Below, piece by piece: positions 1 to 64,000 of a stretch of DNA of 64,000 nucleotides. The translations under genes and the position numbers were made by a program. The stretch spans positions 6,036,312 to 6,100,311 of the forward strand of contig KK106981.1 in the NCBI GenBank assembly GCA_000611775.1, read 5' to 3'. The first letter of the stretch is position 1. The number at the start of each line of letters is the position of its first letter. The notes under the pieces are model-generated. The model saw only the letters and a program-made list of their open reading frames with translations, was not told the DNA's origin and searched no databases. The stretch is from Umbilicaria muhlenbergii (taxonomy: Eukaryota; Ascomycota; Lecanoromycetes; Umbilicariales; Umbilicariaceae).

Positions 1-174
1 GATTAGCTCTTGAAATGCATGCGGTCACAGTTACATCGCACTTTTTCTCTCAACATGTGCTTCGCGATATGAGTATATATTTGCCTTGAGGCAGCCGGTA
101 TGGCAGAGAAGAAGCAATTCTCTGTATCAAATATCATCCACACTTCCCATTGCCCCAAACCTCAAACCCTCACC

Positions 175-443
175 ATGCATCTATCTCTCTCCTCATCCAT
201 CGCAGTCCTAATCTCATTCACAGCGCTAACCCTAGCAGTGCCTGTGACCAACGACGACACCTCCCCATCGGCTCTATTCCCACGAACCGACTTCTGCTAT
301 AACGCCCCCAAAACCAAAGCCGGAACGTAAGCACCTTCCCCCCCCACCATCCTCCCCCCAAACCTCGCCCCTCCTTCCATCCCCTCCTCTTTCTAACCCC
401 CCTCCCCCCCACCAGCCACCTTCCCGCACGTTCCCTCTCCCCC
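175..443 (+). pseudogene. 5' fragment of a small secreted-protein gene
   Basis: The ATG at 175 opens a signal-peptide-like N-terminus (MHLSLSSSIAVLISF...) followed by a segment ending FCYNAPKTKAGT, with a splice donor at 327. The acceptor at 415 opens a second exon that starts CCACCT. The same arrangement occurs in the intact gene at 14440-15154 (FCDNAPQTVAGT, donor in the same codon, second exon also starting CCACCT), so the two are paralogs. In this copy the homology stops at about base 443-444, exactly where the 126-bp repeat array of the opposite-strand receptor begins. The rest of exon 2, about 390 bases in the paralog, is missing. The product would be truncated, and its function is unknown even for the intact paralog. 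Confidence 0.7.
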
Positions 444-3400
444 GCTCATGCAGTGCCTCTGCTTTGCTGTGCTGGCCTTGATCGCTGTAAACAGCTGCAA
501 GACTTGACATTGTCCTGAGAGTATCAGGGTGCTCAGACCCTAGCTGCCTTTCTTGATTTTTAAGCACTTGCTCATGCAGTGCCTCTGCTTTGCTGTGCTG
601 GCCTTGATCGCTGTAAACAGCTGCAAGACTTGACATTGTCCTGAGAGTATCAGGGTGCTCAGACCCTAGCTGCCTTTCTTGATTTTTAAGCACTTGCTCA
701 TGCAGTGCCTCTGCTTTGCTGTGCTGGCCTTGATCGCTGTAAACAGCTGCAAGACTTGACATTGTCCTGAGAGTATCAGGGTGCTCAGACCCTAGCTGCC
801 TTTCTTGATTTTTAAGCACTTGCTCATGCAGTGCCTCTGCTTTGCTGTGCTGGCCTTGATCGCTGTAAACAGCTGCAAGACTTGACATTGTCCTGAGAGT
901 ATCAGGGTGCTCAGACCCTAGCTGCCTTTCTTGATTTTTAAGCACTTGCTCATGCAGTGCCTCTGCTTTGCTGTGCTGGCCTTGATCGCTGTAAACAGCT
1001 GCAAGACTTGACATTGTCCTGAGAGTATCAGGGTGCTCAGACCCTAGCTGCCTTTCTTGATTTTTAAGCACTTGCTCATGCAGTGCCTCTGCTTTGCTGT
1101 GCTGGCCTTGATCGCTGTAAACAGCTGCAAGACTTGACATTGTCCTGAGAGTATCAGGGTGCTCAGACCCTAGCTGCCTTTCTTGATTTTTAAGCACTTG
1201 CTCATGCAGTGCCTCTGCTTTGCTGTGCTGGCCTTGATCGCTGTAAACAGCTGCAAGACTTGACATTGTCCTGAGAGTATCAGGGTGCTCAGACCCTAGC
1301 TGCCTTTCTTGATTTTTAAGCACTTGCTCATGCAGTGCCTCTGCTTTGCTGTGCTGGCCTTGATCGCTGTAAACAGCTGCAAGACTTGACATTGTCCTGA
1401 GAGTATCAGGGTGCTCAGACCCTAGCTGCCTTTCTTGATTTTTAAGCACTTGCTCATGCAGTGCCTCTGCTTTGCTGTGCTGGCCTTGATCGCTGTAAAC
1501 AGCTGCAAGACTTGACATTGTCCTGAGAGTATCAGGGTGCTCAGACCCTAGCTGCCTTTCTTGATTTTTAAGCACTTGCTCATGCAGTGCCTCTGCTTTG
1601 CTGTGCTGGCCTTGATCGCTGTAAACAGCTGCAAGACTTGACATTGTCCTGAGAGTATCAGGGTGCTCAGACCCTAGCTGCCTTTCTTGATTTTTAAGCA
1701 CTTGCTCATGCAGTGCCTCTGCTTTGCTGTGCTGGCCTTGATCGCTGTAAACAGCTGCAAGACTTGACATTGTCCTGAGAGTATCAGGGTGCTCAGACCC
1801 TAGCTGCCTTTCTTGATTTTTAAGCACTTGCTCATGCAGTGCCTCTGCTTTGCTGTGCTGGCCTTGATCGCTGTAAACAGCTGCAAGACTTGACATTGTC
1901 CTGAGAGTATCAGGGTGCTCAGACCCTAGCTGCCTTTCTTGATTTTTAAGCACTTGCTCATGCAGTGCCTCTGCTTTGCTGTGCTGGCCTTGATCGCTGT
2001 AAACAGCTGCAAGACTTGACATTGTCCTGAGAGTATCAGGGTGCTCAGACCCTAGCTGCCTTTCTTGATTTTTAAGCACTTGCTCATGCAGTGCCTCTGC
2101 TTTGCTGTGCTGGCCTTGATCGCTGTAAACAGCTGCAAGACTTGACATTGTCCTGAGAGTATCAGGGTGCTCAGACCCTAGCTGCCTTTCTTGATTTTTA
2201 AGCACTTGCTCATGCAGTGCCTCTGCTTTGCTGTGCTGGCCTTGATCGCTGTAAACAGCTGCAAGACTTGACATTGTCCTGAGAGTATCAGGGTGCTCAG
2301 ACCCTAGCTGCCTTTCTTGATTTTTAAGCACTTGCTCATGCAGTGCCTCTGCTTTGCTGTGCTGGCCTTGATCGCTGTAAACAGCTGCAAGACTTGACAT
2401 TGTCCTGAGAGTATCAGGGTGCTCAGACCCTAGCTGCCTTTCTTGATTTTTAAGCACTTGCTCATGCAGTGCCTCTGCTTTGCTGTGCTGGCCTTGATCG
2501 CTGTAAACAGCTGCAAGACTTGACATTGTCCTGAGAGTATCAGGGTGCTCAGACCCTAGCTGCCTTTCTTGATTTTTAAGCACTTGCTCATGCAGTGCCT
2601 CTGCTTTGCTGTGCTGGCCTTGATCGCTGTAAACAGCTGCAAGACTTGACATTGTCCTGAGAGTATCAGGGTGCTCAGACCCTAGCTGCCTTTCTTGATT
2701 TTTAAGCACTTGCTCATGCAGTGCCTCTGCTTTGCTGTGCTGGCCTTGATCGCTGTAAACAGCTGCAAGACTTGACATTGTCCTGAGAGTATCAGGGTGC
2801 TCAGACCCTAGCTGCCTTTCTTGATTTTTAAGCACTTGCTCATGCAGTGCCTCTGCTTTGCTGTGCTGGCCTTGATCGCTGTAAACAGCTGCAAGACTTG
2901 ACATTGTCCTGAGAGTATCAGGGTGCTCAGACCCTAGCTGCCTTTCTTGATTTTTAAGCACTTGCTCATGCAGTGCCTCTGCTTTGCTGTGCTGGCCTTG
3001 ATCGCTGTAAACAGCTGCAAGACTTGACATTGTCCTGAGAGTATCAGGGTGCTCAGACCCTAGCTGCCTTTCTTGATTTTTAAGCACTTGCTCATGCAGT
3101 GCCTCTGCTTTGCTGTGCTGGCCTTGATCGCTGTAAACAGCTGCAAGACTTGACATTGTCCTGAGAGTATCAGGGTGCTCAGACCCTAGCTGCCTTTCTT
3201 GATTTTTAAGCACTTGCTCATGCAGTGCCTCTGCTTTGCTGTGCTGGCCTTGATGGCTGTAATCAGTTGCAAGATATGACATGACCCTGAGAGTATCAGG
3301 GTGCTCAGACCCTAGCTGCCTTTCTTGATTTTTAAGCACTTGCTCATGCAGTGCCTCTGCTTTGCTGTGCTGGCCTTGATCGCTGTAAACAGCTGCAAGA

Positions 3401-6400
3401 CTTGACATTGTCCTGAGAGTATCAGGGTGCTCAGACCCTAGCTGCCTTTCTTGATTTTTAAGCACTTGCTCATGCAGTGCCTCTGCTTTGCTGTGCTGGC
3501 CTTGATCGCTGTAAACAGCTGCAAGACTTGACATTGTCCTGAGAGTATCAGGGTGCTCAGACTCTAGCTGCCTTTCTTGACCTTCAAGCACTTGCTTATA
3601 TAGCAGCTTTGCTTTGCCGTACTGATGTTGCTTGCCGTAGAGAATTGCAAGGAGCTCTCTGGCTCGCAGTGTACTGAAATGTGTTGACTCAAGCTGCTTG
3701 GCGTATCCCGCCAGTACCCTTTGACACAGTAACTTAGCCTCTGAGTATCTCCCACGAGCGTCCCAATAGCGCACAACATCCATATTTGCATCCAAAAGAA
3801 AGAGATTTTCGTCAATATATAGGTCGGCATACTTGGTAAGCGCTTGAATGTGTGGCACAAACATCTCACATTGTAACCAACACTTGGGATTGGAAGGATT
3901 TTCAACTTGTAGGAAAGCGCCACAAACAAGCGCTACGGCGCACTGAAACCATTGACGCTGGGATCCTTCAATCCTGGTGTTCTCTTGTGTCATGAACTGG
4001 ATTAAGTCGTGTATGCGAAGTGCCGATGTGGTTGCATTTGTTTTTTGCTGTACGAGAGATAGGCTTCGGAGCTGCTGGATAGCTTTTTGGAATTGCATTG
4101 GCGACTGGAGTAGCGCGACTAAGGAATCTAGCTGTCGGGGTAGCTGTGAAGGCGCTTCATTATGGATTTCCTCAACACGTCGGCCACCACCTAGTTTCTT
4201 CTTGAGCTTGTCCCTGAACCCTATCTTTTTCTCCAGTGGGAGAAGACTTGCTCGCCGCAGCTTTTCCACACCGTTGGTGATAATATCAAGGGATATACTC
4301 TCAGGATCCAAGAATGAGAGTATTCTCATGAGATTGTTGGTATCTGGGGACAGTCGGCTTAATTCCTTGAATTGCATGGAAAACGCGGCGGCAACGGATG
4401 CTTGCTCGTAAGTAGATAAATCGTTTTCCCAACTGATGGCCTACAAAATATCAACTGGTGTCTGGAGGAAGAAGAAGATATAAGAGCCAAACTAACATTT
4501 ATCTTTTGGTCACTCCGGTACAGCTGTAGAAGATCGTCCATCGTTTTGTGGCTCTGCCTCATGAACGACGCTGCATGGTCCACAGCAAGTGGTAACCGCC
4601 CGACACTGTTGACAAGTTCTTTCGCTTTGGTCAGGACGTCAGGATCCACTATAGCAGCATCCAGTCCAACATTATCCAGAAGTATACGAGCAGCGTCCTC
4701 GATTCCCGGGGCTTGAAGTTCAAGAGTGTGATGCTCTAGGCCGGCTGAGCTAGCCAGTGCCTTAGCCGTATCATCTGTGCGTGTCGTGAAGAGTATACTA
4801 CCACCATAGCTACTGCGAGGTAGATGTTCTCGAAGAAAACTGACAGTGTCTCGATTAGCATTATCGAAGATCAAGAGCCAAGCGTTAGAGTTAACAGCAT
4901 GGTACTCTTCCAGCCAGCGTCGTGCGGCTGTCAACTTTGTGGATTGCTCTGGATGACTGCGGTCTACATCGCCAACGAGGTTGAGAATATTGGTGAAGCC
5001 TTGATTGAGCTTTTCAGTGGTTGCGGCGGAGATCCAAATGACGATGGGGAATGTTTTCCGATCAAAGACTAGCTTGGCGTATCGCAGTGCCAGCTGGGTC
5101 TTGCCAAGGCCTGGCATTCCGTGGATTGTGCAGCGTCGAGGAACACGAGGATCCCCAGTACTGAAGATAGTGTCGAGGTGTGCAAGCTCGGTCTTGCGAT
5201 CAATGGAATGAACTGATAGCAGATCAAGGGGAGCATCGATGAAAGACTGCGGTGGCAATGGCGTTCGCAAAGTATTGGTGCCGGCAGTATTGGCGGAGCG
5301 TAACCGTTGCTCTATGGAAGGAGAAACTGTAAGCTACAACGAGCGAGGTTGGATGGTGGGCAACACACCCTCTCGAAAAACTTCCGCTCTATGGTTCTCC
5401 AGCAATTGCACTATTCTGCGTTCAGCATCGAGTAGGAATGAAGTGTGTTGGTACCGAGATTGACGTACCTCTGGTTGCTTCATTTGCTTGGTGCATATGT
5501 TCCACTCCAGCTTTACGGTCAACTTCCTTTCGATTCTTTTCAATACTGGAAATTAGTGATTTGAAATCACTGTCCAGCGATCTCCAAGCAGACCTAACAA
5601 GGGTACCTAGCTAATAAGCATTGAAGAATTGGCTTTAGAGATACCAAAGCCACTTACGAGAGGCGGAACGATCGAATAATTTCATAGCCTGCAGTCCTAA
5701 GATAATGAAACCAGCATAAATATCCACGAGCGGCTCCCTTAGCAGCTGGAGTCGAGACGATCCGAAGATGTCAATGTAGGCTTGCAGCACAGGCAGCTCC
5801 TTTACTACATCCTCCAGCAAAGTTAGGACCGCATCGAAGGTATCGATAATATCACCGGCGATCTAATTGTGTGTCAGCTATTTTCCCCTCACGGCATATT
5901 TATGAGCAGACTTACAAGAAGAAGAAACTTCATGAAACCCCACAGAAGTCTAGCAGGATTGACGCCATGAACTTGCGGAGAAGATGACGCCAATATGTCG
6001 ATCACACCTCCAAACCGCTCTAGCCGGTCCAATAGCGGTTTCGCCTTTTCTCGGAGTCGTTTTTTCTTTTCCTTGATTGACTGAGAGCCGGCATGGCGAA
6101 GGTTTGCGTCATTCATTAACGTCAGGACGTCCTTCGGTCTGGAGTCTCCCGTTATCATATCGTAGTCTGTTGAAGACAGGCGGCCATCGTCTCGAAGATC
6201 TTTGACTTGGTTGAGAGCATCTGCATAGACAGTGTCCAAAGTGTAGGCTGGACTGTATAATGTCAGTAAAGAGGCCACACCAGCGTCAAGCCTAGTACAT
6301 ACGAAGTCATAGCGTCTCCACAAGCTCCACTTCTAGGAGTATGCCTCTGCTGGTGGTTATCGATATACGTCGACACGATGTAGGCTTATGGTTTTACTCT

Positions 6401-6601
6401 GTTAAAGTCGCTGGACAGATTAAGGCTTCCGTCGTCTGAGACCCAAGTTGGTCCTAGTCCTTTCGAAACTGCGTCACGGCGAGCCGCTTCGGAGACACGG
6501 GTGGTTGAGAGGCTGGCGGTCTCTACAACCTCTGTAGAAGAAGCCACTTCGCTCAACTGATATTCTTCATTCGTGCGATGTTTTCGAAATCTCAATTCCA
6601 A
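274..6601 (-). CDS. NOD-like receptor: DUF7708/Goodbye-like N-terminus, NB-ARC, TPR
   Basis: A fungal STAND receptor, expected to sense non-self or drive cell death in the cytosol. Suggested exons, 5' to 3': 6601(?)-6398, 6332-5916, 5863-5658, 5606-5469, 5410-5369, 5311-4497, 4440-274. The N-terminal part (RLLWGFMKFLLL, then WRSLDSDFKSLISSIEKN) resembles DUF7708/Goodbye-type fungal domains. The NB-ARC has a P-loop GMPGLGKT, Walker B-like WLLIFDNA, GGSILFTTR and a GLPL-like RLPLAVD. The last exon starts AISWENDLSTYEQASV, then the winged-helix-like region FLDPESISLD, diverged TPRs and 25 near-identical TPRs. Two oddities stand out. Exon 3 needs a one-base frame change at a run of four T on the coding strand (5819-5822). 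The C-terminus past base 444 is antisense of an unrelated gene. No ATG is seen for the first exon. The family call is firm; whether the gene is intact is doubtful. Confidence 0.8.
445..3594 (-). repeat. 25-copy 126-bp tandem array coding 42-residue TPR units
   Basis: The motif CTCATGCAGTGCCTCTGC recurs every 126 bases from 445 to 3469, giving 25 copies. Each encodes 42 residues on the minus strand (MSSLAAVYSDQGQHSKAEAL, then a linker ending SEHPDTLRT), a kinesin-light-chain-like TPR. Copies appear identical by eye except the one starting near 3217, which carries a cluster of changes (VMSYLATDYSHQGQ). The copy next to the receptor core also has small changes near 3560-3594. Upstream in the gene, from about 3595, the units are clearly diverged. 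Such homogeneity implies recent unequal exchange or gene conversion, and the copy number is also sensitive to assembly error. Confidence 0.95.
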
Positions 6602-9600
6602 GGCGATGCAACCAAGCAGCTGGTCAACTGGAGAAGAGTATGTAGGTTCGTCTCAGGGAAATGGGTCGGAGTCAGAGCCTTGTGCTCGAGTTCACAGCCT
6701 GGTGGCTTATCCTTGCACATGCATCTCGTCCCACCTCCGGCTGTGCACTGAGCCACTCCGTTTACGGCGGGCGATATCAGATGCATACATGACGCGCTAG
6801 CTGGCAATCAAAACATGTGCGCCTAATGCTAGAGCCTTGAATCACAATCATCTCTGAGTCGATTGTTACGAGGATGAATCGAGGCAGCTAGAAACCAGGT
6901 GACGTGACAGGATGATGTAGAGTGTGTATAACAACATGAAAGGAATCAAGTACGCGAGTTATAATCAGACGCTCACCGCCAGACTCTAATAAAACCTCCG
7001 CATTCTCGGCGGATTTAGAAAGATCGCGCGCTCAGGTGAGGTCTTGGCTCATCGCCTCCAACCTCATTACACTCCCAGGCACTTTAACGAGCCTCCACCT
7101 ATTTTCCACGACATAGCACTTCGGCGAGGAACTGATTTCAGTTGCGTAGGGGCCAGTACGCGGCAGTCGGGTTCATGAGTTGGCCCTAGGCGGTGGTAGG
7201 ATAGGTGAAGAGCTAGTAGGTCAGGTTGGCCGGTGATATTGTTGAGAACGCTCATTCTACTGCTGGCGTGGTTGAGAAAACAACCGTGGGGGATGTCTAC
7301 GGCCATACTGTCGACAAGGAAGGTCAAGGGACTGGTTCTATGCATGAACATCCAGAAACAGGAGAAAGCTTGGGAAGAATGCAGGAATCCGTTAGATATT
7401 GAAGACATATAGGACTCTGTTGTTGCGATGTTGCTTGCTGTATCTGCATCCGTGAAGTGCGGCGCGCTGGGCCTTGATTTTCCCCCAATCCGTGAGCATC
7501 CACCCCATTGGTAGACACCATAACCAGCATGCGAGGGATCGAGTAGATGATAGGCACATTCCATATCGGCCAGCTTGTACTGTCCTTCTAGTGCAATTGG
7601 TTGCGGAGGAGTGGACGCTTTCGTCCGCCGACCGGGAATATGCAGGGCAATGTCTTTGGTGTTAGTGCTAATAACCCAGCTGGATCTCTGGCGTTAATGG
7701 TACGTGTTGCCTATCCAGGGAACTCCGGCCAGTGACCATATAGATAGCGGCGTTATGGAGGCCTTATATCGCGGTTCTCGCCAGGTTCTAGGGTGATGTT
7801 GTCGTCCTCGTTAATGTTGTATGAAGGTACTGACTGAACAGTAGAATTCTTCCAAGAAGATGCCGTTACTGGCCGTGAGACAGATTAAACCGGCTCCAAG
7901 ATAGCTTAGAGGCCAAAACAGGGATAAAACGATAGCAACAGAACCACTTCAAAGAACAGCAAGAAGAAAACAGGATGACCGTCTTCTCCACAGAAACACT
8001 CAGACACTCCAAGAGATACGATGCGATTGATTCAAGTTGGCTGAAAACACCTTCCAAGGAATTGCTGGCAAGGCGAAAGAGTAAATTGACCGAGAAGCTG
8101 ACTCGCTATCGACTCGTTAGCACTACTAATTTCTGCAGATGGATCGGCAGCTGTAAACATCCAGCCTTCCCTCATTTTGGTCCCGAACTGAATGGCAGAG
8201 TGCAGTCACGAGCATTGAGATGGAGTCAGAAAAGGCGTCCTATGTGCAGTAATCCATCTCCTCTCCAGCACACCTGTCTAGCACTACGCCGGCCCCACAT
8301 AGCAAGAAAGTAACAGCTACCATGCTGAATAGGAGGCGTTGTTGAAAGCTACCTTACCTTACCCTTTCGCGGGGCGATCATATCGGATGCGGGCCCACAG
8401 TCCCGGATGGCTAAGGCAGAGTGGTTTGGGCCAAGAGCAAACGGGGCAGAGCTGACACCCGGCACCCGACCCGTCTTCCGAAGCGTGCCGGAGGCGAAGA
8501 TCGCTACCGTGTTGCATGGTTAGCACCTTAAATTGTGCATATGCACAATAGTTGGCATAAAACGTCATCGTATGATTCACATCGGTCGGATGGGAAAAGG
8601 CCTCACAAGAACCAAAAGTGATGAATTTTCTCCGCGGGCGTTTAATGCAACGTCGAGATTTGGTTCTCACATTTCACGACCCTCCATAAAGTCACATGAC
8701 CAGTTGGGGGCCCGTCGATCCAAGCGATGGCGCACCCTCCCGCGCATCCACGTTCCGCTTGGGTCCAGATCGAAGCAGAGAAGCAAGAATGCACAACCAG
8801 TCATCCACTCGAGCCAACGTCCACGGCGGCTAGAAGTTCGCTAGAAGAGCTCGAAGAGAGTGGCACCGACGAAGGATTGCTCGAAGGCTGGCATCCTAAT
8901 CCTTCGCTCGTCAAGCCTCGCTGCACTATGGAAGGCCGGCGATGCCCGCACAGGCATGTTATGGGTTAACCATGTGCTGGTTGGTTGAGGGATTCAAACC
9001 ACGTTATGCTGCACGACAGAAGTCGGTCACGACGGCACTTGCATGATTCGCGGTCTGAAAGCACAGCTCTACGGCAAGGAGAGGTTCATGGCGTCATCTG
9101 TTCGTGCATTATCCCCCATACAAAGGGGGCGCTCGACTTCCTGCACATTGCCACATGCATCTGCATCCCCAAGTTTCAAGTGCCCGGCAAGTTCGAAGAA
9201 GCAGGCTCCCCACGCGAATACGAATCAGAACTTGCTGTGAGTATTTAAGCATACAGTTTTGACTTGGACCCTCTTCGACACCCTGGACAATGAGCAAAGG
9301 TATTGCCAATGGGCACAGATCCCACGAGGTTCTGAAGGGCATATCAGCACTAAGGTACTCCCAAGGACAAGGGCCCTTGAAGCTCCGGTTGCTCGGCCCT
9401 TCCCGCCAATGGAAAACGGCGCTGTTAACAGCTGCATTTCTGACCGCGATGTTGCGGTGGAGAGCTGGGGTGGACCCTTCGTTAAAATACATCCAGTGAT
9501 TCAGCCAGTGGCAGTCAGAGGTACCTTAGTCGGAGCACATGGTTTACCTTGGCCTTGGCCTTTGCCTCTAACAAGGGTGGCATGGAGGAATTCCGACAGA

Positions 9601-10748
9601 AAAGCGGAGCTAGACCGGTTTGCCTCGCGCCCTTTTTGGAGTGTGAGGAGTCTGTTGCGGCCAAGACTTGCATGGGGCTTTGCGCTACACTCTGGCGCAC
9701 ATGAAAGAAGGCGAGGTGGTATTCCGTAGATCCAATCAGCCCGCGAAATATGCAGGTAATGCTCCGTATGGACGAGCGCGCAGTCACACCCGTGTCGGAT
9801 GGCAATGGAAGACTCGAACCAGAGAGAATGCAATAATCCAATGATAACGCAAGTGGTTTTCGATAATTCGAGAATCGCTTTCTAGCCCACAATTCCCGAG
9901 CGGGCAGTCTTGTTCGAGTACGAGGAGAACGACCCCTTTCGAATATTTTGGGTGGGAACGGGGGACGAGGAGCATTCTACGGAAGCCAGCCGAGAAATCC
10001 GCGAAATTAAAAGGCCGTGATTAAATATTCTTTTCTCTGGGCGCCCTACCACCCTGCCGTCCTGTTCATGCCCGCCGACCCCGTCAAGCTCCTGCTGGCA
10101 TCGGCATCACAACCAAAGGCCTTGTCTTGTCGCGCCGACATCTCGAACCGTCACTATCAAAAGGTCACGACTTGGGCTCTTTGCCCGCCTAGATCCGTGA
10201 GGACCTGGACTCGCACTTGGATTAGGACTTGCATTGCCAGCGTGTGACCACAGCGACCCGCCTGCATCCTCTACTACGCTTGGATTCGCTAGCTCGAAAA
10301 CCTCATTTCATTGGAGAAAGCACCTCGACTCCTTCGCCCGTCCACCACCTCCTCCCCAACCGCTAACCTGCTGTTCCAGCTGCCTTGCTGCACCCTTTCG
10401 TTCCCCATGTACCATGTCCTATAACGACTCCGACGTTCGTGCATGATTTTATGAGTACGAAGAACACGATCCACCGAGTCAGACAAACGCGATAGACTGT
10501 CGGCCACCACCCGTACCAAGTACCGTCTTTGTGCGCTCGACCTTAGATCTCAACTGCGCTCGCAGTTTCTCGGGATCGAGCTCCGAAGAACAATACATCC
10601 AGCATATCTCCATCGACACAAGCTTCCTATATCGCCCCTTTCAGCTCGAGCGACATTTCTGCTGTCGCGGAAGCTTGCGAGGAGCTCCAAAAAGCTTGTT
10701 ACTGAGCTTGCCCAGCTCGACCATACTGTCCGCCAGTGTATATACGAC
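6602..10748. other. About 4.1 kb without a recognisable gene
   Basis: Open frames here (for example 7067-7564 minus and 9259-9729 plus) have no recognisable domain, no clear splice structure and unlikely composition. No tRNA, transposon end or tandem repeat was seen. The last 500 bases or so (from about 10.2 kb), rich in CT stretches, are likely promoter and 5' leader of the RNA-binding gene starting at 10749. Confidence 0.5.
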
Positions 10749-12709
10749 ATGAACAACCACCATCATCACCAAGACATGTATTACGAACAGCCTTCTTCGC
10801 GCTCTCCGGGATCGCTTCGCCATCAGCAGCAGACACTCCATCGGCAACCTTCGCGTCATTTCGATGCTTACGGCCAGATGCCAAGCAATATATACCCACC
10901 CGATGAACATACATCGAGATACGACACGAACAGGTTCGACAGGATGAACACAAACATGCAGGCAGGTGGTTACGGTTATGAAATGCCAGGGGCCCAGACC
11001 TGGAATCCAGGTGCCTTTGGTGGCGGGAATAATTTTCCTCCTTTTGGTGCTACTGGAAGGATGAAATCAAGTTCTCGCGGCAGATCCGCTCTTCCTTCAG
11101 TAAGTGAGATTGTGTTTTCTGGCCCACACGAAAGCATGCGCAAATACTAATGCCGCGCTTTCTAGACGTGGCTTGATCAGCAGCAGGCCATGCCTTCCAT
11201 GAACCCTTTCGGTGGACTCGGCCCGCCATCTCTCGCCGGGTCTGGTCTGCGCTCAGAGACCTACAGTTCGGATCCCGATGACGAGCTCATTCCTACGGCT
11301 ATCGTCATCAAGAACATTCCGTTCGCTGTCAAGAAGGAGCAGCTCGTTGACCTCATGACTCAAATGAACCTACCGCTACCGTACGCTTTCAATTACCATT
11401 TCGACAACGGGGTTTTCAGAGGACTCGCTTTCGCGAACTTCACCTCCGCAGATGAGACCGCCACCGTCATCGAACATCTCAATCACTTTGAGCTGCAAGG
11501 GCGAAAGTTACGAGTGGAATACAAGAAGATGCTACCTCTGCAAGAAAGGGAGCGAATAGAACGAGAGAAGAGAGAGAGACGAGGCCAACTTGAGGAACAA
11601 CACAGACCAATCGGAAACAACCAGCTGCATAGCCAGCCGTCCATGTCCTCGCTTTCATCCCATATCCCGGCGACGTCGCCTTCTCCCGTTTCTGCTCGCA
11701 GTGCAAAGCCAGGTTAGTAATCGTCAATTTTCTAGTGTTCCTTCTCGAGCTAACTCATCTCTGTCAAGATGTAGATCTCAACGATCCCCAGACCTTACAA
11801 TTTTACTCCCAACTCCTTCTATTCCGCGACGACCTCAGCAGAGAAGCTTTGATCTTTCCTTCGACGCTTTCGCCGCAACAACGGCGTATAGTCCACACGC
11901 TCGCCCATCATATGCAGCTAGCTCATCTATCACGCGGCAACGGTGAACAACGGCAGGTCCACGTGTTCCGGGCCCCTCCAGGTAGCAACCTTAGTCCGCC
12001 AATACCCCAGGTCCCTGCAGTTCACGGCGATGCGTCACGCCGAGCACTTAACCGAGCCGCCACAATCGATTTCAACGAAGCCAGAGCTTCGGAGAACGGC
12101 ATGTACAACACGCTTCGGGGGCAACAATCGTCGGGCTTCTTAGGCATTCCAGACTCTCCAGGAGGGTTCGGTGCCCAACAGAATCTAAGGGCCGCGAAAT
12201 CGTTTGCCGACCTGCGATCGTATACCCCGTCTCCTGTACCCTCTTCTGCTAGCTTCCCTGCAGCTCTTCAATCCAACATCGCCCGGTTTCAAGATTATGG
12301 GCCTGGTAGTGCTGCATCTACGACCCCTACTTTGACGCCTACAGCTTCTGGCTCGGCACTGGGCCAACATCGTGATGAGGGTTTGTTAGTCAACGGCCTT
12401 GGCGGCATGTCCCTCGGAAGCAACCTTGGCCCTAATGGAGGAAGTCCCAGACGTCTACGTGGAATGTTTTCCTGGGATCAGGACAATCAACAACAATCAG
12501 CTACTGGGCCGATCGGTAGCAATAGGACCTTCAACATGAACTACGACGACCAGTCACGAGATCGAAGTCAGAATATGCCCCTGAGGCAACCCCGTGGTCC
12601 GGTAACGGATCGTGGTACTGGGTTCTCCAGGGGTCGACAGAACGGCCATCAAGGCCGTGGCAGTGATGAACTGAGGCCATCGTCGAGCGTGGAAATCATT
12701 GTTGAGTAG
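10749..12709 (+). CDS. cip2: RRM + R3H RNA-binding protein (Cip2/Pin4 family)
   Basis: Exons 10749-11099, 11166-11712 and 11769-12709 join in frame to 612 residues. The N-terminus is low-complexity (HHHHQDMYYEQ, Q/S/G/N-rich). An RRM follows from about residue 150, with RNP2-like AIVIKNIPF and RNP1-like RGLAFANF, then a basic helix (ERERIEREKRERRGQ). An R3H domain follows at about residue 300 (QFYSQLLLFRDD, RRIVHTLAHHMQL). The tail is Q/G/S-rich and ends in RGRQNGHQGRGS. In S. pombe, Cip1/Cip2 associate with the Csx1 RNA-binding protein; S. cerevisiae Pin4 is a related RRM protein tied to the DNA-damage response. The domain order supports the family, and a role in cytoplasmic mRNA stability is inferred. 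The third exon starts at GATGTAGATCTC because it keeps the R3H frame. Confidence 0.85.
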
Positions 12710-14439
12710 GGATTGCGGAGTGCCTGATCTACGAATGACGATGGATGATGAAACGAAAAGTAGACTTCTACAGATTGGGGCCACCCATTTTCAAAAGAGA
12801 CATGTTTGGAATAGTGCTATCAGAAACGGTGGATCTGCTTTTCCCGCCGCGATGTCGATCGCTATAATGTTTTGTTTTGGTCTTTGTATTCTTAGTAACT
12901 CTCGTGGTTTCATCTAATCTTCATTACATTTGCATTTTGCATTCTTGCTGTGCTTGCATTTACTTTGTTGCGTTCGAGCTCTTCCAACAACTTCAGGAGG
13001 CACAAACTCTACCGTTCGACACTTATGGAACACGCTTTGACGAACCTCATGCACACCTTACGGCAGACCCTCGCCTTCGCATCATTCGAAGGGACGCCCA
13101 TACCCCGCCTCCTATGCGCAACACCTACGCTCTTCGATTTCAATTCGCGAATTTCAGCAATATCGGACCGCAGGGGGAGATTTGCCCGGGAGGAGCCACG
13201 ATAGATCAGTTCCGTCCCAGCAACGATGACTTTCCATCATATCGGCATACTTTTCTATCTGTTCATTTTTGCGGCCTGTTATATGCTTATCAACGCTCCT
13301 TTCATACTAAGACGCTTGTTAGCGTATCTAGTTTAGTGGTAATTTATATGCATTCTACAAGAACATGCCATGTCGTCAGTCGATCTTACAATTTGATCTG
13401 CAATGTTCAACTTGATGCCTATAGCTCCCCTATGGTGTACCGACGCAACCAGACTTGGGCTCTTCCTTCGACTGTGGGTCGGGAGAAAGGGTCGTATATC
13501 ATCCTCGGCTACTTTTTGAAGCCGGCAGTGTAAGACTAACCACATAGTACTAGGGCAAACATACACACGAAAGCCATCCCAGTATTTGGGGTTTCGAAAG
13601 TAGGCTTAGAAGATTCGACGAAACGACAAAGCGCATCAGCGGTATCACTATTCGCGGTGATCTACCACGTCATGAACTGCAACCCTCCACTATGCACCAA
13701 CTCCAACGGTGGGCTCGAACAATGGTGCAACCCCAAACCTCCCGATTGCATCATCAAGTCCAGGCCGTCTGACTGTTGCGCAAAACCATGGGAACATTTC
13801 TCAAGGTCGGCGGTTCCCTGTCGCAACTTCTGCCTGCTGCCACTCTTTCCACCCAGCTCGCAGTTAAATAGAGCGAAAGAGCCCGGTCATCCGAGAGCTA
13901 CCCCACGGAGCTCCCCTTCCACGGCCGCCCTCGGGGCCATTCAAGACTGAACACCATGGGCTACATACACTAGTCAGAGTTTCACGATCTTCGCCTATGG
14001 GCGAGAAACCCAACCTTCAGCACCTAGCTGCCGATCTCCGTTCCATTCCATGTGGATCTTGAAAGGGCCATTGCATCGATACCCAATTGCTACGCAAAGA
14101 ACTCTCCGTCTGCAGACTCTTCTGATGCGTATGCCGCGTGGGCGTTGCCTCCCGCGAAACATTGGGGTTGGGTTTCGAAGTTATGCGACCCTGCTGGATT
14201 AGTGCTCGTAACCCTCGGCGCTTGTAGCTTGAAGCTTACCACCGCGTGGACTTCGGCCCCAAAGGAACAGAGAGGGAGGGAACTGGCTATATAGAGTGGG
14301 CGGACGTCATATCATGCATGGCTATAACGTTCAATTTTAATTTTCGCTTTGCTCCTGACCATTATATGTGCTTTACTCTCGATGGAACCCTAAGCGACCA
14401 TTACCGAGCCACGTATACGACATTTCCACTCATGTTACC
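12710..14439. other. 1.7 kb intergenic stretch
   Basis: This contains the 3' end of the RNA-binding gene and the promoter of the secreted-protein gene. An open frame at 12877-13533 has no recognisable domain and looks accidental. Nothing else was seen. Confidence 0.5.
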
Positions 14440-15154
14440 ATGCGACCCCTCAACCTATCTATGCTGTTCATCATTCTATTCTCCTTCACCGAGCTCGGCC
14501 TCACCATCCCACTCACCCCCGACGCCAGCCCTCCCTCCCTAACCACTCGAGGCCGATTCTGCGACAACGCCCCCCAGACCGTCGCCGGCACGTAAGTACC
14601 CCAACCGCCCGCGCTCCCCCCTTCCCCAACCCACAGCCCCTTCTCCCACCCTCAGCAGCACCACCCGCCAGCACCACCACCGCAACCACCAACCACCCCA
14701 TCAGCTAACACCCCCCCCTTCCCCACACAGCCACCTCTCCCCACGCGCGCTTTCCCCTCGCACCACCCCGCAGCGCCCCCGCCGCGCCCTCCCCGCCCCC
14801 ATAGTCTGGTGCGTCCCCAACAGCAGCACCTACCTAATAATCCTGCTCCAATCACGCATGCCCGGGATCGCGATCCTGCAATTCCTCAACGACGCGTACA
14901 ACATCCTGACGTCGCACATCAGCGCGGCGGGGGACGGGGTGATCGCGGCCGGGCAGTGGAGTCTGGAGGTCAACGGCATCGGCATGCGGACGGTGAATAC
15001 GAATAACCACCAGCAGACGTGGGGGGTGCTCGGGGCGGCGGTGGAGGGGCTGAGTCATTATTTTTATAACAATCAGGATAGGTTTGGGGGGGTGTATTTT
15101 TATATTTTTGATGGGGGGGTGGAGGTGGGGCAGGGGAGTTTGGGGCCGCTTTGA
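14440..15154 (+). CDS. Small secreted protein of unknown function (intact paralog)
   Basis: Exons 14440-14591 and 14731-15154 give 191 residues. The start at 14440 is chosen because it places a signal-peptide-like stretch (MLFIILFSFTELGLTIP) at the N-terminus, as in the fragment at 175. The mature part begins with a proline/threonine-rich segment, then FCDNAPQTVAGT, a basic RPRRALPAP stretch and a C-terminal domain with VWCVPNSST, LQFLNDAYNIL, NNHQQTWGVLGAAVEGL and YIFDGGVEVGQG. Cysteines are few, so it is not a typical cysteine-rich effector. The basic stretch could be a processing site, which is inference. I do not recognise the family. The strand is strongly C-rich at the 5' side and G-rich at the 3' side. 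A truncated paralog lies at the window's left edge. Confidence 0.75.
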
Positions 15155-16151
15155 GGGATGGGGAGGAGGGGGGGCGGGAAGGTGGAAGGGGGGAGGTTTG
15201 GCGATACCCTCGTTTGATATAGGGCGTTAGTAATGAGGTCGATCTCTGTGCGCTCACGGCGGAAAAGTCATGGGCGGAAGTCGCGGGTGGCTAAAGGAAC
15301 ACTCTTATCTATTTCTCCCTGCTGATACAGCAAAGTCGTACCGTTCGCGCGCCTTGCCCTCTACTACCTTAATGGATTGAGTCCATAGTTTTTCCCCTCA
15401 TATCCACCAACCACTGCCCTCACGAGCCGTTCCAACCTCTGCACTCCCATCCTCCATGAGCAACATGTCTCGTCCATTTCCCGCAACCTCATCCCCCAAA
15501 CTTTCCGGATGTGAGAACGGCGAAGCTCCGGTGGGTCGGTCCGGCGTCGAGAAGAAACATCACTGATGCGATAATGGTATCACTCTTCGTTTGCGACATC
15601 GTTCGGACTTCGCACCACAGTGCTTTGTTGGAGCATCTCAAGCATTCCTTTCTTCAGCATCACGCAGCCCTGTCGCGGGAAGCTGGAAGGAAAGGCGAGG
15701 AGTGTTCTATGGTTGATAGAGCGCGCCGAGATGGATCCCCTCGTCACCATAAACTCGGGGCTGTTAAGCCGGAGGTTTCGAACCCTTCTCGCTTCCACAC
15801 TGGCATTCATATTGCCCCAATAAGCCCTGCCGTAGCGGCCGGTGGCGTGGCTGGGCCATCGGAGCTTGTGCTTTTGCTTGTTCATCCCTTTGGAGGTCAC
15901 CTGGTAGGCTGTCAATGCTCGGGTCTGCACGAAATGGGGGTCGTGAGTGGCGTTGGGTTTGCTGCTTTGCCACTTTAGAGTCTCGGAATGTGCTCTGTGC
16001 GAAATCTGCGATTCGAAAATCCTGGCACAACCTGTACGTCATGTTTGGGTACGACGTTCAATGGACTAGTATAGCCTTTGTCAAATTCAGTATGCGTCAT
16101 GATAGAAAAGACAGCTACCTCCAGCAATGTAGCTAAAATGGTAGGCCTTGG
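15155..16151. other. 1 kb intergenic stretch
   Basis: Open frames of up to 155 codons (15511-15978) occur on both strands without recognisable domains. I see no gene, RNA or repeat here. Confidence 0.4.
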
Positions 16152-17084
16152 TCAACGCTGACTGCAGCTTGCAGAGTATGGCTCGCCCATGGCATTAATT
16201 CTTTGAACAAGGTCGTATGTGATGTCCCGCTCCCGGTGCCTTTCGATCGACAAAGATACATGCAGCTGTGAGATGTGTGAGAGTTTCCCTAATTCAAGGA
16301 ACGGCCGAATCCAGCCATTAGAGATACCGAGATCCTTGACCTCAATGTCCGCAATAGCGAAATCGATCACCAGGCGTTGAACCTTCATGTGTGCGACAAG
16401 ATTGGCGAACTCCCTCACTCTGGTGTTATAAAGCTGAAGCCACTCAGACCAAACCCTCTCTTCGTCGGCAGGGGTGAGCCAGAGTTGCCTTCTGCTCAGA
16501 GGTCGGGTACCCCATATCTTCAATGTCTGAATAGCATTCCGCGCAGAAGGAGTCAGCGCCGACAGAAAGCTGACAACGTCAACTGGAGAGGGCCTTGTGG
16601 TATTGATCCAGAAGGAGAACGCACTATTACCGTAAAAGATAGAGGAGGTTTCGTAATGGATCTGACGGCAGACACGCAGAATGGCCGTATCAGTTTTGTG
16701 GTATTCGAGATATCTCTGGTAGCCATAAATTTCATCTTCAAACCCACAGTGGCAGTACTCGTCCGTATTGATGTCCCCAAGTCTGCATTGAATATGCCGG
16801 GTCTCCAATCGATGGAGTGGACAAACCAGACTTTCAAATAGCTGAGACTGACTGCTGCATTGATTACAGTGCGTATGGTGGTAAGGGTTCGTACAATTCC
16901 CGGGACTCAAAAGCTCGTTACCGGACACCAATCCAAAATAATCACAAATCCGGTTTCCAGGACGCCACTTGAGAGTGGGAGCACTGAGAAGGTGGAAGAG
17001 CGTTCCTGGAGGAGGGAGCAAGTAACTGAAGATACGATTCCGAAGTTCGCCAGGGAGGCGTAGGAACGGTGAGTCGTTTTCCAT
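16152..17084 (-). CDS. 2EXR/F-box-like domain protein
   Basis: A single-exon gene of 310 residues. It opens FLRLPGELRNRIFSYLL, the hallmark of the fungal 2EXR (F-box-like) family, and later has AILRVCRQIHYETSSIFYGN, the second conserved block. Between them is a cysteine/histidine-rich loop (NPYHHTHCNQC, CPLHRLETRHIQC, YCHCGFEDE) that could bind a metal, although this is only a pattern. The C-terminal half carries the beta-rich segment common in these proteins (VQRLVIDFAI, SHISQLHVSLSI). Function is unknown; some F-box-like proteins recruit substrates to ubiquitin ligases, but nothing here proves that. It is one of six 2EXR units in the window. About 770 bases of uninformative sequence separate it from EMC7 downstream. 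Confidence 0.8.
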   Translation of the reverse strand: MENDSPFLRLPGELRNRIFSYLLPPPGTLFHLLSAPTLKWRPGNRICDYFGLVSGNELLSPGNCTNPYHHTHCNQCSSQSQLFESLVCPLHRLETRHIQCRLGDINTDEYCHCGFEDEIYGYQRYLEYHKTDTAILRVCRQIHYETSSIFYGNSAFSFWINTTRPSPVDVVSFLSALTPSARNAIQTLKIWGTRPLSRRQLWLTPADEERVWSEWLQLYNTRVREFANLVAHMKVQRLVIDFAIADIEVKDLGISNGWIRPFLELGKLSHISQLHVSLSIERHRERDITYDLVQRINAMGEPYSASCSQR

Positions 17085-17851
17085 AAGGAAGGGCTAAGGA
17101 AAGGTAGAAAGACTGAGTTGGAGGTAACAAAAGAAAAGTGAGGCACAATGGAAGATCTTTGGAAATACTGACGAAAAAGCTGGGGAGAGCTCGAAGATAG
17201 ATGCAAAGTTGGAAGGTAAATGCCTCAGGCATACCAAGTAACCTATCAATGAGCAAGTAGAAGCGCTCTCAGAGGCCCATGATAGTATAACAGTACAGAC
17301 CGTACTCCCGCAACTCAACCCAGCAGAGCGAGTTGCTGGCATCTATCTCGATGAAGGATTCGAGTACAGACGGTTCTCCAAAGTGTAGGAGTAGGAATCG
17401 ACAGCCCCTCACGAACAGTCCAAGCTATGTATTTATCATCCACGCTCGATGTAAGTTACAGAGGTAATACCAATCTTACTTCATAAATGTAAGAACTAGC
17501 GCCGATTCTGTCAACGACACGGTCGAGCATCTCCCTTCAGACAAGTTGTATACCAGGCCGAGTTTCGCCCATCAAACCAATCCTGTCATGGAAGTGATAT
17601 TTTCCGAAACCAATCCCCGCGCTGGCTTCCCTTCAGAGTTCTACGCTTCTCAACGATGAGAGCTCGCCAAGCCCCGGTACCTTCCCGTCATCACCCGTAA
17701 TCTATCTTAGCGCGTATGCAAAGCAGAGCCTCACCAACAATCCAGTCCCTCCCAGTCCCAAACAGCCAACCCACCATCTCACCACCACCGCCCACCCACC
17801 CACCTCCTCAGCATCACCACCTCACCCTCCCCTCCCTCTCAGCTCCCCACC

Positions 17852-18852
17852 ATGCACCTCACCTCTCTCCCCCTCCTCTCCATCCTTTCCCTCCCCCTCC
17901 TCACCCTCCTCACCCTCCCCACCCTAATCCTCTCCGCCACACTCCACCTCCACCTCCCACCCACCACCCTCCTCCCCACCCCCTCCACCCTCCCGCCCTC
18001 CACATCCGCAACCCTATCCACGCACTCCTCCCTGCACCCACCCCTCACGGCCCTCCTCCGCCGCAGCAACACCTTCACATTCCCGAACCTACCTCCGGGG
18101 TCCTACCTGCTCGACATCTACAGTCGGGACCACACCTTCCCCGCCTACCGTGTCGACGTGATGGCATCCAGTCCCGAAAGCAGCGTCGGAGGGCCAGAGA
18201 AGATAGAAATCCACCAAACATTCCGGGGCAACCCGTGGGAGAACCTGGGGGAGAAAGTCGGCGAAGGGGTCGGGGTGTGTAGCGTGGAGGTGCGGGCGGT
18301 GGGGACGAAGGGGTTTTATGAGGAGAGGGGGGGATGTGCGTTTGCCTCCATCCCCTCCCTTTGCGCTTGCACTACGCTACACTACTACAGAGGTGCACGG
18401 TGTGCTAACACAAATGTTACAGTCTCGCCACTAAGTCTCCTCCAAAACCCAATGATCCTCCTCGCAGTAGTAGGGTTCGGGTTAATGATCGGGATGCCCT
18501 ACCTCATCGACAGCAGTACGTTCCCCTCTCCTCCCTTATCCAGTTCCTCCTTGCCCTCTATCCCCTCCTACAACCTACAACCACTGAAACCGGGACTGGG
18601 GCGATGTGATTGGAATTTTGGGATTTTGGCATCTAAGCCAAGCTGATCGAACCACACACAGTGGATCCGGAGATGAAAAAGGAATTCGAGGAACATCAGA
18701 AGAAGAGCCCGTTGAGCGGGGCGTTGGGCAGTGGAGCGGCGGGGGGGAATCCGTTGCAGAACTTTGATATGGCGGCGTGGATGGCGGGGACGCCGGCGAA
18801 GAGTGGGGGTGGTGAGGGCGAAGGGGGTGCGAGGACGAGGAGGAGGAATTGA
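17852..18852 (+). CDS. EMC7: ER membrane protein complex subunit 7
   Basis: Exons 17852-18335, 18423-18515 and 18662-18852 join to 255 residues. EMC7 (Sop4 in yeast) is a lumenal-domain subunit of the ER membrane protein complex, which inserts tail-anchored and multi-pass proteins. Seen here: a signal-peptide-like start (LLTLLTLPTLILSATL), a beta-sandwich segment with FTFPNLPPGSYLLDIYSRDH and FPAYRVDV, the post-domain block FRGNPWENLGEK, a single membrane span (NPMILLAVVGFGLMIGMPYL) and a cytosolic tail (DPEMKKEFEEHQKKSPLSG) typical of the family. The third exon adds a G-rich segment ending RTRRRN. Length fits the family. Donors are GTGCGT and GTACGT. The first exon is extremely C-rich, which makes the opposite strand look open but meaningless. 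Confidence 0.92.
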
Positions 18853-19198
18853 GGATGGATGCGGATGGGAGGGCTTTGTACCGGTAGAGTCGCCACTAAG
18901 ATTCACGTTGGTCTCTGTAGCGCATGTGTGTGGCCAAAATGGAACCTCGACTGCTTAATACGTTTGCGTTCTTTGATGATCTCAATTGCTTCAAGGAATG
19001 GTTCCCCCTCTCATCCACTTGAAAGTCATTCTTATTAGCCTATCCGTTAGTCAAGCTTCAGGAACCGCGTCCCATGCCTTTCCCATTAACCTTGCAATCC
19101 AGTGTCAAGGTGTCTCCGTTCGGCACCTCGAGCCCAACGTCGCCACTACCCTTGCCCAAGGCTGATGGTTAGGGAGCTATGACAGCCTTCTGAATCCT

Positions 19199-19966
19199 TT
19201 AAAAAGCCAATTGAGCACATGCAGCAGCTGTAATGTCTTCCAACATTGCTCTCGCTTCGGGCATTCTGCACTGTTGGATGAGAACGATCGCTTTGTTGAA
19301 TTGCTCCTCCTCGTCCCCGCTTGCATACCCGGTAACCTTCACCTCCCGCGGTAGGCCCAAGTTTCGCTTGCGAACTGCCGTAGACGACGTGTGGATAAAC
19401 CGGTCGAGCATCAAACAGATGATCACGCCCACTTCCCGACAACAGCCAATCGGGCAATGACACTAGGAGAAATCAATGTCCAAGCATTCGACATGCGATA
19501 AAAAGGGGGCCGATCAACCCGACGACTTTCCGACTCCAATCAGGCAACAGTCTCTTCGTAAGAGCGGCATGCAGCTGCACTGTCCTCTCTCGTCTCGAAC
19601 CTTGCAATCCCTCGCCTTTCTCAGGCGTTTCTTGAAACCTTTCTCTGGTGATGAAAATCGTGCCGACTGAAAAGGGTTCGTATGTGGCGGAATTGTTTCC
19701 GGTGGTGTTGTCAGAAGGAAAACTCCGCTGGACTTCGCGGTCCACTGAGCATCAGCCAAACGTTGCCCCCGTACAGTATATCTCTCGCCTCTGCCTCGAT
19801 CCACGGATGAACAAGCAAAAGAGCGACAGCTGGCTTGACGACTGGTGTGTTTCCGGCGGACTTCCACTCGTGGGCGGTTGGGAATGGATCGATCTTCGCC
19901 GACGATCAAGCAGGACTCGTAGATGCGCTTGCGGACGCTCCTCGGCAATACCAAGAAGTGAGGCAT
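19199..19966 (-). pseudogene. Decayed 2EXR/F-box-like gene
   Basis: From 19966 the minus strand reads MPHFLVLPRSVRKRIYESCL, closely matching the start of the intact gene at 59047-60054 (MAHFLALPPEIRGMIYKYCL). After about 23 codons (near 19897) the sensible frame shifts by one base and reads KIDPFPTAHEWKSAG, then VALLLVHPWIEAEARDILYG, the second 2EXR block. It then meets a stop near the segment PAEFSF. Further frames pick up family-like sequence to 19199 (LGLPREVKVTGYASGDEEEQ, compare GLPDNLVITGCLEDGDEM in the intact gene). No introns repair these breaks at plausible splice sites. The gene is best read as a host pseudogene with at least two or three disruptions. Confidence 0.65.
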
Positions 19967-20577
19967 GTTGGTGGAACGAAAAGTGGTTCAAGTGTCGAAA
20001 GCTTTACCAAGTTTCTGTCAGCATTGTTACTTCGGGCGCTGTTAAAGGGCTCACCCTACCGAGGATCCTGAACTTCACGACTTTTGTTGATAATGGTCGG
20101 AGTCAATTCCTGCGGCATTGTACACCAATAGTGGAACTGACACCGTGGACAGTTGACCCTGCGGTCGTCATCAACATCGATGTGATGAATGGCTGCGATG
20201 ACAATGGTAAGCCCTTAAGGTCCACGGAGATACGGTCAGTTCTGGTTGTTTGGAAGAAGTGAGGTGAACTGAAGTAAGATGAAATCAAGCAACTCTGGTC
20301 CAAGCTTCACCCGTTGGCTAAGCAAGCCCTAAGTTGAGCATTACCTGTCTACCTTACAGAAGGAAGTATGTAGAGTTCAAAAGAAAGTAATACTGCTTTG
20401 AGGTATTGTCGCAGAAATGATTGAGAGAAAGCTCACGGACAAGTGTTTGAAGATATCGATACCTACAAATACACAGTAGAGCGGTAGCATGCAAGAGCAG
20501 GAAGATCCACCGCCTGAGCAGTCCAAATTGACTCTAGAGAGATCCCCTCCGATATCCTGATTTAGTCTGGCTATCAG

Positions 20578-22950
20578 CTATAACGTCGACTCGAGCGCAA
20601 GTACCTGTAGTTTTTGTCCCGGTCAGCTTTCCTGGACCCACAGAGTTTCAGTTTCAAGGAGTACTCACAATCGCCGTCCTCGTTGGGATATAAACCTGCG
20701 TAAAGTTCTTCCTTCCATTCCACTCAAAAGGCGTAGTGAAGAACCTTGTCGCCTTGTCGTTCCGGCCGAACCCACCATATGCCTGATCATCGGTATCCAG
20801 CACGATCCGATACGTACCACTCTGCTCAACGCCAACGCGGTAATCCGCGAAACTCTGTGTAGGGTGGAAATTGAAGATCCACAGTAAGCCCGCGCGTTCA
20901 AATACAATGACTTTGTCCTTTTCGTTCTTGAGGCTCACGTAAGCCTGCTCCGCGTGCAGCCAGCCGTATTTCTCCTCGGTCCATTGCATGGCACTATCGA
21001 ACTCGTTCAAGAACTTGTAGCGTAGGAGATCGTCGTCGGGGAGATTGAACTGGCGACGGGCGTACCAAAAGCTGTTGTCGTTGCCAGCACGAGGGAAGTC
21101 AAGCCATTCCGGATGACCGAACTCGTTGCCTTCGAAGTTGAGATATCCTTCGCCACCGAGGCCATGGGTGATTAGACGAATCATTTTGTGCAGCGAGAGC
21201 CCGCGCTCGATAACAGGGGTGTATTCGGAAATTTTAGACATGTTAGTATAGAGTTGTGAGTCGCAGAGCCACATGAGGAGGGACTTGTCGCCGACGAGCC
21301 TGTTGGAGCTGTTAGCACCGGTTGCATGGAAGTTTGATGAGAACTTACGCTTGGTCATGACTTTCTGCATAAGCTATAGTCTTCTCCCCGTGCCGTCGGT
21401 TGGTTAAAGTGAAACATAGGGCTCCCATGTCCCATTCTGAGTCCTCCTTCTCCTTCAGCCATTTGATGTACATATCTGGTATTGCCATGGCGAGTCGATA
21501 ATCGAAGCCAACGCCCCCTATCGACAGAGGAACGCACAATGCTGGCATTCCCGAGACATCCTCTGCAATGGTTATGCAATGTGGGTACAGCTTGTGCAAC
21601 ATCTCGTTTGCCAACATTAGGTAGACCACTCCATCTTCGTCAACGTTCGGTCCAAAGTATTCGTGGTAGCCTCCTGAAAAGCCACTGCGAACGTCAGCAT
21701 CGCCATGGACAAAAGGGAGGGCTCACTTACGTTCCAATGCCGTGATGGGTATATAGCATGCTCGTAACCCCGTCAAATCGAAAGCCGTCGAACTGGTACT
21801 CGTCCATCCAAAATCGCAAGTTAGACAGCAAAAAGCGCAAAACCTCATGATGTCCGTAATTGAACAGTCGGCTATCCCAGAGCTCGTGTCGTCCCTTTTT
21901 GCCTTCATGAAAATAAAGATGGTCCGATCCATCGAACTCATTGAGACCGTCTAGTACATTCTTCGAGGCGTGACTATGGACGACGTCCAATAGTACGGTT
22001 ATTCCCATACCATGGGCTGTATCTATCAGTTCTTTGAGATCGTCAGGCGTACCGAATCGACTGCTCGCAGCGAAGAAACTGTTGACCTGGTATCCGAAAC
22101 TTGCATAGTATGCGTGCTCCATAATTGCCATCAGTTGAATGACATTGTATCCAAGATGCTTTATTCTCGGCAGCACGTTTTCGGTGAACTCCTTGTACGT
22201 GGTGATCCGAAGTTCAGGTGACGATATACCGACGTGTGCTTCGTAAATGCGGACGCTCTTGGGTTTCGGAGGTTTCTGGTTTTTGAAGACGTATCGTTCG
22301 CTCTTTGGGGGGTTCCAGAATATGCCCTCGTAAAGAGTGGATACGGAAAGGTCTTGCGTGACTCGCATAACCCAGGCTGGGATACGCTCTATACGTTCTC
22401 CGGAAGGTGTAACCATCGAAATCTAGTGCAAAGGTTTAGTGATGTGGACTAGTAAGGGTAGGGCATTCGACCATACCTTGACCTTGGTGTTGTGAGGTAT
22501 CGCAGGCTGCCCATCTTTTGCCGGCAGGGTGACTTCCCAGACACCGTAGTTATCTCTCTTCATCGGCGTAGCTTCTCTATTCCATCCATCTAACGATTGT
22601 TCATCGTCAGCAACTCTCTCTGTGCAGTGGAGTAGGGGGTCTTGATACTGAAATCTCCGATCAGATGTGCTTGCGTAGCATTTGGCGCCCATTCCCGATA
22701 CGTGATATCCCCGTTGTCATGGACACTGAAGCCATACTTCTCCCAGCCCCTACTGAACTTTTCGAGGCCACCTTCGGTCTCGTCGATAGTCTTTATCCAC
22801 TTCTGCGCGTGGCTGTATCTGCTTCTTAGGGCATCTTTGAATGGCGAGAGCCAGGGATCCAATTGGACAACACCTGAAACCGTCAAATATGCTGGTTTGA
22901 TATGTAAGGGGTAGACCTTTACCCGTGCCATCCTCTGGCTGGCTCGCCAT
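20578..22950 (-). CDS. GLC3: 1,4-alpha-glucan (glycogen) branching enzyme
   Basis: Seven exons: 22950-22923, 22873-22649, 22589-22477, 22422-21731, 21684-21349, 21299-20669, 20604-20578. They join to 683 residues, the usual fungal length. The enzyme makes alpha-1,6 branches in glycogen (GH13 family, cytosol). Seen: an N-terminal CBM48 region ([20 protein letters not shown]), then the GH13 motifs: region [11 protein letters not shown], region [12 protein letters not shown] with the nucleophile Asp, region [11 protein letters not shown] with the acid Glu, region IV ESHDQA. The C-terminal beta domain includes [12 protein letters not shown]. The start at 22950 is set by [10 protein letters not shown], spliced to VVQLDPWL. 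The last exon codes only nine residues plus the stop. It is divergent from the mitochondrial ClpX gene across about 0.9 kb. Confidence 0.96.
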
Positions 22951-23857
22951 CTTGCGCAATGGCAGGTACAAAAGGGCGCCGTCGAGGCAACGAGCTTGCT
23001 TGCGGGCGAAGCTTCTCGAGGGAGGAAGACTCTCGGACTTATCAGGTACTTGTACCAGTTATTTGCTTCGTATAGAGTCGCAGACAGCTCAAGAGGAGAA
23101 GGAGTTGGGCGTCAATGGACCTGGCAGTTGGAGTGCTTGACCCTGGCCGCCTGGATCCGGTGAAGCTTTTGGCGGGGTTGCGCATCTTCCCCACCATGGG
23201 CCTGAGTAGTAGTAGTCGACAAAGTTTCGATTTGGTCGGGCCCAACTGACCCTACGCAGGCGCCCACTCAACCGGCGCCGGCCAACAGAAAGACCTCGTT
23301 CGGCCAAGGCCAGTGGATGTCATTGTGCATGTAAGGTAGTACTTGGATCGCTGGCCTTTACTCCCACGCAATTCGCACTCGCCCCTCACGCTCGTTTCCG
23401 CTCTTGACTGCTGCTGCCGAGACCAATCAGCACGGAAGGGTCACGTGCGACCAGGCTCCCCGTATCTGTCCGGTATGGGGTAGTCTAGCGTATGGGAGCA
23501 TTGCAATCTTCCCATACCACCTCGGACGATGAGCAATCCTGAAGGCTTGTGACAAGATAGTGGCAAGATAGCGACAAGATCGTGACTCGATTGTGTCGAC
23601 ATGGCCATAGGTCGTGCTACAACTCGTACTCCGTAGAAGCTCGAATGCATCAGTGATTGGCTTGCGAGTCGTCGGCCGGCTGTCGGACCGCAGCATCGTT
23701 GCCCCGCGAAGCGACAGCTATCAACTCCTCCTCAGGCCTCGCCAGTAGAAGCCGTGCAGTGCAGGCCATCCGACCCGGCCTGGATGCCCCGTGATAGACA
23801 GCAGGATCCTCCCATCAGTGAAATACTCCAGGTCCTGCTGTCGGCGCTTTATACACC
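22951..23857. promoter_or_regulatory. Shared 0.9-kb upstream region of GLC3 and MCX1
   Basis: The two genes are divergent and this is their only upstream space. No open frame with recognisable content lies in it. I see no clear TATA box. The section near 23530-23590 contains short direct repeats of GACAAGAT(A/C)GTG-like sequence. Confidence 0.4.
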
Positions 23858-25822
23858 ATGGTGTCACCCATCATCACCGTCGCCCCGCAGGCCCGCCTCT
23901 CCTACATCGCCCTTTCATCCATCGTGCGCTCCTTCTCCACCTCCGCAGCGCAAAGCTCCTCTTCGCAGTTCCACCGCTCCGACTTCACAAGCCAGCCGTT
24001 TACCGGAACCTATGAGCCGGGACAGCCCACCGGCGGGCCCCTCGGGGAGGCTTCCGTGTTCGGTGCGCCTCGATTGACTCCCAAGGTCCTGAAGCAGCAT
24101 CTGGATCAATTCGTCGTTGGCCAAGAGAGGGCGAAGAAGGTCTTAAGTGTGGCGGTGTACAATCACTTCCAGCGGATACAGGAATTGCAACGGCGGGAAG
24201 AGGAGGAGGAGGAGCTCTATCAGCAGCAGTTGCGCCGGGAGATGGGGGAGAGGCATCCCTTGGAGAGTGAGCAGATACATCGCCGGCTTAACTTGCTCAG
24301 CTGACAAGCATACAACTCTAGATGAGTATCCTGGCCAACAAAGCACCATTCCCCTCCACCCCCCTTCTCCCAATCTCGGCGCCCCTCCCATCTTCGACCC
24401 GACCCCCCTCACCCTCGAGAAAACCAACATCCTCCTCCTCGGCCCCTCCGGCGTCGGCAAGACCCTCATGGCCAAAACCCTCGCCCGCGTCCTCTCCGTC
24501 CCCTTCAGCATGTCCGACTGCACGCCCTTCACCCAAGCCGGCTACATCGGCGAAGACGCCGAAGTGTGCGTACAACGCCTCCTAGCAGCCTCGAACTACG
24601 ACGTCGCGCGCGCCGAACAAGGGATAATCTGTCTGGACGAAGTGGACAAGATCGCCACCGCGAAAGTAAGCCACGGCAAAGACGTCGGCGGCGAAGGCGT
24701 GCAACAAGCCCTCCTCAAAATCATCGAAGGCACAACCATCCAAGTACAAGCCAAACAAGAGAAATCCGCCCCCTCCCGCCCCTCCAACGGCAGCCCGCAC
24801 ACCAACTACCCAACCAACAGCCCCCTCTCCGGCGGCACCATGGGCGGCAGCACCTCCTCCAGCAGCAGCTCGTCCAGCGCCTCCAAAGGCGAAACCTACA
24901 ACGTCCGCACCGACAACATCCTCTTCATCTTCACCGGCGCCTTCGTGGGCCTCCAAAAAATAATCCTCGACCGCATCTCCAAAGGCAGCATCGGCTTCGG
25001 CTCCCCCCTGCGCTCCACAACCAACACGTCCAACCCCGACAACCCATTATCGCTGAAACCCGGCTCGGAAGAACGCCTCCTCTTCGAAAAACACCTCCCG
25101 TTCTTCACCCCCAACGACGCCGCCCCGACATCCTACAACCCGCTCGACCTGCTGCAGCCGTCGGACCTGCAAACCTACGGGCTGATCCCCGAACTCGTGG
25201 GGCGCATCCCCGTGTCGACTGCATTGGCGGCGCTGGACGAAGAGGCGCTGGTGCGGGTGCTGACGGAGCCGCGCAACAGTTTGATCCGGCAGTACGAGCA
25301 ATTGTTCCAGCTGAGCGGGGTTGAGCTGCGGTTCACGAGCGGGGCGTTGCGGGAGGTGGCGAGGAGTGCGGGGGGCATGGGGACGGGGGCGCGGGGGTTG
25401 CGCACTTGTGTGGAGAGGTTGTTGGGCGAGGCGATGTTTGAGGCCCCCGGTTTGTTGTCCTTTTTTCCCCTTTCCCCCGTTCCCATTGCCTCTTCCCGTA
25501 CCCCACCCTCGGAAAGTTCGTCTCGTCATCTGTTCGTACACCCTGGCTGACGTACTCGTCGTCGTGCGCACTAGGGTCTAGTATTAAATACATCCTCATC
25601 ACCGCGGCCGTCGCGTTGCGCAAGACGGCGCCGATTTATTTCGCAAGGGGGCAGCAGCATAAATTCCATAATCTCATCGCGGCGGAGGAAGAGGAGTGGG
25701 AGAAGATGAGGAGGGGGAAGGAGGAGCACGAGGGTCGTGGTGGGCAGGAGGAGAACGACGGGCAGGGGAGGGGCACCTTCGAGGAGTATCGGGAGAAGAG
25801 TAAGGCGGCGGGTGTGATGTGA
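23858..25822 (+). CDS. MCX1: Mitochondrial ClpX-type AAA+ unfoldase
   Basis: Exons 23858-24266, 24322-25449 and 25575-25822 join to 594 residues. The N-terminus looks like a mitochondrial presequence ([20 protein letters not shown]). The AAA+ core shows Walker [20 protein letters not shown], Walker [12 protein letters not shown], the ClpX pore-2/sensor region ([20 protein letters not shown]), sensor 1 ILFIFTGAF, the [10 protein letters not shown] segment, arginine-finger region ELVGRIPV and sensor 2 GARGLRT. The bacterial zinc-binding domain is absent, as in yeast Mcx1. A serine-rich insertion (about 45 residues near residue 290) interrupts the core after EGTTIQVQA. The third exon is needed for [14 protein letters not shown] and adds an E/G-rich tail. 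It acts in the mitochondrial matrix. Whether a ClpP partner exists cannot be judged here. Confidence 0.93.
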
Positions 25823-25880
25823 TGAGGCTTGGCGGTTGTGCTATGGGAGTTGGAGGGATTTGGAGTTTGGACTTGGACTT

Positions 25881-25904
25881 GGAGTGGGAGTGGGAGTGGG
25901 AGTG
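25881..25904 (+). repeat. Four-copy GGAGTG hexamer repeat
   Basis: GGAGTG is repeated four times in tandem, after two related TGGACT units. It lies between the convergent MCX1 and COX5 genes. The rest of 25823-26490 contains no gene that I can support. Confidence 0.7.
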
Positions 25905-26490
25905 TGAGGAAATTGGGATGCTGGGGGGTTGGACCTGTAGGGGCATGATAGTGATGATTGCTTCCTCACAGAGATGGAAGAAGTTATGGGAGGGGCGGTA
26001 TATCTTCTTTCAACATAACGGCGGTTTACATTCTCGGGCATTGGTTAAATTGCGCATCTTCATCTATTGGAACAAGGACGACAACGGTGGGGATTGGTGG
26101 GAGTCTATGGATCGGCATGATGAGCGCAGCATGGGAGAGGGCCAGCTGTGTATATAGCATAGCAATATATACGAGGCTCGTAAGAGAAGTCAAGTATGCG
26201 AATCCTGTTCAAAGAATCTTTCATGTATATCACCAATCTTATCGACATCGGCTATCACGACCACCAAAGAGTCATTCTCAACACTCGTATTCGATCTAAG
26301 TCTGTACAATGCATCGAATTACTGATACACCCCCAACCCTCCCTTTCCCCATCTGTCCATCTCCCCGTCTCCCCCTCGCACCCCACCGACAAAATAAGAT
26401 ATACCTAATTGTGACATGACGATTCCAGCCAACAGAGCAAGAGGAGTTTTTGTGATGGATCGCAGGAAAAACATCTACAGAGCAATCCAT

Positions 26491-27416
26491 CTAATGTGCG
26501 TCTCTCTTGGGGCCGCTCTGCACCATGCCTTTGCCCTTGTAGTTCTCGGACGAGACGCCGGTGATGGGTTCGGTGTTTTGGTTCTGTTACCGCAGTATCC
26601 ATCAGCAAGGTGATACCTCAACCTCCAGAGAACAAAGAAGATGTGTGGGCATGTGGAAAGGTATGCCCGTGGAACCAGATGGAAGCAAGCAGTCACGTAC
26701 CTTGAGGTATTCATTAGACATCTCCTGATACTCCTTCGTCATCGTCCCCGGTGCCGGTCGTGATTGCGAGTGGATGAGGTAGAAGAGAACGAAGGAGACG
26801 CCCACGCCGATCATAGTGTACGCGAAGATCTTCCTGCCCTCGCCGGGGGCGGGCAGAGCGCGAGGGCCGTGCGGGCCGAATGCGATCCAGTATGCTACGC
26901 ACCAGAACCCGTCAGCTTCTGTCTTGCTTCTGGTACTTCAACTCCAGCGTTGTAAGCATCGAGGACAACACGCGATCCCCCAAGCCAGCTCAACCTAACG
27001 AAACCAACACACAACAAGCATTCTCCATCCCCCGATTTCCCAACCCACCTCCCTTCCCATTCCCCACGCCTCACTCCCCACCCCCCGACAAAGCACAAAC
27101 AACAAACAACAAAGCAGAACCACCTACCAGCCTTCTTCTCCTGCAGCGTCAACTGATGCCAATCAACCTTCATCCGATCCCTCAACGCCATCCACAGATC
27201 CGCCTGTTCCTGCGGCGGCATCGCCTCCCACCTCTTCTCGATCCCCGCGAGCGTCGGGTTAGAAATAGCGTGAGCGTTCCTCTTCTGCCCTAGCAACACC
27301 GGAGCCAACTGCACACACACGGGAGTCGACGCCATCCGCAGCGGCGTGCGGAGAACGAAGGGGGAGCAACTGCTGCCGGTGCCGGTGGGCGCAGCCCGCG
27401 ACACGGAGCGAAGCAT
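26491..27416 (-). CDS. COX5: Cytochrome c oxidase subunit 5 (COX4 family)
   Basis: Exons 27416-27128, 26894-26701 and 26583-26491 join to 191 residues. This subunit of complex IV sits in the inner mitochondrial membrane and is nucleus-encoded (yeast Cox5a/b, mammalian COX4). Seen: a presequence with basic and hydroxyl residues (MLRSVSRAAPTG), the conserved block NPTLAGIEKRWEAM, then PPQEQADLW and DWHQLTLQEKKAAYWIAFGP, a single membrane span (MIGVGVSFVLFYLIH) and the C-terminal stretch NYKGKGMVQSGPKRDAH. The intron after KKA is about 230 bases, long for this window. The first Met at 27416 is preferred because it begins the presequence. It is tail-to-tail with MCX1 and on the same strand as ATP2. 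Confidence 0.93.
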
Positions 27417-28134
27417 TGCGGGCGTCGGAGTGGAGATTGGGAGTAACAGGTCGAGCGGTGCTGCCGAGGCGGGTTTGCGCTGTCGGCTGCAACGGAAGCT
27501 GCAGACAGCTGTGACGGTGGGTGCGGTGGGAGGTCGAATCAGTGGTCGTTGTGACGTTTGCTGCTGATCTTGACGTTGGAGCGAGGGAGCCGGGGGCTTC
27601 AGAATTCTGGAGCTTGCCGAGGGGGGGCTAGGCCGGATGGGGGTTGGGACATTATGGTTGGCGGATGCAAAGCTACGAGGGAGAGGATGAGGGAAAAAGA
27701 AAAGGGCGTGGGAGATGACGGCGGTAGACATTTGGAGTGGGAAGCTGTCATGTATCTGGACGGGTTCCTGCTTTACTGTTTGCGAGGATGTGACACTGAA
27801 ACACTGATCAAAGCCGTTACAGCGTGTAACACTGCTGCACTCGACTACACATTGGGTAATCGCCACCAATTCTCTCCGTAGCTGCGTTAGCGATTGACCG
27901 CGTGCGGTCGCACTGGATATAATTCCAACGGTCACGTTACATTTATATCATCGGTAAATGTAGACCAAGTTCTAATTCAGCTCGCATACAAGTAGAAAAT
28001 GGCATTGGTGTAAAAACGTGGAATTCTTACAGAGCTAATACAACTGCTGTGCCTGCCCTAACCGTCATCTCACCAGTCCACACCTACCTACGCTTTTCCT
28101 GTACATCTCCCCCCAAGTCCGTCTAATTAGACTA

Positions 28135-30197
<2,063 letters not shown>

Positions 30198-30985
30198 TGT
30201 GTTTGATGTGAAAGAGCAATGGACGATGAGAGTGGAGAGACTGACGGCGGCGGTGGGAGCTTGGTCAAGGTCGAGAGGAGGTGAGATGAGGTTCGCAAGT
30301 CGAATCGTTAGCGTGCCAAGCCTTATCGGAAGAACGCGCCGATGCTTCGACGTCCACCACCAACTCTGCTCATCGCTTTTTGCACACGTATGGTTTACAA
30401 TACGGTTGGTGGAACCTGGGCTTTTGGCTTGACAGTCATTCTATATGTTTTTAACAGAACGAATCAGGTTTGGCTATAAGCTTGAACCGTGCCAAACAAT
30501 CTGCAGCTCTCAGCTCTCGGCTCTGTAAAGCTCCTCTTCGTTACGGGATGATAGGCCTTCCAAGACTTCGTCCAGTTTCTTCCCAGCATTGCACACTTCC
30601 TACTAGCTCCCTTTCCATTGTTGAGGGTACTTCCAAAGACCTGCTCTCACTTATTGATCACCCCAATCAGATCTCCGTCACTGTCGACTGCACCATCGGC
30701 CTAGTTCAGACCACATACCAGAGACTCCGTTAGTGCCCCTTAGCAGATGCCATATCGAGCAGAGAGGAGGCAAATCTGCAACCGTAGAAGAACATGGCCT
30801 ACCGTCAAGCCCTTCGCTGATGCATCGCTGGAGATTGCGAGCGACGGTGGTAAAGTGCGTGGGGGTTGATGCATTTGGCCATTACCTTCTTTTAGGTATG
30901 CAAAAAATAACCGAATAAGCCAAGCGGGTCACTCGTTCAGGGAGGACCCAGCACTGCATGTCCTTGGTGGTATGGTCCTCACTAT
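30198..30985. other. ATP2 upstream region / 3' flank of the chromodomain gene
   Basis: About 0.8 kb with the presumed ATP2 promoter. An open frame at 30470-30733 has no recognisable content. Nothing else was seen. Confidence 0.4.
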
Positions 30986-33900
30986 CTACCCAGTCTGCTC
31001 CCCCTTCTCCGTGCCCTTTGCAGGTATTTTCCTCTTTTCCTCCACAATCCTATGAGCCTTGAAACACTCCTCCGGCGTCATGATCTCGAGCTGGAAAGAT
31101 AATCAACTTCGTTAGTAAATTCAATCTTTACTCAGTGATCCATTGGACCACTTGTTGGGCATAGAGGCACTTACATAACACCACTTTCGCGTCCAATCCT
31201 TCCTCATCTCATTGTCCTTATCAGCCGTAGATATGACGTGTAGCTTCCTGAAATACTCCAATTTCGTCCTTGCCCAGCCCGCAAACCACTCCACTAATCG
31301 CATATCGTTGCGCGTCATGCCGTCCGGGTCTTTCGCTTGTCTTCCAATGCCCACGTTGAGATCGTACCTGGACAATTCTTTCGAACAGACCATTGGTGCA
31401 TACTCGCTGGGTGACTGAAAATCGTCGTCTTCGTCCATCAGATCCATGGGTAGAAGCTTGTAGATGAGAGCATAGATCTCCACGTAAATCTTTCCTTCCC
31501 CAACGCTTCTATCTTCTATGATGCTCAGTATCCAGTCTCTAAATCTAGGTCTCATTGCCAGTTTCCACGTATTTGATGGTTTGTCCCTCAAGACAGAGCC
31601 TTGAAACCATTTCAATATGGTTAGAGCCTTTTGTGGATAGAGCAAGATAACCGAGTCCGTCAAGAGAAGAGCTGCTCCGTGTGGAAACAGGCGGATCAGT
31701 GTTTGTTCCGAGGGCGCCGCGTTCAAGTCGATGGCAAAGATGTTTATCGATTTCCGAAGAAGGCGAGCCAGACCAGGTATCAGGTGAAGAGTGTGAAAAT
31801 CGTCATGGATCTATCAAGTATAGTCAGTGAGTAGTTAGATGGATGTTCCTTTGGATTCGGAGAATCCACAAACCAGTACGACTCCGGCATTAACGTAATT
31901 GCAGAAGTAATCCCAGGCGCCAGGTGTGTTAGAACTGTATATGGTGGCATCGTTGGCCTCCAAAAATTTGACGGCCAGATCGTGTTCGTCCGCGTGGGAA
32001 TGTGGAAACAACAAGAAGAAGTTCTTTGAACTGTCGTCCGGCTGATGTGCGACTTGGGGAGTGAGTCGGCTGTATTCAATGTGGAATATGTTGCGGAACA
32101 TCGTGTTATAACCATGCTCTCCGTCTAGAATTGTCTGTTGCGGGTCTAAAGCTGCGAACTCCGGATCATCTTCTACCATATGAAGAACTGGAGTGCGCAT
32201 TACAAATCGCAGACACGCTTCCGTAGAACTCCCACCGGGAATACCATCAAGGAAGCTCCAAGCGCCAACACCAGTGGGGTAGATGACCATCATGAAATGC
32301 TTGGTGAAGAAAAGACCTCCAGCAGCGCGGATCTTCAAGTTCTCAGCCATCGCCTCCACAGCTGCAGCCGTATGTTGGAAACTGACGATGTGACCAGCTC
32401 CGAAGTAATGCAAGTCTCCCTGCTCGTCCACATGTCAGTGACTAACTTCTCGGCGAAGCAACGCAAGTACTATAATGTTGTAGCTTAGTGGAAGTATGAA
32501 TGGGAGTTTACCTCATGATAGAATGCTTTATAGTCCTCCGCGGTGCATATGTGCGTGAACCAGACATGCATCTGCCGAGGACCGACCTTGATACCCAACA
32601 GCAAGCGTTTCGACGGCTTGTCGAGGCCCCGGAATCGTACTTGAGCGACTTCTAGATAAGCGGAACCAATCTTAATCGTAGCAAAAACATCAGAGAAGTC
32701 TTGAACTCGGCCGTCGCTAAAGAAGTTCGCAGGTGCTGATGGCGGAGCGACTTCAACGGTAGTTGCGTCAGGGATGGCCATGCTTTGTAGCGACCCCGAT
32801 CTCTGGCCGGCAGTCTCGAAAGAGACAGACCTTTTTGTCGGTGCCTGAAGAACGTCGGGTGAGGAAAAATTCGAAGCAGGTGGTACACCATGGTCTTGAG
32901 ACGCATCCTGCGGCGGAGGCTCTGATGACATTGCGTAGTCAGGCACAGGTTCCAATGCCATCGTAGATTCAGGTTTATCATCGCTGTGTTGTAGCATTTT
33001 ACTCTCAGTTTCCGGAGACCAGGTTTCCGCACGGTCGATTGGCCCTGGAATATCAGTGACGCCGGCCAAATTCGAATCATTTATTAGTCTTTGTTCCTCC
33101 TCTCTGGCTAGGCGCTCTTGAATGAGTTGATAGGGAGTTTTGATCGGCTCGTGCATCTTGACCAGTTCCTGCGGCGATGGCAACTGGACGGAAGATTTGG
33201 CCTCTTTTGCAGCCTTGAGGTTGACGAATGTCAGATGTTTAGGGTCAGGAGCGGGCTCATTCCGACCAGCCTTCTCGTATCTCCTCTTGGTTGACAACTT
33301 GTTGAATGTCTCCGGCTTCGACCCACTTAAGCTAGGTTTACGTGGTTGCGGCTCTAATAACTTGCGTGACTTCACCTTCGCAGCCCAGTTACCGAGGACA
33401 GCCGCACCTGAGACTTTACGTCTGGCTTTGGGTCCTGATATCTTTGGACCGAGTCTTGCAGGGCCGTGACCTGCGGTACCCATTTGTGAGCTTTCTGGTT
33501 TCGGTGTCTTTTTGATGGCGGTGCCGGCATTCGACGCTGAGGTAGTGACCATTTTGCTAGGCAGTTTCGCTGTCGGGAGGGTGGCACGCTTTTTAATTGG
33601 CGGCCCTCTGTTCTCACTCTGGTTTGGGGAGTGCCTTTCAGAGCTGCCTCTCCTCACTGTCTTTTCTCCACGTGGTTTTGTTCTCCTTTGGATCCTTTTG
33701 TGCTTCTCGTTGAACGCCTTGGTGTGGAGGTCTTCCATCAATGAATCATCAGTCAATGCCTCATCGCTGCTGCCACCTGCAGGCTTGTTTGACTTTGGCT
33801 TCCTACGACTCCGGATGTCAGAGTCGCTATAGCGCGGATCATCATCATCTTCACTCTCATCATCCACGACAAAGTCTGGATACTCCGGTATTCTGACAGT

Positions 33901-34374
33901 GCCGCCTTGCTGAGAACCTTGCGCCCGACGCGGGCTATCAATTGCCGCCCTCACGGCCTCATCAGAAGATCCTTCAGACGTCTCCTTTGAAGTTATGGAG
34001 AGGCCGAGTCGACGTCTCTTTTTCCGTCGGCGTGCTTTCCGCAACTCAGTTGCCGCAATCCATGCTTCCACTCTGGCCTCTAAAGCATCGACATCATACG
34101 GCTTTTCGAGACCCCTGGCAATACGCATCTTGCGCGCTTGCCATAGATGGAGAGTGCCGTCGTCCTGAAAGTTGGATTCCGTCTCCCAGGTGCACCTCTC
34201 GTCTGGATAGCCCTCCCACTTGACAAGAAACTCTTTGATGCCGCCATTCATTCTCTCGGCGAGAACACCTTCCAACGGATACTCCTCGCGCGGCTCACTC
34301 GGTACTGTCGAATTGGTAGAGACGGTGTCATTGTCACTTCCCTCGGGAGAGCTGATATCGTCCACTTTTGACAT
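30986..34374 (-). CDS. Chromodomain protein with long C-terminal region (Chp1-like?)
   Basis: Exons 34374-32512, 32419-31874, 31810-31175 and 31090-30986 join to 1,049 residues. A chromodomain sits at about residues 33-80 (FLVKWEGYPDERCTWE, with the aromatic cage residues expected for methyl-lysine binding). A basic stretch follows (RKARRRKKRRRLG), then a long acidic/basic disordered region (DDESEDDDDPRYSDSDIRSR). From about residue 570 an ordered part begins (VFATIKIGSAYLEVAQVRF, LLLGIKVGPRQMHVWFTH). Later parts read AGHIVSFQHTAAAVEAMAEN, WDYFCNYVNAGVVL, then HDDFHTLHLIPGLARLL and WFAGWARTKLEYFRKLHV. This order recalls S. pombe Chp1, whose C-terminus has SPOC-like and PIN parts and which works in the RITS complex at heterochromatin. 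That match is from memory and unproven. A nuclear histone reader is the safe call. Confidence 0.8.
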
Positions 34375-35514
34375 ATTGCTGATAAGACGTTGTCGGCCCG
34401 CACCTCAAGGATCACAGGGTTGAAGTGGGATTATACAAAACCTCAATCTCGATTGTATTAAGATATATTCGCAAGAAAGAGTTTATCTAGGGCCGGTTGA
34501 GAGTAATCAAGTCTCCTTTTACACCTCGTTTCTTAATATGGAAAGAGGGCAACGCGAAGCTCTTCCATGAACAGATTTAGGAAATAAGGATTGTTAACAG
34601 TAGCGTGCTTCAGGAAGCTCCTTATATGCGACCACGAGCGAACGCTATGTGAAGGTGTGCCCCAATGTTGACGTATAAGATCCCCTTGCTTTCACTTTGA
34701 AGAATCTTAACGGGTCACACACGATGAGCGCAGCTGCAACGTGTACAACAGCAGAGGCAGTAAATGAGAGCTAGTATGATTCAGCGACAAAGTAACATCG
34801 TATCTAAAGAGATATCATGCGGTTTTGGATTTGTTGAATGTTTGAGGCCTTGCTCAAACGTGGACCAGAGGATCAATGATGGGATAGAGACGGCGTGTGG
34901 TCCAAGGGCCATTCGAATTGCGCGGTGTTCGTTTGAGATGTGACTTGCTTCACAGGAAGGATTGCAAGAGGCGCATGTTGTAATTTCAGCCAGTCATGCT
35001 AGTGGACGTCAAAGACTGATTATGTCGTAAATTGAAGCACGATCGCTGGTAGCATGGTAAAGCATCACTGGGCTTGTACACGCATCGCATCTGAGGTTCC
35101 TGCCATCAATCCAAAGCGGTTTCCTCTCTCTTCTTCAAGCCAGCAATGGTGAGAGGAGTGGCTCGAGTGGCGACCACTTGGACCTGCCGGCGGAGCTAGC
35201 CCTTCTTGGCACAAGCCTGCCTGGCCGCCTGAAGCACTTTCCATTCCCTTGTCAGCACTTACGGAGGACAGTAAGGTAGACAAACCTCCGACCCTCTTCC
35301 CACCCTTGTCCTCTTTGTGCGCCTCTTCACAGTAATATTCGCAGTACACGGCGCCTCTCAACGACCGTTTCACAAGCTGCAGCAGCCTCGTCGTTGTGCT
35401 TCCGTACCTCTGCATAGCTGTCCCTCCCGCGCCTGCGCCTGCGGCTAACCACACGAGCCTTGGTCCCTTGCTGCCTCCACACTATAGCACAATCCTCTCT
35501 CAACCACAAACAAC
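34375..35514. other. 1.1-kb divergent intergenic region
   Basis: This lies between the start of the chromodomain gene and the start of the Rab gene and presumably holds both promoters. The part nearest the Rab gene (about 35300-35510) is pyrimidine-rich. No gene or repeat was recognised. Confidence 0.4.
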
Positions 35515-36394
35515 ATGGCCAACGACGAGTATGACGTGAGTGCTGTCTACCACATGTTTTCCACTGGCCCGCTTTGCTGACATCTCCTTACACAGTTCCT
35601 CTTCAAAGGTATCCTGGCATCCAGGTCCCAAAGCATCATATGCCTACCATTACTGATCAAATCGACCCGTAGTGGTCCTTATCGGAGACTCCGGCGTCGG
35701 GAAATCCAACCTACTGAGTCGATTTACCCGCAACGAGTTCAACTTAGACTCCAAATCAACCATCGGCGTCGAATTCGCGACCCGCTCGATCCAAGTCGAC
35801 GCAAAGACCATCAAAGCCCAGATTTGGGATACCGCGGGTCAGGAGCGATACCGAGCCATCACATCCGCATATTACAGAGGTGCCGTAGGGGCGCTACTTG
35901 TCTACGATATCAGCAAGCACCAGACGTACGAGAATGTTACGAGGTGGCTGAAAGAGCTGAGGGACCACGCCGATGCAAATATCGTGATAATGTTGGTGGG
36001 GAACAAGAGCGATTTGAGACATCTGAGGGCTGTTCCTACAGAGGAGGCCAAACAGTTTGCGAGTACGGACCACATCTGCTATTACCTGAGCCTGGAATGA
36101 AAAGGGAATACTGATTGGCGTAGGCGAGAACAACCTATCGTTTATCGAGACTTCGGCTCTCGATGCAAGCAACGTCGAGCTCGCCTTTCAAAACATCCTG
36201 ACAGGTATGCCGAAGATACCTAAATTATTGACAGCGCCCTGCTGACCACACCACGACCAACAGAGATCTACCGTATCGTGTCAGACAAAGCCCTCCACAA
36301 CAACGATTCATCGCAAAACCCCATAACCGAGGGTAGGACGATCGCACTCACCAACCCCGTAGATTCGGAGAAAAAGTCGGGCAAGTGCTGTTGA
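35515..36394 (+). CDS. ypt3: Rab11/Ypt3-type small GTPase
   Basis: Exons 35515-35535, 35596-35608, 35673-36062, 36124-36204 and 36264-36394 join to 211 residues. It regulates exit from the trans-Golgi and recycling traffic to the growing tip (Ypt31/32 in budding yeast, Ypt3 in fission yeast). Seen: [20 protein letters not shown] typical of Rab11, P-loop GDSGVGKSN, switch I with [12 protein letters not shown], switch [38 protein letters not shown] (the SA motif) and a C-terminal CC for double geranylgeranylation (KSGKCC). The second exon has only 13 bases. The first intron falls right after the seventh codon. Confidence 0.95.
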
Positions 36395-37448
36395 GGATGG
36401 AAAGATGTTGAATTAAAGGCCGTACTCTCTTCTCGTGACGTGACAGTATGTCTTGGCGTCTGTCGAAACATTTGTGCGGATTGCTTGCAGCTTCACGGCG
36501 TCGGTGATACTCCTTGATAATCGAACCCATTGAATTTGTGCACCCCTTTCTCGTGCTTCATACAGACGGTGCGGCTGGCGAATCACGTTGCGCCGTGAAG
36601 TCCCCTCGGTGAAGCTGGTAGTCTCAGTGCCGCGCATATCTAGAACGAGGAACGTTTGTGGACATGCACTGGACAACAAAATAAGGTTTTCATAGGATCT
36701 CATCATAAAGCAATGTACTCGAGGACAAGAGGCAGAAGACGCCAAAGAAACGACAAATATCATAGAACAGCATTATCCATTAATAATAAACCACCTAGAT
36801 ACTATCTCAAATCCCTATGCAATAGCAGAGACCATTAATACTGACAGACGGTTGGGTGTCGTTGTGGAATAATCTTACCATAGATCCTTAGGGTAAATTC
36901 ACTACACAGGGCTGAGGAGGCCTTTTGCTAACAAGCGAACTGTCATTGAGGTCAACTCTGTACCCTCCTTCAGCGTCATACTTTATACCGCACAGCTCTT
37001 TTCAAGTCAGCTAAAAGGATACCTCCCGTTTGAATGCGTGCTGGTAGCAAGATTATTCCGCCTCTACATCATGTACCACCGAGAGCGGCCGGACAGGCTG
37101 AAACGTCGAGAAGTCTCTGCCGCAATCTCTTACCTCCAGTCTCTTACAATCTTTCTCTTGCCTCAATGCCTTGCGCCTGATTTTGCCTGCAGCATGTTAC
37201 ACTGCAGACTTACCATGCACCTTTATTGGATGCTGAGCCTGCGTAAAGGGGCTGTGGGTGGTCGAAGATCTTTTGCTTAAATCCCTCGTCCTCTCCTCCA
37301 CTGCTATGTTTTCCCTCTACTATTATTTGATCTTCAACGCCTTCCTCAGAAGAAGGTCCAGCAACTGTTGCACTTTCCTACATTAGGCGGCTGTAAAACC
37401 TGATATCAAGGAGAGCTATCTTACCTGGCACCAAAACATCTTCTGACA
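36395..37448. other. 1 kb without a recognisable gene
   Basis: This contains the 3' flank of the Rab gene and AT-richer sequence near 36660-36840. No domain-bearing frame, RNA gene or repeat was seen. Confidence 0.4.
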
Positions 37449-37790
37449 CCCATGGGGCTCTGCGGCGGAGTCGCCAGCTGGCACAGTACAAGCAGACCCG
37501 GATATTGCTGGCTTGGGAGTGAGTCTCTATGCTCTAATGACAAGGCACTGAACGGTACTCATACATCTGTGTAGGTGATCACTTCATTCATCGAAACAGC
37601 ACTCATCACTTTGCCCGCAATCGTTGTTGGATATTTCACTAGGTCTCTTCCCGAAACACTTTTCAACCGGGTTGACTTCTTGATCTTGGAACAGGCCGAG
37701 GCCGCAGGAAGGAGATTCGCAAAAGCCATTGGCCGGGGAAAATCATCAACTGCGGTCGAATCAGCCGCCATGCAAGCTGAGCAAGTGTGT
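37449..37790 (+). pseudogene. Probable 5' fragment of a fungal membrane-protein gene
   Basis: A frame ending at a donor after 37518 reads VQADPDIAGLG and splices (acceptor at 37574) to VITSFIETALITLPAIVVGY, then FNRVDFLILEQ and a charged helix. The DPDIAG(I/L)GV motif followed by a hydrophobic helix is, from memory, typical of the N-terminus of a family of fungal multi-span membrane proteins. Here only one span remains. The frame ends within about 100 codons of the motif, just before the 3' end of the opposite-strand gene at 37847, and a stop precedes the motif without a clear start codon. I read it as a remnant, but a small unrecognised gene is possible. Confidence 0.35.
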
Positions 37791-37846
37791 TGCTTTCATT
37801 CAAGGAACAGCTTTATACAAATATTTCTATACATCATTATACGTCT

Positions 37847-39190
37847 TCACAGTCCCAGCGCTCCGAAGCTAACACCCATCAAACCCACCCACCACCACCA
37901 CTTCTCCAAGCACCTCGTCCCCCGATTCCCCTCCCCACCACTCGCCCACTTCGGCCCATTCTGCACCATCGACCCTTGCACCAAAAACTCACTCCCCTTC
38001 CCCTCGACCCTCTGCCCCTCAAACGTCATCGACACCTGCACCGAAATATTCCAACATTCCCGCGTACTCCCATCCACCGTCAGCGTCGACCTCGTGAACC
38101 CCGCCAGATCGCTCCAAGGAAAAGACCCCTCGCTCGTATACGGCCCTGTGAGACAATCCGTCGAGTCGGCCTGCGCTTTCACGGCGACAACTTGCTTTGT
38201 CAGGCTTACGTTGTCGGTGCGGAAAGAGACGTGGTCGGTGCCGATGCCGGAAGCTTGCAATTGCGCGCCGAGGTCGAAGAAGACGTACGGAGCTACGACT
38301 GCCCAGTTCGAGTATGGGTTGCAGGTGGAGTAAGGCGCGTCCGCCGGACGGGTGTAAGCCGCATCGGCGTATTTCCATTCCGAGCCACCATAGCAAACAT
38401 CCGACAGCGTGATCAGATTATGCGGGTAAACCGGAGTCGACTCGTCAGCGAGGAAGGTCACATTAGCCGGATATTGTGTTTGTACAGCCGTCAGGTTCCA
38501 GCTATTAACGGAGGAGGAGGAGGAGTTCTTCGACGAGGATGTCGGGACGAGCGTCGTGTTCTACAGGATTTTGAAGCTCTCGTACCAGGGCGCGATCCAG
38601 CCGTCGGAGTAGTAACTGCCGAATTCCAGTTGCATGGCTCTGAAATTCCCCATCTCATAGGACCCGTACGTTGTGCTGCGCAAGCGGACGATTTCCTCGC
38701 GCCCCGCATCGGACGAGGCCTGCGTGGGCGGATACCCCTGCAGAGACCAAAAAACGTCGCTGGTATTGCCATCGCGGGCGGGACCGACAGCGAAGACGGC
38801 GTCGTAGTTGTAGGTCTTAGGCGTCTTTTCGAAGTGGGCGCAGATTTCGGCGGAGGTCTGGGTGACGTGGTGGGTGATTGTGAGACTGCCGTTGTAGTAG
38901 CTGCCGGGCATGTAGTAGAGGTCTTTTTGTTGTTGGAGCACTTGCTCGGCGCAGATTTTGTTGTAGTCGGTGGAGCTGAGACCGCCGTCGCCGGTGCCGC
39001 CGCCCGAACTGCCGCTGCCGCGTGAGCCGCTGGCGCTGCTATCGTCGGGGCTGCCGCTGGTTCTGATTTTGCAGAGGCAGGAGGGGGTTACGAGGGCGAG
39101 GAGGAGGGGAGGGAGAAGGCGCGGCTTCCCCGCCGTCCCCCGCCAAGGATGGCGGAGTTGGAGATCACGCTGCCAAAGACGCGCTTTTTT
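37847..39190 (-). pseudogene. Secreted, possibly surface-anchored protein gene with in-frame stop
   Basis: One minus-strand frame runs for about 440 codons with sensible composition, interrupted only by a TAG at 38561-38563 (SFKIL, stop, NTTLVPTSSSKNSSSSS). Both sides are in the same frame. Upstream are a hydrophobic stretch (LLPPLLLALVTPSCLC) and a G/S-rich linker, then an ectodomain with possible N-glycosylation sites (YYNGSLTI, GNTSDV). Downstream are more glycosylation sites (PANVTF, TDNVSL) and a hydrophobic C-terminus (WWWWVGLMGVSFGALGL) that could be a GPI signal or membrane anchor. No ATG is found in frame ahead of the signal-like stretch. The family is unknown. Lost start plus internal stop suggest a recent pseudogene, unless unseen introns remove them; the only 55-base intron that would skip the TAG deletes good-looking coding sequence. 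Confidence 0.55.
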
Positions 39191-39804
39191 GAACAAGCTG
39201 GGCCTAACCCATACCCAAGATGGTAGTTCAAGCTACCAAGGGAAACCCTGCCCATGCACTGCTATGATGTCAAGTGCCTTATCAAAGCCGATCAACACCG
39301 ACATGCTGTCATGGCTCGCCTTCTTGACGACCACGTCTGTTGAATGGTGATCGTACTTGTCGTTTTGCTGGAAATATTAGGGAAGGTAGACAATTCAAGT
39401 CTCTGCCGTTTGAGAAGGCAGCTTCACTCGGGGTGACGGCATAGGTTCCCGTAGGGCTGACTCGCAGCACGCTAAGCACATTGAACACCACCTCACCCCT
39501 CAGCCAGACCGCAGCACGCGCAACAAAGGGCTCGACGACAGTGCTAGCCGTCACGACGAACGCGTAAACGCGGTGCTGATCTAGTTGCTGCAGACAGCTG
39601 ATGAGCGACCTCCCTGCTATATGCCTGGAAGGAGTAAAACCGGTCGTCCAAAGTCAATGACGCATACACTACTTCCGTAACCAGAAACACTAACCCACAG
39701 ACCCTACTCACAAATCATTCTTCACAGCTCCCACAATCTCACTCGTCACCAAATTCCAACAACACCGATCAACAACAACAACCCATCAACTCACACCACC
39801 CACC

Positions 39805-40416
39805 ATGTCCTCCACCACCACCACCAGAACCTCGCCCACCTCCCCCCCCACATTCGACTCCCTCTACACCCACCTCCTCACCCACCCCGCCCCCCTCCTC
39901 CCCCTTCCCCACCCGCACTCCCCCGCCCTAACCGCCACCATCTCCTCCCTCTCCCTGCACCCCACCCTCGAAACGGCCCTGCACCTGCTAAACCTCGACC
40001 TCCCCAGCGCGCACTTCCTCGTGCGACACATGCAAGCACCCCCCGCGCACGCCGGCATGTACCTGCACGGCATCCTCCACCGCATCGAAGGCGACTACGC
40101 CAACGCGCTGGCCTGGTACGGCGACGTCAGCGGGAGCGAGGTCTTCAACCACGTCTGGGGGCAGCACGGGGGGTTGGAGGGGGCGAAGGAGTTTATTGGG
40201 CGGGTGGAGGGGTTGCGGAAGAGGGGGAAGGGGGATAGGGAGGGGTTGGAAGGGGAGAGTCGGAGGGAGATGGAGGGGGTGGTGGGGTGGTGTGTGCAGA
40301 GGTTTGGGAAGGGGGAGTGGCGGGATGCGAGGGGGGAGTGGAGTCAGCCGGATGAGAAGCATAGGCAGATGGGGTCGGATATGGTGATTGGGGGGGAGGG
40401 GTGGCGGAAATTTTAG
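39805..40416 (+). CDS. Conserved hypothetical protein
   Basis: A single-exon gene of 203 residues. It starts with a T/S/P-rich segment, then has a helical region (LETALHLLNLDLPSAHFLV, then RHMQAPPAHAGMYLHGILHR) and IEGDYANALAWYGDVSGSEV, a helix-turn-helix pattern that looks like one TPR/SEL1-type repeat pair. The C-terminal part is G/R/E-rich. The core resembles a widespread but uncharacterised fungal family, recognised only by feel, and no function can be given. The coding strand shifts from C-rich to G-rich halfway along, as in the gene at 14440. The leader just upstream is rich in CAACA/ACAAC, common in fungal 5' leaders, which supports the start at 39805. Confidence 0.7.
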   Translation: MSSTTTTRTSPTSPPTFDSLYTHLLTHPAPLLPLPHPHSPALTATISSLSLHPTLETALHLLNLDLPSAHFLVRHMQAPPAHAGMYLHGILHRIEGDYANALAWYGDVSGSEVFNHVWGQHGGLEGAKEFIGRVEGLRKRGKGDREGLEGESRREMEGVVGWCVQRFGKGEWRDARGEWSQPDEKHRQMGSDMVIGGEGWRKF

Positions 40417-40530
40417 GTTGGTGGGGGTGGAGAAGGAGGGGGGGGGGTTTGAGTGGGTGTGCATTTGGGATGGGAGGGTGCTGCAGATGTAGTTGGAGGA
40501 GGAGTTGAACCTGCTGAGTTAGGGTAGGGT

Positions 40531-40633
40531 GCCTGAGTTACCTGACTCGGCTACGAAGGGTTTTCCAAAGCGGATATGTAATGTTATTGCTGCTCTATCT
40601 GTCACATACGACCACAGACTCAAGAGAACTGGG
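40531..40633 (+). pseudogene. Truncated 5S rRNA copy with its upstream flank
   Basis: These 103 bases match 49056-49158 with about two differences. The last 30 (ACATACGACCACAGACTCAA... from 40604) are the 5' end of 5S rRNA; the 73 before are the shared upstream flank. Homology ends inside the gene, so this copy lacks the internal promoter elements and should be silent. Confidence 0.8.
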
Positions 40634-40936
40634 AAGAGCCACACCCGTGCTTGCGCTTCACCCCCACTGCTACGTCACCAGTATCCGTATTGCGAATGGC
40701 TGCATAAGGTAACTTACCTTACCGACCCGCGCCTAGTGCAAAATACTGTAGATAAATAGTAATTAAATGATTATATCTCATTACTGTAGTACCTAATTTA
40801 ACTTAGTGGACACGTATAAATAAGGTCAATAGTAGAAAGCTTGAGAACATTCTCAGACATAAGGAACCTTCTCATTATTAACAGTATTATATGAGAACGT
40901 TTACAAATAATGAATATGTATAGATAAATAAAGCAG

Positions 40937-41458
40937 GACACGGCCTCAAGAAAATTTGCAGCATCATCTTTGACCCAGCTTTACGTTGTGGCAGAGAAGA
41001 ACTTTCAGCAAGACTGGTGGATTCCTTCCTATCTCTATTCCAAGATTCTGCTCTATGCTTGTTCAGTAGGTACACCTTTCGGACATATCAAGCTAAGTGC
41101 TAAACAGAAATATGCCTTCTTCACCGGCATCTCCTTCTGAATGACCATCCAAGGCTTGCAGAACCAAGTGTTCTCGATATTTCTACTTATGACCATACAA
41201 AGCAACATTGCTCAGCTAATCATGAACAAATTCAATGAGAACAGGACACTGTTCGAAGCCCGGGAGCAGCCTGCAAAGATCTATTCGTGGAAATTTTTCA
41301 TTCTGTCGAACCTTATCACAGAATTGCCTTCACAGACCATTGCCGCGGGCTTTATCTTCGTGTGCTGGTACTATCCCATCGGCATGTTTCGGAACGCCGC
41401 TTCTAGCATCCAGATGCACGAGAGATCTGCGCTTATGTTTCTCCTCTTATGGTGGTAA
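40937..41458 (+). pseudogene. PDR-type ABC transporter fragment
   Basis: The plus strand reads KFAASSLTQLYVVAEKNFQQ, then DWWIPSYLYSKILLYACS, followed by a likely intron (GTAGGT...AACAG). It continues FFTGISF, a stop, then IQGLQNQVFSIFLLMTIQSN and EQPAKIYSWKFFILSNLITE, ending ICWYYPIG-like sequence (FVCWYYPIGMFRNA). This is the second ABC2 transmembrane domain of fungal pleiotropic-drug-resistance transporters. Those are about 1,400-1,500 residues, whereas here roughly 150 remain. Both nucleotide-binding domains are gone. The fragment has an internal stop and ends at 41458, only 15 bases from the stop codon of the opposite-strand ankyrin gene. Confidence 0.8.
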
Positions 41459-41472
41459 CTATATTCTCATCA

Positions 41473-44400
41473 TTATATTCCACCGCCGTTGTCGCCGGCA
41501 TCGAGGAGGTTGGAACGGCCGTGAATATAGCGCAGCTGCTCTCCTTGATCTCCAAGTTCACCCAAGATTCTCCCAATCGGCACTTGGCCCCTCATCTCCC
41601 TAGCCAGCTCAGTAGCACTCTGAATGATCTTCTGCTTTTGCTTAAACCCATCATTCTGAATCTTCGCCTGTCTTTGCATCGTGGCCACCATCCGATCATC
41701 TTTCCGCTGCGCGTACCTTTCCTCGTCCTCTTTAAGTATATTCAATTCGTTTCGCCGCTTATCGAACGCCCTCTTTTCCCTCGTCTCCCTTTCCCTAGCC
41801 TCAGTCTCTTCAGCTTTGCGCTGTCTGGCCTCCGCCCACTCCTCTTCTTGCTGACGTGCTCTGATAGCAGCTGCAATCTTCCTTTCTCCCTCCGCAATGA
41901 CATTGAGACGCTCCTGCTCACGCCGCTGCACCGCCCGCGCTTCCTTGTCTAATCGAGCTTCTTCCTCGACTCGTCTTTGTTCCTCAGTCTGACGCGCACG
42001 CGCTTCTTCTTCGTGCCGCTTGCGGGTGTCCTCAGCCTCTTCCACGGCGGCGAGAATGTTCGGAGGGAACCCGCAAGCGCCTACAGGCTGATTCGCACCT
42101 TTTTCGGCATCCCAGTATCGATCTTCACAGCCAAAAGCGCGAAGAGCTTCCGCAAGTTGCAAAGCGCGGCATTCGAATAGCTCGCAACAAGATTGCTGCC
42201 TATCTAGGTTGCTGCGAGGCGACTGGGCGCATTTGAAACGCCGTACGTACATTGTGGGACTGTAACAGAAGCCGTTGCTGCTACGGTAAATGTTGTGGTC
42301 TTCGTTCAACGTCTCGCACAAGGTGGGGAAAGCGGCAAGGAGGGCCTTCGTCATTACAAATGGCGAAAGATTGTCCATGGCCTGGAGGACCACGGATTTA
42401 CCTTGTGATAGCTTCTTGAGGTTTGGCTTCGCTTTTGCGAGGATTTTAAGCATCACTTTGAGATCAGCTGCGTTTCTGTTTACGTCGGCTCTGCAACACA
42501 GGTTCTCTAAGGGAGTACGAGAATCGGTTAGGTTGATCCCGGGAAAATTGATTGAGGCGCCATGGTCCAGGAGTAGTTTTGCAGCAGAGGAATTTAGATT
42601 CTGGCAAGCGATATGTAGAGACTCATCGTCAGGATCCGCTTCATGTTCAAGGAGAAGTTTCATGATCTCCAATTTTCCAGCACGTGTTGCGTAGTATAGA
42701 GGTGTACCATGACATTTGTCCTCAGTGTTCGGGTCGGCTTGAGCTTCCAATAGTTGTAAAACAATATTGACGGGAGATACAGTAGCTGCGATGATGAGTG
42801 GGCTGACGCTAGACATTGCTGTCCTGAAGTTGGAGTCGGCTGGCACGAAGGCGAATAAGTGTCAGTACACACAAACTTGCTGGTCTGCGTTTTGAAATGG
42901 ACTTACCTCCATGCTTCAAAAGCACTTTCATAATGCCCGTGTCAAGCTTTGGGTCAGCTTGACAGAGAAGCCACAATAGTGCAGAGACCTCTTCCACTCC
43001 ATGATCAGGCGTGAAGCTCCAGGTGAAACGTGCATCTGCGGGACAGCCATTGCTAAGAAGGGACTGCAGCAGGTTTGGCTTATCCGGATGACGATGCAAG
43101 ACTAGATAGAGCGGATTCCTCGAAGGCTCGTCTTCCTCGAAGTATATAAATTTTCTATCTCCGGACTGCTTCATGAACAGATCTACCATCGCCAGGAGCG
43201 AGTTTTCCGCAACATCTGATTCTAAGAGTGAATAGAACGCAGAGGATAACGTACTTTCGTTCGGTTCTTGGCTCAATAATATCTTAACAAGTCTACAGTC
43301 ATTGTTCTGCACGGCAATGCAAAGAATTTTGCCGCCCTTAAAGTCAACATTTAACGTCGAACCGCAGGCAAGAAGACAGTCTGAAAATTCGATTTGTAGT
43401 GGATCTCGTGAAGTCATATAGTCTAGAAACTTCTGGTCGACTGATCGGCCTGCAGCTCCATGCTGGAGCAAATGTTTCCTGACTCTCAGTAGAAGCCGGG
43501 AGTCAACGTTTCTCATCTTTTGATCATCTGCAATGGCCTTAAAGGCGTTCGAATAGATCTTGCGCTGCGGTTTCGCTGTAGCCAGAAGTTCAAGAGATTT
43601 GATATCAGCCTGCTCGGTAGCAATGATGACGCTTTTGCCATTCTCGAAATTCGGGTCCGCGTGGCTTTCAAGAAGACATTGGGTCAGACTATGGTCTTGC
43701 TCTTGAACCGCTTGTATCAATGCATTATGGATTGTGGCATTTTTGGCGACTCCGGCTCTGGTAAGGAGTCGTACTGAAGAGAGCCTTCTTAGAAGATTGG
43801 AGCTATGTTCTCGCATCGTTATCTCGATGGCATCTGATCTATGCTTAGGATCGTGAGAATGATTCAGGAGACACTCCAAAATCGAATCGTAGCCGTTCGC
43901 GACCGCTAGCTTGATAGCTCGCCCATTTTCAAAATCAGCAGAGGCTTTGTTCTTCAGCAAGAGGTCTATGGTCGGCTGCGAAGCAGGTCCCTCGGATACA
44001 GCGTTTATTAGTGCAGCATTGACTTCAGCTCCACTAGCGCCACTGGAAAAGAGTACTGGAAGAAGTTGTAAGCGAACATCTTGCTCGTGAGCCATGGCAA
44101 GAGGTATCAGAGAAGCAAGGATGTCCGGAGCTCCTTTGCCTTGAACAAGTGCTTTCAAGATGTCGATGTGAAGGGGCTGTGAGACGACATGCTTGATGGC
44201 GTCAGCATTGGAAAAATCCACTCGAGCACCATGTTCCATGAGTAGTTCGATAATCCGTAAACTGCAACCTGACGATCTGTGTACCTCCGTTATAAGTGAG
44301 CTGTTGACTTGATCGCCTTTCGCGCCACTGTGCAGAAGCATAGACACAAATTTATATCGTGAGCGAGCCCCGACTTCGTTCATTGCAGCAGGAAGTATGC

Positions 44401-47077
44401 TTGCTAGTATGCGGTGGCCAGGCTTACTGCCTATGAGGTATTCAAGTAGCGCCACGTTCTTCGACAGCATTGCTAACTCGATCGCTTTGCCACTATCATG
44501 GCTACAAGATGCTCCGTGATCCAAGAGCATCTTCACAATCGTGAAATCATATGCCGCGCCATTATTGATCTCTTGTATAAGAGCACTGTCAAGTGCTTTT
44601 CGACCTGCCCCAGCTTGCAACAACGAGCTCAGCTTTGCTTGGCGATCCTTTGTACAAGGGTCAAGCACAGCCGGCAGCGCGGCGATTAGTGCAGCTTGCT
44701 CCGGCTTATTGAAGTCGATGACAGAGGAGACCATCGATGGCGATAAGGAGACCACGACTTTAGACAATAACCGGCCTCCGCGATAGTTTATATCTGCTTT
44801 AGTGAGTAGTAAGTGAACAAGCTCTTCATCGATGCGACGCTCTCCAAGGGCATCGTCTAAGGCTCCTGAAACATCTGGGCCTTGGGCACCATGGTCTAGA
44901 AGTATAGTGGCGGCTCTACGCCTCAGGGCAGGCTGTTTAAGTCGTACAACTTTAGCTATAGCTAAAGAGACAGAAGCAGGTTCTGGATTGTGTCGCACCA
45001 GTAGCTCCAGCAGCTCTAAACAGCCTCTCTGTGTAGCCAACTGTAAGCATCTTCCATGCAAGCAATTCACGTTTGCTCCAGCGTTCAGGATAAGATTTAC
45101 AAGATCCAGATCAACCAGTTCAGACGGTGAATCTACGGCTTCCATCAGAGCCGCGTCCAGAACAGGGGTAGGTATGCCGATGGGTTGTGCAGCGTCAACG
45201 ATGGACTTGGTCATGTAGTATCTTAGCCGATGAGGACCAGAAGTGATCTGAGGTAGTACATGTTGCATTAGGTTTTGCTGTGGTCGACCTTTATTCAGAA
45301 GCAGTTTCAAGGTCTCTAGATCTCCTCCGCTAGCACATATCTGAAGAGCTTGCGCTTCATTGTAGTTCACGCTGGCCTTGTGATTGAGGAGCAGCTCCGT
45401 TATGCTGATCAGTCGCTGTTCCACGGAGACGACAAGAGCCTTATCCAGTGGCATTCCCGCAGCGCCTTCGGCTTTAGATAGAAGCATAGACATCATTTCA
45501 TGTGTTCGATCCTTGACGAAAGGTCGCCGAATGTCGTCAAATCGGTCGATCACACATCTTGGACTAACTTCACCAAGCAGAAGAATTTTGACGAGCTTTG
45601 AATCTCCAGCCGTAATTGCTATGCGCAGGCTTTTCGCTCTCTGGTAATGGAGCGAAGCTCCATACTTGACAAGCAAGTCTGCAAGATTCCTTTCGCCTCC
45701 TCGGACAACCTGAACAAGAGTCTCGGCCACACAGTCGCCTTGAGCACCAGCACAGAGTAGAATCTCAAGTAGTAACTCCCTTTCCGAGGGCGTAATGACA
45801 CTATTCACTGAGAAGGCGTCGTTGAATACGCTAGAAACTGCTTTTGTAGTTGGCTTGCCTTTCATGATGACGAGAACTAGATCAACCCGCTGGTCTTGCA
45901 CGGCTTTCCGTAGGGCGGCAGCATCGTTGTAGTTGACGTCTGCTCCATGTGTGACGAGCAGTGAGACAATCTCTGTTTGTCCCTGCGCTACTGCCCGCGG
46001 TAGATTTTCGGTTAGATACTTCTCGTGGACCTTGATCCGAGCTCGAAGCAGTAATCTGACCAGAATTGGCTTCTGAGATGTAACTGCAGACCCGAAGATA
46101 GTTCCGCTCATTGCATTTGGGTTCGTTTCGAATCGCAGAATACTCTCCACTATCTTCGGCAAGTTCTGTCTGACTGCTTTGTCCAGTGCATCTTCCAAGC
46201 TTCTTGACGAGGCGCCGCGGCTGGCAAGTAGGTTCACCATATCGACATTGTTCTTTGAGGCTGCTGTTGATATGTAATTGATAGGTGTTGACGTAACACT
46301 CTGCCTCCGTAGTATTCTGGACTTGGCCGTTCCTGTCACCGCGTTGGCGTCCAATCCCATATCGAGAAGCACTTCGGCTAGATCAGCCATTCCACACTCT
46401 ACCGCTTCTTTCATTGCCTGGCTCTTTTCTTCGTCGCTAAATTTCCAATTGCTGGGGTCAGATACTTTTCGGTTCAATAACTTTGATCTCAATAATTTTG
46501 GCATGCCTTCGCCATGATCTTTGAGATCCAAAGTGCTACGTCGATTCCTGACGAGAATATCATGAGCCAATTGACGGCTTAAGGCCGATGCGGTCGAGAC
46601 GCGAGGCGCCTGGGGTTCAATGTCAGGCTCTATCGTAACATCGGAACATTTCGTCTTTATGAGGGACGCCAATTTTTTTGCTCGGTCATCAGCACTCGTC
46701 TGTAAGCTGCTTTGGGATAAAACCGTTTCAGTCTCCAGGTAGTCCTGAGCTTGTTTCTGGAGGTCTTCTGATACTTCTAGGCCAGCCTGGCTCAATACTT
46801 CTAGGCCAGCCTGACTCAATACTTCTAGGCCAGCCTGACTCAATACTTCTAAACCAGCCTGGCTCATCATGAAGTTGGAACTTGCGGTCGTCTGAGAGGG
46901 TGGTTGGAATCTATTGGGAATCGCCGCACCAGCATGCATCGGCGGATTGGACCAATCCACGACACTTGGAGATGTATGGCTATTGCTATGGGATGTTGTC
47001 TTAGACGCCTCTAAAGATTCAGCAATAGGCGTATGCTGATCGACAACGTTGATGTAGGTCGCGCGAGTCCCTATCAC
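41473..47077 (-). CDS. Giant ankyrin-repeat protein with C-terminal coiled coil
   Basis: Exons 47077-42907 and 42839-41473 join in frame to about 1,845 residues (intron donor GTAAGT, acceptor TGCCAG). The N-terminus is S/T/P-rich with four tandem LSQAGLEV-type units. From about residue 190 the protein is an almost continuous run of ankyrin repeats, many of the form LLxxGAxxNxxxGxALxxA (NVDMVNLLASRGAS, LVSLLVTHGADVNYN and the like). Some repeats are spaced wider than 33 residues. A second, tighter ankyrin block lies after the intron (GTPLYYATRAGKLEIMKLLL). The last 200 residues are a highly charged coiled coil (RREQERLNVIAEGERKIAAA). No effector or NACHT domain is visible. The frame begins at GTG, so the true start is either the Met in PPMHAGAAIP or an upstream exon. 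A scaffold or recognition role is inferred. Confidence 0.82.
46773..46868 (-). repeat. Four-copy 24-bp in-frame tandem repeat
   Basis: Four direct 24-base units (ACTTCTAGGCCAGCCTG...) encode four LSQAGLEV-like octapeptides near the N-terminus of the ankyrin protein. Units differ by one to three bases. Confidence 0.9.
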
Positions 47078-47292
47078 TAGACTACCTTTTGATCTTCCAC
47101 TGAGGCAGCGGCAGCGTTAAGGGACAGACGCTGAGCCCGACCAGAAACTAATGTAGCCACGGGCTTCGTGTCGAAGGGTAAAGAGCCCAGCCTGACAGAT
47201 ATAGTTCTCGACTTGTCGACTCTTTTCGTACAGCAATGACAGAGTGATGTACTCTCAAATGGCTTGCAGCTCATGCTATGAGAGCTGATCAT
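47078..47292 (-). other. Possible upstream exon of the ankyrin gene
   Basis: A minus-strand frame reads MSCKPFESTSLCHCCTKR, then RTISVRLGSLPFDTKPVATL and ends at a GTAGTC donor-like site. Composition looks protein-like and a CTGAAT...TTTAG acceptor lies about 65 bases on. The simplest join does not keep frame with the ankyrin exon, so it is listed only as a candidate. Confidence 0.3.
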
Positions 47293-49055
47293 TGGAGAGT
47301 ATCTGCTGCACTTGAACCTTTAGAACACTAAGTCAGTGCAATAACAAATTCAAGCTCAGAGGAAACACACTAGCTCAAGAGCCCTATTCTAGGCGCAGCG
47401 CCGATCATAAATGACCGACTACCTGGTGCCTCTTCAGACCAATAGTCAACAGTGTACTCTCTCTTATTGAGGTAGTCCACGATCCACAGTCGAGCGCTTC
47501 TCACGTTCTGAACTGATTTCTATTGTTATCAGATCCAGCATTGGGCATCAAGGGACCGTAGCCTGAGGCAAAGACAACTCGGGAGGCTTTTCAGCTTTGT
47601 ACTAACCGCTAGACAAGTCCCCCCCTGCCACACCTGTATGAGGGGCACTTCGCCGCACCTCTGCTTGCATGCATACCTGCATATCGTAAGGCAGTCTGCC
47701 GCATCGGTGCGCCAGGAGATTTCAGAAGGCTGCGCCATATTGATTGCAGTTGACCTTAGATCCCGATTGGACGCCTCGAATTCAGCGAGCAGGCCTAGAT
47801 GCGCTCGAAATCGCAGAATATGCAGCAACGGCGAGGTTGAGTTTGGGTCAGCCTATCAAAAGTCATGTTGGTTTGCGGTCACAGACTTTATGAACTTGGA
47901 TTACTAGGGGAGTGGATGAGGTTTTTTATCTGATGTGCTAGGGCTCTGGTATCGCCTTCCCGGGTTTATGCAAATCGAACTATCCTCTCACATCACAGCT
48001 ATTTTACCACACAAGTCTCAGTCGTCAGCATCGTCATTGTCATATGCAGGAAAAGCAGGGGATGAGCACGTCCAGAATATAACGGCACCGCAGATACATG
48101 GTCGGTCACGTGTAATAGACAGAGATGTGTCATATGGGATAGTATAGCTAGCGCTCCTCTCGGCGTTTACTACCTTACCCCTCAGGGCCAAGTGTGATGC
48201 AGGCCAAGCCACTACCTCAGGCCGCTATGCCTAATGTTAACACATGAAGTGGTTGCGAAACCTCTCTAATACAACAGCCTGATCCAGGCCTCGATCCGCA
48301 CGCATAACCACATTCCTGACACTTCAACCAGGGCGTTGCCCCCTTACTAAAGGAAAAAGAGCCGCGTTCTCTCCAGTAAGCCAAAACCTCAGCCCACCAT
48401 CCTGGCTTCTTAGGTGTTTATCGGAAATTGTTGGTAGATTCTTTTGGAAGCCTGCAGGCGCGGAAAAGTCGAAGAATTTTCGGTTGGCTTGACTCTTGTT
48501 TGTGGATAAGCTTGGCGACTCTGTATGGTTACTGAGTTATGCTTCGGGAACTGCATTGACGAACACTATTTGGTGCCTTCCAGATGCCATTACACTGTCT
48601 CTTGCCCACGCCAGTCCGCCAGTCTGTTTTCGGGGATCTTTGCCATGCATCTTGTCCCGATAGCTCCCGCCGCTCGAGGCGGTAGCGGAAATTGTTCATC
48701 AGCCGAAATCCTACGGGCTCCCCGAGACAAGTGGATGATGGTATGATTTTCACTATCGCTAGGCAAGCCATTCCAAGATCACCGTTGCCACTGCTAGTCA
48801 GACCGTAGCATAAGCATGTCACGGTGAATCAAGCCAGCCTTACCCGCCACGCCGTAGCACATCTTCATGGCTCGGACCATGCGAGCATGCTGAAGTGAAT
48901 CTATCGCGACCTTGCCGAGCTTGCATTTTGAGCCCTCACGACACAGACCGAAACAACCAACACACTCATTACCCTGCTCTTCATTGCCCAATAGCTTCAA
49001 AGCCCAAACTACTGCATCTTCACGTCTAGTTTTCAAGGCTAGAATACATTCTCTG
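47293..49055. other. 1.75 kb without a recognisable gene
   Basis: Only short open frames are present (for example 47529-47828 and 48794-49036 on the minus strand), none with a domain I know. No repeat was seen apart from the 5S upstream flank that begins at 49056. Confidence 0.4.
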
Positions 49056-49128
49056 GCCTGAGTTACCTGACTCGGCTACGAAGGGTTTTCCAAAGCGGAT
49101 ATCTAATGTTATTGCTGCTCTATCTGTC

Positions 49129-49247
49129 ACATACGACCACAGACTCAAGGGAACTGGGCATCCCGTCCGCTCTGCCATACATAAGCTTGAGATCGGCAGA
49201 TCAGTAGTTGGGTGGGTGACCTCCAGCGAATCCCTGCTGTTGTATGT
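49129..49247 (+). rRNA. rrn5: 5S ribosomal RNA
   Basis: The 119 bases starting ACATACGACC match the fungal 5S pattern: GCATCCCGTCCGCTCTGCC loop region, then the internal control region AGTAGTTGGGTGGGTGACC, then CCAGCGAATCCCTGCTGT and a pairing 3' end TGTATGT. A run of T (TTTTT) follows, the usual Pol III stop. Filamentous ascomycetes carry dispersed single 5S genes. The 5' end ACATAC pairs with the 3' end GTATGT. The 73 bases upstream are shared with the truncated copy at 40531. Confidence 0.93.
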
Positions 49248-49630
49248 TTTTGGCTCTTTTTTGCCAGTGAGCGAAGCTTTGGCTTGCTCTATCTATCGGT
49301 CTTATATCACATTCCTAGTCATTCTCGTCTATAGCGCGGTGCAGACGCAGGCGGGCGTGCTGAGATATCAAATCTTAACCCTACCAAAAATCATACTAAA
49401 GCGTTGCCTTTTAAATCACCTGAGAGCTTCATCGTATCTGTTTCCCAAGGCATTTGCTTATTTACTAGGCCCAAGAGTCATTACAGTAGGGACCACCAGG
49501 GTCCTAGTCGAGTCCTAGGTAGTGATTTGCTTTGCTCAAGTTTTCTTTGCTGAGTGATAAACTCCCAAGTGCTTCATATTTTCAAAGCATTTCGACGAAC
49601 CATACAGCACATAGAGAATCATCTCAGACT

Positions 49631-50458
49631 TTAGGCCGAGGTCCACCCGTAATGAGCCCACTGCGCGACGACACGTGAGTTGTATCCTTTATCCTCAATC
49701 TCCCACTCCTTTACCTCATCACCGCTGCATAGCTTTAGCCTCCCAACTTTTCTGAAGAGCAAGCCACTGTCGTCAAGATGGCCCAAGAACTCCTTCATCC
49801 GCATAAAAGCATGCTTCCGGTAGCCACCTTCCCGCTTGTATTGCGCCGCGGTGAGCGCCTCGGGAACAGGAACAAGGTTCACTGTAAGGGTTTCTACATG
49901 CAGAAAGTATGGTAGTGGCTTGCTATGGGGTAGGAAGAGAGGCCCATGTATGAAGAACCCCGATAGAAGGCGGAGGAGGTGCATAGCGACGGCGCCGGGG
50001 ACGTGACGACGATCGTAGCGGAATTCAAGGTCGCTGTAGCTGAAAACACGAATGTCGACTTCGACCCTTCGCGTATGTTGAGGTGGCGTTGGGAGCGAGA
50101 TCCACGTAGGCCATAACTGCACGTGCTGAACCATAATGTCTAGCTTGTAGCTGACGCCTCCGTCAGGCTCCTTGTTCTTGCGCGCGATGGCTGACTTTAT
50201 CTCGCCCGATATCTGACGGTTAGAACACAGCAGCCCGAGACAGAAGACGGAGGCTGGCTTGCGCTCGTAAACGATGCCATGGTCTGCTCCCCATGGGTTG
50301 TCATTCTCCCAGCGGTCTATGGCGCTTGCTGGAGATGGAGGCGGTGGAGTTGAAGACTCGAGGACATCATTGTAGATACGATCGCGGAGTTCTCGAGGTA
50401 AAGAAAGGAAAGCAAAATGACTCGTCGAGCTGGCGGAGTTTCGGGTGGAAGTTGACAT
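49631..50458 (-). CDS. 2EXR/F-box-like domain protein
   Basis: A single exon of 275 residues from the ATG at 50458 (MSTSTRNS). A longer frame upstream has no ATG. The 2EXR hallmark is FLSLPRELRDRIYNDVLESS, and the second block is CLGLLCSNRQISGEIKSAIA. A proline/serine loop separates them. The C-terminal beta-rich part includes THRRVEVDIRVF-like sequence (HTRRVEVDIRVFSYSDLEF) and YFLHVETLTVNLVPVPEAL. It ends with an acidic stretch and VAQWAHYGWTSA. Function is unknown. It is divergent from the next 2EXR locus across about 530 bases. Confidence 0.8.
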   Translation of the reverse strand: MSTSTRNSASSTSHFAFLSLPRELRDRIYNDVLESSTPPPPSPASAIDRWENDNPWGADHGIVYERKPASVFCLGLLCSNRQISGEIKSAIARKNKEPDGGVSYKLDIMVQHVQLWPTWISLPTPPQHTRRVEVDIRVFSYSDLEFRYDRRHVPGAVAMHLLRLLSGFFIHGPLFLPHSKPLPYFLHVETLTVNLVPVPEALTAAQYKREGGYRKHAFMRMKEFLGHLDDSGLLFRKVGRLKLCSGDEVKEWEIEDKGYNSRVVAQWAHYGWTSA

Positions 50459-50989
50459 CTTAAGCAACTTGAATAGAATGGTCACGTAGTGATTGAGAGC
50501 ACGTAAGATAGGGACGAAAGATAGGGAAAGTGCTTGCGTGGGTGAATCATGCTTGAAATTGTAGAGGGGTGCCTACTGTTGGGAAACAGGTATGCTTGGT
50601 TGACACGCAAGCTGGACCACCAGGGGAGTGAGGCAGCTGTTGATGTGGCTGCTGATTGGATGTAGAGGACGTCTCTGAGAGCTGCCTAAGGTATGTGTAC
50701 CCGTCCATGCATGAGCGGCATGAAGCGGGATGGACCAATCAATGTAGACTCCCAGGCCCTTGCATTGGCCAAACATCCGCTGCTGTGTGCAAAGGCTCAG
50801 TGATCTCATTTTCTTCACCGTCTTGAGAAGAGACAAAAGAAACGACATTGCACCATCTGATGCAGCTACGGGAGAGAAATTGAAGTCTTATATACGCGTC
50901 TCGAAGCCTTTGGCGCTGTTGTGTGGACTCTCCAATGGCACTCTGGTTTCAAAAAGAGTAACAGAGCCTACTTCGAGAGCAAGCCGGCC

Positions 50990-52027
50990 ATGCCGCTGCA
51001 AACCATGGCGTCCATATCTGTGTACGGGTACGACCAAACGATGCTAAAGGACCTCGAAAAGCCGGACTCCAAGTCCGAGCAAGGGCCGCACGAAGACATG
51101 GCTGGCCTGCAGGCAGATGAACCGTCGAAGAAATGTGCTCTGCTTACTCTGCCGTTTGAGTTGAACGTGGTATTTACGAACATCTACTACCGACAACGGT
51201 GGAGACTGGTCACAAAGGCACAGCCTGGATTCGAGGCAATACCGCTATCATGGCTGTTGTTGCATGTGGAAAATCGTTCGTCCGCCCCGCCCTGCAGCAG
51301 CCAATATATGCCCGTAGCAGGCATCATGCCTACATGCGCTCGGCCCGACTATAGGCGCTCGGTCAATGTAGGCGAGCACCGAGAAAGCCGATATGGGGGG
51401 TTATTTAATGTGCCCTGATTTCTACGAAGACTGCTTGCTTCTACACGTTCATTTATATCAATTGGAGCGGTATTTAGCTAGATATAATACATCTATTTGG
51501 CCTCTATATCGCCCCATTGCAACAGCTGTAAATAAGCAAATCCATGCCGAAGCTTCCGCAATCATGTACGGAAGCAGCACGTTCCTCATAGACATCGAAT
51601 GGGATTGTATCACGTTCGCCTACCAATGGCTCCTTCCGACGGGCCTGGTGCCAAAGCGGACGCTCGCCTTCCCCAATCTACTTGCAGCTCGAAATGTGGC
51701 ATTGATCCGAAAGCTTCACGTGAGAGTTCACCATGTTGACAGTTATATAGGCATGGTCAAGTACAACTACAGCGGTCATGGCCTTACGGACGGAGTGAGA
51801 GACCAGGTTGCATCACTCTGCACATTTCTCCATGAACTCCCGGAGATTACGAAGCTGTCGATTAAGCTTCGTGACGGCAGTGCAACACTTGGGTTGCCCT
51901 GGGTCAGGGGGTCCTCGAACCCTTCCTTACGCTCAAGAACACACGAGAGGTCAATGTCGGCGGCTCTCTCACCCCAGACTACGCCGAGCACATCTCCCGC
52001 CGACTCAACGATGCTTACACCAGGAAT
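50990..52027 (+). pseudogene. 2EXR/F-box-like unit, first of a fused pair
   Basis: The frame from the Met near 50990 has CALLTLPFELNVVFTNIYY, a weak 2EXR start. The sensible frame then changes near 51270-51400, by an intron I could not resolve or by damage. It continues with IATAVNKQIHAEASAIMYGS (second 2EXR block) and ALIRKLHVRVHHVDSYIG, then LPEITKLSIKL. At the G5 run near 51906-51910 the frame shifts by one base and goes on as VLEPFLTLKNTREVNVGGSL, then DYAEHISRRLNDAYTRN, and runs without a stop into the next 2EXR unit. One base was probably lost from the G run. I read it as a decayed or mis-joined gene, though a working gene with extra introns cannot be excluded. Confidence 0.5.
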
Positions 52028-52705
52028 TCTTTCCTTCGATTTCCTCGCGAGATCCGCGACATGATATATCGCCGCCTTTTTGCATCAAACATTCGACATC
52101 TTTTTTCCAAGTACGGCACTCTGTGTGGGCGCGAGTACTCAGCCGATGAGGCAACGGGATACTTCGCAATACGACCCCTCGGGTTGTCCATGATCTACAC
52201 CAGTCGTCTCGTTCACGCCGAAGCTACCCCAGTGCTCTACCAATCTCGATACTTTTATGTCGTCGCCTCCCGCCACAGGTGGACATTCGGGGAGATGCCC
52301 ATACAGAACCGGTATGACGGCCTGTGCGAGTTCGAATTGCCCATGGTCGAAAGCAAAAAGCAGACGTTTTTCAAGACTCGACACCTCTTCTTCTACCCTG
52401 GATATAAGATCCGTCACAGAGGAGTGCCGTTGCAATTACAAGATGATTACACTTTGTTTGGCAAGCTTTTGCAAAAGCATCCGCGTATTGACACCTTGAC
52501 GTTAGATTTCGATGACATTTCTCTCGAGTCCCGACGCCAATATTCCAGACGAAGGGAAGACAGAGCGCCAGGCATAAGAGAAGTGATGAGCGAGTTACTG
52601 AAGGTCAGAGGTGTTGGTGAGGTCAAAGTACTGCGACTCAACGATGAGGTGACGGAGCGCTTCAAGTTGTTGGAGGCCCGAAAATGTAAGGGAAAGGCAG
52701 CATGA
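52028..52705 (+). CDS. 2EXR/F-box-like unit, second of a fused pair
   Basis: The frame reads SFLRFPREIRDMIYRRLF (2EXR start), later LGLSMIYTSRLVHAEATPVL (second block) and ends about 225 residues on with VTERFKLLEARKCKGKAA. The region DTLTLDFDDISLESRR is the usual beta-strand part. There is no start codon ahead of the 2EXR motif. The frame is continuous upstream with the C-terminus of the preceding 2EXR unit (RRLNDAYTRN). So this unit is either translated as a fusion, spliced from a missing first exon, or dead. Confidence 0.6.
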   Translation, partial: SFLRFPREIRDMIYRRLFASNIRHLFSKYGTLCGREYSADEATGYFAIRPLGLSMIYTSRLVHAEATPVLYQSRYFYVVASRHRWTFGEMPIQNRYDGLCEFELPMVESKKQTFFKTRHLFFYPGYKIRHRGVPLQLQDDYTLFGKLLQKHPRIDTLTLDFDDISLESRRQYSRRREDRAPGIREVMSELLKVRGVGEVKVLRLNDEVTERFKLLEARKCKGKAA

Positions 52706-53575
52706 TCCATGGACACTCAGAATCGCTCAGGCATAGCCTTAACTACCTAAGGACCTCCCAGGCGAGCCGTCAGAATAAGTGCCAGTTTCGGAGCAGATCT
52801 ATCTGGAGGAACCTCAGCAGCGGAACGATAATAATCACATACTCTCGTTAGTAGAGGCAAGAATGCAATACTAGAGCTCAACAACTTCAATTGGGTCTCT
52901 ACCAAGCTTGCTGCGCTTGCTACGAAAAGAAAAACAACACCATGGCCGACGAAAAGGCTGTGGGGTTGATGGAGCTTCTAAGGTGGAAGGAGAATACCTG
53001 GATCCCAATGGAAGCGTCGTATGTGTCAGTGCCTCATTAGCTGACACAACTATCCGTGAAGTGTTCGCCAGTCCCATAACATTCAGCGCCTGCGCATTTA
53101 GCCCTCTTCGCTATCAAAATATCAGGGGCGCTTACCTTGTCGCAAGACTGCCACTTGTTTTTGATGGTTTGCCTAACTATCACACGGGGCGGTATGCGGT
53201 GAGACTCCTCGACTTGTCGAGACTCTGAGGCTCCCCTCGTGGGTATAGGGTGCTGGAACTGTGGGCGCGAACTGCTTGTTCGTACACCGGCCCCAAAGCT
53301 GGCTGGCCGAGCCATGTTGTTGCGACCACAAGGAGCTAGAAGCAGCTGCGAGCTCAGAGTCACAGTCTGAGCATGGGGAAGAAGTTGAAGATGGCTTGAC
53401 TAGGAGCGAGTATATGTGCAGCGGGGACGGGTAGACAAGCCTTACAACCATTTATGAAAATAATAAGCATTTTTCTTTGCTGCCATTCCCTCAACTCAAA
53501 GTAACGGGTATCAACTGTAGTATTTTGAGCCCCAACAAAAGCCCCGTAAACAGCAACCGCCCCCATCCCCACACC
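52706..53575. other. 0.9-kb convergent intergenic region
   Basis: This lies between the 3' ends of the 2EXR pair and BRX1. Short open frames (52908-53228 and others) show no recognisable content. Confidence 0.4.
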
Positions 53576-54712
53576 CTACTTAAACAAAACCCCACTATCC
53601 AACTCATCCCTCTCCTTCACCATCCCCCCGGTCCTCAACCCCAACTCGTCCCTCCTCCCCTTACTCTCCAGCCCCTGTTCGCTCCTCCGATTATACCTGC
53701 CCGCCTTCCCCAACCTTAACTCCGAGCGTATCTGATTCGGGCTCACAAACTCCTTATTCTCATAGATAACCGGCCCGCCAAAACTGCCCTCGAGAATCAC
53801 TATCGGCGTCAGCACAAACCGGGGCCCAATCTCCACCAACGACAACTTCGTCTCCTTATCCCCCCTCTTCCCCGTCCCCACCACCTTGGCCGCGCCATCC
53901 GCAACGGCCTCGACGTCGCCGTCCTTTGCGTTGGCGAGATCGGCTTTCGAGAGCTCGGTCTCGGAGATTTGGAAACAGCGGATCCAGATTTTGGCGTCGG
54001 CGATGGTGAAGGACATGACGTGGTCGACGAAGGGTTTTGTTTTGCGGGCGCCCTTGGGGACGCCGAAGGTGTGGGTGAGGAGCTCTTTGATCAGGAGGAG
54101 GTGCGGGGAGGTGGTGAAGGTGCGGTCGAAGGAGAGGATGGGGCGGGAGCCTTTGAGGCAGTTGCCGGGGAAGTGGAGCTCGGACGTGGTGTGGACTGGG
54201 GGCGGGGGTGAAGTTAGTGGTGTGAGCGTGGGATTTGGGGGGGAGGGGTTTGGGAAAGAAGGGCGACGCACGGTTTTGGAGGTGCATTTTCACGGTGGGG
54301 CCGTTGGGGGCTTTGCTCATCCAGATGTAGAGGTCTTTGCCTTTGCGGGCTTCGAAGAAGAGGACGTTATTGCAGTTGTAGAGGTCGGCAAGTTCGTTGA
54401 GTTGGTAGAGTTTTGTTTTCGTGTCGAGTTTGGCGTCTTTGCGACTATGGGGGAGAAGGGAGTAGAGGTCATTGAGGAGGTGACGATGTCTGCGAGTTTG
54501 TACACTGTTTTTAGCACTCTCTTGGGATGGCATGCGGTTTTAATATGACTCAAGGTTCAAGTCGAATTCAATTGGCGCAAAGCAAAGACGAACCTGTAGG
54601 TGACACCTCTCGAAGTGAGAATCAGTACCCTCTGCTTGTTCTTCTTCACGCCACTCGTAGATGTTTCAGCAGTGCCGTTAGACTTTGATAGAGACTTGTA
54701 AACAGCAGCCAT
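53576..54712 (-). CDS. BRX1: Ribosome biogenesis protein BRX1 (Brix domain)
   Basis: Exons 54712-54594, 54489-54272 and 54195-53576 join to 318 residues, the usual length. Brx1 acts in the nucleolus in assembly of the 60S subunit and has a Brix domain. Seen: the N-terminus NKQRVLILTSRGVTYR followed by HRHLLNDLYSLLPHSRKDAK, the block LYNCNNVLFFEARKGKDLYI, WMSKAPNGPTVKMHLQN, the spliced signature ELHFPGNCLKGSRPILSFD, HTFGVPKGARKTKPFVDHVM, the core KIWIRCFQI and VEIGPRFVLTPIVILEGSFG. An acidic/alanine insertion (ANAKDGDVEAVADGAAKVV) lies in the domain. The start at 54712 comes from the short first exon; later in-frame starts would cut into the Brix domain. Confidence 0.95.
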
Positions 54713-54858
54713 GTTGAAGCCCGATATGGTGACAGGAGGCTGGAATTTCCACTCTTGGGCAAAAATCTCACCGAGGCGTTGCGGCTCTTCGATAGAGTTC
54801 TAAAGATGCGGGCCGAGCCGCTGGCGACGTGGTGAACGTTGAATAGAGATTTTGTAAT

Positions 54859-56620
54859 GCGTTCGATGGAAAACAGTGATAAGCACGTGCCTTGGTCCAC
54901 TTTAGGAATGAATTGATAACGTAAGTTATAGGGTTGAACTCGAGGCTGTAGTCCTTGTAAGAAAGCTCAACTCCATGTTCTGCTATGAGACTGTTGTTGT
55001 TTTGGGCAATCTGATACGTCCGACGCAATGATTGAATGGCACGTGACACTTACCGGAGGAGGTAGTCATAAGGTATCTACTGATGGCCGAGTGGTTAAGG
55101 TATTTACTGATGGCCGAGTGGTTAAGGCGCCAGGTTTGGACGCCAGGTTTGGGCTGTCGATCTACACTGCGTTCGATGAAAAACAGAATGCCACGTGATA
55201 GCCACGTGCTTTAGATGTTTTAGGAGGGAAGTGATCGATCAAGTGGTTACCTTAACGCCCTGCATTTGGGCAATCTGCGACGTCCGATGGCAAAGTTAAC
55301 CGGCACATGACACGCATCGGCGACAGTCCCCTTTGGGAAGTTGGTGTTGGCCGAGTGGTTATGGCGCCAGATTTGGGCTGCTATGACGTCCGATGGCGAT
55401 AGCAAGAAAGCAGGTGATAAGCACGTGCCAATACATTTTTCAGGAAGGTAGCACTAATCCTGGCTATATTTGGGACAGTGGTTACCTTAAGGAGGACTTA
55501 ATAGGCTACCTACGACGTCCGATGGGAGAATCCGTCTCAGGTGATATACACGTGTGATAGTTCCCTTTAGGAAAGTACAGTAAAGTCTCCCTATAATGAA
55601 CTATATGTATATAGTACGGAGTAACGAGGTCTAGTCTATAACGAAGTCACATGAGATGTACTTGCAATAGCCCTCTTAAATGGGTAGCTATGCTTCTTAT
55701 ACAAGGTGTCCTCTTGCACTGGTTCATTGAACGGAGCGCCAAAGCATACTGTCTGCTGGTCAGAAGGGTCACTTGAGCACAGGAGTAGGTAGTCATATTC
55801 CCTGTCGTTTGCTTCAAATTATTCGTATCGCAGTGACTTGAATCCTGTAAATATCAACAGTCCAAAGGTAACTTGCTGCCCAGCGTTTATCCAACCTTCC
55901 CCGAACCCTGATCGCTGAGATAAAGGCAGTCAGAAGCTACCAGCAGAAAAAATAATATCCTTGACAAGCTGCATTTCCAAAGTGTACGATTGTGCCTGGG
56001 GCAGTTCAGCGCTCGACTCAGTGAGAATTGGGCTGCTCGTCCTCGGCCTCAGCAGTCTTACCTGCACGGTCCCACACAAACTAAGGCACGGCCTCTGCAT
56101 CCTTAATCCTGCATGGGCGCAGAAAGGGCGCCAAAAGGGCGCAAAGTCCACCTACGTTCTATGATAAACATAAAAACCACGTGATAGTCACGTGTGATCA
56201 TCCCCTTTGGGCAGGCATCGATGTTACACACTGATGAGAAGGGCTGCTAAGCCTACTTTCTGGACCTCTCCACGACCATCGCCACGATCACATGCATACT
56301 CGAGCATTGCCGAGTGATCCGATGGCACAGCCTGAGTTGCCTCCTCAAGGTCAGCTGCTGTGCGCCCTTCGCGATAACAAGGCTAAGCCAATTCAAGTGC
56401 GCGATTTTTCGGCATTGGAGCTCGTACTTCCGATGGCTGCTTGTTGGCATTGCATCGAACCAATAATGAGCCCGGAAAGCTGCTGCAGCCACCGACCGTT
56501 TGGGCAATGACAGCCATTCCCATGCGCGGCGCTGAAGGGCGGGCATATCACGACGTGCAATGGTTCTTGCGATAATCCACGTGATATTCACGTGTGAGAG
56601 ACTCCTTTGGGTAGGTGATG
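54859..56620. repeat. Field of diverged repeats with tRNA-like A-box and paired CACGTG
   Basis: At least eight diverged copies share ACG(T/C)CCGATGG or GCGTTCGATG, then 15-25 bases later GTGATA followed closely by CACGTG, often as CACGTGATAnnCACGTG, then (T)CCC(C)TTTGGG. Copies start near 54859, 55013, 55169, 55278, 55385, 55514, 56155 and 56545. Three places (55083, 55110, 55347) also carry GGCCGAGTGGTTAAGG or a close variant, which matches the A-box of type II tRNA genes (Leu/Ser). Spacing varies from about 100 to 600 bases, so this is not a simple satellite. No complete tRNA folds out. A tRNA-derived short element amplified in place is my best guess. Confidence 0.6.
55576..55650 (+). mobile_element. 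Possible end of a pogo/Tc1-like DNA transposon or MITE
   Basis: CAGTAAAGTCTCCCTATAAT followed by GAAC-like sequence and, shortly after, GTCTATAACGAAGT resembles the terminal repeats of pogo-type elements (CAGT...TC...TATAACGAA). No transposase is near and the second end was not found. The assignment rests on a remembered motif only. Confidence 0.3.
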
Positions 56621-56984
56621 AAGTCGTTGGCTTTGTTCAGGATTGGCTGGTATGTGTTTCACCAGCATGTCGGGGTGATGAGGTTGTTTCATATTTCTCA
56701 AGATTCAAAGTTGTACCATCGATCTTCTGAAGTACCGTGTGGATTGAATGTCTACATGAGTAATCAACAGTGAGCTCGCTATAGGAGTCTACTGAGCGAG
56801 CATTACCTCACAGTGCGTGCAAACAAATTTTAAGACTCGTAAGAGTGGTAGCAATCTAGACCATCCGAAGCTTCATACCGAGACCCATGCGCCCTAACTG
56901 CAACACAGCAGTCAACGCCTTCGAACCCAACCACAAACCAAAATGTTGATCATCGATCATGGCCACCAGATTCGTGTGAAATTA

Positions 56985-58576
56985 TCATGGCCTCCACCCT
57001 GGTGCAGGTGGAGCCCCATAACCGCCATACTGGCCACCCTGTTGACCATAGCCACCACCCTGCTGAGGGGGCGGCTGACCATAGCTTTGCCCTCCCTGTT
57101 GACCCGGGAAGCTACCATAGAGTTCTGACGGTGGAAACTGACTAGGCGTCTGACCCTGTTGGCTGGGATGTGAACTCATGGGTGGAGGAGGAGCATATGA
57201 GTTGTAGCCGCCCTGCTGACCGGGCTGCGTGTAGGCCGGCGGGTGGGAAGGGTACTGCTGGTTTTGCGGGGTGTGTGGCGGATACTGGCCATATCCAGTG
57301 GCTTGAGACTGCGATGGATATGGATATGTCGAACCCTGCTGACCGTGAATGGGAGATGTAGGGCTTGGTCCCCCATAGTGGCTTTGAGGTGGTGGTGGAG
57401 GATGAGACGGATTCTGTTGCCCATAACTGGGTTGAGTGGTGTGAGCCGGTTGTCCATACTGCGGGACTCCATCGTATGTACTGTGGCTAACCGTGCCATA
57501 CTGGCTCTGGGGTTGGCTCGGTGAACTATACTGTCCAGGTGTGCTCTGGGTCTGGTTCGGAGGGTTGTACGAACCAGGTATGCTTTGATGCTGGCCCAAA
57601 GTGTTGTATTGTCCCGGTGTGCTCTGGGTATGGCTCGAGGAGTTGTGTTGTCCAGTTGTAGAACCGTAGGAGGTAGAACTTGCCTGTCCTGGAGGCTTGT
57701 ATGTTGCTGGTGGTGCTTGACCTGTGTAGCCACTGCTTCCTGTTCCGGAGCCACTCGACGTATATCCATAGTTGTTGTTCGAGCTCTAGATTGAAAACAC
57801 GTGTTGGCAGTTGGTTCATTATATCCCAAATCCTGACATCAACTTACTGAGGATCCATGTCCTCCAAGGAAGCCCATCAGCCCTCCTTGCTGTGTACCGC
57901 CCGATGAGGGAATGCCATGAGACCCAGACTGCTGGCTTTGTTGCTGGTTATGGGGCTTACTGCCACCCAGTAGACTTCCTAAAAGCTGCCCCGTTAGGCC
58001 AGCACTCCCTCCACTGCTACTACCACTATGAGAGCCTTGACCCCCTAAGAAAGAGCTTGCGAGACCACCAAGTCCAGACTGGCTTTGCGGCTTCTGCTTC
58101 CCACCCATGATGGCATTCATGGCCAGATCCTTATCAAGCCATCCGTCAGCGAACATTCCTGTGCGCACCAAAGGAAAGTTTTCATCTACGCACACCCAGA
58201 AAGCCCCTGTCAGCCTCGTAGGGCTCCGCATCCCCATCCTGAGTTTTCACCTTCGCACTGTTCTCTCCCATAGCTGGAGGCTGTCGAAAAGGATCCGTAG
58301 CCTGTTGAGGCGTCGGGTCGGGCGTCGGTACTGATAAAGCAGGTTGCGTCGGAACGTCCCACTGCGAATGCCCTGTAGCCCTCTGTACAAAGTAGTATTT
58401 ACGTGATTGACCTTCCCACTGCGCGAGCCTTGAATGAACACTAGGTTAGCCGGTTCCAAGATATCAGACAAGGCATATTACCAGCCTTCCGGTAGGGATG
58501 GTGGAGCGTGGGTTGGGCCTTCCTGGTTTGAAGGTGTCGGTGGATTGGCTGGATAACTTTGACTAGACTCAGCCAT
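56985..58576 (-). CDS. WW-domain protein with long Q/G/Y/P-rich tail
   Basis: Likely exons 58576-58482, 58428-58196, 58158-57848 and 57785-56985, about 479 residues. The start is MAESSQSYPANPPTPS. A WW domain follows: PSLPEGWLAQWEGQSRKYYF, then HSQWDVPTQP, with the first Trp split by an intron. Next is a DKDLAMNAIMGGKQK segment, then glycine/serine-rich sequence (GGLASSFLGGQGSHSGSSSG), and a 260-residue low-complexity tail of Q, G, Y, P, S ending GGYGAPPAPGWRP. The intron at 58195-58159 is only 37 bases in this model; an alternative 58-base intron (donor GTGCGA) also keeps frame. WW domains bind proline motifs. The tail is of the kind that phase-separates. A Wwm1-like WW gene lies 3 kb away. 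Confidence 0.75.
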
Positions 58577-59046
58577 GATGGACAATGCTTTGACGAGAAG
58601 TGCTCTATTGCTTGGTAAGAAGTACCAAGTGAGTCTTGACTGCACGAACGTTGTTCTGGTTTCTCTTCCCTCAAAGGTAGGTGCCTGAGTACGCTAGCAT
58701 ACCCTAGCTGAGGTCATCCGGCCCGATATAATTCCGCAGAAAACGAACATTCCGAAAGTCACCCGCCGTGCCCGCCTACGCCGCCCTTGTTTGTCGCCCT
58801 TGGTTGCACCCCTTGGTTGCACATGCTCCTAGAGACACACGAATACAGACATACACGCACCCTCCAAACGACACCTCCTTCTCCAGCCTTGCACGCCTAT
58901 TCTCCGTCTTGTGAGACGTTGGGCCAACCTCATCACCTAGCTAGAACCTAGCTAGATACTGACACCCCATCGAGAGCAAATGCAGCCATATGTGTGCCGT
59001 GACCGATTGACACGCCTCCAAGTTACAAGGAGCCCCCCAAACAGTT

Positions 59047-60054
59047 TTAGTCACCCAATGCCCACACCCCGAAGTTGCCCCATGTCCCTTCAGAAGAACA
59101 CTCTCCCATGCACTCCTTTGAAAGCTTTGCAACCTGATGCTTTGCTTCGCTCAAATCACGTCTGCGTGCCTCTTGTCCGTCTTTGAATTCTGTGCTGCGA
59201 TCGAAATAAGGTCCTTGCATGCACTCTTCGCCGAGATTGCCCGCGTAATGTCTTTCTTCGCTCCCATGACTTCTGCGCTTCGCTCGTTCTTGTGTCCACT
59301 CGGAAATAAGCCGCTCCATTTCGTCGCCATCTTCGAGGCAACCCGTGATGACCAGATTATCTGGGAGACCACTTGCAAATCCTTCCTTGAAGGCCTCCAA
59401 AGCGCAACCTCCAAGCTCGCAGCACGTGTCTGCGCATGTGGTTCCTCTCACATCCACACACAGGTCCTCCAGCTCCAAGTCGTCCAAAATCGGTGCTAGT
59501 TTCGCTGGCCAGTGTTTTTGACTCAAAAGTTTCAGGTACCCAATATCGAGATCCACTATGAACCCCAGGACTGCGTCTAGCCTTTGGCGTGTTCTGCAAT
59601 AAGTCTCGCTCGGATTTGTGAAGGCTGGTTCTAATAGCGCAACTCTTTCCCTGAATAGTCGTTTCCTCTCTTCGGTGCCCATGTCTAGCTGGGTGAATTT
59701 CAGTTCCACGTGCTTCAGCCAAGACTTTCTTTCCTTGGTGTTGAGACAACGCGAGAAGAATTTGGTGGAGAATCGAAATACTGGCAACACGAAAGTGTTC
59801 CTAGAGTACAGCAATGGCTCTGCTTCTTGGCGGAATAACCTGCAGACCATTATAAGGGCGGTGCTTGGGCGCTCGGAGGACGGTAAGACTGCATTCATCT
59901 TCTCTATGCCATTTGCTTCCTCGTCTTCAATCCTGCCAGATTCTTTCAGATAGATGTGTTCAGCATCTTGATAAGGCCGGACTTTTCCCACTAAGAGGCA
60001 GTACTTGTATATCATTCCCCGAATTTCGGGAGGCAACGCCAGGAAATGGGCCAT
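59047..60054 (-). CDS. 2EXR/F-box-like domain protein (intact)
   Basis: A single exon of 335 residues starting MAHFLALPPEIRGMIYKYCL, the 2EXR hallmark, followed by LIMVCRLFRQEAEPLLYSRN, the second block. A beta-rich part comes next (WLKHVELKFTQLDMG, LDDLELEDLCVDVRG), with CADTCCELGGCALEAF as a cysteine-rich patch, GLPDNLVITGCLEDGDEM, and a charged helical tail. It is the closest intact relative within the window of the pseudogene at 19199-19966. The start is firm because the ATG directly precedes the motif. Function is unknown. Confidence 0.82.
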   Translation of the reverse strand: MAHFLALPPEIRGMIYKYCLLVGKVRPYQDAEHIYLKESGRIEDEEANGIEKMNAVLPSSERPSTALIMVCRLFRQEAEPLLYSRNTFVLPVFRFSTKFFSRCLNTKERKSWLKHVELKFTQLDMGTEERKRLFRERVALLEPAFTNPSETYCRTRQRLDAVLGFIVDLDIGYLKLLSQKHWPAKLAPILDDLELEDLCVDVRGTTCADTCCELGGCALEAFKEGFASGLPDNLVITGCLEDGDEMERLISEWTQERAKRRSHGSEERHYAGNLGEECMQGPYFDRSTEFKDGQEARRRDLSEAKHQVAKLSKECMGECSSEGTWGNFGVWALGD

Positions 60055-60398
60055 CTTTTGGTAGAGGATTAACTAAGAAGTTCAAGAAGCAGGGAATTCG
60101 ACCTACCGAGGGTACTATGAACGGCGTTTAAGAAAAAGAAGGAGCTTCTGAGATCAGGAGGCACCTATTCGTTGTCGTCCTGAGTGGAGAACCTTACGTG
60201 GTGGTCGGATGTTCCTACAACGATTAAGGAGGGTTTATGTGTCTTTGTTGTGAGATTTCTTGTCCAACAGCTGGAGGCGAAAATTAGGGCACTACCCCTT
60301 ATCGCACAACGCAAGCTCTGTACACGGATTGCATGTTCTACTGACACATCAAGACACATCGCTTGCATTATTTAAGAGATCCTAGTCGTTGGGAAATA

Positions 60399-61121
60399 AT
60401 GAATTCCTTCGCCTCCAGTACATTGAACGAGGAAGGCGCCAGTACGTCCGACAAGGGAGTCCCAAGTACATTCAACAATGGAGGCTCCGTTGCGAATAAC
60501 ACAGCGAGCAACGTCGCAACCATCAGCATTCCATCTATCCTCGATAGTCCTACCGAAGCCATTAACAGACCCGGAGACAAGGAAGCCCTCGATATCTCCA
60601 TTCTGGCAGAGGCCATTCTTGGTCCGTACACACGTTCACGAGCATACATGCATCAACGAGCCTTTCGTACAGGCATTGGGCGGGAGCTACGACAGATTGA
60701 GATGAAATTAGCAGAGAGTGTGACAAAATACCAGGAACGCCATAAGGCTATTCACGAGTGGATGCGGGAAGCGCGATGTGTCGGGAATACACGGCACCTT
60801 TGGCCGCCCGCTCTGTTAACAGCATGGAGAGAAGAATGCGAGTCGGAACTAGCAGATGCACGGTTAGAGTTGAGGGATACCTCAGCCTATATTGATAGTT
60901 TACGGCCAAAGAGGGCGGCGCTCAAGAAGGTATATTCTAGCCTCCTCGTCACCAAACGCGCTTTAACAACCGATGCTGAATGATTCTGATAGCTACTTTG
61001 GCGAAACGTACTGGTGAAGGAAGGGCAGCTAGAAGCGCTGAGGCTTCTACTGGTGCTAGCAGAGTGGGAGCCTGCAGTGAAGGAGTTGCGCCTTCTTAGA
61101 GAGGAGGTGGAGCGAGCATAG
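60399..61121 (+). CDS. Small coiled-coil protein, paralog of the gene at 63.1-63.8 kb
   Basis: Exons 60399-60929 and 60993-61121 join to 219 residues. The donor is GTATAT and the acceptor CTGATAG; both are phase 0. The N-terminus is S/T/N-rich (MNSFASSTLNEEGAST). A helical part follows: ELRQIEMKLAESVTKYQERH, then KAIHEWMREAR, RDTSAYIDSLRPKRAALKK and, after the intron, GQLEALRLLLVLAEWEPAVK and ELRLLREEVERA. The minus-strand gene at 63124-63817 has the same pattern (YTEHHNTIHEIHACVRRLK, RDATAWLRALKAAIKKE), an intron at the matching place and a last exon of the same length, 129 bases. I do not know the family. The matching intron position is the main support for both models. Confidence 0.6.
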
Positions 61122-61666
61122 GCCTGGTGCTGTGGACTACGAGAACACAGTGATAGAGTTCGGTATGTTCAGCAATGGCAATCCCGTCGTATTTTTACCT
61201 AGTGAACCACTGGCGGCTGATAGCTGCTCATAGAGGTCTCAACAGCTGGCACAACGGAGCATGAAGGGTGCCGGGGGGCGCCTTAGGAGGGAATCGGAGC
61301 GGTAGCGAAATAAGGCAGCAAGAGCGATCACACAGTAGTTGCAAGGATAAACGGGTGGTCAATACAAATCACGAGAACGATGACAGCTGAATACATGCAT
61401 TGCCCACGTTTACTCCGAGTAGATATGAAGGGTGAAGTCGAGGCCCGTCATCGCCACGGGCAGCACAGCCACAGCGCCTAAGCTCAAATGACGTACGCCT
61501 GCTCCGAGCCAGTGCCACTTGGCATCGAAGCGACACTCACCCCACGGCAAACACTCTTAAGTCCTCCTCACACCTAGCTCCTCTCCTTCATTCTCTCATC
61601 ACTCCCTAAACATCTCTTACACCTACAACTCATCTGTAGACCGCACCAACCAATCCTCCATCGACC
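61122..61666. other. 0.5-kb intergenic region
   Basis: Upstream region of the Wwm1-like gene. A CT-rich stretch (about 61545-61620) precedes the start at 61667. Nothing else was seen. Confidence 0.4.
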
Positions 61667-62654
61667 ATGGCTGACTTCGTCCCCCCATCGGGCCCACCCC
61701 CACCCAAAGTCCCAGAAGGATGGAAAGCGCTCTGGAACGACCAATACAAAGAATGGTACCCTCACCCATCCGTCATCCCCCTCCCTTCTCCCCCCCTCAC
61801 TAACCCCCCTTCCCTTCCTCTCCAGGTTCTACGTAAACACCTACACCAAACAATCCCAATGGGACCGCCCCACCTCCCCCGTCTACCCGCCCTCCCACTC
61901 CGACAGCGCCCCCCCCGGCCCCCCACCCACCTACACCGGCGCCGGCGTCTCCGGCCCCGAAAAATCCGGCCTCGCAACCAACAACCCGTACTCAAGCCCG
62001 ACGGGCGGCCACGCCAGCACCTCGTCGCACGACGTCGACGCCGACGCCCGCTACGCCGCGAAGCTGCAGGAAGAGGAAAACGCGCGCGTGCGCACGTCGG
62101 GCGGGCTGGGCAGTGCGGCGAATAGGGACGCGCAGCAGGATTATGTCAACACGCCGATGCCGCAGGGGTACGATCAGCAGTTGCCGCCGCGGCCGCCGCA
62201 GCAGGGGGGCGCGAAGGGGTTTTTGAGTAAGTTGATGGGGAAGAGTTCGCATGCGGTGCCGCAGGCGGGTGGGTATGGGGGGCAGCAGGCGGGTGGGTAT
62301 GGTCAACAACCGGGGTATGGGCAGCCGGGGTATGGCCAGCAGCCGATGTATGGCCAGCAGCCTGGTTATGGAGGTGGGTATGGGGGTGGGTATCCGCCGC
62401 AGGGGGGGTATGGCGGGTATCCTCAGCAGGGGTATGGTGGTGGCATGATGCAGCAGGCGCCGCGGAAGTCGGGCGGGATGGGGGCGATGGGAGGGGCGGC
62501 GTTGGGGGCCGGAGCCGGGCTGGGAGCTGGGTTGTTGTTGGGGGATATGATGGAGGATCATGATCAGAATGAGTACAATCAGGGGTATGATCAGGGGCAG
62601 GATGATGGTGGGGATTATGGTGGTGGAGATGATATGGGTGGGGGAGACTTTTGA
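61667..62654 (+). CDS. WWM1: WW-domain protein, Wwm1-like (metacaspase-interacting)
   Basis: Exons 61667-61755 and 61826-62654 join to 305 residues. The WW domain is at the N-terminus: VPEGWKALWNDQYKEWFYVN, then TYTKQSQWDRP, with the intron inside the tryptophan codon before FYVN. After it come a P/S-rich stretch, a charged helix (RYAAKLQEEENARVR), a GFLSKLMGKSS segment, a long G/Y/Q region (QQPGYGQPGYGQQPMYGQ), and a glycine-alanine hydrophobic patch (GAMGGAALGAGAGLGAGLL) with an acidic tail (NQGYDQGQDDGGDYGG). Yeast Wwm1 has the same order: WW domain, P/Q/Y-rich middle and a GGLLGVGAGLL-type C-terminal patch. It binds the metacaspase Mca1 and affects cell death. The homology call rests on this order and on the WW sequence, so the role here is inferred. 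Confidence 0.8.
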
Positions 62655-63079
62655 ACTGGGTATGAGGGAAGTGCATGTGTGGAAGGGAGGGGAGAGGAGG
62701 AGAGAAGGAGGTACATATGCTAGATTGCTTTGAGGGCTATGAGGCGATGAAGCGATGGGTCATGATGACTTGAGGGTAAATGGGCAAATTGCATACTGGT
62801 TGAGGCTTTTGCGAATAGAGGTTTGAGTGGAGTGGAATGGCTATTAGCTGTGTCCTTGCTGAGTTTATCTTGCTTGTTCTCGTGCCTCTAGCATACCATT
62901 TGCTAGAACGCATATTTCCAGGATCATTGGATTGAGCATTGTGAACAGAGTAAGGGCAATTGACATTGATTGTTGAATCTGGTGCATGAGTCATTCAGCA
63001 GATCTAAGCCCTACCCACCTACATCTCTCCTGCCTCCAAGTCAGTAAAACACAGCACATCCTCCTCATCGAAGCTAATA
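62655..63079. other. 0.4-kb convergent intergenic region
   Basis: This lies between the 3' ends of the Wwm1-like gene and the coiled-coil gene. Apart from a purine-rich start (GAGGGAAG...GGAGAGGAGG) nothing was recognised. Confidence 0.4.
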
Positions 63080-63124
63080 ATCGTGCCACACACCAATAAC
63101 CGTTTCGCTGGTGTGTGGCACGAC
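63080..63124. terminator. Perfect 16-bp hairpin overlapping a stop codon
   Basis: ATCGTGCCACACACCA (63080-63095) is the exact reverse complement of TGGTGTGTGGCACGAT (63109-63124), with a 13-base loop. On the minus strand it starts within the stop codon of the coiled-coil gene (63126-63124) and lies at the head of its 3' UTR. A role in 3'-end formation or mRNA stability is possible; it could equally be a palindromic relic. The type label is a convenience, since Pol II genes do not use such terminators. Confidence 0.6.
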
Positions 63125-63817
63125 TATCGACCCCGGATGCCGCATCCAAGTGCAATCCCTTTCACTCTCCGCCTGCAGCCCTCTATTTGAACCGCCTGTC
63201 TCTCCGCCTGCGCTTCCATCCGAACTTCCATCGACTGGGAGCATACAGCAATCTAGATACCCGTGGTGTTAGCGACATGACCTAACACTTGCCTGCCTAG
63301 CATTTGTATAAGAGCGTGAGAAGACAAGAGAAGACGGCTACCTCTTTCTTGATGGCGGCCTTCAATGCACGAAGCCAAGCCGTCGCGTCCCGAATCATCT
63401 GGATGTACACCCTCTCAGTCTCCAAACAAACCGCATGGATTTCCATTTCGTCGTCATGGCTGCTTCGAGGATACCCCTGTTGAGTAGCTTTGAGCCGGCG
63501 CACACAAGCGTGGATCTCATGGATTGTGTTATGATGTTCCGTGTAGGATTTGATAAATTCACCAATTTTGGCATCCACTTTGATGAGTTGGGTCATGTGT
63601 TCATCTTTTTTGCGTTCGAGCTCGGAGGTCACTGTCGGACGGGTGGCTAGTTCACTGATGTTGATTGCGAGATATACATCGCAGGCCCGGTCGATTCTGA
63701 CGTATGCTTGAATGGCCCGGTCGACGGAGGAATGAGCACATTGGAGGATGACGTAGTAATGCTAGATGGGATATTAGAAAGCTGAATTTGGGGGCTTGAG
63801 GTAAGTGGGCTTACCAT
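63124..63817 (-). CDS. Small coiled-coil protein, paralog of the gene at 60.4-61.1 kb
   Basis: Proposed exons 63817-63815 (ATG only), 63761-63342 and 63252-63124, total 183 residues. The middle exon reads HYYVILQCAHSSVDRAIQAY, then LERKKDEHMTQLIKVDAKIG, YTEHHNTIHEIHACVRRLK and RDATAWLRALKAAIKKE. The last exon reads IAVCSQSMEVRMEAQAERQA and ends GIALGCGIRGR. The last exon has 129 bases, as in the paralog at 60399-61121, and the intron sits at the matching residue. A first exon of just the ATG is unusual and could be wrong, but no other Met precedes the family-like sequence. Its stop codon overlaps a 16-bp perfect hairpin. Function is unknown. Confidence 0.5.
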
Positions 63818-64000
63818 AATGAGAGGCTTGAGGAACGATGGATGACGGGGTGGAAGTTGGTGAGGATAAGAAGAAGGATGGATGTGATGATTGACCTTAA
63901 TACAGTGTTATACATTCACTGGCTTTTGATGTCAACACGAGACATGTGAATGCATGTGATGATGGTATCATTTTGAATCTTAACTGTCTGCAACACCTGC

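What the first reader, a model, noticed from the sequence alone, without database searches (positions are those of the whole stretch)
445..3594. 25 near-identical 126-bp TPR units in an NLR gene
The array keeps an exact 126-base period for 3.15 kb with almost no differences, including silent positions, except one copy at about 3217-3342. Protein-level selection cannot explain identity at silent sites, so concerted evolution by unequal crossing-over or gene conversion is implied. High-identity repeats that vary in number are known in fungal STAND receptors, where they help change recognition specificity. This one is at the long end of what I would expect.
Basis: partly seen in the sequence, partly recalled or inferred. 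Interest (0 to 1): 0.7.

Follow-up and report, generated by a model that had tools for sequence, protein, structure and literature searches.

The report
Near-perfect TPR array in fungal NLR
A fungal immune-receptor-like gene carries 25 almost identical copies of one helical repeat; arrays like this are known, but this one is very long, lacks the CpG pairs that near-identical repeats of this kind tend to lack in this genome, and breaks off abruptly inside a neighbouring gene.

Summary
Window 444-3593 is 25 units of exactly 126 bp; 23 of 25 are identical and 22 consecutive units are perfect. The minus-strand gene encodes a DUF7708/Goodbye-like - NB-ARC - TPR protein. High-identity TPR arrays in fungal NLRs are a known kind; the longest TPR case named in PMC4986451 has 21 units.

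(2) The unit is CpG-poor: 1 CpG where its protein predicts 5.7 (P=0.002), while the same gene's NB-ARC part is normal. Over 17 intact TPR regions of this genome CpG loss follows internal identity (Spearman -0.82; -0.78 without this one), and 5 of 6 tested stop-bearing TPR loci are CpG-depleted. A repeat-directed CpG mutation process is likely, with some controls against it (see report). (3) All 8 differing codons are nonsynonymous, not significant (P about 0.15).

Variable copy number and changed recognition specificity are untested here.

The parts
444..3593 (-). 25 tandem 126-bp units (42-aa TPR) of the NLR gene; 444-3215 is 22 perfect units
3216..3341 (-). variant unit: 8 base and 5 amino-acid changes (T-V, S-Y, A-T, V-D, D-H), all in the first helix (helix placement inferred)
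3468..3593 (-). first unit of the array in the protein, 4 base and 3 amino-acid changes
3594..4440 (-). region between NB-ARC and array with degenerate TPR units; CpG ratio 0.83 (measured on 3594-4377)
4497..5270 (-). NB-ARC nucleotide-binding domain (ORF 4359-5270); CpG ratio 0.94 (measured on 4503-5270)
5469..6310 (-). N-terminal exons by hand-made model (6310-6303, 6252-5916, 5862-5658, 5606-5469): DUF7708, and a weak Goodbye match below its cut-off
274..443 (-). foreign tail of the NLR frame, about 56 codons, antisense to the secreted-protein gene
175..443 (+). 3'-truncated small secreted protein gene (my reading): exon 1 175-326, intron 327-415, exon 2 from 416 cut at 443|444
443..444 (.). 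junction where both convergent genes appear to lose their 3' ends

Best explanation
A fungal NLR-type gene (DUF7708/Goodbye-like front end, NB-ARC switch, TPR sensor end) whose TPR array has been expanded and homogenised by unequal exchange or conversion from one unit. That unit had already lost nearly all its CpG pairs, most likely because a repeat-directed CpG-to-TpG process (methylation and deamination, MIP- or RIP-like) acts on high-identity TPR arrays in this genome. The same junction has removed the 3' ends of this gene and of a convergent secreted-protein gene. Shown: the array, the domains, the CpG depletion and its statistical link with identity, the break of both reading frames at the junction. 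Inferred: unequal exchange as the homogeniser, the mutation process, a local deletion as the cause of the junction, and a sensor role that triggers cell death.
For: Array anatomy. Domains. CpG observed/expected 0.13 in the array against 0.87 in the rest of the gene. Synonymous-codon null: one unit has 1 CpG against 5.7 expected, P=0.002; 0.006 for the circular consensus unit. Over 17 intact TPR regions, internal identity against CpG ratio: Spearman -0.82, 2 of 20000 permutations as low; -0.78 without the window, 4 of 20000. One unit per high-identity array: Fisher P=0.0015 over 5 arrays, 0.019 over the 4 others. TG+CA, the products of CpG mutation: 25 against 19.3 in the unit, P=0.009; L031 and L035 exceed every control. 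Of 6 tested stop-bearing TPR loci 5 have 5-19 stops and CpG ratios 0.00-0.29. Two cytosine methyltransferase matches over nearly the whole domain. In the C3 paralogue of the secreted protein exon 2 runs about 130 aa beyond the point where the window turns into array. The two nearest NLR paralogues have a C-terminus and stop of their own after the TPRs.
Against: Array length and junction rest on an assembly without reads. 24 of 25 units keep one CpG whose C-to-T change would be silent, so nothing has hit the array since its last homogenisation. L082 has 5 stops but normal CpG (1.02). Of 18 NB-ARC control regions 3 are low at P<0.05 (0.79, 0.74, 0.46), the last in the L027 gene. Over 13 genes with both parts measured the array is lower than the NB-ARC part in only 7. 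In 4 stop-riddled loci measured whole, the depletion covers the whole fetched stretch. Of the 4 other high-identity arrays only L035 is below P=0.05 when cut to one unit. The TG+CA excess of the unit (z about 2.4) lies inside the range of 18 NB-ARC controls (mean 1.2, maximum 3.15), as does L025; L027 is at that maximum.
Confidence: 0.6

Rival explanations
1. Hypervariable recognition receptor: unit number and order vary among strains and set ligand specificity, as for het-d/het-e/het-r of Podospora.
For: Same architecture class and repeat-identity class; repeat number polymorphism at each of 8 ANK/TPR loci tested in P. anserina (PMC4986451, passages); the variant unit changes five residues in the likely binding helix.
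Against: 23 of 25 units are identical, so almost no diversity is stored; no isolates available; the gene has apparently lost its native 3' end.
Confidence: 0.35
2. Assembly artefact: the array was unrolled too often and/or the assembler jumped from the array into an unrelated place, which also explains the broken secreted-protein gene.
For: Perfect copies and a mid-unit end in a foreign gene are what a mis-resolved repeat gives; short reads fail on the comparable WD40 NLR arrays of Podospora (PMC12222747, passages).
Against: The junction lies in mid-contig (about 6.04 of 10.66 Mb) with non-array sequence on both sides; the two broken genes converge, so one small deletion suffices; one search lists no second array; one search lists no close orphan of the missing exon 2 (at most 46% identity over most of its length, partial matches of 47% and 53%; the list is cut off and masked stretches are not seen).
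Confidence: 0.25
3. The CpG shortage is a founder accident: the unit that happened to be amplified was CpG-poor and nothing acts on the repeats.
For: Identical units count as one draw; L031 is not depleted when cut to its consensus unit (5 against 5.6).
Against: Trend over 16 other regions and one-unit-per-array Fisher P=0.019 without the window.
Confidence: 0.25
4. Decaying pseudogene: after the 3' truncation the gene is no longer used and the array drifts in length.
For: Missing native C-terminus and a foreign tail of about 56 codons.
Against: An 1889-aa frame stays open in the splice model (model chosen by hand for openness); no silent or nonsense differences in the array.
Confidence: 0.3

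Closest known systems
Fungal NB-ARC/TPR NLRs with high internal conservation (Dyrka et al. 2014, PMC4986451)
   Same: NB-ARC plus TPR; repeats over 85% identical; concerted evolution inferred
   Different: 25 units (the most they name for TPR is 21), almost no variation between units; Goodbye-type N-termini are said to be very seldom found with such repeats; the term CpG does not occur in that paper
Podospora anserina hnwd genes het-d, het-e, het-r (PMC1805685, PMC2873952, PMC12222747)
   Same: Repeat-domain NLRs with concerted evolution; repeat gain and loss seen experimentally; pseudogene relatives inactivated by RIP
   Different: HET-NACHT-WD40, not DUF7708-NB-ARC-TPR; RIP there is CpA type and the WD repeats of the pseudogenes were spared, here the loss is CpG type and marks high-identity repeats
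TPR-like repeat protein of P. anserina in PDB 4y6c / 4y6w; kinesin light chain TPRs
   Same: Solved structures that match the unit: 4y6c E=9.8e-37, kinesin light chain 1 (9pmb) E=2.1e-63
   Different: Short fragments or designed proteins; that 4y6c belongs to the paper PMC4811334 is recalled, and that paper was not held, so not read

Membership tests
Fungal NLR (STAND) protein | NB-ARC or NACHT domain | tested here: met
   PF00931 57.8 bits, cut-off 23.5
Fungal NLR (STAND) protein | C-terminal superstructure-forming repeats | tested here: met
   TPR_12 26 stretches, TPR_10 26 stretches
Fungal NLR (STAND) protein | annotated N-terminal effector domain | tested here: inconclusive
   DUF7708 50.9 bits (cut-off 25), function unknown; Goodbye 19.2 bits, below its cut-off 24.8
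High-internal-conservation NLR repeats | over 85% identity over at least 100 aa | tested here: met
   23 of 25 units identical, 25 x 42 aa
High-internal-conservation NLR repeats | repeat number polymorphism among isolates | not testable with these tools
   one genome only
High-internal-conservation NLR repeats | positive selection at binding positions | tested here: inconclusive
   8 of 8 differing codons nonsynonymous, P about 0.15
Heterokaryon-incompatibility (het) gene | cell death on fusion of unlike strains | not testable with these tools
   needs strains
Classical RIP target | CpA-to-TpA signature (TA/AT up, CA+TG down) | tested here: not met
   array TA/AT 0.79, (CA+TG)/(AC+GT) 2.28; four stop-riddled loci TA/AT 0.53-0.66 and 1.73-2.05
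CpG-type repeat-directed mutation (MIP-like or RIP-like) | CpG loss that depends on repeat identity | tested here: met
   Spearman -0.82 over 17 regions; counter-cases L082 and the NB-ARC part of L055
CpG-type repeat-directed mutation (MIP-like or RIP-like) | methylation or mutation seen directly | not testable with these tools
   needs methylation data or crosses

The most novel reading that the evidence does not exclude
TPR sensor arrays of NLRs in this fungus are under a CpG-directed, repeat-sensing mutation process that kills long arrays, and only units that have run out of CpG can be amplified into long perfect arrays: this 25-unit array is such a mutation-proof survivor, with its codons (no CGN arginine) and perhaps its Gln/His-rich protein shaped by that filter.
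Probability: 0.25. Interest if true: 0.65.

Novelty: new member of a known kind. Interest (0 to 1): 0.42.

Why it matters
Fungal immune receptors use repeats that can be shuffled, while fungal genomes destroy repeats. If CpG content decides which repeat arrays survive, the conflict between genome defence and receptor diversity becomes measurable in any genome with such arrays. The case also shows that repeat counts of these receptors need spanning long reads.

Tried and rejected
Classical CpA RIP as cause of the stop-riddled TPR loci: rejected for the four loci measured, the indices go the other way. Arginine loss as a trace of CGN mutation: R content does not follow the CpG ratio (rho 0.22, P=0.41, n=16) and Gln+His only weakly (rho -0.48, P=0.057). 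Excess of nonsynonymous differences: not significant (P about 0.15). Exchange of units with other loci: searches list no other locus with the unit (best other TPR match 51% aa identity). A displaced 3' half of the secreted-protein gene: one search lists, apart from the query's own gene, at most 46% identity over most of the C3 paralogue's exon 2 (partial matches 47% and 53%); the list is cut off, and the C5 paralogue is masked there. Dating from zero silent differences: no mutation rate for this organism, so not attempted in numbers. The organism was not identified; no eukaryote collection is on hand.
Full report
Observation. The array is in the given sequence. It runs 444-3593 in 25 units of 126 bp. 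Unit by unit, 23 of 25 are identical; unit 3216-3341 differs at 8 bases and unit 3468-3593 at 4. The 22 units from 444 to 3215 are perfect and hold about 594 synonymous sites. All 12 differences lie in 8 codons and all 8 are nonsynonymous, which by chance would happen about 15% of the time. The two imperfect units are the first and third of the array in the protein, so variation sits at one edge and the rest is homogeneous, as expected from unequal exchange (inference).

Gene. The reading frame is on the minus strand. A hand-made splice model, the one I prefer of the six open ones printed, gives exons 6310-6303, 6252-5916, 5862-5658, 5606-5469, 5311-4497 and 4440-274, 1889 aa. Pfam finds DUF7708 (E=2e-13), a Goodbye match below its cut-off, and NB-ARC (E=1.3e-15) in the front 560 aa and TPR_12/TPR_10 throughout the array. 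The unit matches solved structures of kinesin light chain TPRs and of a Podospora repeat protein (4y6c). The closest NB-ARC relatives in the genome, C3:5173152 (40%) and C1:980995 (38%), also carry TPRs and end in a short C-terminus and stop of their own.

The end of the array. At 443|444 the array breaks in mid-unit into exon 2 of a plus-strand gene with a signal-peptide-like start at 175 (exon 1 175-326, intron 327-415; my reading, no signal-peptide program was run). Two other loci match this stretch: C3:2660458-2660626 over 278-441 (69%) and C5:2678759-2678844 over 279-360 (79%). The C3 gene shows the same exon-intron layout and its exon 2 runs about 130 aa beyond the point where the window turns into array. 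A search with that exon 2 gave 151 matches in the genome (150 of 184 candidates scored, the printed list cut off). Apart from the C3 gene itself none listed exceeds 46% identity over most of the length; two partial ones reach 47% and 53%. So no close orphaned half is visible; the C5 relative is masked there and was left alone. The NLR frame instead reads about 56 codons of antisense. Because the two genes converge, one deletion that removes both 3' ends explains the junction; a misassembly cannot be excluded without reads.

CpG. The array has CpG observed/expected 0.13 against 0.87 in the rest of the gene. With codons drawn from 3720 NB-ARC codons of this genome, the protein of one unit should carry 5.7 CpG and carries 1 (P=0.002); the NB-ARC part of the same gene has a ratio of 0.94 and the stretch before the array 0.83. 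One search hit about 32 TPR places (my grouping of 94 matches). I tested 23: 17 intact, 6 with stops; 9 were not tested, one of which (L036) I held. Some tested regions are cut by the ends of the fetched loci. In the 17 intact ones the CpG ratio falls with internal identity (Spearman -0.82, 2 of 20000 permutations as low; -0.78 and 4 of 20000 without the window). Without L083, a GC-rich outlier (ratio 2.17), it is -0.86 (n=16) and -0.82 (n=15); with the best 126-base window as the measure, -0.79 and -0.75. Taking only one consensus unit from each of the 5 high-identity open arrays, Fisher's P is 0.0015, or 0.019 without the window; single P values are 0.006 (window), 0.49, 0.07, 0.12 and 0.03. 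Of the 6 loci with stops, 5 have ratios 0.00-0.29 and 5-19 stops; the sixth, L082, has 5 stops, a normal ratio (1.02) and low internal identity (0.51). The products TG+CA are in excess in the unit (25 against 19.3, P=0.009); L031 and L035 exceed every control, L027 is at the control maximum and L025 within the control range. The 18 NB-ARC controls themselves average z=1.2 with a maximum of 3.15.

Results against this reading. The controls are 18 of the 22 NB-ARC places other than the window's; four were left out. They also supplied the codon table. Three of the 18 are low at P<0.05 (L044 0.79, L053 0.74, L055 0.46). In 13 genes with both parts measured the array is below the NB-ARC part in 7 only (L049 barely, 0.85 against 0.86). 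Among the five of these with the highest identity it is below in 4; the fifth, L027/L055, is depleted in both. In the four stop-riddled loci measured whole the depletion covers the whole fetched stretch, 0.05-0.29, so there it is not confined to the array. Classical CpA RIP indices are not met. 24 of 25 window units keep one CpG whose C-to-T change would be silent, so nothing has hit this array since its last homogenisation. Arginine content does not follow the CpG ratio.

Mechanism. Cytosine methyltransferases are present: four matches, two over nearly the whole domain, one of these (C4) with one stop in the unspliced reading. The C6 one has ENV and the C4 one EQT at the catalytic motif; that EQT marks RID/Masc1 is recalled. 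PMC4352252 (passages) attributes CpG signatures in fungal transposons to methylation and deamination rather than to RID-type RIP. I take a MIP-like process acting on high-identity repeats as most likely, followed by amplification of a CpG-poor unit. That the protein senses a ligand through the TPR superhelix and triggers cell death is inferred from the family.

Known work. PMC4986451 (passages) reports that 21.2% of TPR NLR repeats show high internal conservation, repeat number polymorphism at each of the eight P. [quoted passage not shown] it also says such repeats are prone to RIP. PMC1805685 (passages) describes RIP-inactivated NWD pseudogenes whose WD repeats escaped heavy RIP. PMC2873952 (passages) shows repeat loss and gain in hnwd genes. 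PMC12222747 (passages) treats the assembly of such arrays from long reads. PMC12258605 (passages) finds only weak relations between RIP and NLR number. PMC12543289 (passages) surveys RIP across fungi. I saw no report of CpG depletion tied to repeat identity in NLR arrays in the listings; only the top rows were seen, and that library omits most subscription papers.

Verdict. A long, near-perfect member of a known class, with a 3' truncation and a genome-wide CpG pattern that makes a concrete hypothesis about how such arrays survive.

Noticed in passing
window 175-443 and about 14368-15154; C3:2660458-2661018 (L011): A small secreted-protein family (the C3 member has no Pfam match) gives 151 matches in this one genome, including one more in the window at C1:6051070-6051456.
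   Followed up: partly
C2:6755025-6756817 (L033), C4:1299004-1300041 (L037), C4:1367100-1368600 (L081), C4:1400293-1401288 (L038), C2:6618428-6619054 (L039): TPR arrays of 126-bp period with 5-19 in-frame stops, GC 36-42% and few or no CpG; three lie within about 102 kb on C4.
   Followed up: partly
L008 4748-5008 (C1:10661747-10662007), about 2.5 kb from the end of contig C1: A TPR gene fragment next to the contig end, with a 43-base 91% match to the window unit; a secreted-family match lies at C1:10663901-10664251.
   Followed up: no
window 175-518, plus strand: The truncated secreted-protein frame, read across its intron, runs into the array and would give a short chimeric cysteine-containing protein that stops at 516-518 (my reading).
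   Followed up: no
window 41473-47077: Two large ankyrin-repeat ORFs on the minus strand (457 and 1422 aa); a 24-bp repeat in 4 copies lies at 46771-46866.
   Followed up: no
window 32485-34374: A 629-aa ORF with a chromodomain (E=1.4e-10).
   Followed up: no
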